A program made the position numbers and the translations under genes. The notes below the pieces were generated by a model. It saw nothing but the letters and a program-made list of their open reading frames with translations. It did not search any database and was not told the origin of the DNA. A DNA stretch of 64,000 bases from positions 22,506,001-22,570,000 of the forward strand of contig OX485803.1 in assembly GCA_950295325.1 (NCBI GenBank), given 5' to 3'. Origin of the DNA: Polytrichum commune. Lineage: Eukaryota; Streptophyta; Polytrichopsida; Polytrichales; Polytrichaceae. Below are positions 1-64,000 of this stretch, in pieces (the stretch's first letter is position 1; every line of letters begins with the position of its first letter).

Positions 1-805
1 GAGATCGGTTGCGCAATTCAATTTGGAGGGGCCGCGGGCGGCCGCGGACGGACGCAGCCGACGATGCAGCGGTCAGCAGGAGGCTAACTTAGGCTGTTCG
101 CTTGGTTCCCTGTGTGCAGGGAGAGCTCGCTCAGCTTTCTCTGTGTGTGTCTCTGGCCTCTCCCTCCATCCCTCCCTCCATCCCTCCCTCCCTCTCTCCG
201 TCCGTCTCCGTCTCCGTCTCCGTCTCATCAGTCTCCGTCTCCCTCTTCTGCGTCTTCTTCTTCTTCTCCTTCCTCACTCGCATCTCACAAGACACCAAGC
301 CCAGACGCAGGCCAGGCGGAGCGGACTCCCGCACCATAGGCACGACGAGGACTAATCGTCGGAGGTAGGGCTTGCTCATCTCATCTCCTCTCCTCGCCTT
401 GCGTCTCGTCTCGGCGATCGACATCGGGTTTCTTGGCAGCCATTCCGGGTAGGTGCGTGTTTGCGGGGGCCGTGATCTGGCGCTCTGGGATTGATGAGGT
501 GATCGCTAGGTCAGGAGGGAGTTGGAGTTGGAGTTGGAGTTTGTGGTTGTCTCTGTGCGTATTTTTTGAGCGGCGAGCGGGGGAGTGAATGTGCCGCACA
601 GGGATAGGTAGCTTGGAGGATAGGTAGGGGGGAAGTGGTGGTGGTGGAGGAGGAGGAGTGTTGGAGGAGGAGTGGTGGGGGTTTGGGTGGCGTGGTGGAT
701 TGGATCTGAGGCCCTCGGGGCGAAGGGAGTAAAGGGGAGGGGTGCCTGTGGTCGCACTCCCATGTGGCACTGAATTGGTAAGAGGAGCGAATCGGTCTGT
801 TCGCA
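1..805 (+). promoter_or_regulatory. MOR1 promoter-proximal region and 5' leader
   Basis: This stretch precedes the MOR1 start codon and is GC- and pyrimidine-rich. Positions about 160-280 are a CT-rich microsatellite tract (TCCC and TCCGTC units, then TTC units). A second G-rich tract, GGTGGTGGAGGAGG-like, lies at 636-675. A donor-like GGAG|GTAGGG occurs near 363-370, so a 5'-UTR intron is possible, but I see no clear acceptor next to the ATG. The small open frames on both strands here are low-complexity translations of the repeats. I do not treat them as genes. Confidence 0.5.
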
Positions 806-3800
806 ATGTCGGAAGATGACAAGCTCCTCAAGGAGGCCAAGAAGTGGGCCTGGGAGGACAGGTTGGCGCACAAGAATTGGAAGGTGCGGAATGACGCCAA
901 TATCGACATTGCGGCAGTCTGCGACGGCATCATGGATCCCAAAGATCCCCGCCTCAAGGAATTTGGTAAATGCTCTGTTATGCTCCTTTTATTATTTGTT
1001 CTCCTTTCTCTCCCTGTCTCTGCTGTCTCGATGGACAGACAAGCGGGAGTGATGATGTCTCCCTTGTGGTCTGCGGGGAAAGCAGCAATGGTGAAGTATC
1101 CGAAAGATAACGCTTTCTTGGTGTACCTGAGAGATCTCGGGCGCTGGATATGGCGAAGAATTTGGAAACAAGAAAACACTGTAACTCTCTCTCCCTTCCT
1201 TGATGGTGATTGATTGAGCTTCGGCAAGAGTTAGGTTGCCATTTTGGCTCTACAAAAACCCCTGGGTGCTTGCGGGGGCAAGTTACAGGCAGCTAGGTCG
1301 AGGCTCGCTCGCGTGCATCGGGAAACGTGCACTGGATTTGTAATCTATTACCGGCTCACCTGATTCATACCTCGATGGCTATAATATTTTTCTCTTGAAT
1401 GCCTACTCCCTCCCTCCCTCTCTCTCTCCAATTTCTATTGACAGCAAGAAACGCAAGTTCAACTCTGGACAGTGGATGGTAGTGGCAGCCATGATAGTGT
1501 ATCCTGAAAGTAGTATATCAGGAATTGAACCTGTTTTCTATTTAGATCCTTCGTTCCGAGGGACAAGCCATAGCATTGAATCCTCGTCGGCTGTGACATG
1601 CAAGCATTAAGTCAGATATCCATTAAGAGAGGCAAAGTCTGGCTGTCCAGGGCCCAAGTTGGCGTCTCCTTCGGCAAACAGCGGCCAGGGTTTTCAGCTG
1701 CAACAGTGCCATGACTGTCTTTTGAGGATAGCACGACCATGCCTAATTGATGTCAGATTCAAATATGAGACATAAGTGCAAGACCTAAGTAGTCTAATTG
1801 CATTGCAATCATATTTCTACACATTTTTCAACAATTGTGATTTTAGAAGAAAATTGGAATTCTGAGTGTTAATTATTTGAACAACTTAGCGGCCTTTATT
1901 TAAATCTTTTGTTCCTTGTGCTTGTGAATAGACGTTCTTCATATTTTCTCATAAAACTTTTCTAGGTTTGCTATTGTTTCAAACTGAGTGCGAAATTGCA
2001 AATTAAGTGATACCCTGTATTTCAGACCTAATCGAACTTGAAAGGCGATTTGTCTAGTAATATTGTTATCCAGAAGTGCCGGACTGTTAGGTTACGGACT
2101 GCATGCAACTTGTGGACTACATTTCAGCTGGTTGAGTTGTCTTACCCCACAGTGGTTTTGAAATTGTCGCTCAGTGAGTTGCTGACTACCTAGTTTTTGT
2201 CGGCACTCCTGGGAGAGGAGTTTCAGCTAAGGTGTTGATGCATGAAATAGTTCCTTGTGATCACGCTTATTCACAGCTGAGAATGTCTCCCACATTAGTT
2301 AGTTGGATTAACTCAATCCACACAGTTCACAATCGGTGATGACATAGCAACTATGGCAACCTTACATTCGAGCAATTCACTTATTAATGCTATCTTTTTC
2401 AGATCTTTCTTTTGTACACAAGTTATGCTATGTCACATTGGTAAAGCCTTTTTTTGAAATCACATTGCTGAATTCGAGCTGCCTCAGATGAGAGTGGATT
2501 TCCGGTGATCAACACAAAGTGATACTTTGAGAACTAGATTCTATCAGAGAGAAATTTCGATATTGCATTTGAATAGTGGCTGGAATGGGGCCTGGGTTTG
2601 AGAATACCTCCACAAGACTATGGAGCAGAGAGAGTCTTGATTAAGTTGGTGGTGGTACTGATTATTTGTGTACAGACTGGCGGGAAAGGGTATACCTTAC
2701 CATCCCTGCTTTAAAGTAGGTTTCAGAGAGTGAAGTCTTACCTTCATTGCAAGGTCTGTTGGCTTTAAGGGGATCTTTGCATTACGTACCTCTCTATATA
2801 GATACGCATATTAGTCTTTCTCTACACTGACGTCAATTTGCAGATGTATCTGCATAATCAATAATTTGGCAAAGGCAAATTCACCTTTTGCATCTAATTA
2901 CATTTGAAACCAAGATGACATATTTAGGTTTTACATTTGAAACCAAGATGACATTTGAAACTTGGTTGTGTCTCTGGGGCCAACTTTCAGTAGAAGCTAA
3001 GAAAGTCTCGAGCAAGTAGTTGAATGGCTCTTGTGTGCAGTTAGATATCTGGTCATGAACCTGTGGCAGCTTTGTAACTAGAAGAGACTGTTATTTCTCG
3101 ATGTTGTAATGCAATTCCAGATTGTCTACAGCTTGTTGTTGATGCCTACTCCTGAAGTTTTGTCATGCTAATGTAGGATTCACCTTCTGTGAATGGTGCA
3201 GGACCGTTATTCAGAAAAGGAGTTGCTGATTCTAATGCTCCTTGTCAAGAGAAAGCGTTGGATGCTCTCATTGCTTACCTTCGAGCTGTGGATACAGATG
3301 CTAGCAGGCATGTGTTCGAAGCCTTATTTGTATTGGCATGTACAATAGGAAACAGTCTCCAAGTCCGAACTTGTTTATAATTGGCAATGGATTTGTGACT
3401 TGCTCTGCCTCTTCTCATCAATTTGACTTGGGAATCTATAGGCTCTCGTGTAGGAGGAAAGTTATTTGTCATAGATGATTACTTTAAACTCTATATGTGT
3501 AAAGTGTCTATTGTTTCAAGCAGGTTCAATTCTATCTGGAAGGTCATGGGTCTTCCTAGTCACTTTCATTATCTATTGTGTAGGTATGGATAGGTTATTC
3601 TAGCCAAGAGAGGTTAGCCGTTCAGATTAATATTTGACATTGGAGTTTGTACCCACCGTGAAGACTTGGAAATATTTTTCACAAATGGGTAGAAGGACTG
3701 TTGTAGCTTCTGATAGTGCTGTACTTCGAATTACAATTCTTTCTCTTGGTGCGACCCTTGGATTGTCCTTGTCGATGTTGGACCCTATTGTGAAACTTAT

Positions 3801-6800
3801 ATTACTGGAAAACGATGGTCTTCTTTCATTTATTCTCAAACTTTGGCCTTTGGATCTCAAATTTTTGGTTCACATTATTGATACGTGGCCAACAACTTCA
3901 ACTCTGCCCACTGTTCAGAGTGGGTCGTATTTCTATTTGTATTTGCAACTTATCACATCATATCCTTAACTCTTTACTTAGTAATTTAAATGACAAATGA
4001 GCAACCTTGGAAAGAGACAGATATGATAGTGTAATTGGTGCTTCCACATATACTGTCATTGAGTTTTCATCTTATTCTTATTGTGAGGCACTAGTCTATG
4101 AAAGAATGTGTAATTGTTCATGGAGCACTGATCCTCCATATTTTATGCACAACATACTGATATTTCTTGCATAACTTCTCTGTGCCCCAGCATTGTACTT
4201 ATTGTTATGATGTATCTGATGGTGCAGATATGCTAAGGAGACATGTGATTCCATAGTTGCGAAATGCTTAACAGGGCGGCCTAAAACTTTGGAGAAGTCA
4301 CAAGCAGTCTTCCTTCTCTGGGTTGAACTTGAAGCTACAGATGCTTTTCTGGTCTGTGCCTCTCTCTTAGTTAGAAGTATGCAAGATTTTGACCGTTTCT
4401 CAAACTCATTCATATCTTACTTGCATGTGTGTTTTTTTTAAAAATAATTTTTTTAATTATTATTTTAGCAGCTGTCTTGTATTTGAATGTATTGAGCATC
4501 ATACTTGTTTGAAACTCCACAATTAGTATGCACTCCTTTGTTGTTATGGACTTGTATGTCTTGAAAGGTAGGCGTTTCACTGATTATAGCGGACATATGA
4601 CGTGCTAATGAAGCTGTCAGAGTTTTGAATTTCCAGGATGCTATGGAGAAAGCTGTGAAAGCAAAGCTGGCCAAGGCTGTGGTGCCTGCTATTGATGCCA
4701 TGTACCAAGCTGTCAGGTGTGTGTATAAATGTTGCATAGAGTTTTGTGCCTTAATGTTGTGGATGGTTGTTCTTATGTGGGAGCTCTTTCTCATTTTTGT
4801 TGTGTGTTATGTCTCTTTTAGTGCATTTGGAACCAAAGTGGTACCCCCCAAGCGAATCATGAAGATGCTTCCGGAATTATTTGATCATCCTGATCAAAAT
4901 GTCAGAGCCTGTTCAAAGGGGTTGACAATTGAACTCTGCCGGTGGATTGGGAAGGATGCTGTCAAAAATCTTCTGTTTGACAAGATGCGAGACACTATGG
5001 TAAGTTGGTCAGACATGAGACATGACAAGATTGCTATTACATGCTGCTGCAAGGGGGTTGGTATGTAGAAGCCTGTTGATCTTGCAAATAGGGGACTTTA
5101 TAATGCTGAGTCTGTCTCACATATTGGTTATTGGTTGTTTGGACAGAAAAAGGAGTTGGAAATGGAAGTTGACAATGTTGTTGTTGGCTCTAAACCCACA
5201 CGTAAAATCAGGTGTGGTGCCTGGCTTTGATTTACCTAGTTCATGATAGTGCAAATTGAAATTCAAATGCTATGATATTATGTTGTAGAGTGGGATTTGG
5301 CTGGCTGTAATTCATACGTTGTCATGCATAATCTGCTACAATCTGTCACGGCAAGCTGTGTTTCTCCAATAAGCTTGTTTGTATGGCATACCGTTCATTG
5401 GTTTTTCAATCTTTAGTAAACCTTCATGAGAAATTTGGTTGTCTCAATGCAGGTCCGAGCAGGCCCTAGAATGTGAACAAACCGCAGTAGCTTCTGTCAC
5501 CCCTGCTGGACCTGCAGATGATGCTGCAGCAACAGGTATTTGACATTAAAAAAAAATTAGTTTCTTGCAAATGTTTCTATGCATGTGATTCTTAATCATA
5601 GTTCAGGGAATTTTGTTCTGAGCTGCCTGGTGTGTATTTCAGGTTCTCTGGATGTGGATGAGTACGACCTGGTGGATCCTGTGGACATATTGACACCTTT
5701 GGGGAAGTCTGGTTTTTGGGATGGAGTCGTAAGTGCTTAATTGCCAACCTGAAACATTTTCTTATTTTATTTGCCCTTATATCAAATTGCCGGGCTGAGT
5801 GGTCAGACTTGGAAAATTTGTGAGTAAAGCTGACATGTGTAGGACCAGCCTTTACTTGTATTTCTGTCTCTGTATAGTGAAAGGTGGTGTAGGATTGGTT
5901 GAAGCTTTTTATCCTGAAAGTATGGTACCTTACATGCAAGGCTGCCAGGATTCACATTCCTTAAGATCTTCTTGCTGAGCTTTCACTGCTGGTTAGTTAA
6001 GAGCCATACTTGATTTAGAAAGAGCTATGTAGCAATCATTGGTCATGTATTTTGAAGCTTATACGTGGGCTTTTTCTTTGGATCCTGGATATGTGAGGTT
6101 GCTGGAGAAAGATCATTGCCTTAGTCTGTCGATGTGACATAGTAATATTACTCTTGCTATGTACTCTTGCTAGTGGAGCCTTTCTATGTATGTCTCTCGC
6201 AAACAAACAGAATTGGTCTTCCAACGTTTCGGTTCTGCAGAAAGCAACAAAATGGTCTGAAAGGAGGGATGCAGTTGCTGAGCTGACGAAATTGGCTTCA
6301 GTTAGAAAAATTGCGAATGGTGATTTCTCAGAAGTATCACGAATCCTTAAGAAGGTTAGCAGACTTTGTTGTTGGTGGTTCTCTATTTTCTGTGAAGGCT
6401 ATACAGAAGATTTGTACAATGCCTGTGATATTCAAGAGGATGTATTCAAGTTCTGTGCCTTGATGGTTTGAACTGGTATATATATTTGCTATAATCTGGT
6501 TGTACATGTTGCGAGTCTGTAGTATCTGTTGGCTTTCACTTGTAGGACTCTTTATCAGCTTGCTGAGATACTTACAAGAAAAGTTGTAATTGGTTGTGCA
6601 GCTTGTCACAGATGTAAATATAGCAGTTGGTGTTGAGGCAGTTCAAGCAATTGGCAATTTGGCAAGTGGTTTAAGGAAGGATTTCACCTCTGGTTCTAGG
6701 CTGCTGCTTCCTGTTCTATTGGTAAGCAAAACAAGTTCCATTTAATCTTGTTGATTGCTGTCTGTTCAGATGTACTCCTTTGAGTATTGAATTTATTGTT

Positions 6801-9800
6801 CTGAGTTTTGTTTTCTATTTTACATCTTAGAAAGTAACATGAAGGTAGTTGTATTTTAAACTTCTGGCAGGACAAACTGAAAGAGAAGAAACAGGTCATG
6901 GCTGAAGCTTTGACAGCAACATTAAATGCTATGCACAAGAGTGGTTGTATACTGCTGCAAGATGTTGTTGAAGGTAACTTGAGTGTGTCAGCATTTAATA
7001 TACATTTTGTGATGTGCTAAAATTGAGTTCCTTGTTTTTTTTTCTTGTTACTCTAATATGTAGCTTTCCATGTAACCATCTAACTGGTAGTTCTATGATT
7101 ATCTTTTGCAGAGGTCAAAGTGGCCACGAAAAACAAAGTTCCTCTAGTACGATCATTGTGTTTGACCTGGATTGCTACGTGTATTGAATCTAGTAACAAA
7201 CCAACTGTGCTGAAGTTGCACAAGGACTATGTGCCAATCTTGATGGAGGTATTTGTGTTTTTTCATGACTATTCTGATGTTATAGAACTGTTGTGTGTTC
7301 AGATATAATATGATGCTGGTCTTCAGAGGAGGTTTAGTATTTGCAGGCCCTTGTACTCTGTCGACAGGTTCTAATATCTAATGCTGTATGTTGAGCAGTG
7401 TTTAAATGACGGTTCTCCGGAGGTTCGAGATGCTGCATTTTTGGCTCTTGCTTCTATTGCAAAGGTACCTTCTGGCTAGACATTTTTTTTGATTCTTCAC
7501 ATGGGATATTTAATGTACCTAAGTGATGGATTTATGATGTCCTAATAATACTTGAACACCGAATTTATTTTTTCTTATCTCTGAGGTGCCTAGCAGTCTT
7601 TAAATTCCAAGGATGGAATTTGGACTTTAGGGAGTTATCAATTGCATGAGATGAATCAGAATTCATGGAAGGCTATTTCTGTCCCAAATCCTTTGCAGGT
7701 GGTGGGCATGAAGGTGTTAGAGAGGCCATTGGAAAAGCTGGATGATGTCAGGAAGAAGAAGCTCATTGAGCTGATTGGAATTGAAAGCAGTGCACCAGCT
7801 GCAGGGGCTCCAGGTTGATACTTTCTTTGGGATGAGCTTTACAGTTCTTGAACTAAGGAGATTGATGTATGACTGTATGCTGTTAATGGAATTGGACTTA
7901 GGAGATGTTATGACTATATTCACTTGTTTGTGTATAATGTTAAGAGGACTCTGTTTTGTGTCACAATTGCATGAACATTGTTTTTTGCACAGCTGTGTAA
8001 AGTTTTGGCCTATGTTGTTACTTCTTATGTATTTCAGTGGCTAAGGACCTGTCACATTAGTCACATCAAATATGCTTGCCTTGGAAGTAACTCTGTATTG
8101 ATGTGCTAACTGTCTTGGTTAAATTCAATTGGTGTTGACAGCATTCTCCAGGGCCCAAGCGGACAACAGTGGTTCTTCTCTTGAAAATGTATTGTCTTGA
8201 CTTCCATGAAAGCTTTGGTTGAATTCTGTTGATTTTCATTTCTGTGAACGCTGTTGGTGTTCATCAGATGGACCCATTCAGTGCTTTCGTGTCATGTGAA
8301 ATGTATGTGATGCTTGGCAATTAGTGGCAGCTCATGCTTTGTTGGATGATTACAGGCTGCAGAGCAAGGTGGTGTAAAAAGGTCTGCAGCAAGTCTTTTA
8401 TCAGGGAAAAGGGCAATACCTGCATCTGCTGTAAGTTTGCTCCTGAGTAAATAACTGAAGATTAGTTTACTTGCAAGCATGTTCAACTGGTTCTTTTGAG
8501 TGTTCATTTTTCTGGTGTATGAAGTACAGTGGTGTGAGATGTTTTAATTATTATGTGGTGTCTGGTCAGGCTGCTAAAAAACCTGGAAGTTCGGGAGCTC
8601 CTAGGCCTGGTACTGCTAAAAAGGCAGATGGAGGTTCAGCTTCAGCCAAGTCCCAAGCAGCTGAGGCATCTGAAGATGTGGAGGTAGAATTGTTGTTTCT
8701 CTGGTTAGAGACTTCATAGTTTCCAAATGTGATAGGTCAGCGCCATTATTGGCATCATACTTGGGTCAGAGGGGATGACAGGTTGAACTGGTTGATGCTC
8801 TGAAGCTGATATTTGTAGTATACTTTTGAATCTGAAGGCCTTGCTGGGATTTGTTTTCTGTCAGCCTGGAGAGATGAGTTTGGAAGAGATTGAGACAAGA
8901 ATTGGACCTCTTTTGGAACCGGATGTTATCACAAACTTGAAAAGTGCTGTTTGGAAAGAGCGTCTCGAAGGTAAGTCGCTGTTTTTGAGGGTTTATGCTT
9001 TGACGATGACAAATTGTACACAAAATGTTACAACTCTTACTATGACAAATTGTGCGTTTGTGAGTCCTGGAGTCACTTGTTATGACTTGGAGTACTTTTT
9101 GTTTAGATAATTGGCAAATGTATTTGTTGACAAGTAGAACCTGGTGTTAATTTTGGGTGATTGTATCTCAGTTGGTCATCCAGATAGAGATTTGTGTACT
9201 AGTGGATTGGTGTGTTTTAGCTTCGGTTGTTGTTTTTAAACAATACAGTCCTTGTAATTTAAATCTGTTTATAAATTTCTCTGTTGATTGCAGCAATGAC
9301 TTCCCTCAAAGATACAGTTGAAGCACTGAAAGAAATTGATCAGTATGCGGAGTTGCTTATTCGCCTCCTATCAGTATTACCTGGTTGGAATGAGAAAAAC
9401 ATACAGGTATTTCCCAAATTTATTTTGCCGTGAACACAACATAGGAATCACTTGTATTTTGTTAATTACATTTTTGGAGTCTGGTCATTGCTCTCTTATA
9501 AATGGTACACATTTCGTGGATTTGATTTTACAATCTGAGGGACATCTGAGGGCAATTGTCCTGTCTAGTAGGGTCCTTTGCCAGTTATAAACATGCAGTT
9601 TTGGAAATTTCTTGACCTTGCAGGTACAGCAGAAGGCCATTGAAGCTGTCACACTGATTGCTCAGAATGCAACACGCTTCTCGAAGAAATGCGTTGTTTT
9701 ATGTCTTGCAGGTATTTTCTCCTCTTTTGATTCATGGCAGTGTATGTCCAGAGGCCATAGATTTGTACAGTGGCTATGGACTTCACTGTCTGGAAAGTAA

Positions 9801-12800
9801 AGTTTCTCTGATCAGAAATTGGAGTAGGCTGTGTTTTTTGCACTCCAGTTACTTTTCCATATATTAGGTTTAATTGGGTCTGTTGCAACTAGAGTAATCA
9901 GGGTTGATTCGTATTATGAAATTTTAGTCAGAGTCTGGTGTGCATTCTCTGACCTGTTGAGATTTGGCTGATTTTGTGTAGGTGTTGTGGAGAAAGTGGG
10001 TGATATCAAAACAAGGATACAGGCCACAAAGTGTCTCACTACATTTTGTGAAGCAGTGGGCCCCAAGTTTGTCTTCGAAAGGGTACGGTGTCAAGAAATC
10101 TGCTTGTAGCTCAGAGAAGCTTATTTCAGGTTGATGTTATGTGGAGCTGTCTTGTGGTTGTTCAGTATAGCATTCTTCGTTTCGCTTTTTGTGAGGTTTT
10201 ATGTTTTTGTGACTATTGTGGTGATGGTTGTGGTGCAGCTATTCAAGATCATGAAAGATCACAAGAATCCTAAGGTTCTATGTGAAGGTCTGAGTTGGAT
10301 GGTGACTGCACTCGAAGATTTTGGAATTGGCCATGTTCCTCTAAAGGTTTGGATGAGTTACATTTTTGGTCGCAGTTGATGCTTTAGTCCAAAATTTTAT
10401 CTGCTTCAGATGCTCACTTTCACCAGATTTACAGGCTGGTCAAAGATATCTTCTTGTTCAACCATTGCCCTGAATTCTCTCAGGGTTTCTGAGTTTATTC
10501 AACTTGGGAATCCAACTCTTTCTGAATTTATTCTTGTTTGTAATCAAGCCTAGCCCTCTTGTTCTCAATTAATGGCAAAATTGGTCATGCTTTGCCGTTC
10601 TGTGCAATGTCCTGAAATTCTCAGAATTTGTGAAAATGAAGGCAGAAGCAAGTTCACTTGTTCGAGCTTACAGAGATGAATATTGAACCCATGAGGAGGA
10701 TTTCTTGCTCAATGCTGAGCATAATCTCTTCCATGTTGTTGGATGCAATGTGCCGTCTTTCTTGGTCCCAGCTGAATATATTAAATATTTGATACTCTTG
10801 GTTTGCCTGCAGGATCTTATTAATTTCTGTAAAGAGACTGGATTGGGGTCTAGTGCTGCGGCTGCTAGAACTGCAACAATCAAGCTATTTGGTGTCCTCC
10901 ATAGATTTGTTGGCCCAGGTCTTGATCGTAGTAACTTTTAACTCTTATCTTGATGAGGCTGTGTTCACTCTGGCATTGGATGTCCTTAAAATTTCTTAAG
11001 AATGTTAAGCGTTCATTACTTACTATCATTGTGTGCGCAGATCTGAAAGGCTTTTTGAATGATGTGAAGCCACAGCTGCAGACCTTAATTGATGCAGAAA
11101 TTGAGAAGAACCCATATGAGGTACTTTTTAGTTTATTTCTATGATGTTGCATGTTAACTGGATGCTTTCTTTGAATCCTGAGAAATTGTAGTGCATGTGG
11201 GTTAATGGGACCTCTTGGTTGTGTATCAGGGACCTGTTGCAGCTCCTAAACGAGCTATTAGGGCTGTAGAAGCTGGAGCTCCAAGTGGCGGAACTGATGG
11301 GTTGCCTCGTGAAGATATTAGTGGGAAATTGACTGCATCACTCATGAAAAATATGAGCAGTGCAGACTGGAAGGTAATTTCTTTTAGTTACATCTCGACC
11401 TTGATCATTGACAGCTTTTGAAGATGGGGAATTCAGATTTGGTTAGCAAGATGGTCTGAACAGATTACTGGAAATATTCCAATTTGATATTCAGATCTTT
11501 TCTTTTGTCATTTCGTGTTTAGGTACGTCAAGAATCTCTTGAGATTTTGAATGGCATCATTGAGGAGGCCAATAAAAGAATACAACCGACTGGAACAGGT
11601 GAGTCTTTGGCTACTCAGGATACTCTAAATAAGTATGATGTACACAATCAGGATCTGGAGATCAGATTTTCATTCAAATTCCCGTCCCTTTTCTGGCATG
11701 TATTTGTACCTCGAGGATGAATTGGAAGATTGTAGGGTGTTTCTTGGGAAAATATCTGAAATTATGGAACATTTTGTATCCAGGGGAACTGTTCATGAGC
11801 TTGAAGGCAAGACTCAATGATTCCAATAAAAATCTAGTCATGATGACACTGGCCACTGTTGGTACCATTGCAACGGCTATGGGTCCAGCAGTTGAGAAGC
11901 ATAGCAAGGTCAGTGCTCCACGATGGCATGTTATGTGCTTCCACCACTCTCAAGACGACAATGCCTGCTTTCATTTGATTCATATTTTCATGTACTGCAA
12001 ATCACAACTTATCAGACCAGCTGCAACAGATCTTATTTGATTGTATTCTACTAGATTGCTTTGGGTTGGTGTTGGTGGTTAAAGACTATGTTGTGTATCA
12101 TATACAGGGGATTATGGCAGATGCTTTGAAATGCCTTGGTGACAATAAGAAGGTGGTGCGTGAAGCTGTTATCAAGATGCTAGATTCCTGGGTACTAGTA
12201 TTGCAACTTGATAAGATGGTATATTTCTTTCAACCATTTTTGTTTTTATGGTAGCTTTCCATGTACTCTGTGCACTTAGTGCAAAGCGACACCTTGGTGA
12301 GATGTCTTCTAGCAAGAATACCTACACTTATCCACGTTTCACTAGGATCTGAATATATGTGGGTGATGGATCTTAATTTTACTCCAGTGTGAGTTGAAGA
12401 TCTGGAGCTCTTCATCTTGCACTTTGGAATCATGCTTAACTCCTAAGCATCTTGAGGCTCTATAAAGGAGTTGACATGCACACAAACATCTATTCGAGCG
12501 ACATACATCTAGTTTGAGCTAATTGTGTGAATTATGACCCCTATCTGCAATAAACTCATTCATCAATTGTACCTTTTCAATGAGTTGAATACCTTACTGT
12601 AACTAAGGTTTTGGATGCAAAATACATGCATAGTTTATGGATCATCAATGTCACATCTGTTTTTCTCGTAGAAATGGTGTAGGTAGGTTTTTCCCTTCAG
12701 ACCTTCAAGGGACCTTGCAAGGTCAATATAACGCTGACAGTATAATGGATGTGTACTAACAACATCAAATTTTTGCAGCTTCCATATATTATTCCTGCCC

Positions 12801-15800
12801 TTGGAGATCCTAAGATCTGTGCAGAGGGCCGCAAGGATCTTTTCGAGTGGGTAGCAAGGCATGTGGCAAAGCATGGCGATCAGCCTGTTCTGTTACAATT
12901 AACAAAACCCATATCTATGGCGCTACAGGTACTTATTCTCATGTCCTGCTGTCATATCCTAAGTCTCTCTTTGAATTTAAGGGAATTGGTCTCATTAATA
13001 TTTCTGGATTGCACAGGACAAGTCAGTGGAGATGCGAAAAGCAGCTGAGGCATGCTTGGTGGAGATGATTAGAGTTTTTGACCTCGATCCGGTATGCCCC
13101 TATCATACTGATTCCTATGCGATTCTTTATGAGAATATGAAGGACAAGTATTACTATAATGGACGTTCATTTTGTCAGTCCCAGTTCAATTGTCTATCTA
13201 ATAACATTCTTGGACTGGTAGGTGTTTGTTCTCAATTACAGTTTCTGCAATGTATACATCCCAGAGCTTCTTGGCAACTGTTACATAACATGTGTTGCTC
13301 ATCGGTGTGTCTCATGCTGTACAGGTTATTAAGTCAGCCAAAGGTGTACAGGGATCAGCCCTAGCAGCGTTGCAGTCTGTATTTGAACACCAACGATCCT
13401 CCAGTATGTTTCAAAGCCAGCTTGTGTGTGGTGTTGTGTATTCTTGGTTGCTTTCTCTGAGAGCTGTTTGGATAACCTTTTATGTGCAGGTTATGCCCAG
13501 TACAAAGTGATTTAGTGGATGTTCACTTCGGAATCATATTTCAGATGTGTAGTTATTGCTATTGTGGGTCATTGACAATCATTTTCTTGTAACATATGGA
13601 GTGGAATTGAAAACCCTGTAGTGTGGGCTTTGTCATATATTGCACACTAATTGGGTAGTACTCGTTTGTATTGGTGTTAGCTTCCATATCTGCTACCTGG
13701 AGACAGTAACTTATGACTGCATATCATGTGCAGATTCTTCTGAGGATTCTTTCTCTATGAGCACTAGCTCAAAAGCTGCTCCTAAAGGAGCTCTTTCTGA
13801 GGTCCGAACGTCCAGCCGAGGTGCTGCAACTCTTGGCCGTGGAGCAGCTGCAGTAAGTTTTGAGTATTTTGAAAATTATTTTAATGGAAGGCATAGTGCT
13901 TGCGTTTTGTGAAATTTGTACTCTACTCATAGTGTAGAAGATGGCTTATCTTTGCTATTTGCAGCTTTATTTAGTGTATATATTTATTATGTGGTGCAGT
14001 TCAGCCTCATAGGCTTTTTTCTGTGAGAACAAAATGTACTTTAGATTCAGAGATGTCGATTCAGAGATTCGTTCTTGTCAATCCAGAATGTCTTGGCTAC
14101 AGCTGTTCTGTTTGGTTGTTATCAGAGGCAGTCAGGGACGAAGAATACAAAAACTTCAGCTGCCTTAGCTGCAGAAGCTCATGATGCAGCAATCCAAGGA
14201 CAAGCGCTTTTCAATTTGAAAGATTCACACAAGGTCCAGTTATCTATGGACAATTTTGGATGGGTTTGCAATTGTACTTTCTGTAGTTGGTTTGATATTT
14301 CTGAGGAATACCAGATTATTTATTGTCAGTGTGGAGGTCTATTTTGTATGGGCATTTTTGTATTGAACACTATCTGCAGCCTCAACCTGAAGGGCTTCAT
14401 TTACTTTCTTCGGACACACCTCATTTCTGGAAAAAGACCTTTTGTTGTTGTTCTGAAAGTAGTCTTTCTTGTCTCTTTGCCAGGGTGAAAGAGAAAGATT
14501 GGGTTTTCGAAAGCACAAGTTTGATGACCCTGCTAGAAGAGAACAACCACAGGATATAGAGGTACTCAACTATACTTTGTTAAGATGGTTGGAGTGAGTG
14601 AGTTTATTTATGTCTCGGTGCTCTTTTGAGCAGGTTATTGCCCACTGGGGTTGCATATAGTGAATTTTTGTTTTTTGTGCTTTCTTTACCTACTGCTTTG
14701 ACCTTAACAATGGAAGATATCTTACATTGAACGTGATGATATTTGTGGGACCTATAGGTTGATGTTGTCAGATTTTTCCGAGAAGACGTGCATAAGAGAC
14801 TCTTAAGCCCAGACTTCAAGAAGCAAATTGAAGGCCTTGAGTTGCTTCAAAGGGTCTGTTTTCAACCATGTCTCGGATAGATTTTGATGCCCTTGTTTTT
14901 CAAAAGTGAGGATAGCATAAATTGGCAATATGAATTTCAATGTACTTTCAAATTGTCTTATGGAAGGCATGTATTCTGATATTTGGTAAGATACCTTCAA
15001 TATGTTCATGTTTCACCCCTCACTTCCACCTTATTGTCAAGAGCGTTGGTTCTTCTGACTGACTTTCATTGGTTGTCTTTGTCCAGGCTATTCCAACTCA
15101 GATCAAAGAGATTATTGAAGTCCTGGATGTGATTTTCCGATGGAGCTCTATACGGTTTGGTGAATCAAATACCACTTGCCTGTTGAAGGTGAGATCATAT
15201 ATTGGCAGCTAGAACTGTGTTAGATATTTTGTCAATTGTAGTCTAAATTTGTGGAATTGGTCTGAAAGTATTTAAAACCCTTGTGGTAGGTGGGACTCCT
15301 AAACCCAATTCATTTAATTCCTATCCCCTGACCAAAAGTTCTGCCAATTGCAACCATAGACACACTGCCTTCAGGAACTTGAAGTTAAATCTTGATTTGG
15401 ATCTTGTGGCTGTTCAGATTATCGACTTTCTGTTTGATTTAGTGGAGGGTTTGAAGGGCGAGGCGTATATGTTCAGCGAATTTGAAGCAAGTATCTTGTT
15501 CCCATGTCTGGTGGAAAAGGTATTTATCATCCTTCATCTTGTTTGTGGGTTCCAAAGTTCTTAATTTGACCAAGTTATCGGATTCGATGCACATGCTGTT
15601 GTAGAAATCTGTTGGAGAATTGTGGAAGCTAATCTTATGTCACTTGGTTCTTTTTTCAGTCTGGGCATAATATTGAGAAGGTTCGGGAGAAAATCAGGGA
15701 GTTGACGAGGCTTTTGTGCTCCATATATCCTGCATCAAAAGTATTTTGTTTCATGATTGAGGGTCTCAAGTCGAAGAACAACCGCACCAGGATTGAGTGT

Positions 15801-18800
15801 GTAGAGAATGTGGAGTTCATGATAGAGCAGTGTGGAATTGAGGTAATGTGTGACTCTTTGTAAACCTGATGTCTTTGTTGCTTTGAAAATTATGTCTTGA
15901 TGAAGTTTCAACATAATGGTCTCTGGGAATCATTTTCTTGATTCTTACTTTTCAATCTATTGTTACCTAGCTCACAATTATCTTCTCTTTAAGCAGATTG
16001 TTGGCTCCACAAAGTCATTGCAGTCCATTGCTGCATTTACCGTAGAAAGGGATGGTGATATTCGAAAAGCAGCTCTTCAAACTCTTGCAACGGCATACAA
16101 AGTTCTTGGTATTCAACTGGCATCTCAATAATTATACTGGCATTACACTCAATTATATTATATGGCAGACCATGCTGACTGTCATTTCTATCTCCATGTG
16201 TTGTGTTCAATGTCAAAATCCTGTACTTAACTTATTATTATATTGCAGGTGAGGATATTTGGAGATTTGTGGGGAAGCTGTCTAGTGCGCAGAAAGGGGT
16301 AATGGATGAGAAGTTCAAGTGGACGGTAAGCAGCATTTTCTGCCATTTTACAATTTCATTAGTTCTAAATTACAACATAGCCCATACAGAAACTGTTATT
16401 GCCAAAGTAGAGTGCTATTGGCTGAAGTTCCTATTACTACCAATTTAAGTATTGGCAGGATTGCTTAAGGGGTGAATTTTAATTAGTTGAATTTTTTTAC
16501 GTGAGAGCTTTCTCAGTCATTTTACTTCAATGGTTATAAAGGCCAGACTACATTGACTATGAACAGTATTTCCAGTTTAAAAAGGAGCCTCTGTCAGGGA
16601 TGAGAGCGTCTATGTCTGTTCTGTGAAGGTATCAACTTGTGAAGGACTGTATTCAAGAATATGTTGCATTGTTTGTGTAATGTAGTGCAGGTTCAGGGTC
16701 TTAAGTTCAGGGATGCGTTATCTAGCAACTATGTTGCATTGTATGTTTTGTATGTTGCATTGTATGTTACATTATATGTTACACTACCATTGTTTGCATC
16801 CCTGAGATTACATTCACATTCAAAAGCTTTGGGTTGGCAATCTCGAAATCAGGCACGGGAAATGGATAAGCGAAGAGAAGGAAAACCTGGTGAAGCTAGA
16901 GCAGGGGAGGCAAGAGCTGTGGAGGCAAGAGCAGATGAAGGGAGAGCTGCTTTAAGGCGCTCTGCTGTGGACACCAGGTTAGTCATAAAGCAGTGGTTCA
17001 CATTCTCTTGTGTCCATTTTTCCAGAGATAAGACATAGATCAAGGGTCCTGGTACCTTTTCGCTAGTGACAAGAGATTTATTGGTGAATATAGTTCACAT
17101 GAGAAAATCAAAGGTAGTGTAGTGCAGGTTGAGTGTCTAATTTCAAGGGGTTTTGTTTCATATTTATACTTTCAGAAATTAAAACATCAAATAAAAGCCT
17201 TATCCTTGTTTTTGGCAAAGGTCTTCTTTTTCCTGCGATGGATTTTGTTTCCAGGATTTTATGGAGTCTTTGTTGAGCCCATGGGGAAATAGAAACCAGT
17301 AGTTTTTGCTACTAAAACCGAGCTCTAATATCTAGTGGTTTTTACTACTAAGGTCTCCAACCACTCAAATATTTGCTAAGATTTCATTGCTTGAAACCTA
17401 TTTTGTTGTCTCTTAGAGTAGCATTGGTTTTCGTTTCTGAACTTGAGTTGAAATAAATGCCTCCTACTCCTTCACATTTCAGTTCTGGAACAAGTAATGG
17501 GCACATAGAGGCTGCAATTGAGGTGCCACATGGAAATATTCGACAATCTAGTCCATTAGACTGGAATGAAGCACTGGACATCATCAACAATGCAACATCT
17601 TCTGAGCAGGTGACTGTCTATCTGTTTTTTTCTTATAGTTTTTCTTATATAAGTGGCTTAATTCTAGCCAGCATGGAATTGAAAGTATTCATCACAATTA
17701 CTTTGTCTTACTGGAATTTTGCATGGATATTTATCATTTCTTTTTGTTCGGATATGAATGTCTTGGTCATACATCAAAAGCACTCTTGAGACTTTCATAA
17801 TCCCTGCATATAAACATCTTCAGTCCATCATTTTTGAGGCTTCGCGCTGGAAAATGTCTTGTGTTCTGATGTTGGATATATGTTTTGCAGGTTGTTGATG
17901 GACTGAAGCTAGTGTGTCATGAGTTGGCAAAAGCTGCTGGAGATCCAGAGAGTGGGGCGCTTGATGAACTTGCTAAAGATGCTGACCTTCTTGTCACTAC
18001 TCTTTTTGTCAAGGTAAATGCAATTGTTTTTCTGAAATAGTGGGATACATGTGTATATCCTAGAATTGGTTAGGAAGGATTACCAACAAATGGAAGTGAA
18101 AATGTATAGCCTCTCTGGACAAATGGAGTAAGTTTCATGGGCAGATAAATCAGCACTTTAGAAGAAAAATTTAAATACTTTTCTTCGAAGGCTTTTTTGG
18201 AGAGAGCTTTGATATGTGAATACATCTGCTTTCCAATTGCGAGTGTCATTGTGTAGACTATGCTACATATTTTTGCCAATCATTGTTGCTTATGTGTCTG
18301 CTTTGGCTCTAGAGAAAGTCACTAGATTCTGATAAGTTTCTACTGTTTATGACTCAAGTTTACTTTCAATTAAATGGATTTCTTGAGTCCTGTATGGGAC
18401 TTCATGGATGCTATAAGTTCAGGTCTGCATATCAAAGAGCAGGAATCTTAGGTCCTTTTTTGAGGCGTTTGTTTCTTCACTTCAAAAACCTTGGTTGCAA
18501 TTTCTGCATGCTTTTGCCATCATACATTGTGGAATTCTTTGTTCAGTTTAATTAATGGACACATGTACATGGTTCATGATTGCATCAGGTCACTACAACA
18601 TTCAACCTGGGTCTTGCTGGGGCTTCATCCAGGTCTTGTAAATATGTGCTGAACACACTTATGCAGGTAAGATAGTTACACTTAAGAAAGTCATGCTTTT
18701 GTTTCGTTTTTTCCCTGAATAAGGTCATTACTATGGAGTTGGTACTATGCTGTTTTGCATTGTTACTTATATATTGATGAAATGTGTCTTACCTTTGTAG

Positions 18801-21750
18801 ACGTTCCAAGTGAAGAAACTAGCGAGGGGGGTCAAGGAAGGCACTCTGCACAATCTTATCACGGAGCTTCTTCTTTGGCTCTTGGATGAGCGAGTTCTTA
18901 TGATGGATGACGGTAGTCAACTATTGAAGGCTATGAATGTGTTGATGCTCAAGATACTGGTGAGAATACATATTTAAGGTGTTTCAGACGCAATAGAATT
19001 TTTTTATAGAAATACATGCTCTCTTAAGAATGTGGTTTACTATGTCAGTGCCGAATAGATATGTAAAATCAATTTCATTTGTCTGCTGTGTTTCAGGAAA
19101 ATGCCGATCGCACATCAGCTTTCATAGTATTGATTTACCTACTCCGACCAGTGGGCTCATCCAAGTTTGCTGGTCTTGCAAAACAAGGGGCAGCAATAGT
19201 TAGAAATCAAAAATTCCTTGACCTGGTTGTGAAGTGCCTCATCAAGCTTACCAAGGTAATGCTAAAAGGCAATTGTGTTCAGTTCTATATTATCTAAATT
19301 CAATTGTGGTGTATTTGTTCTTGCATAGGTACCCTCTCCATGGGCATGGTTTTTTGGTGAAGGAAACTTGTGCAGATTCCTGCATTCTAATGAATTCTCT
19401 TACTTTCAGGTGCTAGGCTCTACTTTACTTGAAGTAGACCTTGACCGAATACTGCAGAGTATTCATGAGTACTTTGAAGAGTTGGGGATGGCAGAAATAA
19501 GGAAAAGGCAAGTGAATCAGAAGCATCTTCTTGCTCCTATTCATTCCAAATGCTTCTCTCCTGTGCATTTGATTCAAGTTATATCTGCTAGACAATTGCA
19601 ATGTGAATCAAAATGAACAAAACAGATGTTCCCACAGAAGTCCTCAATGTTCCATGACTAACAAGATGTACTGGTCATCTGTATTACTATACTAAGTGTG
19701 TGATCTGGTTCATAAAGCAGAGCTGGAGCAGATGACAAGCCTCTCCGCATGGTGAAGACGTTGTTGCATGAACTTGTAAAGCTTCGTGGGACTGCAATCA
19801 AAGGCCATCTATCATTAGTGCCAATTGATCTGGAGCCACAGCCAATAATTCTTGCTTACATTGACCTCAATCTTCAGGTGCTACATTGAAATTAATAATT
19901 CTTTGGTTAGAAGCTTTTGTTAGATAGGACTAGCACTTCGTATGAGGAGTGTTCTGTACAGTATGAGTTACTTGTTGCACTTCAGTTGTCAAGAATTATA
20001 TTCGGAGTCTGCCAATAAACATTTGTACACAAGGACGTAGTGAAGTTCCTTGGTAGAACTTTCCTGGCATAGTAGTGATAAATTTGCATTGAGCAACAGA
20101 GTGTATGTGATCAGTTGTGGCCTTCACAACAACAGCTTAATTCATTCTTGTTGATTCGACAAAAGAGAACATGTCTCAGTTTGAAATTTTCACAATGGTA
20201 ATTTTCAAATACGAGCAATTTCTTGGTTACTTTCTTTGTACACAGGTTGTGCTATCTTAATTTTTGAGCACTGGGTGTACAATTGTATGGCTTCTTGTAG
20301 ACGTTGGGAACTGTTGGCCAGACACAGTGGTCTGGAGCAACCAACGGAGGTTCATCTCCTTCAAATCACTCTGCCGAGGCTCAGCTGAAAGTAAGTCATT
20401 TTCTACTTTGTGAAATGGACTCAGAATTTCCTACAATATGTCCAACTGGTTGCAAATGGTCAGAAGACAAGCTGTTCCAGATATTCATCTCTTGTATCTC
20501 GGTTGGTTGAATACTGTGCAGCAAGAGCTGGCTGCAGTTTTCAAGAAAATTGGAGATAAGCAAACGTGCACAATTGGGCTCTATGAGTTGTATCGCATCA
20601 CTCAGCTTTACCCACAGGTGTGTGAATTGCTTTTCAAAAAGCATTGTTATTTTCGCCAATCAGTGTTGTCCAAACTGATGTTGGTTGGTTCCAGCAGTAG
20701 TCATCTTCCCTGGAGGTCATTCGTGTGTTTAAAATGATGTCTGAGGAAAGACCTCCTTGTGGCAGGTCGATATATTTTCCCAACTTCAAAATGCGAGTGA
20801 AGCATTTCGAACGTACATCAGCGATGGCATTGCACAGGTGAACCTTTTAAGTTCTGTTTGGTTCTGGTTCTGAATATCTGAGACACCACCATACAGACCG
20901 AGCGTTGCAGGCGGTGTGGCAAGTGATTTGGAGCATTGCATGTAGGATAGTGGTTAAACCTTCTGGAGGCTGTTGTCCAGTTCTCGTTCAGACTATTCTC
21001 TTAAAACAATTTTTGGGCTCTTCAATTTGCGCAGATGGAAAAGAATGCCGCAGCTGGTAGAACTTTTGGAAGCATACCAGTTGCTACACCTCCTCCTGTA
21101 TCATCTTCTGCAGTTACACAATCCAAGCCTGCAACTTCATTTCAACTTCGCAGCAGGGGCCAGGGTCTGGGAATGGAAACAAGCAGCTCTCATGGTCTGC
21201 ATGGCTTTGGAGATGAAACTGGATCCGTATATATGGGTCTTGATGCAAAATCAACAGACTCCTCTGAAATGTTGCCCCTGAAATCCTCAGCTGGCCACAA
21301 TGTGATGGTAGTTTCACAAGGTAAGGGTACATCGTCTTGACTAGTGTGAGAACCTTCTCTTTTGTCAATGTGACCATAAAGGTTATTCTGCCGTGGCATT
21401 CTGTACCAAAGTTGGCATTTGCTCTCTGGTAATCTCTTGTGTTTCTGGAACTGCTGTAACATAAAGGAAATGATTGATTTCCAGGGCCAGGGGATCTGAA
21501 ATCCCACACACCAGCTATGGGAGGAACGTTAGATGCAATTAGGGAGAGGATGAAAAGCATACAGGCTGCTGCAACTGGAGCTGGAAATCCCAACGTGTCT
21601 GGCAATGGCACATTATCCTCCCGCTCAAGTGGAGAATTGGTTCTGCCAGGTGGGCATCCCTCAGAGGACAAGGCACTTTCTGGCCTGCAAGCGCGCATGG
21701 AGAGGCTGAAAACTGGGGGAGGGTTGGAATTTGAGATAACTCAAAGATGA
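806..21750 (+). CDS. MOR1: MOR1/GEM1: XMAP215-family TOG-domain microtubule polymerase (53 exons)
   Basis: Cytoplasmic microtubule polymerase that binds tubulin through TOG arrays and controls cortical, spindle and phragmoplast microtubules (known for the family). The rebuilt protein is about 2015 aa; Arabidopsis MOR1 is slightly under 2000. It starts MSEDDKLLKEAKK and ends GLQARMERLKTGGG, both family hallmarks. Approximate layout: TOG1 1-230, TOG2 265-500, TOG3 592-820, TOG4 850-1075, TOG5 1150-1405, then the plant C-terminal region. Exons, all in frame: 806-965, 3202-3307, 4228-4351, 4637-4716, 4822-4999, 5147-5211, 5453-5535, 5643-5728, 6241-6354, 6602-6721, 6871-6973, 7112-7248, 7399-7464, 7699-7813, 8142-8188, 8356-8430, 8570-8683, 8865-8970, 9294-9406, 9624-9711, 9982-10082, 10239-10346, 10813-10918, 11041-11120, 11230-11373, 11523-11598, 11784-11908, 12108-12218, 12779-12928, 13017-13091, 13325-13403, 13734-13852, 14126-14233, 14484-14561, 14758-14853, 15087-15188, 15418-15519, 15660-15842, 15997-16108, 16249-16325, 16853-16977, 17483-17609, 17891-18013, 18589-18666, 18801-18959, 19097-19255, 19410-19507, 19721-19877, 20301-20390, 20522-20617, 20766-20837, 21035-21320, 21485-21750. 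The 47-bp exon at 8142 is the least certain. Introns 2 and 47 use GC donors. Intron 1 (2.2 kb) is the longest. Confidence 0.96.
966..3201 (+). other. Long first intron of MOR1
   Basis: This 2.2-kb intron is the longest in the gene. It has a GTAAAT donor after exon 1 and a TGCAG acceptor before the exon encoding the residues that follow EFG. It contains a short direct repeat (CATTTGAAACCAAGATGACA, near 2905 and 2936). I see no exon-like or RNA-gene-like sequence inside it. Long first introns of plant housekeeping genes often enhance expression; that role here is inference. Confidence 0.7.
3308..4227 (+). other. GC-AG intron 2 of MOR1
   Basis: The exon ends GCTAGCAG and the intron begins GCATGT. 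Joining AG to the first base of the next exon (A, then TATGCTAAG) makes the Arg-Tyr-Ala-Lys sequence expected in TOG1. The nearest GT (3311) would put a stop codon within three codons. The non-canonical GC donor is therefore the only join that keeps the conserved protein. Confidence 0.8.
19508..19720 (+). other. GC-AG intron 47 of MOR1
   Basis: The exon ends AGGAAAAG and the intron starts GCAAGTG, the textbook GC-donor consensus. The acceptor is AAAGCAG at 19720. The join makes the Arg-Lys-Arg-Ala-Gly-Ala-Asp-Asp-Lys-Pro run conserved in MOR1 proteins. Confidence 0.85.
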
Positions 21751-23813
21751 TTGTTGAGTAGCAGTTGTTGTGGAACCAGTAGGTGTAAGGTGGTTTGCAA
21801 TTGTATTTTGGGCACTACAAAGGTGGGTCTCCGACTGAGACACCTTTTTCTATTAGATGTGCCTTTCATCAATTCCTTTGATGTTAGGTACTGCTATGGT
21901 AGATGGATCAGTACCTGATTTGTGTACCATTCTCTTGTTAAGCTTGATTTGATAAGAGTAGGATTTATGGAGGACAGCAAACTGCTGTACTTCTCGTAGT
22001 ATTTAGGTCCAATGAGGCTTTACACGGTACTTTTGCTACACTCGGCATGGGCTGCATGGTGAAAGGTTGTGGTTTCACCATTCATATTCATGCCTAGGTC
22101 GTGATGTAATTCTTAGTTAAGGTGGTCTAATTTCGAGATTGATATTGGCGAACAGAGGAATTGATCTGCTTTAATAATCTGTTGGTTCTATGAAATTCTA
22201 TTCTCTCGGAATTTCCAATTTCTAGCGTTCAAATTTTGAACACTACCAACATTGGTTTGTACGATTTTGGGGCTCTACGCTTTAGAACAGGAACTGCCTG
22301 TGTGATCTCAGCAGCCATACTGCATCGTATTTGAATAGTATTGTAGGATGGCTTGCAGAGAAATTGGTTTATCAGAAAGTTGAAATCTGAACTGCGCTCT
22401 AAGGTTTTGGAGAACCCTGGGTTAACAATTTGACAAATCCGAAACGTGGATGGCCATCTTTGTAAACCCCTTGCGAAGCTTTCCACCTCTAATCTTGACC
22501 CATTGGTGTCCTTATTTGGTGTCAACTTGTAAGTTGCATGCAACCTCAAGTTCCCACCTCACTTCTAACTTAGCCAGGATCAAGTTTCTCAAAAGCATAT
22601 TTCTCTTTGGAACCTTGTAATCCCAGGTTTTGCAAACAACTCGGCTTTTGGCAGAGCAATTTCAATGTCGAAGGGTAGCTCTCAAAATTGATGACACAAT
22701 GCTGACATACCTGACATGCTTCTAAACTAATCTAATCCAATGTGTTTGTTGAAGTGCAATTCTAAAGTGTGTTGATGATACAGGGTCAGTGGTTTCCTAC
22801 AACCGGCAAGAATTAGTTACACAGCTTTTAGCATTCTACAGGGGTTGTTTGACAATGGAGCACCCAATCCCATCCTGCATTCTGGAGCTTAGACACTTCG
22901 CCAAATTGGAAAGGCTAAAACCTCCATGGAATAACCTCCATGAGCTAGCAGTGTGTCATTTTTAGGCAAATCTTGGTCACAAACCACCTGATCGCCAACT
23001 GTATTTATCATGCAACTTCTATCCAACTGTAAATGCCTGTGTAACTTCTAATCCAGCCCCAAAGTTGGCGGCACCATCTCAAAATCACATAAAATCTGAA
23101 ACTGTGAAGAACACATGAGGAATCCATGTAGGTGTTGCTGTCCAAAGAAAATGGGCAACACCAGTGCAGAAGCTCTTCATGAAAAATCGCTTGGAGCTTC
23201 TAGAGAAGTGTCACTGAGTGATTCTTGAACCTTTCTGTTTCTGTAGAAGGAGATGCAAATGAGTAGCGGCACTAACAATATGCATTGTCACACCATAATT
23301 CAACTCTTAAATCTGAAGTTCATCCACACAACTTGACTCAAACAGCCGCCTATTTCCATCAGATTCTCCATGCCCATTCAATGTTTGTACTCATAAAACC
23401 TTCAGAGCTCTAAAACCTCTTGTACTGGTTATATATATTTGTGGTATTGAAATATAGATAGGTTTTTTGTGCACCTGCACATTGTTGTTTTCCTTGTTTA
23501 TATTTATTTGGGACTTTGCTGAGGGTGAGTTTTCATGTAGGCCGCTTGCCCACTAGATTCTAGAGAATAGTGGGCTCGAGGTGTTCTCTTGTAGATTAGC
23601 ACAAATTGTCAAGCAACCACATTCTAGTGGCCTACTAGAATGTGGAAGGTTGTAGACATGGTCTGCTAGACTTCCATGTGTCCATTAAAGCAGTCTTAAC
23701 CTACAAGTACTGGTCATTGAACGATTTGAAGACCAGTGGTCTAGAAGTCCATCCTTGGTTACCTGGAGGAGGAGGTTAGTAGGTGGGCCCGGATTTGAGA
23801 AGATGAGAGTAGT
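21751..23813. other. MOR1 3' UTR and unassigned intergenic DNA
   Basis: The first few hundred bases after the MOR1 stop are T-rich and probably 3' UTR (to about 22.2 kb, inferred). The rest contains no frame resembling a protein and no RNA gene that I recognise. A 35-bp stretch starting GGGTGAGTTTTCATGTAGG at 23524 is similar to one at 49541 just after family X copy B. That suggests a dispersed repeat end. Confidence 0.4.
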
Positions 23814-24186
23814 TACACTAATATGATATTTAGTGTCACCAATTCTAATTGTCTTGCTCATTACTAATTGTAAATTGTGGTATTGTGTCACCAACACTAA
23901 ATATTAAGCTTACATTATTTGTCATTCTTGTAATTTATTGGGGGGATTAAAGATTTATAGAGTTGTAATTACTTTCACTTACCAAGTGATTTTTCATCCA
24001 TTTTCAATCGTCCATGACAATATTTCATCACAAGTTGTTGACAAGAGAAGGTAAGGTTTTGGCCAACGATGATACTCATCCATCATCCATGACAAGAATT
24101 GTTCACTTATTCATAAAAAGTGTCATATGAAAAGTTACCATTGTGACATTAAATACCATATCACACTAAATATCATAATTAGTGTA
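23814..24186. mobile_element. MITE-like element, copy 1 (TIR TACACTAATATGATATTTAG)
   Basis: Non-autonomous element of about 373 bp. The left end reads TACACTAA-ATGATATTTAGTG. The right end, reverse-complemented, reads the same with one extra T, so there are about 23 near-perfect terminal inverted bases. The terminal sequence is itself almost palindromic. A related copy lies at 56857-57205 and shares internal blocks (GTGTCACCAATTCTA, AAAGTGATTT, CCATGACAATATTT). There is no coding capacity. I could not define a target-site duplication. Confidence 0.65.
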
Positions 24187-26457
24187 GTTGGCACATAAAA
24201 ACCCTTCCTCATCATATTCCATCTATATTTGGGCGAGTTTGTCCTTATTTCCACTAGATTTTGGCAATCAAGTGCCCTACATGGAAACTCACCCTAAGCA
24301 AACTTATCCCCATGCTTACACAGTCATATTTACATGATTCTTTCATCTCAAACTTTATGAAGTTCGAAGTGGACCTCAATATGAAATTCTCTTTGTTGTT
24401 TCCATGTACGAGTGGCAACTTCAAAATCAGCCATACATGGATGATATTGACATGCAAGCACAAAAATTACACTTTGGTCACATGAATAGCGACATAAATA
24501 TGTGCCTTTAGGTTGTCTTTCACCTGCTTGAACATGATGTCACCTAAGGACAATAATATAGCACTGGCCAATGAAAGCATCCCCAAGATGACCAAGGCGT
24601 GGGAGGGAGGCTTTGATACATAACGATGATGCAACCAACACATCCACTGAGTGTACATACAAGCTAGGGTACGTAAGACGTACCCTTGTGTATGTGACAT
24701 GCAATAAGGATTGGACATGGAATAATGGCTTCATGGATACAATATAATGTTATGGAAAGCGCCAAGGTTTTGATATTGAATAATTATTTTTTTCCAAAAA
24801 AATCAAGAAGATAATTGATGCCGACAATTTCCTAGTCGAGTTATTCCAAATAAAATTGTCAATGTCCAACACTCACAATATACAAAAACTCGCAATCATT
24901 ATTGGGTTCTACCAACTTTTAGGGGCAAAGGGTGTATTTCCATTACGTGTCGATGGCACAACCTTTTCCTAGCTTGGATATCTTCATTATGTAGAGATTA
25001 TGATGGCGAAGATGCATTTGGAAGTGCATGGGTCCTTGTCTACTTCATATATAGGTTTTGTTGAGGCCTACGATGAATTCGACACTATAAATTCCTTCGT
25101 TTTGGCCTCTTGGGTGATGTTTATGTGGTGTGGTTTTGCGATGCTTTTGTTCTCCATTTGATTCTCGCCAGACAAGCAATTCCTTTGCAAATCTTGGCTG
25201 TAGTTTAGTCTCTTGTTTAGTGATAAGCAGTTACTATTGTCCTTGGTATTACATCTTAGTGTTCATGTGAATTATTTTATTTTTTCTAACACTAGTGGGG
25301 GTATATGAGGCACAATGTTTTTCCTCCATGACCAACGCACTTTGGATTGACCTTCCACCTCATCTACCTTGTGTTGGTACGTGATTCTTAGAAACATAAA
25401 GGATGCTATAAATCCCCTTCTAAAGTACCCTACACACTTGGAAAAGTTGGTATCAAAGCGCCCTAAGAATGGATGCATTTCCAAGGAGAATCAATGACAA
25501 AACATTGTTGTCATCAAGAATCTATAGCACCACTTTGATTACTTGCTTGTATCACATGAGGTGCATAGCTTGGGTAATATACATAGGGCTAGGACATATT
25601 TGTTCTTTGGTTATGTAGATGTATTATGCCCTATGGAACATTGGAACACATCTGTAACAATGAGGGCATACATCTATAGGAAAATAAAGAAAGTTAGGTA
25701 GGGCTTAAGTTGGAGATGTTTATCCAACATCTTTATATTTCATCCAATCTATGAATGGCCTACCCCAACACCCCAGGGTTTGGAGTTTGGTTTTTGAGGT
25801 TTTTTGTAACTGGAAGGGGGGGGGGGTTTCTAGAGCATGGGCTAATTATTGAGGAAAGAAGTTGGGGGAAAAGTCAACCACTTGGGATGCAATATAAGAT
25901 GAAAATTTTGTAGGCCTACTTTTTGCAAAAATTTCTTCTTGTATAAACTAACATGGTATTGCCTTTTAAATATATTTGTGGGTAGTATATGCATATTTCT
26001 ATGTATGTATATTTCCAGAATTTTCCACCGAAAAATTGTATGTAGGGGTAAGAGTTTGAAGGTGATGCACACATGTGAGTCATGTATTCAATGAAGGGTG
26101 TACCCCCAAATAATGCAAATTTTACAAAACGGAAACTATAAGTTTAGCTATGAAGCCCCTGAAAGTACACAAAGTACTTGAACCTTGGCGGTACAAAGGT
26201 GTCTTGAATGTTCCATTATGGTTCTCCATGAAAATGTGCACTAAGAATGGATGCATGTCTATCGAGAATTGAAAATGGAACCATGATGACCAAGAGTTCA
26301 TGCCACGACATAATGTTCATGAACAATTTTAGATCATATTTTCCACTCATTGTGGCTTGTAATAGAAGTTTTACAAAACATAAACCCCTTAAATATGCAC
26401 TACCTACTCGGTCAAAGTGGTACGAAGGTGAGATCACCATTCCATAAAACACAATTG
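24187..26457. other. AT-rich intergenic DNA, no gene seen
   Basis: No open frame here resembles a known protein. A G11 homopolymer run lies near 25818. A degenerate direct repeat (CTAAGAATGGATGCAT...GAGAAT) occurs near 25462 and 26240, which suggests old repeat debris. Confidence 0.4.
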
Positions 26458-26894
26458 TTTTTCTTAATATGTTAATATAGACTAGCCCGTTATGAACTAG
26501 ATAATCAATCCGTGGAGAATGGATGATGAGCCACATGGTAATGAGGACTTGTTGCAATTTTCCATCCATGTCGATGCAACATTACCCAAAATTCCAAGAT
26601 TTTGTCCACGAGTTGATCGGTTATGTCCAATAACCGAAGAGATGGTTATCTACTCCATAAATTATTGTTCATCCACGAGTAGAACGGTTTTTGGAATTCA
26701 TCATATATTTTCATCCATGTATGCACCATGTCATCCATATTTGTCATATTTTGTCCATTAGTTTTATCAGTTATGTCCAATACCCAACTCAAGGAGATGA
26801 ATAACTCACAATTCTTGCGGCTCGTCATCCATTCTCCACAAGCTGGTTATTTGGTCCCATATTAGACTAGACTATGTTAACATATGAAGAAAAA
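26458..26894. mobile_element. Fold-back/MITE element with long (~80 bp) inverted repeats
   Basis: The left arm begins TTTTTCTTAATATGTTAATA and reaches GTGGAGAATGGATGATGAGCC near 26534. The right arm, reverse-complemented, reads TTTTTCTTCATATGTTAACA and later GTGGAGAATGGATGACGAGCC. The arms are imperfect inverted repeats of about 80 bp around a core of about 280 bp. Internal sequence (TGTCCATTAG...GTTATGTCCAAT) is related to 32520-32690. The element is non-coding, and I see no clear target duplication. Confidence 0.65.
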
Positions 26895-27423
26895 TTATAG
26901 TAGGGCACCTATTCCCGATCATGACCCCATCAACAATCTAGAGGGTATTGGAATTTTGATTAGGTCAGGACTAAATTTCGATTAGGCTGGAACCAATACT
27001 GCCATGACACATGTCCGTGGTCTGAGTGCTAAAGCGAGGATGAATGAGCAGTTAAAATGAGTAGTTTATGGCAAACTCTAGACACTGGTAATACGTTTGG
27101 GCCAACCTTTGACTGCAAAAATTCATAATAATTTCACAAGATTATAATTACTAACAAAAATGTAGTCCTCTTGATTTCTATCTTCCTACACGGGAAAGAT
27201 TTGCACCTCCTTCTACTTCTCCAGATCTGATGCATAACCTCTTAAGGTGATCATTTATGGATGCCTCTACTCTAGTGCATTTAAAAAAGGTTTATATAAG
27301 AGGCAATGCAAGAGGGAGAGTACATCGTGGGGAATAAGGACACCACGCGAGACATTATCTAAGCATAAGTGTCCGTGTTCCCCATACTACACACTCCCCC
27401 TCATGCATTAGCAGACGTAAAGG
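26895..27423. other. Intergenic, no gene seen
   Basis: AT-rich sequence without recognisable coding or structural features. It becomes more GC-rich towards the RING gene promoter region. Confidence 0.4.
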
Positions 27424-27533
27424 CCCAAGGACAAATTTCAGCAGCTCTGATTGGTTGGAGAAACACAACGGCCTGCCCAAGGAAAAATTTCTGCGGCTCT
27501 GATTGGTTGGAGAAACACAACGGCTGCCCAAGA
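27424..27533. repeat. 51-bp tandem repeat (2.1 copies) with CCAAT boxes, upstream of RING gene
   Basis: Two head-to-tail copies of a unit beginning CCCAAGGA and containing CTGATTGGTTGGAGAAACAC, followed by the start of a third copy. Each unit carries ATTGG, an inverted CCAAT box, within GATTGGTTGG. The array lies about 1.4 kb upstream of the RING start codon and just before the pyrimidine-rich leader. A promoter role is inference. Confidence 0.7.
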
Positions 27534-28916
27534 ACGTAATGCACTCCAAAACAGGGGAGGTGCATTCCGCAAAGGAAGTATGCCTCAAATTCCAAAGGGA
27601 AATTCGGCCTGGGTCTCTACATAGCCTGGAAGGCAGCAGATATTTACTGCCCTAGATCCCGGGAGGCCGTAGATTCTGCTTCTTTCCTTCTTGCTCCCCT
27701 TTTCTTTTCTTGTCTTTTCTTTTCGTTTCGTTTCGTTTTCTTTCCTTCCTTCCTTCCTGGGGCTGGCAAGGATCTTCGATCCACATCGGACTCGTCGATC
27801 CACATCTTCATAGCTCTCGCTTGCACACTGTTTCTACAGGATTTGAACGAGAATTTTTGTTTCTCAATATTCCCGCTACGCAGTTGGTAGGGAAGAAGAA
27901 GGAGAAGACCAAGAACACTACAGAGTACTTAAGAGCGGGCTCTCTCTCCCTCTCTGTCTCTCGCGGCTACTGACCTAACTTACGCATTTTCGAAAACAAT
28001 TTCGTCACGGTTTGTTGGTCGGTTGATTTCCGTGTGTCAGGGATCATCGCACTTCGGGTATCCGTGTTCGTATCTCAAACTTAATAATCTGTCGACGCAA
28101 CCGTGGCCTGCCTGCCTGCCTGCCTGCCTCGAGTTTCTCTTTGGAGAAGAGCCTCGAAGGAACGAACGGCCATATGGTCATAACTTAGTGATAGTGGAGG
28201 GGAGTTTAGCTTGGTGAGTTTTTTTGTTTTTGTTTTTTGCCAGTATATTGTGCGGGTCATGCTCATGTGTTGGAGTTCCTCATTCCATGCTGGGCTAGCC
28301 TTGTGCAGATAAATTTGTTGCTGCTGTAGGGCAAGGGTGATATTCATCACCTGAGCACCAAATTGGTTACGCTGCTACAATTGTGTCGGTCACTGGAATT
28401 TCAAGTCTTACATTGCAGCTGTGTTCTTGATCTGTTGCGGGTGTAAATTCGTTTGGTTTGTGAAAGACCACAGACTTTGTGTTTTTGGTTCTTGTTCTTG
28501 TTCTTGGCGTGGTTAACAAACCTGGTTCTGCAACAACATCCGACCTGTGGCGAGATCTGGAAAGGTCTCCGAAACTTGGAAGAAAGAGAGAAAGTATTGC
28601 TGCTTGAACCTGTAACTCAAATCTTTGGGGAAGGATTTGTTCCTCATTTGTTTGTGAGGAGGGAAGGCCTTTCTTCTTCTTGAGCAAAAAAAAAATTCCA
28701 ACAAACCATGCGGTCCTTCGAGACTTCGCTGCGAATCTCACGTTCTACACCTGACGACATCTCCTCAAGTTAGGTCGACGGCATTAGGGCACAAGCCATC
28801 TTGCATACTCCCAGGCCGAACGAAGTTCAGGGTTTCTGTGATTCTCATCACACTGACAAGACAGGAAGGAGAAGACGCTGTTTGGCCTAGGATTTGTTTT
28901 TTTCCATCACAACACG
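27534..28916 (+). promoter_or_regulatory. Core promoter and 5' leader of RING gene, probable 5'-UTR intron
   Basis: A pyrimidine-rich patch (CTTTTCTTTTCG repeats, 27695-27760) and a C(TGCC)n tract near 28108 resemble a plant leader. A consensus donor TTG|GTGAGTTTTTT occurs at about 28213, followed by T-rich sequence. Possible acceptors are near 28308 (TTGTGCAG) and 28418 (TTGCAG). I therefore suggest a leader intron, but the exact exons cannot be decided from sequence. Confidence 0.4.
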
Positions 28917-29741
28917 ATGCTGCAGAGATTTGGGAAAGGCAGTGGGGCGAAAATCGGATGTGATTGCCAACAGCACCAAGATGGGGGAGGAGGTCAAAAA
29001 GGCTCAGTGAGTCCAGGATCCGAAGGAGGAGCATCAAGCAGGGGCTTAGATGAGGGTTTGGAGTGCCCAGTATGCTGGGAGAGCTTTGATGATGGAGAAA
29101 ATACGCCTTATGTCCTATGGTGTGGCCATTCGCTGTGCAAAAATTGTGTTCTTAGCTTACAATGGGCAGTTATCAAGCTCCCAGGCCTCCCTTTGCAGCT
29201 GCCACTCTTCATCTCCTGCCCATGGTGTCAGTTTCTCACATTCCGGTTCACATGGAAGGGATTGCTGAAATACCCTTGTAAAAATTTCTTCCTACTCTGG
29301 GTGGTGGAGAGCATGCGTGGGGATGCTAATAGGCCATCACCGAATTTTACCTCTGAAGAGACTGAGCCCCAGCATGTGGTGTTCCCACCTTCCAGGCTGG
29401 TGTCTCCTCGTGCTATGCGGCCGGTGCATGGGTTTGATCATAGAGGTTCTCAAGGGTTAGCAACCCCGCGGCAATCTGCTATGTTACCGGATGTGAGTAG
29501 ATGGGACTTGACCCATTGGAGGAGATCTGGCATTCGGCTTGCGGCGTCCTTCTTGCAGTTCACCTCAAAACTTCCCCTTGTGTTGTTGTTTTTGTTCATA
29601 GTGGTGTACGTGCTCCCTTTCAGCACCCTGGTGCTTGCCCTCTATTGCTTGGTCACTGTTCTGTTTGCAGTGCCCTCTTTCCTTGTGGTATACTTCTCGT
29701 ATCCAAGTTTGGACTGGTTAGTGCGCGCAATTGTGACATAA
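28917..29741 (+). CDS. RING-HC (C3HC4) E3 ubiquitin ligase-like protein with two C-terminal membrane segments
   Basis: Protein of 274 aa in one exon. A low-complexity Gly/Ser-rich N terminus (1-45) leads into a RING finger with ligands C50, C53, C69, H71, C74, C77, C101, C104: CPVC, then LWCGHSLCKNC, then SCPWC. The unusually long loop between the sixth and seventh ligands (23 residues, IKLPGLPLQLP) resembles a family of plant membrane RING proteins. Residues about 219-233 and 236-260 are strongly hydrophobic, so the protein is probably membrane-anchored by a C-terminal hairpin with the RING in the cytosol. The expected role is ubiquitin transfer from an E2; substrates are unknown. The start ATG is the first in frame after a T-rich leader. 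The end of this gene is repeated downstream in a tandem array. I cannot assign a gene symbol. Confidence 0.85.
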   Translation: MLQRFGKGSGAKIGCDCQQHQDGGGGQKGSVSPGSEGGASSRGLDEGLECPVCWESFDDGENTPYVLWCGHSLCKNCVLSLQWAVIKLPGLPLQLPLFISCPWCQFLTFRFTWKGLLKYPCKNFFLLWVVESMRGDANRPSPNFTSEETEPQHVVFPPSRLVSPRAMRPVHGFDHRGSQGLATPRQSAMLPDVSRWDLTHWRRSGIRLAASFLQFTSKLPLVLLFLFIVVYVLPFSTLVLALYCLVTVLFAVPSFLVVYFSYPSLDWLVRAIVT

Positions 29742-31203
29742 CAGCATTCAACATTGTCTCCATGTATGAGTAATAGTAGGAAGGACAATATCAGTAGGAG
29801 GAGCCTCTGTAGTTTCAACTTTTGTATCATTACTTTCTCTTGTAACACTGGAGGCTATTTTTTGATTCTATGGCATTGTGTGTGGAGCGGCCACTGGCTT
29901 GCAAACATATTGACATGGGCTAAATCGGATGAGGGTATTAAAGCTTCCAGGAATTTGGAAGGTCCAGTTACAACCTTCAAGCTTGTTCCATGATTTACAG
30001 TGCCATCAGAGCTAACCAGAGGTGCAAAGTAGTGTATGTGCTCCCCTTTCAGCACCCCCTGGTGTTGCTTAGTCACTGTTCTATTTGCAGTGCTCTTATT
30101 CTTTGAGGTCTACTTCTCATATCCAACTTTGGACTGGTTAGTGCGCACAATCGTGACATCACAGATCCAGCATTCAGCATTGTGCCCATTTATGAGTAGT
30201 CGTAGTAGTAGGCAGACAATTGGTGTAGGAGCCGAGCCTCTGTAGTCTCAACTTTTGTATCATTGCTTTTTCTTGTAACTCCGGATGCTATTTTCAGACC
30301 GCAGCATCTACCTATTTCTCGTCATTCAAACATATTGACATGGACTTAGTCGGAGGAGGGTAATAAAGCTTCCAGGAATCTGGAAGGCCCATTTACAAGC
30401 TCTTTCCATCTTTTATTACAGTGTCATCAGAGCTAACCAGAGGTTGTGCTGCTTCTTTAAGCATCCTGGTGCTTGTGTGCTATATTGCAAATACTCACTG
30501 TTCTGTTGGCAGTGCCCTCTTTCCTGGTGGTCTTTTTCTATCCCAGCCTGGACTCAGTATAAGGAATTTAGCATTGTGTCCATGTATGAGTAGGCGGAAG
30601 ATTATTCTTGTAGGAGCATTTCACCATGCAGTTTGAACTTTTCAATCCTTATTTTTTAAATGTAAATTGGATGCTATTTTTCATACTGTAGCATCTCCCT
30701 TTTCTCTCCATTCAAGCATATTGACACGGGCTAAGTTGGATGAGGGTAGTAAAGCTTCCAGCAATCTGGAAGGCCCCTTTACAAGATTTTTTCCATGTAT
30801 CACAGTGGCATCGGAGCTAACTGGAGGTGCAATTATGATACGAGCTTTGTCAGATGGTATGTATTTCACACCTGGTGCTTGCTCTCTACTGGTTACTACT
30901 AAGTCAGTGTTCTGTTTGGCAGTGCCCTCTTTCCTAGTTGTCTACATCTATCCAAGTCTGAACTGGTTAGTGCACACAATTGAGACATAACAGATTCAGT
31001 ATTGTGTCAATGTGTAAGTAGCAGTAAGATAATTCTAGTAGGAATTTATCGTCTCATTACTTCCCTCTGTGGCAGTACATGCCAAATTTTGTGCATCTGC
31101 CTTCTCTCTCCATGCAAACATTTTGACATACACTAAATCGGTTGAGGGTATCGAAGCTGACGGGTTTTGTAGTGCCATCAGAACTAACTTTAGGTAGATT
31201 TTG
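29602..31203 (+). repeat. Tandem array (about 4 units) of the RING gene's last coding part plus 3' UTR
   Basis: Four successive units of roughly 360-430 bp start near 29602, 30031, 30453 and 30840, and a fifth begins near 31203. Each carries a block like CTGTT...TTTGCAGTGCCCTCTTTCC encoding the second membrane segment (unit 1 SYPSLDWLVRAIVT, unit 2 SYPTLDWLVRTIVT, unit 4 YPSLNWLVHTIET). Each then has ATGAGTAG, TTTGTATCATT, CATATTGACA, GGATGAGGGTA, TAAAGCTTCCAG and CATCAGAGCTAAC blocks. Unit 1 is the real gene end. Units 2-4 are increasingly decayed, and each keeps a TTTGCAG/TTGGCAG acceptor-like site before the membrane segment. Confidence 0.8.
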
Positions 31204-34079
31204 TATGAGCTTTCTTAGATGGTTTGTTTTGCCTCCACACTACCAAATTCTATGCAGCATTGACACAGGAACAGGTGCATTAAAAATTGTTCTCATGCCT
31301 GTCAAATTTGTTCGTTTCTGTGTGTGCCATACTGACATTCAATATTAAATGTCAATATGGCATGCATATAAGAGAACAACCTTCTTCAAAAGGACTTCAC
31401 CTTTGCACTAAGCTTATTTGAGTTAATTAATCACATGTTTGCACCATGTGGCTGGGGGATGCTCCACTTCGTCATCACAACGTGGGTCCCTTGTTTTCTT
31501 ATTGTTTTTCCTTCTGCTCAATCGTATTCTCTTGAAAGAGGGGTACAGGGTACTGCTTATTAAATTAAGTTTATTAATTAAGTTTTAAACAGAGCTTGTA
31601 GCAACTTTAAGGGTAAATGGATCTTAAATGGTTACTTTTTCCAACTTGCCCACTTCTCCTACGCTATGAACCACATGATCAGGACAAAATGGTTAGCAAA
31701 TCCAGATTGAGGAAGTAGCCACTTTCCTCATCATATTCATATTCGAAGCTCATACGAATATCTTACTCGTTATCAAAGTGAAGATTCTTGTCCTCATTAA
31801 ATTGTCACATAGGTAGGTCCCCCCCAATTCTGATGACTATTTTGAACCTAGAATGGTTCTTGTAATTTGAGCAGACAATCCAATCTCTTTCAAACACAAC
31901 TCTTTTCGGTATTTGTCATGGGAGCTACACCAAACCACACACCATTCAAATATATGTGTTCTAATAAGTGAAGTAGTCGACTAAGAGTTGTCTACTTTAA
32001 ATTTTAAAACTGCACCCGAGGATGTCCAGATTTTGAGTCTACACACATGCATGTGGATTAGGATTTTAATGGCTTTTTCCCATTCAATGGTGGATTGTAC
32101 AAAAATTGATGAAACTTCACAGAAACTTGCAGAAAGCACATTCTTGTTTGTCAAGCAATTCAAATTGACTGGTACAACCAAGTTTAGTTAAGCACTCTTG
32201 GTATGGGTCCAAGCTTCAAAGAGTGACATGTGCATTGTGCGAAGCTAGCATAGGGCCTAGTGTGCATGTCCTTGGTAATGGTCATTGGTGATGTATGTTT
32301 GAATGTTTTGCACTACCTTAGAAAGACGTTACATTGTGCACCATGTCAAGTGGCAACAAAGTATGGATAAGGACCCACGATGAGTCATGATGACTCATAT
32401 TGAAATAAATCCCTAACAACCCCACCCTTTGAACATATATAGTTGGTCTTTGATTTCTTTCATCTTCCTTTTGATAACCGATTGTGCATCTAAGAGTCGA
32501 AGGGTTATCAAAACTTGTCATAACTTTTCATTCATGGAGACATGATATCATTCATAATTCTTAGATTATGTCCATTAGTTGATTGGTTACGTTCAATAAA
32601 AAGCTCAAGTAGGTGCATGACTCATCGCTCTAGCAGTTTGTCATCCACCCACCTCCTGATGGTTATCCAATCCTTAACCCTTTGCCATGGCAAGTCCTCG
32701 TCCTTATGTAAATTTGGGTTGGTTGGTGCACCAATTCGTAGGTTACGATTTAGAGTTGCACATTTCTACATCTTTTTGTTGAGATTGTTATTTCTTACCA
32801 ACTTCTAAATTATTCTCATTCCTCAGTACATGATACTCTTGATAATAAAACATTCAAAGCAACATGACAAGCAACATGACTCCAAATAATAACCCACAGT
32901 AATAGGACAAATCAATGTAGTTCTTACAATCTACTCCCTTAGTTGCCCAAGACGACCCAAGAGGTTAACATCTCTTGGTGGGAAAGTAACTCACTCTAGA
33001 TTGTCATCTCCTAACATCATCCATGTCTTCCCATTTGGCATGGAAAGTGGTATGTGTCTCAAGAATGGATATCATAAATGCAAGCCCTATACAATCTCAT
33101 TTTTCTTTGGAGGAGAATGTTTTGAAGTGTGTTTGACGCTTGTAGAAGGTTACTAAGACTTGACTCAAAAGGCAAGATGTCTAATTCGTAGGTAGAATCT
33201 TTGATGCGAGGTTGCCATGTGGAATCATGCGGTGCTTTTGGCAACTAGCCTCGAGGCTACAAAATGCACAAATTCATTAGGTTTTCTTCCCTTTCCCTAC
33301 ACGACTTCATTGGAGTGTGTTAAGAGATGACAATCAATATTTTAGCATCGTCCTATCATGACCACCGGTTAATAAGGATAGTAAAATACTTTAAAAATGC
33401 AAAGGAAGTGGTAGAGAACACCATCTTGAAGCAAGCCCGAGGAGAGTCAATAAGCTAGTGTAGTATCATGGTAGAGTGCATTGGCATTGTTGTAGTAGAC
33501 CCACTACTTTGGTTGTTTGGAAATTCCAAGATGAGGTCACCTACTAGCCCTTGAGGCTATGCTACGTAACAAAACAATCTTCCCTCACATGGACAATTTC
33601 ATATTTCCCCTAATGATCACAATTTTTGGTTTCCATATATAAAATTCTTAACATGCAAAAGGAAGTGTTCGGATCAAAGAAAAAACTAACTCACACCAAG
33701 CCCAAGGGGAGTGATCGCAACAATTTAACATGTTCGGTTGCAAGCTATGCCCAAATTTTGTAGTCAATTTTGGTTACTTTATTGCATTTGTCTTGACACC
33801 CGGTGATGCAACTTGTTAGCTCAAGAAATGATTGATCACATGCTTATTTAAAGCTTGTGGTCAAATTAATGCCAAGATTACATACGCCTTAATTAGTTAT
33901 TTAAAAGGAAGACTATGGGGTAGTTTGAGTTGGCTTTGAGATTTGGACAAGGAGGTTAATTTGGTTAGCTTCCTTAATCATACACCTATTTTTTAGTTCC
34001 TAATTGGTGGTAATGTCACTTTAATACGGTGGGTGAGTAATACATGGTGATTTAGTTGTTGCCTTGATGATATTTAGGT
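31204..34079. other. Intergenic, repeat debris, no gene seen
   Basis: AT-rich. The stretch 32520-32690 is a partial relative of the fold-back element at 26458. No other supported coding or RNA feature is visible. Short open frames here have no protein-like composition. Confidence 0.4.
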
Positions 34080-34651
34080 TAAGGGTTGTTTACACCTTGG
34101 ACCATGAAGTAGTCCCAAAAAATATGTGATTGGTTGTTGAACTTGTTTCGGGATCATTTCGGTTTACACCAAGAAAAAAGAGTCAAAATGACCATGGAGT
34201 TCGAGGTCCCCAAAAGACATATTTCTAAGACCTACATTATCCATTGGCATGGTCCAATGGGTTTTGCGGTGGGAGAGGCAAAAGAGGTGCTCTAGTAGAA
34301 AAAAATGCAAGGGCCCATGGTAGACAAATATTGATATAATAAATTTTTGATGATTTTTTTTGGGGGAAGAAAAGATGAAGACAAGTGAATGGTCAAACTA
34401 TTTTTTTTTTCAAAACTGCCCTTTTTGGGCATATATAACAACAACAAAAAAATCAGCACATTCAATTTTTGGTGCATGGTCATTCCTCTTGATTCACATT
34501 CGGTTTACACCTAGTGAGGGGCCCAAAGGCTTTATAAATTGATTTCTTAGGAAATCGGACCATGGAAGTTGGACCATCAAGTCAAACCTTGGAAGAATGA
34601 CATCATCCATGGTACAACTTCATGGTCCATGGTTAAGTGAACCGACCCTTA
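34080..34651. mobile_element. TIR element (TAAGGGT...ACCATGAAGT ends)
   Basis: About 572 bp. The left end is TAAGGGTTGTTTACAC then GGACCATGAAGT. The right end, reverse-complemented, is TAAGGGTCGGTTCAC then GGACCATGAAGT. These are inverted ends of about 35 bp with a small indel. A TA duplication at the borders is compatible with a Tc1/mariner- or Harbinger-type MITE, but the superfamily is uncertain. Internal TCGGTTTACACC occurs at 34158 and 34499. There is no transposase. Confidence 0.6.
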
Positions 34652-35189
34652 GCGACCTTCACAAAAGTCAAACTATACCCATTATCATCCATAATTAGGA
34701 GTGCTATCCACTAAGCTATGATACACTTGATTTTTGTGCCCAACATGGGCAAATTAAGAGGCAACATGTGGTTGTGAGGTGCCAACCAACTTGTATTGTG
34801 GGCATTCTACAATGGAAAAACAACTTAGCAACATTTTATCTTATATGTGACTAATTTAGAGACATGACACAACCAATATTGACATTAAACCTGGTATTCA
34901 TTGGCAAATGACCCATGTAGAATATATTATTGATGTTGTGCACTTACACAACATGAAACGATAAAAGAATTCCCCCCTTATAACACCACATTTGGAAGTA
35001 GGGAATCTTTGATTCCAAAGCCTAGATCAACACCTTCCTCAACTCCGATTTCAATGATTTCAAATTTTGTGGTCGTCATTCGCAATTGCTAACCTACTCA
35101 AACTTCAAATGCTCGAATTCATCAGTTGATGATTCCATAGAACGAGAGGTGTCCACATTAGGTGCCTCATCTTATATGCAAGAGCAATT

Positions 35190-35375
35190 CACGCTTGCTC
35201 TATGTGTAGAGTATTCCCATTATTCTTGTATTGGGAATGTTGTGTCCAAGCATCCACAACATTGAGCCATGACATTCCCAATATGATATCATATTTGGAT
35301 CTTGTCCAAACCTCCAAGTCCCCCATAGTCTTTGCTCCTTGCAAATAACAAGGAATTGTATCTAATAGATGACAC
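35190..35375 (-). mobile_element. Decayed Ty3/gypsy aspartic-protease remnant
   Basis: Read on the minus strand, one frame gives GDLEVWTRSKYDIILGMSWL followed by NVVDAWT. This is the YDxILGMxWL block at the end of the protease domain of Ty3/gypsy polyproteins, where it precedes reverse transcriptase. The frame ends within about 20 codons, and I recognise no RT next to it. It is an isolated fossil fragment, related to the one at 54840-54940. Confidence 0.55.
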
Positions 35376-36294
35376 TCTATTGGACTTGACTCTCCATATG
35401 ATGAAAAAACTTTAGAAGGGAACTACCTTCACCATTCATATCCTTTAATTATAAGGAAATTAGAGGACATCAAATAATGATTGGATCTAATCCAACATCA
35501 AATATGTTTGAATACCAACCAAACCTTTCACTTGGAATAGTGTTGGTTTGTTGGAAAATTGAGGATGACGAATCTACAAAATTGGGTGTCCGAGATAAGG
35601 AGAATGGATGGATGAGAGATCAGATGAAGGATCTATGTAGTATTTAAAGAAGGATCGTGGAGTAAAAATGATCTTCACATAATTATATGTTGTACAATTT
35701 GGATTATAGATAATTATATAGTACTTGAGACTCCTAAAAGTGTTTGTTAGACACTATGCATGTATACATTTTGGGGGAAAGGAGAACACAATTTTCTTTG
35801 AGTAATTTTCTTTGATAAATAAAGTATTGTGTATTTGTTTTTTATATGAAAATTGCAATTGTGAACACTTTAACATGCTTTGATAAAAGGCATGTTACAA
35901 GCAAGTTGCAATGCCATTGGGCTCAATGTTTTCGCTGAATCAAAAACATCGTATAAGTTTGGTGAAATATTGCATGTTGCAATGTTGGCGGGGGTCTTGT
36001 GGGCGTTTACGTTTGCCTCTAGCGAATAGAATTTGACATAAGTGAATAGGGTCATTAAATACGTTTTAGTATGATGATAATGTGATGGAATGTACTGGAT
36101 AATTACATACTAGATATTGGACATTGGGCATGTAATCATCTAGTACACCCAATGTGATGTCAAGCTTTGATGAACTCAAGCGCAATGACCTCCTGGTGAA
36201 TAGTTTTGCTAAAATCTTAGTTTTTGTGAAGTATTTTATACATGTTAGGGGTGTCAAATGCTCAAAGTGTCGGTGATAAGTGAGGCGCTTCTAC
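35376..36294. other. Intergenic, no gene seen
   Basis: AT-rich sequence between the protease fossil and the MITE upstream of COM1. No coding or RNA feature could be supported. Confidence 0.35.
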
Positions 36295-36540
36295 TACCAT
36301 GCCCACACTAGGATTAATAACCGGCCCACACCAGTGGGAGAGTTCCCATCTTGATAGGAGTTCTCGTCTTATATACACTGGCAAAACTATAACGTGTTAC
36401 ATTTAATGAGGTTACTACGAGCAGGATGTAAAATCCTTATTAATAACAACACTTTTTGGATAGAGATGTAGTCTCCCTATCAAGAGGGACTCTTCCTACT
36501 TGCCTAGGCTAATGACTGGCCCTAGTGTGGGCATGGTATA
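36295..36540. mobile_element. MITE immediately upstream of COM1
   Basis: About 246 bp. The left end is TACCATGCCCACACTAGG and continues to TCTTGATAGG. The right end is the reverse complement (CCTAGTGTGGGCATGGTA), with CTATCAAGA on the inner side. Imperfect inverted arms are about 50-60 bp and would form a long hairpin. TA flanks both ends, compatible with a TA target duplication. It lies 182 bp upstream of the first in-frame ATG of COM1, inside the expected promoter. Confidence 0.7.
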
Positions 36541-36898
36541 AGCTTACCTTAAGTCTCTTCCGGAACACGGATGAATTGTGGCACTTTGGAATCAATTGAA
36601 TAGATTCCTAAGGAGGACAACCACTTCGGCTTTCGGAGCCTACAAGAGTGGTGTGTTGGCAATGAAAATCAAGGCACCAGGGTCCACGTGGCCATTGCAA
36701 CGAATGAAGTTTACATGACGAATGTCGTCCATCCACTTTGCGTTCGAACGGAGCTTTCCCGCCACGGGATTAGCGGAAGAGCCTCTCCGAGGCCACCGCT
36801 CTCGACGAACGCAATTCCGTTCTAATGCAGTTGTGTTGCATTGGCAGTGCGTGGAGCTGGATTTCGGATCGGATTGTTGTCGGGAGGGGTTCCGAGCG

Positions 36899-38539
36899 AT
36901 GGCGGACAAGGAGGAGGCGATGGCGGACAACATGAGCATCATCAGCAGCGCGCGCAAGCTGTTTCTGGAGACCTTAGGCGAGGCCGCGGCGCGAGTGGAG
37001 GAAGTGTTTTGCCTTCAGGTTTTCCAGACCTTCCAGAAGCAGCTGGCGCTAGCACAGCGACGCTTCAAGAGCCTGGAGGAGGATCGTGAACGGGATCGTG
37101 CAGCGTGGGAGGAGGAGAAGCAGGCGTTGCTGCAGGAGTTGGTGGTGTGGAGGTCGGGGGCGAACCAGGGGATTGCCAGTCTTGTGCCTGAGACGTGTCC
37201 GGAAGAGTTGTATGCACTGCATCAAAACATTCATCTGCGACTGAGGGAATCGGAGTTGTATGCAGTCAGAGAAGATCTGCGACCGGGGTTAGGACGTGAG
37301 GAACGGCAGCAGGGGGAGGGGTGTGGAGGTGAGCCAAATTTGGCTATCTTGAATCCTCCAGTTTGTCAGCTTGTTAAGGAGGAACCTGGAGCTGCGGCTG
37401 CGGTACTGCCTAGTGTGGCAAAACAGGAGGCAAATGTAAGTGATGACGACAACTTGAGTGGAGGCGGGCAGGAGGTTATTGACCAGATGCGACAGGCCCT
37501 GGAGGCTACAATCTCAAAAAACAGAGGAGGGAAGGATAAGAAAAGTCCGTCGCAAAAGCAAAAGCGTACACCGCGGAAGTTGCAGGACAGCGACGAATTC
37601 ATCATACCTGTGATAGACGAAGACATTGAAACAACATCGTTGAGGAATAAGAGGCGTAGACGCGTTTCCGGAGACGTGATTACAAGTGGAAATGAGCCCT
37701 GCCTTAGTAAGGGCGACATTGTAAATTCATCTCCCCGGAACAGTAACTTCCATGTAACAGGGAAGGAGGATCCTAACTTGGATAAACTTAAATGTGGACC
37801 CGCTGCCTTCGTGGATGCCCTTGAGAGTGACGGAGGTAAAGCAAGGGCTCATCAGGCCCCCTCTCAACCCTCCACAGCTAATCACATTTCATCAATGAAG
37901 GAAAATGTCGATCCCCAGCTGCAAGCGTTTCCGAAAACTGGTATGTCGTATTCTCATTCTTGCATTCTCGTTTCTGGCTGTGCCATTGAATTCATGGGAG
38001 TGATCACAACCCTAAAACCCTAAACCCTAAACCCTAAACATAGCAGTTTGTTCGGTTGTTGTTTCGTATTTGAGGCCACACACCGCAGAGTAAAGGTATC
38101 GATTGTAGCTCTTAAGAAATTCAGGAAGCTTCCAATGAAGTAGGCAATGTATTCGGTATAATCATTCTTAATGTGCTAACTACTATTTTGCATGGATGGC
38201 CTTGAACCAGAGCGCAAGGAAGGTCCATTGTCAACAGCCGGGAATCCTGCCAAGCCGTTGGAGCCTTCAAAAAAGCACCAGATGCAATCACAAGCCAACA
38301 AGCTGGCCCCTGCATACAAATACGTGGAGCCAGTACGTAATCAATCAGATAGAGAGGCACTGCAGGGGGTCCAGTGTAAACAGTGCGAAAAGTTTTATGG
38401 TGCCGTTCACATGCAAGACGCTGGTGAATTGGTCAAGAATCGATGCAACCATCATGATATGTCTCGGCACCGATATCGTCATGTCCCCCCTGAAACGCCT
38501 GAGGGATTTTGGAACCTTGGCTTCGATACAGACCCCTGA
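36899..38539 (+). CDS. COM1: COM1/GR1: CtIP/Sae2-type DNA end-resection protein (two exons)
   Basis: Plant homologue of CtIP/Sae2. The family works with MRE11-RAD50-NBS1 to start resection of double-strand breaks and remove SPO11 from meiotic ends. Exons are 36899-37940 and 38211-38539; the join is in frame (G|AG) and gives 456 aa. A charged coiled coil spans about residues 20-85. The middle is acidic, lysine-rich and variable. The C terminus is diagnostic: C403-x2-C406, C426-x2-H429, the RHR DNA-binding motif (433-435), and PPETPEGFWNLGF, where T443-P matches the conserved CDK site (T847 of human CtIP). An upstream in-frame ATG at 36722 would add 59 residues lacking family similarity. I prefer 36899 because the coiled-coil region starts soon after it. 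Its context GCGATGG is good. The intron contains a telomere-like repeat. Confidence 0.92.
38008..38039 (+). repeat. Interstitial telomeric repeat in COM1 intron
   Basis: About four head-to-tail CCCTAAA units, the first with one extra A, form the plant telomere sequence in the C-rich orientation on the + strand. They lie in the single intron of COM1, 68 bp after the donor. The array is too short and misplaced to be a telomere. It may be a telo-box cluster or a repair scar. Confidence 0.9.
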
Positions 38540-39263
38540 TTACCCAGCCACTCGGCCATTTCCATCACACATGGGTATTTCAAAGTGCTTGCTCTCTTTC
38601 TAAGTTATTTGAGCAAGCGCAGGGCGTACAAAGGCTATGACAAACTGGAAGGCATTCTTTGTACTGAGAGGATCGAAGGCCCTTGGAAGAACCAATCCAC
38701 ACACGCATGTGCAATTTAATCAGCAGACATAGCTCAGGACGGACAGTGAATGGCCATCGTCAACAGGTAATACCTCCTTGCGTTCAATTGCACTTACTCT
38801 ATCTAGATGCATAGTACCATCGCAGAAATGCAGCAGCGTCTCTGATAGGTGTGCAGGGCTGGTGGCGTAGTTCACTTGTACATATGTACCAAACAACTTG
38901 GTGTGATTCTAGAATTAATGAACATATTGGCGATCGATTTTCCCACTTTAGGGTTTTGTCTTGTCTCTCCTGGTTTCTTTGTGTAGAGATTGAAGTCTTA
39001 GTACACGCTATACAACAATTTTCTTGTCCTCCCGTTACCTTTTAAGATGTAGCAGAAACTGGACATAAAGCTTCACTATTGGAACTGATGAAGCCAATGG
39101 GGATGTCGTGGAAGGTGGCTTGTTCCATGCAGATTGTTGGTGGTTACCTTAATCTTCAAGTGTTGTTTGGACCTCGATGCTTACAAAAGATATGTTTGTC
39201 AAAAGTTTTGAGTTTTTCGGGTTGTTGGCAGGCTCTGCCATTTTCATCTTATTCTATAGTTGA
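38540..39263 (+). other. COM1 3' UTR and short intergenic stretch
   Basis: T-rich sequence after the COM1 stop, with no recognisable protein. One open frame at 39079-39300 has no features I can interpret. Confidence 0.4.
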
Positions 39264-39611
39264 GACGTTTCCTACCGTTACTTCCAATATAGTTTCCTGA
39301 GGGAGATCTTTCAGGGAGGTGATGTTTCTTTTGGATGCTTGATCCCCAACAACGACATTGATGGTCATGTACTGATAAGAAAGTGGTGTCCCTTGTGCAT
39401 GATTGTACCCGATTGCAGTGACAAAGACATACAGAAGCTATGCGACCCCAAAGCCAGAAGGGTCGAGACCATTTGGTATTGGTGCACTCAGAGAGATGCC
39501 ACTCTACAGCAAGAGATATCCAGATTAAATGGTGAAAATAAGGCAAAATGGAATCACATATCCCAATGTGTGGCTTGGCAGGAATTGCTTATGGGTTTTC
39601 CTGGGTTATGA
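39264..39611 (+). other. Unassigned open frame rich in Trp/Cys
   Basis: A stop-to-stop frame of about 115 codons without an early ATG. It contains KWCPLCMIVPDC (a C-x2-C-x4-C cluster), then a polar heptad-like RDATLQQEISRLNGENKAKW, ending in WQELLMGFPGL. The composition looks more protein-like than most random frames here. Its last 15 codons are the left edge of the A/D tandem duplication, and the D side (near 42980) keeps only a frameshifted version. It could be a gene fragment or an exon of an unrecognised gene. I know no matching family. Confidence 0.25.
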
Positions 39612-40805
39612 GCTACATTTGTGGGAGCTCCTTGATATGCTAGCACCATGAAACTTTTCTATCAGACTTGTTTCATGAAATACGTTGTACATTGTGAAAG
39701 TGCCAATTGCAGTGTAGGTTCTCATCGCTTGGCTAATAAAGCTCAATGTGAGGAAATATTAGTGAAAGAGTACATGAGGTTGCCAATGATGTACTAGTTT
39801 TCTATCCAAAATGTGAAAGATCAATGCAAACAAATGTTATTGATCCACCATGATCATAAAAGATCTTCAAAAGCAATCCTATGTGTCCTATCTGTTATCT
39901 AACGTACCATCACATAATCATCAAAGTTCAATGCAGTCAACGAATGGAAGACTAAAACGACCAAACTGGAATTTACTTGCACACGCAAAGGTTCATGTTT
40001 CTGGTCGTGATCCTGATCGTTGATAGGAAAATATATCATACTGCAGGAAAAACCTCATTTTTGACGCTTTTATTTTGACAAAAGAGTATCGTAGACGTTT
40101 CAGTAGTCATATCCAATGAGAGAAAAGCGACAAAAGACTCATGGGGTAAATTCAAAGGATATCTATTTTGTTAAAAACAGTTTTCTATTCCAGAAATTGT
40201 GGCCCCAAGAAGTGCCCAGGAGATCAGCTCTGAGAAGACACAGGACGTGATTGTGGATACAAGTAATAATGTGACACGAAATACAAGTAACTTAGAGTCG
40301 AACAACCAGCCATCTTTCAGTGTGCATTTTGTAGGAGGGTTTAGGAGCCCGCAGGTGTACTGTCAATTCTCAAGCTGCTTCCAAAAGATCCCTCTCATGC
40401 GCACCCCGGCTCACATCGAATTGCTCCATGTAGTAAAATACCCAGGAGCAACAATGTCCATGCCTTAATGCGCTGCCAACGAAAGACACTCGGAGTTGTT
40501 GAATGGCCAGTGGATGAACTTATTCATTCTGCATCGTTTCTGGCGACCCAACTAGTAATTCATAGAGCAAGTCTGCGCAATGGGTGCCAAAGTAGGTGAG
40601 AAATTAGGGCGGAGAGAATGAGGAGGAAGCTGGTGACCTCCAAAGCAGCATTCAAGGTGCCACGAGAATCTAACCTGAACTCATAGTCCCGGCTCGGAAC
40701 TGATTATTAACCTGCACTACAGGTACAACGCACAAGAGCTGTAATATTGCCCAGCTCTTTTCTATTTACTTCCTGATCATGTAACATGAAATCTACTCCC
40801 ATTGC

Positions 40806-40865
40806 AGGGTACACATTTGTGCATCACATATAGCCAGGGTACACATTTGTGCATCACATATAGCC
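40806..40865. repeat. 30-bp tandem duplication downstream of family X copy A
   Basis: Two perfect copies of a 30-bp unit beginning AGGGTACACATTTGTGCATC. Copies B and C have a single version at the equivalent place (near 47764 and 62278), so the duplication is specific to copy A. Confidence 0.85.
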
Positions 40866-40959
40866 ACGGTACCGCTTATTGCGCTGGCAGCTTGCCTCGT
40901 GAATTTTCAATCATGTGTCTCCTCGCAGGACCCCAGATGTATGTACCGGGTACCGATTG

Positions 40960-41751
40960 TCACGATTCTGTACAGTACGTCTGTGAACATATCCTGGTGG
41001 AATTGACATAACCTGGAGAATCACCAAGTTCAATTTCAACATCCAATGCAAGAGAACTAAAAGGAAATTGAAATGAATATGAAAATGAACAAGATCGTGA
41101 AGCGGTGATTCCGGCAAGGTTGAAAAGTAGTGCTACATACGTCGGAGGATCAAAGTCTCTCATCGGAGGCAGAATCGACACGCGAGCGCCATTGGACTTA
41201 TCACCAACTGCGTCGCCATACGGGCCATAGGGCATAATAGCAACTGTCAATAGGAAGGATCGTTTGCATACTCTCGGAGCATGTACCGGCTGGTTTTGAC
41301 AAAGTAGGCAGTGATACCATGATAGTCTTGTTTCCTTCTGGAACACGAGAAGGCTGCGCACAATGCGGTCTATTAGAATCTCTAGAATGATCTTCGCGTC
41401 AACGTGGGCCATCCCCCGAGAAACTATTCCATTTGCCATTAAGTCCATATCAACCATTAACCTGGATATCAATCCCCTTTCTACGATTTCTTCATCGAGA
41501 CTAGGGAACGGAGGAGGTTTATGAACTAATGGTACTAAGCGTTCAAGGCAGCGCCCTACTTTGTAGAAAAGTGCGCACCCCAGGGGTGTCAAAGTACTCA
41601 CACATAGAGCTGGGAGAGGCGCATCCAAGGGATACCACGCAAAAGCACTGTGCTGTGGTATCCCCGGTTCACCTGCGCCGCTAATTGTCACATAGTCCAA
41701 CAAATCCCGCCGGACAACGTTTGAGCTAATTTCGTCCACTCTTCTTTCCAT
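40960..41751 (-). CDS. Family X copy A: unknown protein with partial CxxC motif and SILPP-FDPP block
   Basis: Single-exon ORF of 263 aa; function not recognised. The start Met directly follows an in-frame stop, in a GGAGAATTA...ATGGA context shared with the other copies, which supports this start. The putative metal-binding motif HCLLCQNQPVHAPRVC has C148, C151 and C162, but the fourth ligand is Ser165, where copies B and C have Cys. Residues 192-211 hold the family's best conserved block, SILPPMRDFDPPTYVALLFN. It is followed by a Ser/Phe-rich hydrophobic stretch (about 216-236), possibly a membrane segment. Relative to B and C it has about 14 extra residues before the SILPP block (YGPYGDAV). 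A single-pass or peripheral membrane protein with a small zinc site is inference. Confidence 0.55.
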   Translation of the reverse strand: MERRVDEISSNVVRRDLLDYVTISGAGEPGIPQHSAFAWYPLDAPLPALCVSTLTPLGCALFYKVGRCLERLVPLVHKPPPFPSLDEEIVERGLISRLMVDMDLMANGIVSRGMAHVDAKIILEILIDRIVRSLLVFQKETRLSWYHCLLCQNQPVHAPRVCKRSFLLTVAIMPYGPYGDAVGDKSNGARVSILPPMRDFDPPTYVALLFNLAGITASRSCSFSYSFQFPFSSLALDVEIELGDSPGYVNSTRICSQTYCTES

Positions 41752-42650
41752 TTAATTCTCCACGCTGTCAGAAAATCTGTCTGAGCAGCTAATTATACGA
41801 ACGCTCGAGACTTGTCAATAGATGGATCTGGCCGACACAACCCTGTCTGAGGATAAAACCGATCCCACAATTCTATGCAGTTGCAATTGCAATATGTTGA
41901 GGAAAAAGTCCACTGCACGCTGTTCGTATTCAATAGGATATACTAAAACGGGCCGCCTGGCATATCGACAAAAGCAACAGTCTCAAGGTAGCTCTCTCCG
42001 ACAACGTTTGAGATTGAAGAAGCACTTGCTAGCTGGAGCGAAGAAACCAAGACGAGTCAAGCGCCGGATCACGAGATGGTAATTCTCAGCAGCTAACCAG
42101 TGTGATCATAGCATGCTACAGGAGATGCCTAGTACACACCTAGACGATGTGACTTTCGAGTGCGATCTGTACATGAATGGATTCATGCCTGCATCGTGAC
42201 TGTAAACCTGCATGTCGATGAGGAAGATAATTGCCCTCAGATTGTGTTTGGGATTTTCTGGCTACTAATTTGCTCTGCATATCATGCAACAGAAGGCGCA
42301 AGGAGCTTCAAGGCGCAATTGCAACACGAACCAACCGACGCAAGAATTCGATGAGCTGATCCCGGAGACAACCAAGAGTGAACAAGTGGATTCATGCAGC
42401 AGATCATCAGACATGCGCCGAGGACCATTCAGAGTCGGCATGAGCCATGGAATAGGTATTAGTGTGAGGAGGCCAATTAACCGGAGTTATATTTCAATTT
42501 CTGCCAACTCAGCAGATTGCCACATCATCTTCAGTAAACTTGCCACCTCAGCCATATTCCAAGATGACCAGGCTTGGCTGCAAGGCTCCAGAAGACATTT
42601 CGAACTCACGAAACTTCTCGCCCTTCTAGAATGATCCTCCGTCTTCCTGA
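41752..42650. other. Conserved upstream segment of family X copy A
   Basis: This block is recognisable next to all four copies (48617-49480, 63129-63970 and 44874-45500). It holds short open frames on both strands, none of which stays open in every copy. On the + strand an MD(L/V)AD...LS(E/D)DK start, a VTxDxDLY...FM block and an NQPTQxxDELIP block recur. On the - strand a RLGFFAPA block recurs. It may be a 5' leader or promoter, or a decayed divergent partner gene. The sequence does not decide. Confidence 0.35.
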
Positions 42651-42719
42651 GAGGGTTAAACCTGAGGATTGTAGTTTCATTAGCTTAGTAGTTTTGTAGC
42701 ACTTTCTTGATAGTCTTGA

Positions 42720-42970
42720 CTAGATGATCACGATGTAGTCCGATATTCTTGCATCAGTAAAGGATCGAATTCGCGGGTGTACTGCACTTCCAATTGGATA
42801 GAACGGTTGCATGCTCTCCGTGTAGGTACCAACAGCAGAGCATAATTTTGGATGGCATATGCGGTGAGAGCATACAACCGTTTTACCCACTCGGCAGTGC
42901 CATATATCGGCGATTTCGCTACCATTTCGCTTCTGCCTCCGATGAGAGCGTTTGATACTATGGCGTATCA
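42720..42970 (-). pseudogene. Probable short family X fragment
   Basis: Between the tandem units, the stretch ATGCTCTCCGTGTAGGTACC matches the family segment encoding the PAPRVC motif. A minus-strand frame contains EVQYTREFDP, resembling the VSILPPLREFDPP block. Alignment is short and gapped, so this is a tentative fifth, truncated copy. Confidence 0.3.
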
Positions 42971-45500
42971 CAATCTGGGGCTTGGCAGGAGTTGCTTATG
43001 GATATTCCTAAGTCATGTGCTCCATTAGTGCGAGTTCCTAGATATGCTAGCACCATGACACTTCTCCATTAAAAAATTGCATTATGTGAATGGAATTTTT
43101 GTATGAAATGCATTCTACGTTGTGAAAATGCCACTTGCAGTGTAGGTTCTCATCACTTCGATAATAAAGCTCAACGTAAGAGGACTTTATTGAAGCGGAA
43201 CATGAGCTTACTATGATGTAGTAGTTTTCCACGCGAGATGTGTCATGAATACATTTTGAAAGTATCAATTACATTCCAGAATATTCTCATTACTACTTTT
43301 AGTAGATCTTGATGCATAATGCGTTGAGCCCTGCTCATGTGGTGAGATATGTTATGATCACCTATCAGGATCACAAAGAGAAAAATGAACAAATGTCATG
43401 GAATCCTGCTTCTCAGCTTTGCATCCTTGAAGGCCCCGTGATCTTTATGATCATATAATCTTCAAAGGTCAATGTAGTCAATGCAATATGGAAGGTTGCA
43501 GAGCCAAACTGGAGTGACTTGCACGGGCTCATGTTCATTTTGCTGTTCGTTATCCTGGTCAATGATCCAAAATTAATTTTCTCACAGCAAAACAGGGCTC
43601 ACCACATCACTCTATTCTGATGAGATCATCTCAAGCTCTGCCGCGATGGCAAATCGATAGTCACCCTATAGGGTGCATCTTATGTAATAATTTTGTGGAA
43701 TCACACTATGTAGATGTCTTGCAACACGCCACGACACGCATCCCACACAACACATCATATCCAAAGAGAAAAGATCATCAGAAGCTTCATGAATCAAATT
43801 CAGAGCGTACCACTGCAATTGTGTTTTTGCCAGAAAAATACATGTATTTATGTAAACGTTAACGCGCAAGAGCTGTTATTATATCGAATGGATGCCTGGA
43901 TTTTTCCTTAAGTTCTTCTTGATGTAACGAAACCTAAATTTACTCCTGCCACATTTGTGCAACGCGTATAGCCACGGTACCGCTTATTAATTGCGCTTGC
44001 AGCTTGTGCTTGTGAGTTTTTAATGACGTCTCTCGGGCTCGCGCTCGCAGGACCCCAGATGACTCTACTCGCGAGCGGCGAGGACAACTCAGGTTACATC
44101 AAGAATGGGAGGACTAAGTACCCTATCATGTGTTGAGTGTCATTTTGTCCTTTACACTTCACTTGATATGAATGTGTGTCGTAATGACATGACCGCTTCA
44201 GCAAGAACTGTTGTCAATGCATGTCAATTTTCATTTCAATTTCCTATGAGTTTTGTTGTATTGGATATTTAACGTGGACTTGCTAATCCTCTAGGTTATG
44301 CGAAAGCCACCAGAATATGTTCAGGAGCATCAAACTGTCTCAACGGAGGCAGTCGAAACGCAAAGGCCATTGTAGGTATGACGAACTTCCAATATGAAGG
44401 AAAGGGCGCATGCTCTCCGGAGTCCGTGCAGGTACCGGCGGATTTTGACAACAAAGGCAGCATGATCGTGATGGTCTTGTTGTCGTCTGAAGCAGGAGAA
44501 GGATGCGCACAATATTGTTTATCAGAGTATCAATAATGATCGTTGTAGGAAGCTAAGCCATTCCCGAAGGAGGAATTCTATCTGCTCGCAACTCTATATC
44601 AAATATCGTCCGTTGCAGCATTGATTCTTCTGCTTCTAGCTGGTCACAGGGAGGTAGTGTGACGCGGAACGGTGAGCGTGAAAGGTGGTTTCGTAACAAG
44701 TGCCCACCTCAGGGGTGTGAAAGTACGCGTAAATGAAAGTGGGAGAGGCTCATTCAAAACACGCGTCACAAGCTGACCGCCCCGCGGATCGAAATCTTTC
44801 CCGGCTCACCTGCATCGTTAATCCTCCCGTACCTCAACAAATCCAGCCGGACGTACCCGCTTGCCGTGGCTATTTTTCTTTCAGTCTGATTCTCCACGCA
44901 GTCACTATAACTGACTGACCAACTTAACATGAAGGGCGGAGACTTATCGGTGGATGGATGTGACCGACACAATCCCTGTCCGAGCTCAAATTCTACCACA
45001 CAAGTATATGCAAATATTGCAATCAACAAACTAGGTTCTACATATATATATTTATATATTCTGAGGAAGTCCGCCTTGCTAGGTGTTCGTATTGAACACA
45101 ACCTACTAACCATGCCGCCCACATCGACGGGAACAAAACTCTCTCTCGCTCTCCGACAACCCCAAGATTGAAGAAGAAGTTGTCGGAGCGAAGAAAGCAA
45201 GGCGAGTCACTGGTTGGATGAGATGATGATTCTCAGCAGCCTGCAGCTCATCATGTGGGATCATAGTACTATGCTGGAGATACCCACAGACCGAGACAGT
45301 GTGACTTCCGACTGCGATTTGTATAAGAATGGATTCATGCACTATATCCATCGTGAATGTAAAATTGCATGATGAGGAGGATAATTCTGCTGCCTGTCTC
45401 AAATATAATTCTCCTTGAGTAGGATCTGCTACTTTGCCGTGCAGACGACGCGCGGAAGGAGCATCAAGGATCGACTGAGACACGAACCATTTTGTACATA
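42970..45500. repeat. Tandem duplication, right unit (contains pseudogene D)
   Basis: Right-hand partner of the unit starting at 39560, with the same order of landmarks up to the segment upstream of family X. It is about 3.4 kb downstream of the left unit in the same orientation. Confidence 0.6.
44050..44873 (-). pseudogene. Family X pseudogene D
   Basis: Aligned to copies A-C, the start codon is ATA instead of ATG (44871-44873) within the same GAAAGAAAAAT context. The frame then reads through LDLLRYGRINDAGEPGK, similar to copy A's RDLLDYVTISGAGEPG, and hits a stop at codon 37. The cysteine-motif region survives only across frameshifts: a CCLCCQNPPVPA-like frame breaks off, and the SILPP block is lost. 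It is a dead copy, in the right-hand tandem unit. Confidence 0.7.
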
Positions 45501-45504
45501 ACAA

Positions 45505-46958
45505 TTACAAAATTCGTCACTTCAATTTTGTGCATTACAAAAGCTTCACAACTTATCGACAATATTGTGTTTTTGGTATGCTCGAACCACCCCATCATAG
45601 GAGAGAGATTAAAAAAAATCATTTTCCAGCTCTCGAAGCTTCGCCTTTATATGTGAGAGGCACTACTCTAACTTTTTGTATCCAATATAATGAAAGTCTT
45701 CTATTCAAAGTTCCACCTTAATTTCTAATATGAATCTTTGATCTTTGGTCTTTCCAGAACAAATTTCCATCTTTTTGCTCAAGCACATTATTCTAGTTGG
45801 AATGTCTACTTAATTTCACCTTTTTCTTTTTCAGGTCCTAGTGGCCTTGTATGTGTTTGACAATGAAATAAAATCTTCTATAACTCAAATTCATATGTTT
45901 TATTTGACATAAAGGAAATGGGTCTTGAATGTTTATTTTTGTCATTACTAACCCACTGAATCTCCAAAGATATGAAACATGTGATTAGCATGAAACCAAG
46001 TTTTAAGTAAATCTGAACTTATACATTAATTTTGGACAACTTAAAATAATAAATATGCATTTCTATTGGTGATCCCACTAATAGAAACGACAAAAACTAA
46101 TTTTAGATGTGGATTGTATCTCTTGTTGTACAACATGTTTTAGTTCATGCACACTATATTCTTTATAAAGAAAATAATACACATCTAGAGTGATTATTTG
46201 CCCACATCGCTGCTTAAGATATGTATTATTGAGAGTTTCATCATATTATTTTGATTTATTTTCCCAAACATTTATTTTCACAATGTGCATATCTTGACTA
46301 TGAAAAAGGTACTCTCAATTGCATTATTAATTTTGGACAACTCTTCTGTCAATATTTTCTTATATACTAGTTATGAGATGGGTCGCAAATCCAAATGCAA
46401 GCCGTAACCACTTTCCTCATAGTTTTCGAAGCTCACTTGAATATCTTACCCATTTATCAAAGTGAAGATTCTCATGCTCATAAAATTGTACATGAACTAC
46501 GATCTAAGTGTATTTGGATTTATGGATGAATTTTGGACAATTCCAACTGCCAATGTGACGTACACTAGATCACAAGACTACACAAATATGATGATTGGCA
46601 AACATGAAATACAAACATTCAAAATTGTGGTTGTTATGTTGTTGCTTTTGCTATTGTGATGTGCAAATCCCTTATTATTTTTGAACAAGTGGTTTGTCCA
46701 AGTTTACTTAAACATCATTTTGAAGCCAATCTCCCAAATATTGGTGACTACTGAATCTAAAATGATTATCATATTTTGAGCATCTAGTCGAAACTTTTTT
46801 AACACATGTAAAATTGGTATCTGTTCTTAGAGCTTCACCTAACTCTATACCACTCAAATGTAAGTTTCCAACTAAGACAAGTAACCGAATATTAGGCACG
46901 TGTACCTTAGATCTTATCCCAAATCAAACACAACACACCGAGCCTCTAGCTCAACCTC
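45505..46958. other. AT-rich intergenic DNA, no gene seen
   Basis: No protein-like frame or RNA gene was recognised. Contains a TA-rich tract near 45040-45060 just before it and scattered A/T runs. Confidence 0.4.
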
Positions 46959-47830
46959 TTTGCAACTATACTTGTGGTTGTGCATAAGAAAAAGTTTTGC
47001 AACAGAGTATCGAAACCCAGAGAGAGAAGAACATCATCAGAACACCACTGCAATTTCGTTGTGCCAGAATTTCTTTTTGTTACGTAATAATAGGATTCTG
47101 CCGTTAAGAAGGTTGGAAAAATACATCTCATGGGTCAGGTCAGTGACCCCATTGCGCCGTGCCCAGGACCAGCTCTGAGAAGATTCAACTCAAAATGTAA
47201 CACGAAACACAAGTAACTAGATGCAGATACCCAACTTAGGGTCACACAACCAGCCATCTGGTTTTAGTGTGCATTTTGTAGGAGGTTTGAGAAGCATGCA
47301 AGTGTAATAATTCCAGTTCTCAACGATTTTCCAAAAGATCCCTCTCATGCGCACCCCATCACATCAAATTGCTCGATGTAGTGATTAACCAGGTGCAGGA
47401 ATCTCCGTGACATGATGTGCTGTCAACAAGAGTGGCTTGGAGTTGCTGAATGGGCCAGCATATAGAACCTGAATAATTTCCGCATCGGTTCTAGCGAGCC
47501 AAATAATAATCCATAGAGCAAGTTTGTAACCGGCGTCAAAATAGGTGAGAAGTTAGGGTGAAGGGAATGACGAAGCTGGTGTCCTCCAAAGCGGCATTCA
47601 AGTTCCCACGAGAGTCTGATCTCAACTTATAGTCCCGGTTTGATCGCCACTATCATTAAGCTGCACGACATGTACAATGCACAAGAGCAGTAATATTGGT
47701 GCAATGGATGCCCGCCCTTTTCTAACTACTTCCTGATCATGTAATGGATTCTACTCCCCATCGCAGGTTACACATTTGTGCACCACGTATACCCACCGTA
47801 CCACTTATTGCACTTGCAGCTTGCGAATTT

Positions 47831-48616
47831 TCAATGATACGACCTCTCGCAGTACCACACATGCGGCGTGCACGCGGGGTTGGCGGTCACGATTCTATAC
47901 ATTAGGGATTTGAACTGCTCCTGGTGGATTCGGCATAACCTGGAGGATTTATCATGTTCACGTTTAACATCCGATACAATAGAATTCACAAGAAATTGAA
48001 ACACGATGGAAATGAATAGGGTCATGAAGCTGTAACTCCCGCAAGGGTTGAAAAGTAGTGTGACATACGCCGGAGGATCAAACTCTCTCAACGGAGGCAG
48101 AATCGACACTTCAGCATTGGGAACGCCATCACTGATGTGCCGGACTACTGATTTGAAGCAGCCGTCGCATACTCTCGGCGCAGGTACCGGCGGGTCTTCA
48201 CAGCAAAGGCAGTGCGGCCGTGATGTGCTCGTTGGCGTCTGAAGCATGAGAAGGATATCCATAAGGAGGTCTGTCAGAGTGTATATTATGGTGGCTGCAG
48301 GGACCCGAGCCATCTCCTTAGGAACCATTCCAAGTGCCACATCTGCCATATCATTGATTATCTGTTTCATCAGGAGCCCCTGCAATGCTAGGGATTGATG
48401 GGCTAACGGTGCGCGTGCAAGGAATTCCCGTGATTGGTAGACAAGTGTCCATCCCAGGGCTGTCAAATTACCTATCGCAAATGGAGGTATGGGAGAAAGA
48501 TCCAAAACGTGCCAGAAAATAAGCTGGTTCCCCGGACCGAATTTTATCGACTGACCTTGGGTGTAACAAACTAATTGCTCCAAATCCGGGCGGTAGTGTC
48601 CTGTCCTTCCTTCCAT
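47831..48616 (-). CDS. Family X copy B: unknown protein with C-x2-C-x10-C-x2-C motif
   Basis: Single-exon ORF of 261 aa; function not recognised. An in-frame TAG lies four codons upstream of the start Met. Putative metal-binding motif: C136-x2-C139-x10-C150-x2-C153 (CLCCEDPPVPAPRVCDGC). Next come SILPPLREFDPPAYVTLLFN (171-190) and a hydrophobic segment FMTLFISIVFQFLV (197-210), probably one membrane span, with a basic Cys-containing tail. The N-terminal half is amphipathic and leucine-rich. Compared with copy C, 28 residues differ and almost no codon differs silently; changes cluster at 25-37, 46-47 and 98-113. The cysteines, the SILPP block and the hydrophobic core are unchanged. That argues for a functional, fast-evolving protein. 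Expression cannot be judged from sequence. Confidence 0.65.
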   Translation of the reverse strand: MEGRTGHYRPDLEQLVCYTQGQSIKFGPGNQLIFWHVLDLSPIPPFAIGNLTALGWTLVYQSREFLARAPLAHQSLALQGLLMKQIINDMADVALGMVPKEMARVPAATIIYTLTDLLMDILLMLQTPTSTSRPHCLCCEDPPVPAPRVCDGCFKSVVRHISDGVPNAEVSILPPLREFDPPAYVTLLFNPCGSYSFMTLFISIVFQFLVNSIVSDVKREHDKSSRLCRIHQEQFKSLMYRIVTANPACTPHVWYCERSYH

Positions 48617-49480
48617 TTTTCTTTCAATCTAATTCTCCACCCCAGAACATCCGTCTGAGCAGCTAAATTTGAACGCTGGAGACCTGTCGATGGTTGGATG
48701 TGGCCGACATAGCCCTCTCTGACGACAAATTTACCAAGCACACAAACATATGCAACTGCAAATCACAAGTAGGTGAACGACAAATGTTGAGGAAGTGCAC
48801 ATACATGTTACTTAATCCACGGAGCCTTCTAGCACGAGTACCGCCCACATCGACAAAAACAGAACTTCTTCGAGCTCTCTCGAGAAAATTACTATCGAAG
48901 CAGCGCGTGCTGGAGCGAAGAAACCAAGACGATGATGAATCTCGCCAGCCTGCAGCTCATCATGTGGGGATCGTAGTATGCTGGAGATGCCTACAAAACG
49001 AGACACTGTGACTTCCGACTACGATCTGTACAAGAGTAGATTCATGCGTCCATCGTGAATGTGAAATTTGCATGATGGGGAAGATAATTTTGCAGCCTGC
49101 CTCAAAGGTAATCCTCCGTGCGTAGGATCAGCCGGCTACTCCAATTTTCTGTGCATGTCATGCAGCCGACGACGAAAGGAGCTCCAAGGCCTAATTGCAA
49201 CAAGAACCAACCGACGCAAGCTTTGGATGAGCTCATCCCTGGGACAGCAAGAGTGAAGAAGTGGATTGATGCAGCGGAACATCAACGCTGCGCGGATTAT
49301 CCGTCGTATGAGGACCGAACTAGTCGGCAAGGCTCCAATCCCAAGACAGAGGGAGGCAAACATTGGAATAACGTCTCTGATCGCGATTGCAAGCAATCGT
49401 GTGGCTCCACCGTGTGCACCCAAGAAAGTTTCAATCTTTTTTTTTTTCCTTCGGTTTGGGTGATCTTGTATGTTTTCTAA
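48617..49480. other. Conserved upstream segment of family X copy B
   Basis: Divergent region upstream of copy B, about 1% different from its counterpart at 63129-63970. A 105-codon + strand frame starting MDVADIALSDDK opens at 48694, but a 1-bp deletion breaks it in copy C. The 120-codon + frame at 49118 stays open in copy C with a 7-codon in-frame deletion. No frame can be called a gene with confidence. Confidence 0.35.
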
Positions 49481-49739
49481 TAATGGAATAAATGTGTCTC
49501 AAATGTGTTGGAACAAAAAGAAATGAAGAAATGTTAGGGTGAGTTTCTATGTAGGTTGCTCGCCCACGAGCATTGGCTGTAGTAAGCCTGGTAGGGCTGG
49601 AGGTGGGTGGCCCCTAAATTTAGGGCAAGGGAGCCAAATTATGTCAAAACATGGAATATTTTGACCCCTCCACCAACATTCCAATTTCCCTAACTTGATG
49701 TGCAGTTCCTTGTATTGCAGTCTAGCTACCCTCTATAAT

Positions 49740-50334
49740 GGCCGGTTCACACGGAGTCCCAAGTCTCGAGTCCCAACATGGAGGTGGATTAAGTCCTGAC
49801 TTTTGAGACGCAAGAAATCATTACAAAGTGATTTATACTCATTCAAATCGGGTCTTGGTCATTTTATGAAAAATGGTTTGTGGGACTTGTGTTGAGAGTT
49901 GGGTCTAGATTAAATATTGTATTTGGTGTCACCTATTGTTTGGAATCACACAATGTTATATCTAAAAACTGTCTATTCCAATGTTTTACCAACACATGTC
50001 AAATTGGTTGTTTCACTTGTTTGGACATTATAGAACAATACCAACTTTACTTGGTAAAAGGTCACATTATTAGTAAAAATATACAACATTGTGTAATTTC
50101 AAATAGTAAGTGATAGTAAATGTCATATTTAGTGAGCTTTTTGCTTGACGCAAAACTCGGCACAAGTCCTAGGCATTGTCTCCATAAAGTGTTGTCATGT
50201 AGGCATCCATGTCATACTTTGGGACTTAGAACTTGGGATCCCATGTGAAGTGGTAAGTCCCAACTTCCATGCACTCAATGGTTGAGATTGCACAAATTGA
50301 TCTGAAGTGACTTGGGACCCCATGTGAACCGGCC
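49740..50334. mobile_element. TIR element (GGCCGGTTCACA...TGTGAACCGGCC)
   Basis: About 595 bp. The ends are inverted repeats of about 26 bp: GGCCGGTTCACACGGAGTCC at left, and GGCCGGTTCACATGGGGTCC as the reverse complement of the right end, both continuing CAAGTC. Its interior contains AATATTGTATTTGGTGTCACC, which recalls the MITEs at 23814 and 56857. Non-coding. I could not identify a target duplication, so the superfamily is open. Confidence 0.7.
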
Positions 50335-51488
50335 CTGCGTGTTACCTCTCCGGAGTGTATAACTTGTAACACATATGGAATTCTACATAGTAACAATTAG
50401 AGAAGGTGACCAAATCAAAACATAACACTTCTAAATGTGATAGTTATGTGGTAGAAACAAAGTCATTAGTAACAATTATCAAATATCATCACATATATTA
50501 ATAACATCCATAAACTTGCACTTATTTAGTGACCAAAATAATAGTGTATTGTTTTTTCTGACTCTTGAATATAGGAAACAATGATGGAGTTCTCTAATAG
50601 ATTTGATTTTATGGCAAAATCAATGCTTACAAAAGATGCTAGTGGTAACTTGCACTTGCAATACTTGACTAGATTATATAGCAAACCAAGTGAATAACAA
50701 GTGATGGATGTATAATCACATTAATGAAAGTCACAAGAAGAGAAACTAAAGTGAGAAATAGACATTGATAGACACACCAATGAGTCAACAAACGTATGCT
50801 TAAGTTTCAAAAAGAAATACGAGACTCAACAATAGAACTTCTCACCACCCTGATGAAAGTTTACATGTGAGTCAATTTGGATAATCAAATTGGTGATGCT
50901 CATTGTCCACCATTCTCCGCATTGGCTCACTTTCAAACCCTCTCTGCACTTACTTGATGTCCAACACTATCTAGCAATGACTCACTCCCCACCCTCCAAC
51001 ATTGTCACTTCCAATAGTGATCATAAATCCACAACATCAAGTTACATATTTTATGAATTTTGGTGCAAATATCAGTTATACAATGTAAATAAACAAAGAC
51101 GGGAGTAAAATTTCTTTAACAAAGCAATAAGAACACTCCCTAGTGTATTTTTCAAGGGAGTATTAAAATGTAACACATATAGCAAAAAAACACTTATCAA
51201 AGTAACACTTGGAGAAGGTACTAGGTTCTATAGCATGTATTTTTTAATTTTCTTAGACGATTTGACCTTGGACTTAGTATCAAAAATCCCATTAGTCTAG
51301 ATGGATCCGTTTGAGATAATGAACCACAAATCTATCAGCTCATAGTTTGACTAGACCCCCTTCATGTTAGTAATGGTGGTGGAGGTTCAACTAAAAGAGG
51401 TGGGTGTTTAGCCATGGCCCTATGGTGGACCCCTCTTCACAATATTAAGAGAAATTATTTTTTCAAAGTATATTTACATGTAGTCTAG
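50335..51488. other. Intergenic, no gene seen
   Basis: AT-rich sequence lying between the TIR element and the gypsy pol remnant. No supported feature. Confidence 0.35.
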
Positions 51489-52260
51489 CTATGTACAATA
51501 CATTCTAACAAAATATAGAGTTAAGCTTCTAGACTTATAAGCAATCACCATGCCCCCTTGCATTATGGTAGCACCTATAGCCATATCATTGGCATTTGTG
51601 TGCAAGTCCAACCCACGTTTCAAGGGATTAATGATCATCATGACCAAGGCTTTGATCGAATCTTTCTTCAAAGCCTCAAAACATGCATGACAAACATCCA
51701 TCCAATGATACTTTCTAATTTGCCCTTTGCGAATTTGTCATTACAAGCCCCCATGCTTACCAATAAACCCTTACACACATAGCATTATAGGCTCACTAGC
51801 TACTCCAAAATGCGTTTGACTTCAATCTTATTCTTTGGCACAAGCCACTTAACCATAGTTTCAGTATTCTTAGAATATATTAAGAAACCTCTTAGATACC
51901 TTCATACGATAACATATGTCCAAGGTATTCAATATGGTTACAGAAATAGATTCACATTTTATTTTCTTAGAAAACACCTTATATGTTTTCTCAAAACGTC
52001 AAACACATTCTCAAGATGTACTTCTATAACTCATATATGCTCTCAAACTAGTATTTTTCTTTTTCTTTTAAATAATACACGAGCACCCCAAAGAAACATC
52101 CTAGGTCTAATGTGTCCCTCATCCAACAAATCTATCAATAGGTTTTATAATTCAATATTATTCTTAAAAACAAATGTCTATATGGTGCCCTGGCTATTGT
52201 TGTCGCACCAAACACCAATTCAATAGTGTGATCTACTTAACTCTAAGGCATCAACCTCGA
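51489..52260 (-). mobile_element. Decayed Ty3/gypsy pol: reverse transcriptase and RNase H remnants
   Basis: On the minus strand, in pol order: VDHTIELVFGATTIARAPYR (start of RT), LLIDLLDEGHIRPRMFLWGA (RT), a NVFDVLRKH block, and then CHACFEALKKDSIKALV with ANDMAIGATIMQGG and IAYKSRSL (RNase H). The frames are interrupted by stops and shifts, and the central RT motif with catalytic aspartates is not visible. It is therefore inactive and deletion-scarred. No LTRs were recognised. A protease remnant on the same strand at 54840-54940 may be from the same element, separated by later insertions. Confidence 0.8.
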
Positions 52261-54101
52261 CAACTCATTAAGGTAAATATCAAAGTGATTTACAAGTAAA
52301 TAACCACTACATGTTGATAATTTGCAACTTGATTCAAACACATTTGAAATCAATATGCAAAGATTGTTTGGAGAGAGAGAGAGAGAGAGAGAGCTGACTA
52401 ATCTTGTCTTGATTATTGTCTTATCCTGTTAGGATATGTCATCACTATACAGGTAAGGTTAAGTTATGTAATGACAACATACATCCCTTGTTAGGGTCCC
52501 GGTAATCAAGTATATTACTCATTCTTCATATCTCATCCTTCCCCAAAAGAGGCTTGTCAGAAGAGTTTCACCTTTTTGGTATTATGTAGACTATACATAA
52601 GAATACATAATGTTATAAAGACTGAATTGATATAATTTCAACTGATCTAGTTAACTCATAACCAATAGAGAAGTCCTTTGTTTGTTGTTTACTGAAGTAG
52701 TCACCCCATCCTGTGAAATGGTTGTATATATACTCCGAATAGGAAGTTGAATACCCTCATAGGTTAATACTCCCCATCATATTTCAAGTATGGAGATATA
52801 TATGTATACATATCAATGTATAAATTTCTCATAGTTCCCAAATATTTTCAGAGAGCACTGGTTAGTCGAGAATCAGTACGATTCCAACTATTATTGCAAA
52901 CTCCATATAAATAGTGTAGACATCTGTACATAAACAGTGGTCTAAATTACTCAGCATATAGTTTGGTCAGCACTTAATGAGGAGCCGAATTACTCATTTC
53001 TTAATATATGGCAGGTAAGTAGATATATAGATATATATATAGATATATATCTTGATTACTAGGGAATCAATTTGATTTCAGCCACTTCAGTCCACTGTGG
53101 TCAGTAATGTGAACTTAATACATATTAAGTAATCCGACCTGCCCATCTCACCATCTGGTCATCAATGAACATAAACTAACAGACAACATACCAACATATA
53201 AGTATTTTTCCACTTGCACCAGAATCTTGATACCAAATCCTTTCAGGGTGCACATTTTAAGCCAGTCAGAACCATGTAGCTTCAAGAGAGTATATCTGAG
53301 TATAATATGTATGACCGGTCACAGAGTTCTCTTAACTCCGTTTCTTTATTTTGTATAGGAAATCAAGAATTACTGATTTTATTTAGTTTACCATATACAA
53401 TGGTGTGATAGAACTCATAATCGTATTCTTGATATCTTTATTGTATTCCTCAATTGCTTCATATAGAGCATAAGTTGAGGAACTACTAGAGAATGTAGTA
53501 TTTAAAGAAAGTATGGTGTAAAAACAAGAAGTACTCCAAATCAATTTCAAGAGCATGAAATCTTTTAGAAATTGAGATGAGTGACCGGATCTTCGGAAGG
53601 CGTATACCGCTTGTAGAAGAGGTCCTCACCTGTGCCCATGCTCCCCACAATTACAAGAAAAGTTAGTAGAGCGTACAACAGGTGTAAACGGACCTTCTTA
53701 CTTGTTATCAATGTCAACAAGTTTCAACTCCTTCCTTAGATGTAGGAGGATTTACACCAACTTTACAATTCTCAAAATCATACATATAGTACTTAGAAAG
53801 TAAAATGTCATAAGCACAATTTGTGTTACTCTCATATTGTATGTGCTATGTAAGTTTTTTAGAATTCAAGATCATCTTGCCACCTTGAACTCGTCAGAAG
53901 CAGAAGCATTGCCTGTCTTGTCCATCTTGAGGTTAGTACTGTGGTAATCAGATGTTACTGCAGTAAATTCTGTGAGCTCAGCCGTCTCTGTGCACGGAAC
54001 TTGGTTACAGATCTACAGGTGAAGGATAACACTACTGTAGTGTTCTGTATAGCTATCCTGCAGAGTAGGTGTATGCAGAGATCAGTAGCTGTGACTTCGG
54101 A
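52261..54101. other. Intergenic insert between gypsy fragments, no gene seen
   Basis: AT-rich DNA with a short (GA)n run near 52372-52393 and TAGATATA runs near 53020-53050. No protein or RNA gene was recognised. Confidence 0.35.
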
Positions 54102-54137
54102 TACAGAGTGACTGCTACAGAGTGACTGCTACAGAGT
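54102..54137. repeat. 14-bp tandem repeat (2.6 copies)
   Basis: Unit ACAGAGTGACTGCT repeated head to tail. It lies about 40 bp upstream of a TATA-like TGTATAAATATC at 54172. Confidence 0.85.
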
Positions 54138-54256
54138 GAGGCTTAAACTGGTGCTTTGCCGCACTCTGGATCGTGTATAAATATCACTTTCTGCCTGCAT
54201 ATTTTCCGGGCAGCCCGTGATTGAGACCAGGAAATTCAAGAAGATCAAGAAAACAG

Positions 54257-54257
<1 letters not shown>

Positions 54258-54307
<50 letters not shown>
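54258..54307. repeat. (GA)n microsatellite
   Basis: About 24 GA units. It sits about 80 bp downstream of a TATA-like box, the place where plant genes often carry GA/CT-rich leaders, but no ORF follows. The Mutator-like MITE begins 65 bp further on. Confidence 0.95.
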
Positions 54308-54311
<4 letters not shown>

Positions 54312-54361
54312 CATTTTTCTTTAACATAATTGCAATTGTGTAGGCTTAGGAGAAAGCTAAG

Positions 54362-54787
54362 GTACATAGGCACGGGGAGGTCACTCCATTGTCAAGTTGA
54401 AAACCACGTGCGAACAAAAAAAATCTACTTTTTCTAAGTTGCATCAACAAAATGGGTCAAACTTTTATCAAAAAAATTATGAGTACATATACATGGTATC
54501 TATTACATAATAAAAATTGATAACCAAAATTGATAATTTGTTTTTTCTAGAAAACATACCGTTTCTAACTAGAATGATGTAGAATTGAACTAAAGAAATT
54601 ACTAGAAAAAATGGAAATGACTAAAAATTTCAAAAAAATATACAAAAGATATTATCAATGGATATGTATATATAGAAAAATATCATAATTTTTAAAATTA
54701 TCTATGGCATATAATATAGGGGTAGCAAACTTTGTTCGCACGTGGTTTTCAACTTGACAATGGAGTGACCTCCTCGTGTACATAGGC
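54362..54787. mobile_element. Mutator-like MITE with 10-bp target-site duplication
   Basis: The element spans 54372-54777 (406 bp). The inverted ends are near-perfect for about 45 bp: ACGGGGAGGTCACTCCATTG at left, and ACGAGGAGGTCACTCCATTG as the reverse complement of the right end, both continuing through GTTGAAAACCACGTGCGAAC. They are flanked by the identical 10-mer GTACATAGGC at 54362-54371 and 54778-54787. Long TIRs with 9-11-bp duplications are typical of Mutator-like elements. The core is AT-rich and non-coding. The near-perfect ends point to a recent insertion. Confidence 0.9.
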
Positions 54788-54839
54788 GAAGCTCTTTTAC
54801 CAAGGGTTTTCCATCAAGGAGCTTGCCTTCAACCTATCC

Positions 54840-54940
54840 ATGTTTGCATGCAGTCCAAGCATCTACAAATTTTGAGTCACAACATTATGAGTAGAACCTC
54901 ATAACGGCTCTTTCCAAATTTCAAAGTCCTCCATGGTTTG
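54840..54940 (-). mobile_element. Decayed Ty3/gypsy protease-end remnant
   Basis: The minus strand reads MEDFEIWK, then after a frameshift KSRYEVLLIML and LDCMQTW. This matches the MGDLEVWTRSKYDIILGMSWL block at 35190-35375. It is heavily decayed and could be the 5' part of the pol remnant at 51489-52260. Confidence 0.45.
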
Positions 54941-56856
54941 TGTTTCTTACAACACAACAAGAACGTCCAACATTCGACACCCTAAATTGGGCTTGATTTG
55001 CCATTTGACAAGGAAAACTTGTGGGGGTCTCCTTTGTCATCGGCAATCCTAATTTTCATGTAATCTCATATGACATCAAGTTGTGTGGGGACTTGGAATC
55101 AATCAACACCACAGTTTATCAATTACTATTGGACTTTTGCACATGGAGCATTATAGGCAAACATGTCCCAATTTGTGATGGTTGTAGTGACGTAACCTTT
55201 TCTTTTATGGTAAGTTTGCTCCTTGAAACTAGGTTTTCCTCTCATGTGGTCATTACATTGCATATCTAGAAAACTTCTAGAACCTTTTCCAACTCCCAAT
55301 CCATTCTCCATTGTTATGTGTACGCGAAATATCAAAAGAAATTGTCATTATTAGCTTCTCTCTAGCTAGCTTTGTGTTCGTGCTTGTGTATGTTAGGCAA
55401 ATTGAAAACACATTTTTCAAATTCATCGAACCTGTCTTTTATACCCTCTCATTGACAAAGTTTTACATCTCAAGTGTTTCAATCGATCTTCAAAAAAAAT
55501 TGCTACAATAGCAACTCTTTGAATTTAGACTAAAATTCTGCATGACGTTTGTTTGAAGTACCTCTGTCAACCTCAACCCAAGGCCACCAAAGATGGGTTC
55601 ATTCTCTCAGCAACAACAAAAATATTGATTTTTTTTCTTGCTTTCTTTCTTTTTCTCTATTGACTTGCCATCAAACATATTATCCACCGTTACCAAAGAA
55701 AATAGAGGAATCTCATGCTTTGAGTTTTCCTTATTAGACTAAGTTGGTAGTTTCAACATCTTACATATGTTGTGTAATGAATTGTTCATATTTTTGCTTT
55801 CTACACATCTACAAATAAATTTCACCTAACTTAGAAGGAGGTGCTGAGCGTGAAGATGAAGAAGAAGAATCATGTGCCTAAGATCGTTTTACTTCTCATG
55901 GGCCGGCGTATGTTTCCCCATAATTGCAAAAGCAACTTGGGAGATATCAAGAATCGGTTGAGACAATCACTCTCCTCTAGAATATAAGGGTTGGGATAAA
56001 TAGCGCTTGGCACACTCTATTTGGTGCACTTTTGAATGAGACCATATAAATGAATGTAATTATCACACAATGCAATACAACACGTTGATACCCAATTGTA
56101 ACGTACATCTATTTAATAACCTTAATTAACTCATAATCACAACAAATAAGCAACAAATCACCTCCAACATTCCACATAGATAAGCAACAATTGTTTCTTT
56201 TTATAAAGGCTCACCACCCAACTTGAGGACACACATAAATGAAGACTGGCGTTTTGTTTACCCAAGCTTTATAAATACACACTATCTAAGAAATAATTTT
56301 AGAATTATGAAGTTTCACTATATATGAATGAAGCTACATACAAGGATTCTTATAATTTATTTTACTAGAGATAATCATGAAAAGAAATATGAGTTAAAAT
56401 ATCAAGTATGCTAAAGATCTTGAAGAAAGATGAATATGAAATCAACATAACTTGTGAGTGGAAAAACATAGGTTATAAGCATGTAGAAAAAAAATTTGAA
56501 AGAAAAAGAAAAAGAAACATACAAATCTTAGTGTTCTTAGCAAAACATTTACTCAACAATATGGGCTCTCATAATATAACAGTGAGATGTTATAAGTTCA
56601 ATATGAATTTGAGTCTCCCAACGCAACTTTTTGAGCATCTCACTAGAGGGCGTTGAGTAATGTTATGAGGGTCCATGGCTAGTCAAGAGTCTGCCCTCGG
56701 TAACTTAAGCTCAACCTATCGAAATCCTAAGCACCCTATACTTGAAGCCTGAGGTAGGGTTCAGAAATCGGCAATGCATGGCCCTTTTGGTGTTCTGGAC
56801 TTGCTCAAAGCAATGTGAACTTCGGTTAGTTGCAAACATTCAAACAAATAAGTTAG
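54941..56856. other. Intergenic, no gene seen
   Basis: AT-rich. Possibly further retrotransposon debris near 55021-55330, but no motif could be confirmed. Confidence 0.35.
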
Positions 56857-57205
56857 TACACTAAATATTATATTTAGTGTCACCAATTCTATTTGTCTTG
56901 CTCAACACTAATTGTAAACCGCCCATGTAGTGTCACTAACACTGAATGTAAACCTAACATCATTTGTTACTCCTTGTAATAAAATTTGGAAATTATAGAT
57001 TTATATTGCTGTACTTACAAAGTGATTTCTTCATTCAAATTGTAATCATCCATGACAATATTTTGTTGTAGAATTACTAGGGTATACCATCATACTTGTA
57101 AAGTTGGGATTAGAGTATTTGTAAACTTGTTCATAAGAAGTACCATTAGAAAAGTTAAGATAGTGACATAAAATATTATGAAACCCAACACATGATTTTA
57201 GTGTA
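56857..57205. mobile_element. MITE-like element, copy 2 of the TACACTAA family
   Basis: Begins GTACACTAAATATTATATTT and ends TTTTAGTGTA. It shares internal blocks in the same order with 23814-24186 (GTGTCACCAATTCTA, TTTGTCTTGCTCA, CCATGACAATATTT, GTTCATAAGAAGT). Its terminal inverted match is shorter than in copy 1, so it is older or more diverged. Confidence 0.6.
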
Positions 57206-57549
57206 TTTGTCCGAACTTCGTGCATCGTGCGATGTGATTGGGCCAAGGCAAGGCAATAAGAGAACAGAAGGAAGATGACTCCAATGTTGCCACTAGTGTG
57301 AATTATGGTGTTGTTTCGTTTTTGAGTTGGTCAAAATATATATGTAATCCTGAAACGGGCATCACAAGAATTAGAGGACCCCCAACAACTACTGTTCTAA
57401 TTTGAAGGTGAACACCTTGAATGGGTGCAGACAAGCCCCTAGGTTCCCATACGGTTGGTTGAAAACATTTGGTTCGCCGAAACTCCCACCCCCCACCCAA
57501 AAAAAAAAAAAAAAAAAAACGACTGTGATTGGGTGGATCATAGGTGGTA
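57206..57549. other. Short intergenic stretch with A21 homopolymer
   Basis: Contains an A21 run at 57499-57519 (T21 on the minus strand) 30 bp beyond the 3' end of the 5S-like sequence. Nothing else recognised. Confidence 0.5.
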
Positions 57550-57669
57550 GGGTGCACCGGAAATCAAGTGCCAGGAAGGTCACCCATCCAAGTATTATAC
57601 TGACCTTAGGCGGTTTGAGACCGGAATTCCCATAGGACTCAGGTTAAGGCCTTGGGTTTAAGCCACCCC
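57550..57669 (-). pseudogene. 5S rRNA-like sequence (120 bp), degenerate
   Basis: The minus strand aligns with plant 5S rRNA over its whole length. ACTTGGATGGGTGACC falls at about positions 77-92, where 5S has ACTAGGATGGGTGACC (C-box region). It is followed by TTCCTGG, and 3' GGTGCACCC could pair with a 5' GGGGTGG. The A-box region is badly degraded. It is therefore not a functional 5S gene. It could be a 5S pseudogene, a 5S-derived SINE, or the 5S-like part of a Cassandra-type TRIM LTR. A T21 tract follows 30 bp downstream on the same strand. Confidence 0.7.
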
Positions 57670-60600
57670 TAGTGAAGTAGTATTACTTGAACCACTTGTG
57701 GATATAAACCGTACACCCCATCACAAACAACCATGCATGGTTGTTAACTTGATAAAATGATTATTTTATTTAAATAAGGGATGTTACTAGTGTTGGTGTA
57801 GTATTGTCTTTTTTGTGATGCCATTTGGATATCTGTAGTTTTATTTATTTACTGACAACATATAGGTATTGTTTCCAATACCATTTAGGCCTATACCTAA
57901 AAAAACAATACCTATACCCTGCAATCTTCATACCTGCGAAAAAAACTCACCTAATATCAATATGATGGTACTGAACATAGAATATTGGCATAAGATTCGT
58001 GGCATTCAAGTATATTTTCATAGCTAGAGTGTTCTTTGTTCACTTTCATCTCGTCCATAATAATATTAATTTAACTATAAGCAATTAACAAGAGGAGGGT
58101 TTCTTGCCTCATGCAAGATGTAAGGTAGAGGGTGTTAAAACCAACACCCCACCCAAAACCAACACTTATAAATGCCTCCCAATTGCCAACACTTTCTTAC
58201 CTTGAACTATTCCCCGTGGTGCAGGAGTGCCCATGCCCATAGAGTGATGGTTTTAGGTGCCATTAGTGGCGCCACCTCATACTAGCCTCCACTACCGTCA
58301 CATAGGGTAGGTGTCTTGGGTCAGTGCCTATTCTAACCATTATATTTAGGGGGGGGGTGGACGATTCACAAAGCACACAGGGGGTCGGTTATGGGCATAA
58401 AGGGTGTCACTACTCAACATGCAAGGTGACGGTTTTGCAACTGAACCAAGTTTGATCACAGAGGTGGCTTTGCGCACCATTACTAGTCGGGCTTGGATCT
58501 AGTGTGGGTCTAGTACCTAACTATGTTGTGTTGGTTCTAGGCAATGAAGGTGGGGGTCCTCATCATATGCAAAGTCGTCATGCAGGGGGCCTAGGAATTG
58601 GTTTAAGGAAGCTAGTGATTGTGACTTTGAATATTCATCAAATATTCAGTTGAGGCTGAACTTGTTTTCTTTCTTCATACCTATGTTTAGCGCAAATGCT
58701 AACATGAATCTAGACATTTTTTACATCAACCACATAGGCATATGTACGTGCAACAACTTAAAGTGTTAGTTTAAACACCCTCTACCTTAATACACATATG
58801 TTGATAAATCTAAAATTGCCTATTCTAATACACTAAGTTCTTCACTTTGAAAAACTTCTCAACTTGTGGTCATGTGGGACCCTCCTCATCCTTGCTCCTT
58901 CAAATGTCACATAGATTATCTACATGATTTTTCCTTTCTTCCCAACCTCTTTGTGATTGCCATGCCCAAATCATGTTCCATTTTTTATTTCATTCTTTTG
59001 CTCTTTTGAAATACCCATGCCCTCCTAGTTTTTGTTGTCACTGTTCCTTAAGGTGTTTTTAAATAGTTTTTGTTTTATTTTATTAGATTATACCTTCATT
59101 TTATTTTTTAATATAATTCAAAAAAATATTTTAAATATTTTTACACCTTAAAGCTTTTCTTGTATTTAAGGTCATTATCACTGTAAAAACAAATTTGGTT
59201 TTTTCAGGTTTTTTTTCATTTCTTTTAGATTGGCATGCTCTTCTTATCATTTGCGCATTGTTTTTTATTTCAATATATGTTCCTCCTACTATATATTTTT
59301 TTACTTATTTTTTGAGATCAATATGCTTCAATTATTTTGTGATAGCATCTAACATAAGAGTTTTTGTCTTTTCACTTTTTTGTTAATCACGTTTAACTTA
59401 CTATTGGTAGTAGTAGTACTTAGTAGTATTATTATTATTATTATTATTATTAACATCATCTTTTAATTTTTCATTAGGGAAAAATCGTGATACATCAATA
59501 TAATGTAGCCAACAATCAATAACTTTTCGAGTAGTAAAGATGGTTTTTTGGTAAAGTTATGCCCTAACTATAATATGTTCCCAACATATTGATACCCCTA
59601 TTAGATATGAAGTTTAATATGTAATATAATTACTAATTACTTCAAAGATATATGATATATGGTTTGTTGAAGTTCATAAGAATTTTATTGAAATATGTTC
59701 AATGTAAACAAATATTAGACAAATGGATGTTCATTGCCTATAGTATAATACATTTATATTTATATTATTTATATTTAGAAAATAATAATGTGTTTATTAT
59801 CTAACATATTACATGCATTGTCACACCATTGCCTTCAATACAAGTTATGGGATGTTACAATTTATGTTTAGAGTATTCAATGCCACATCCTGCCCCATTT
59901 TCATTTATTTGTTATATGTGAAATAACAAATGCTTCACAATTGCTAGGAGGGGACAAAAGGGTCTTACATGCCAACCATGAGATGTTTACCTAAACTAAC
60001 CTCCAAGTTTTTTGATGAACCTATTTAGTTCTTGTTGCTGGATGACTTACTTGAGTGTTGCGAATTCATGGCCATGTAGTGGACCTCGTATATCCAATGT
60101 TAGGTATCTAGATACTATTAAGTACTTTCATTAATCCACTGTGATTTTGCATGACTAAGGGTTTTATGAATTTTATCTCACATCCAAGGGTTGTGAACTT
60201 GTGATCACCAAATTGTGAGGGTCTTTGAAACTTGTACAAAAACGTACGTTGGAAATTTGACATCATCTACTGCATCATGACTTGTAGTTTGACATCACTC
60301 CTTAAGTATCTTGCTCAACATGATACTTTGGTAGTCTTGGAGGATGCTAAAATGGTTACCCTTCTTCTAACCTTCCTAGTAGTACTTAGATTACCAATAC
60401 TAGACAACACCTCTCATTGCCAATATTGAAACCTTAATATTTGTTAGGAGTGGCTTATGTGATCTAGCGGTACACGCTACCTTCCTATTAGCACTCTTCC
60501 AATGTTTGTAAGCCTTTAACCAAATATGCTACATGTCTAACTGCCTTTATTCCACACTGCTCATTTCAACTCAAAGTGTTTACCATCACACCCAATCTTA

Positions 60601-61465
60601 GTCGAGCTTTGTTAAATTGCTACTACACATGATCTTCGAGTTTTCCCTACTACCTTATACGAATCAAGTCTCTTACTTGAATAATACTTTCTAACTTTAT
60701 CAAAGTTATTGGTGCATTAGTACTTCCTTAAGCATGCTTACCAAGTTTTCATCTAATTGGTTAATTCCCTTCAATATTGATTCAAATGAACAACTCAATC
60801 CTACCACATTCAATCAAGCCATAGCCATCCACCATTCCCAAACATTCTTTAAGAAAACTTCAACATGCATTCATTCCAAAAAGGTAGCCTAACATGGATT
60901 CTTCATACAAAATTGGTGACACCCAAAAATTGTTCCTCTTCATTTTAAATCTCTCTTAGCCCCAACCTAATCACACTTCCTATTCTAACCAGTCCATAAC
61001 ACTAAGGCCCCTTTTTAATGGAACCTTCTATCCTATCTTTATCCAATCCTCTTTCCTAATCCTTATCTACTCATTCTTTCCATACTTTCACCACTATAAG
61101 TGAATTCACTTTACCTTTAACTCCCTACAAGGTAAAAAATGACCAATCATAATGCTTCAAATTAGAAGACATTGGTCAACACATAGTTTTAATTTTAATT
61201 TTAATTTTTATTTGGGGGGGGGGTCATATATGGATTAGAGATTGAATGACTACTTGGTGAAATACGGAGCTCGAATAACGGAGAGTATTCCATATCCAAA
61301 GCGTGATTCGTTGGGTGCAATTTTGTATGGCACTGCACATTTGTTGGTTGCATGAAGTGGTATTCCTTTGCATCCACCTATGAGGAGCACCAATAAGCAC
61401 AACTATTACAACAATTCTAGAATTAGGGTTTCTATCCGTAACATGCTACCAACATTTGTAGGGTA
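57670..61465. other. AT-rich intergenic DNA, no gene seen
   Basis: Contains G-runs (near 58349 and 61215), an (ATT)n tract near 59427-59451 and long T-rich stretches. I recognise no gene, transposase or RNA. The left border of the segmental duplication copy C follows. Confidence 0.4.
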
Positions 61466-62342
61466 TTTGCAACTATACTTGTGGTTGTGCATAAGAACAA
61501 GTTTTGCAACAGAATATCGAAACCCAGAGAGAGAAGAACATCATCAGAACACCACTGCAATTTCGTTGTGCCAGAATTTCTTTTTGTTACGTAATAATAG
61601 GATTCTTCCGTTAAGAAGGTTGGAAAAATACATCTCATCGGACAGGTCAGTGACCCCATTGCGCCGTGCCCGGCCAGGACCAGCTCTGAGAAGATTCAAC
61701 TCAAAATGTAACACGAAACACAAGTAACTAGATGCAGATACCCAACTTAGGGTCGCACAACCAGCCATCTGGTTTTAGTGTGCATTTTGTAGGAGGTTTG
61801 AGAAGCATGCAAATGTAAAAATTCCAATTCTCAACGATTTTCCAAACGCTCCCTCTCATGCGCACCCCATCACATCAAATTGCTCGATGTAGTGATTAAC
61901 CAGGTGCAGGAATCTCCGTGACATGATGTGCTGTCAACAAGAGTGGCTTGGAGTTGCTGAATGGGCCAGCATATAGAACCTGAATAATTTCCGCATCGGT
62001 TCTAGAGAGCCAAATAATAATCCATAGAGCAAATTTGTAACCGGCGTCAAAATAGGTGAGAAGTTAGGGTGAAGGGAATGACGAAGCTGGTGTCCTCCAA
62101 AGCGGCATTCAAGTTCCCACGAGAGTCTGATCTCAACTTATAGTCCCGGTTTGATCGCCACTATTCATTAAGCTGCACGACATGTACAATGCACAAGAGC
62201 AGTAATATTGGTACAATGGATGCCCGCCCTTTTCTAACTACTTCCTGATCATGAAATGGATTCTACTCCCCATCGCAGGTTACACATTTGTGCACCACGT
62301 ATACCCACCGTACCACTTATTGCACTTGCAGCTTGCGAATTT

Positions 62343-63128
62343 TCAATGATACGACCTCTCGCAGTACCACACATGCGGCGTGCACTCGGGGTTGGCGGTC
62401 ACGATTCTATACATTAGGGATTTGAACTGCTCCTGGTGGATTCGGCATAACCTGGAGGATTTATAATGTTCACGTTTAACATCCGATTCAATAGAATTCA
62501 CAAGAAATTGAAACACGATGGAAATGAATAGGGTCATGAAGCTGTAACTCCCGCAAGGGTTGAAAAGTAGTGTGACATACGCCGGAGGATCAAACTCTCT
62601 CAACGGAGGCAGAATCGACACTTCAGCATTGGAAACGCCATCACTGATGTGCCGGACTACTGATTTGAAGCAGTCTTCGCATACTCTCGGCGCAGGTACC
62701 GGCGGGTCTTCACAGCAAAGGCAGTGCGGCCGTGATGTGCTCGTTGCCCTCTGAAGCATGAGAAGGATATCCATAAGGAGGTCTGTCAAATTGTATATTA
62801 TGGTGTCTGTAGGGAGCTGAACCATCTCCTTAGGAGCCATTCCAAGTGCCACATCTGCCATATCATTGATTATCTGTTTCATCAGGAGCCCCTGCAATGC
62901 TAGGGATTGATGGGCTAACGGTGCGCGTGCAAGGAATTCCCGTGATTGATAGACAAGTGTCCATCCCAGGGCTGTCAAATTACCTATCACCTGTGGAGGT
63001 ATGGGAGAAAGATCCAAAGGGTGCCCCACAATCCACTTGTCCTCCCGATCGAATTGTATCGACTGACCTTGGGTGTAACAAACTAATTGCTCCAAATCCG
63101 GGCGGTAGTGTCCTGTCCTTAGTTCCAT
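62343..63128 (-). CDS. Family X copy C: unknown protein with C-x2-C-x10-C-x2-C motif
   Basis: Single-exon ORF of 261 aa, co-linear with copy B without any indel. It keeps C136, C139, C150 and C153 (CLCCEDPPVPAPRVCEDC), the SILPPLREFDPPAYVTLLFN block (171-190) and the hydrophobic segment (197-210). Residues 25-37 differ strongly: QFDREDKWIVGHP in C against KFGPGNQLIFWHV in B, a switch from neutral to charged. Further changes are at 46-47, 98-113, 127-128 and 151-152. The start context (tag, ATT GAA AGA AAA ATG) is identical to B. Function is unknown; a small metal-binding, membrane-associated protein is inference. Confidence 0.65.
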   Translation of the reverse strand: MELRTGHYRPDLEQLVCYTQGQSIQFDREDKWIVGHPLDLSPIPPQVIGNLTALGWTLVYQSREFLARAPLAHQSLALQGLLMKQIINDMADVALGMAPKEMVQLPTDTIIYNLTDLLMDILLMLQRATSTSRPHCLCCEDPPVPAPRVCEDCFKSVVRHISDGVSNAEVSILPPLREFDPPAYVTLLFNPCGSYSFMTLFISIVFQFLVNSIESDVKREHYKSSRLCRIHQEQFKSLMYRIVTANPECTPHVWYCERSYH

Positions 63129-63970
63129 TTTTCTTTCAATCTAATTCTCCACCCCAGAACATCCGTCTGAGCAGCTAAATTTGAACGCTGGAGACCTGTC
63201 GATGGTTGGATGTGGCCGACGTAGCCCTCTCTGACGACAAATTTACCAAGCACACAAACATATGCAACTGCAAATCACAAGTAGGTGAACGACAAATGTT
63301 GAGGAAGTCCACATACTGTTACTTAATCCACGGAGCCTACTAGCACGAGTGCCGCCCACATCGACAAAAACAGGACTTCTTCGAGCTCTCTCGAGAAAAT
63401 TACTATCGAAGCAGCGCGTGCTGGAGCGAAGAAACCAAGACGATGATGAATCTCGCCAGCCTGCAGCTCATCATGTGGGGATCGTAGTATGCTGGAGATG
63501 CCTACAAAACGAGACACTGTGACTTCCGACTACGATCTGTACAAGAGTAGATTCATGCGTCCATCGTGAATGTGAAATTTGCATGATGGGGAAGATAATT
63601 TTGCAGCCTGCCTCAAAGGTAATCCTCCGTGCGTAGGATCAGCCGGCTACTCCAATTTTCTGTGCATGTCATGCAGCCGACGACGAAAGGAGCTCCAAGG
63701 CCTAATTGCAACAAGAACCAACCGACGCAAGATTTGGATGAGCTCATCCCTGGGACCGCAAGAGTGAAGAAGTGGATTGATGCAGCGGAACATCAACGCT
63801 GCGCGGATTATCCGTCGTATGAGGACCGAACTAGTCGGCAAGGCTCCAATCCCGAGACAGAGGGAGCCGATCGCGATTGCAAGCAATCGTGTGGCTCCAC
63901 CGTGTGCACCCAAGAGAGTTTCAATCTTTTTTTTTTTCCTTCGGTTTGGGTGATCTTGTATGTTTTCTAA
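63129..63970. other. Conserved upstream segment of family X copy C
   Basis: Counterpart of 48617-49480. The MDVAD frame is broken by a 1-bp deletion near 63316. The + frame at 63629 stays open with 7 fewer codons than in copy B. Most likely leader or promoter sequence, or a partner gene that I cannot resolve. Confidence 0.35.
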
Positions 63971-64000
63971 TAATGGAATAAATGTGTCTCAAATGTGTTG

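Follow-up and report, generated by a model that had tools for sequence, protein, structure and literature searches.

We consider it likely that B, C and D, three young tandem copies of a protein-coding gene in the moss Polytrichum commune, diverged from one another under positive (diversifying) selection. Such selection is a known evolutionary pattern, well supported here, and the gene family in which it occurs is an undescribed moss family. Replacement changes exceed both the silent changes and the changes in the flanks, the assembly holds no donor for them, and the acceleration is lost in copies that were carried into a transposon or are cut short by a stop codon. Copies B and C lie in the window, by which we mean the whole stretch of 64,000 nucleotides analyzed (positions 22506001-22570000 of contig OX485803.1, labelled C1), and D (C1:22577109-22577885) lies 7 kb beyond it. 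All comparisons were made within one 408-Mb assembly (one individual), in which nuclear matches fall on contigs C1 to C7 and the plastid is C8, a placement that probably fits the seven chromosomes (n=7) of the Polytrichales. The PsaB encoded on the plastid contig has its best PDB matches in 7ksq, 6l35 and 8htu, photosystem I structures of the moss Physcomitrium, in agreement with a moss origin. The features of the window are:

62343..63128, minus strand: copy C, one open frame of 261 aa without indel relative to B, alone open among the six frames
47831..48616, minus strand: copy B, 261 aa, from the ORF alignment with C
62988..63056, minus strand: hypervariable patch of C, codons 25-47, from the B/C/D comparison
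48476..48544, minus strand: hypervariable patch of B, codons 25-47, from the same comparison
46959..49756: duplicated block around B, 96.6% identity to the C block
61466..64000: duplicated block around C, continuing ~245 bases beyond the window end
40960..41751, minus strand: older paralogue A, 263 aa, protein ~36% identical to B, with HCLxC...APRVC and SILPPxRxFDPP in common
44424..44657, minus strand: degenerate, stop-interrupted copy, matching residues 69-147 at 41% identity
40445..42227: segment of the A region recurring on contigs C6 and C3 within other repeated DNA, ~96% identity

The block around D shares 94.6-95.9% DNA identity with the B and C blocks (95.9% with 47409-49574 of the former). 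In its ORF, codon 254 is an in-frame stop, which would cost the last eight residues.

Copies B and C (786 nt each) align without an indel and differ at 37/786 bases, altering 28 residues, exactly as a sequence-only reading of the window had counted. That reading divided the differences into 35 replacement and two silent changes; there are indeed two purely silent codons (Tyr60 and Leu114), but the figure of 35 scores all changes in multiply hit codons as replacement, and path-averaging (NG86) gives 33.3 replacement to 3.7 silent. By codon position the differences number 15/17/5. The near flanks differ at 14/931 sites upstream and 4/422 downstream (1.3%) and the whole duplicated block at 30/1989 (1.5%), in keeping with the 1-2% estimated earlier, while the ORF reaches 4.7% (P=3e-6 relative to the block by Fisher's test). 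Silent divergence within the ORF, 1.95%, is close to the 1.3% of the flanks. The clustering that had been described also held on recount, with 12 of the 23 residues at 25-47 differing (25, 27-32, 34, 35, 37, 46 and 47) and 18 changes falling within 69 nt, a density reached in 0/5000 uniform simulations (mean maximum 7.4). Considered by itself, the pair has an omega of 2.95 (P=0.07), and its silent deficit is marginal and not decisive (P=0.01 under a uniform null, 0.07 by Fisher and 0.12 by cluster-preserving rotation), becoming firm only once D is added.

Codon-based dN/dS with further paralogues, which the earlier reading had proposed, was carried out by maximum likelihood on B, C, D and one captured copy (described below), with omega compared to 1 by a likelihood-ratio test. 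With this third paralogue present, omega exceeded 1, the mark of positive selection after duplication, both without use of the flanks (2.90, LRT 8.96, P=0.0028) and with the flanks as neutral reference (3.25, P=6.8e-10). The flank-referenced value was 4.2 over codons 1-143 (P=3e-11) and 2.3 over codons 144-261; outside the patch the flank-free test gave P=0.09. Variable sites among the three copies number 65/783 in the ORF vs 35/1337 in the flanks (P=7e-9), distributed 24/29/12 by codon position. Under a rate-matched null, in which each change stays in place while its codon position and base are randomized, 16.8 silent changes are expected and 6.25 were observed (P about 0.0005); within codons 25-47 the same null expects 5.2, and the patch contains 22.75 replacement and 0.25 silent changes. 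These codons changed independently in all three lineages, for instance at residue 32 (L in B, W in C, S in D) and residue 46 (F, Q and C, respectively), and a second cluster of changes lies at codons 98-128. Lineage B carries 15 replacement and 0 silent changes, and the excess in lineage D, taken separately, falls short of significance (P 0.06-0.20). Indels of 1, 1, 1, 6, 10 and 21 nt separate the flanks of the three copies; the sole ORF indel is a 3-nt deletion in D. A gene in another frame is no explanation, since each of the five other frames is closed by at least 9 stops and changes are equal at codon positions 1 and 2. The diversifying selection proposed in the sequence-only reading is thus supported by a replacement excess in more than one lineage, and more strongly than B versus C alone could show, the evidence from that pair having been weaker than claimed.

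Gene conversion, by which blocks of an older paralogue would have been moved into B or C, is an unlikely source of the patch, although the strong clustering (18 changes in 69 nt) is in its favor, conversion is common in tandem arrays and related degenerate copies are present in the cluster. No sequence in the 408-Mb assembly was found with either patch: 91-bp patch probes returned only the B and C loci, D and captured D-type copies, the last two at 80-84%. Patch states match A or E at chance level (A=B 14, A=C 13, other 10), and conversion from either was rejected, there being no excess of matching states. With no donor, and with A and E states matching B and C about equally, conversion is therefore disfavored. 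Blocks from an older copy would moreover bring silent changes, which the patch almost entirely lacks, and the three lineages all changed separately. The search for a donor paralogue, also proposed earlier, thus leaves the conversion alternative without one, and within this one assembly no conversion tract explaining the changes was found.

Partial copies of the gene occur on contigs C4, C3 and C2, each comprising codons 1-144 and ~935 bp upstream, with ends that are always identical, inside a repeat that is ~98-99% identical across >7 kb. The C4 element is:

C4:43239435-43253217: element of 13.8 kb, bearing inverted ends and flanked by target duplications of 9 bp; counterparts on C3 and C2

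The C4 repeat and the 13-kb C3 repeat have matching inverted ends (GCTATCTTGTGAGCGGTGAGC) and lie between direct 9-bp duplications of the target site, ACTGTGCCC and TTACTGCTT. A ~157-bp minisatellite lies in the C4 element together with the captured piece of the B/C/D family, and the element also encloses a 354-aa open frame. Pack-MULEs capture host gene fragments, and MULEs with long TIRs are the subject of PMC3310237. Inverted ends, a target duplication within the 8-11 bp range and a host gene fragment were all found in the C4 and C3 copies, giving the element the anatomy of a Pack-MULE; we call it Pack-MULE-like. Its size (13-13.8 kb), similar inverted ends, 9-bp duplications and possession of the 5' half of a gene are as in Pack-MULE gene capture, whereas its inverted ends look short; the assignment is by structure. 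Capture of this kind accounts for the dispersed copies, not for the difference between B and C.

The captured ORF is D-type and has 14 D-lineage changes in common with D over codons 1-143, from which it follows that most D-lineage change in these codons predates capture. We rejected the copies on C2, C3 and C4 as independent paralogues, as a D-type copy was captured by the transposon once and gave rise to all three, and they were treated as having one origin and not as independent data. A further captured copy seemingly lies in two pieces ~108 kb apart (C4:1802527-1803133 and C4:1910541-1910702), the gap suggesting a later insertion or rearrangement.

These copies bear on whether a mutation hotspot, or clustered multi-base mutation, could have produced the pattern without selection on the protein. 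Such an origin would fit the clusters, the occurrence of two or three changes in each of several codons and the low transition/transversion ratio of the ORF (15 transitions to 22 transversions between B and C), but we regard it as very unlikely. Silent changes are missing at the matched local rate, and changes in ORF and flanks, 42 vs 20 on the pre-capture branches, number 3 vs 10 post-capture (P=0.004). After capture, both in the captured copies and in the stop-bearing D, the replacement excess is gone and the ORF and flank rates are similar, which argues against a hotspot, as the same DNA is not hypermutable as such.

It is highly improbable that slow flanks, constrained or homogenized, merely make the ORF look fast, the gene being relaxed and not positively selected. 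The upstream flank is in part conserved even in A, and parts of it run for ~300 bp without any difference between B and C; the flank-free test nonetheless still gives an omega of 2.9 (P=0.003), which rules against relaxation, since relaxation cannot exceed 1. Between A and the A-type copy on C6, furthermore, the flanks change as fast as the ORF (38/951 vs 26/792). The idea that this C6 copy is another gene under positive selection was rejected: its changes resemble those of neutral DNA, with no acceleration of the ORF, differences of 9/8/9 by codon position and an omega of 0.75. Comparison of A with B gives an omega of about 0.95, at which constraint is not detectable; as A is also frame-shifted across the hydrophobic span, long-term coding constraint is not demonstrated, and a value near 0.95 neither proves nor denies it. 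Least credible is a selfish conflict in which the family diversifies to escape a decoy product or small RNA of its Pack-MULE-like captors, for although two separate family segments (D-type and A-type) lie in dispersed repeats and the D-type capture still has its ATG and 144 codons open in 2/3 copies, escape from a small RNA should alter silent sites as well, elements of this type often pick up genes and a capture may mean nothing, and the A-type carrier may be another element.

The protein of the positively selected copies contains a CxxC-x10-CxxC motif, a SILPP block and, around residues 192-214, a hydrophobic stretch. All three, including the four cysteines, are unchanged between B and C, as had been stated, but the hydrophobic stretch is absent from A. 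Pfam yielded no match for B, C or A (E up to 1) or for the C6 copy (E up to 5), and a PDB sequence search none up to E 10; these searches revealed no domain of the known plant immune or recognition families. An AlphaFold2 model from a 4-sequence alignment had a mean pLDDT of 36 and was unusable, and a literature search for comparable moss families returned nothing relevant. Because there is no Pfam match, PDB relative or confident model, we infer the role of the protein from the selection pattern only. After duplication, B, C and D probably diverged by diversifying selection mainly at codons 25-47, with the second cluster at 98-128, each copy perhaps being altered so that an exposed N-terminal surface binds different or changing partners. 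The partner might be a selfish element, some molecule of a pathogen or a non-self counterpart; the scaffold may be kept by the SILPP region and the Cys4 motif, the latter possibly a small module that binds metal. A role in recognition (immunity, self/non-self or gamete) is plausible on the sequence pattern. The fuller proposal, that the moss tandem family encodes diversifying proteins for the recognition of self/non-self, gametes or pathogens, with the N-terminal segment as putative specificity surface, is doubtful at present, and we know of no diversifying recognition-protein system of such a kind named by sequence in mosses.

Diversifying selection is familiar from tandem plant recognition genes, such as NLR leucine-rich-repeat clusters, S-locus genes and LURE/defensin-like attractants. 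The moss copies resemble these in forming a young tandem array with a replacement excess in one segment, scaffold residues that are kept and broken copies nearby. In contrast, the moss family has no Pfam domain, leucine-rich repeats, obvious signal peptide or defensin cysteine pattern. Strong protein diversification at 2-3% silent divergence is not often seen, and the genes that show it are usually in biological conflict. Here the pattern flags both the family and a 23-residue segment within it, and the transposon-frozen copies provide a built-in neutral control.

Other coding regions were observed in the window. Exons of an XMAP215/MOR1-type TOG-domain gene (806-5068, plus strand) occupy its start, and a single-exon gene for a plant-type RING finger protein of 274 aa lies at 28917-29741 (plus strand). 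Upstream of B, on the opposite strand, is a 120-aa open frame (49118-49480, plus strand; also near 42267-42370 and 45222-45426), and corresponding frames occur at A, C and D and in the captured copies. Blocks such as NQPTQxxDELIP are kept in it between the old paralogues; it may be what is left of an exon, or another gene that occupies the same region.
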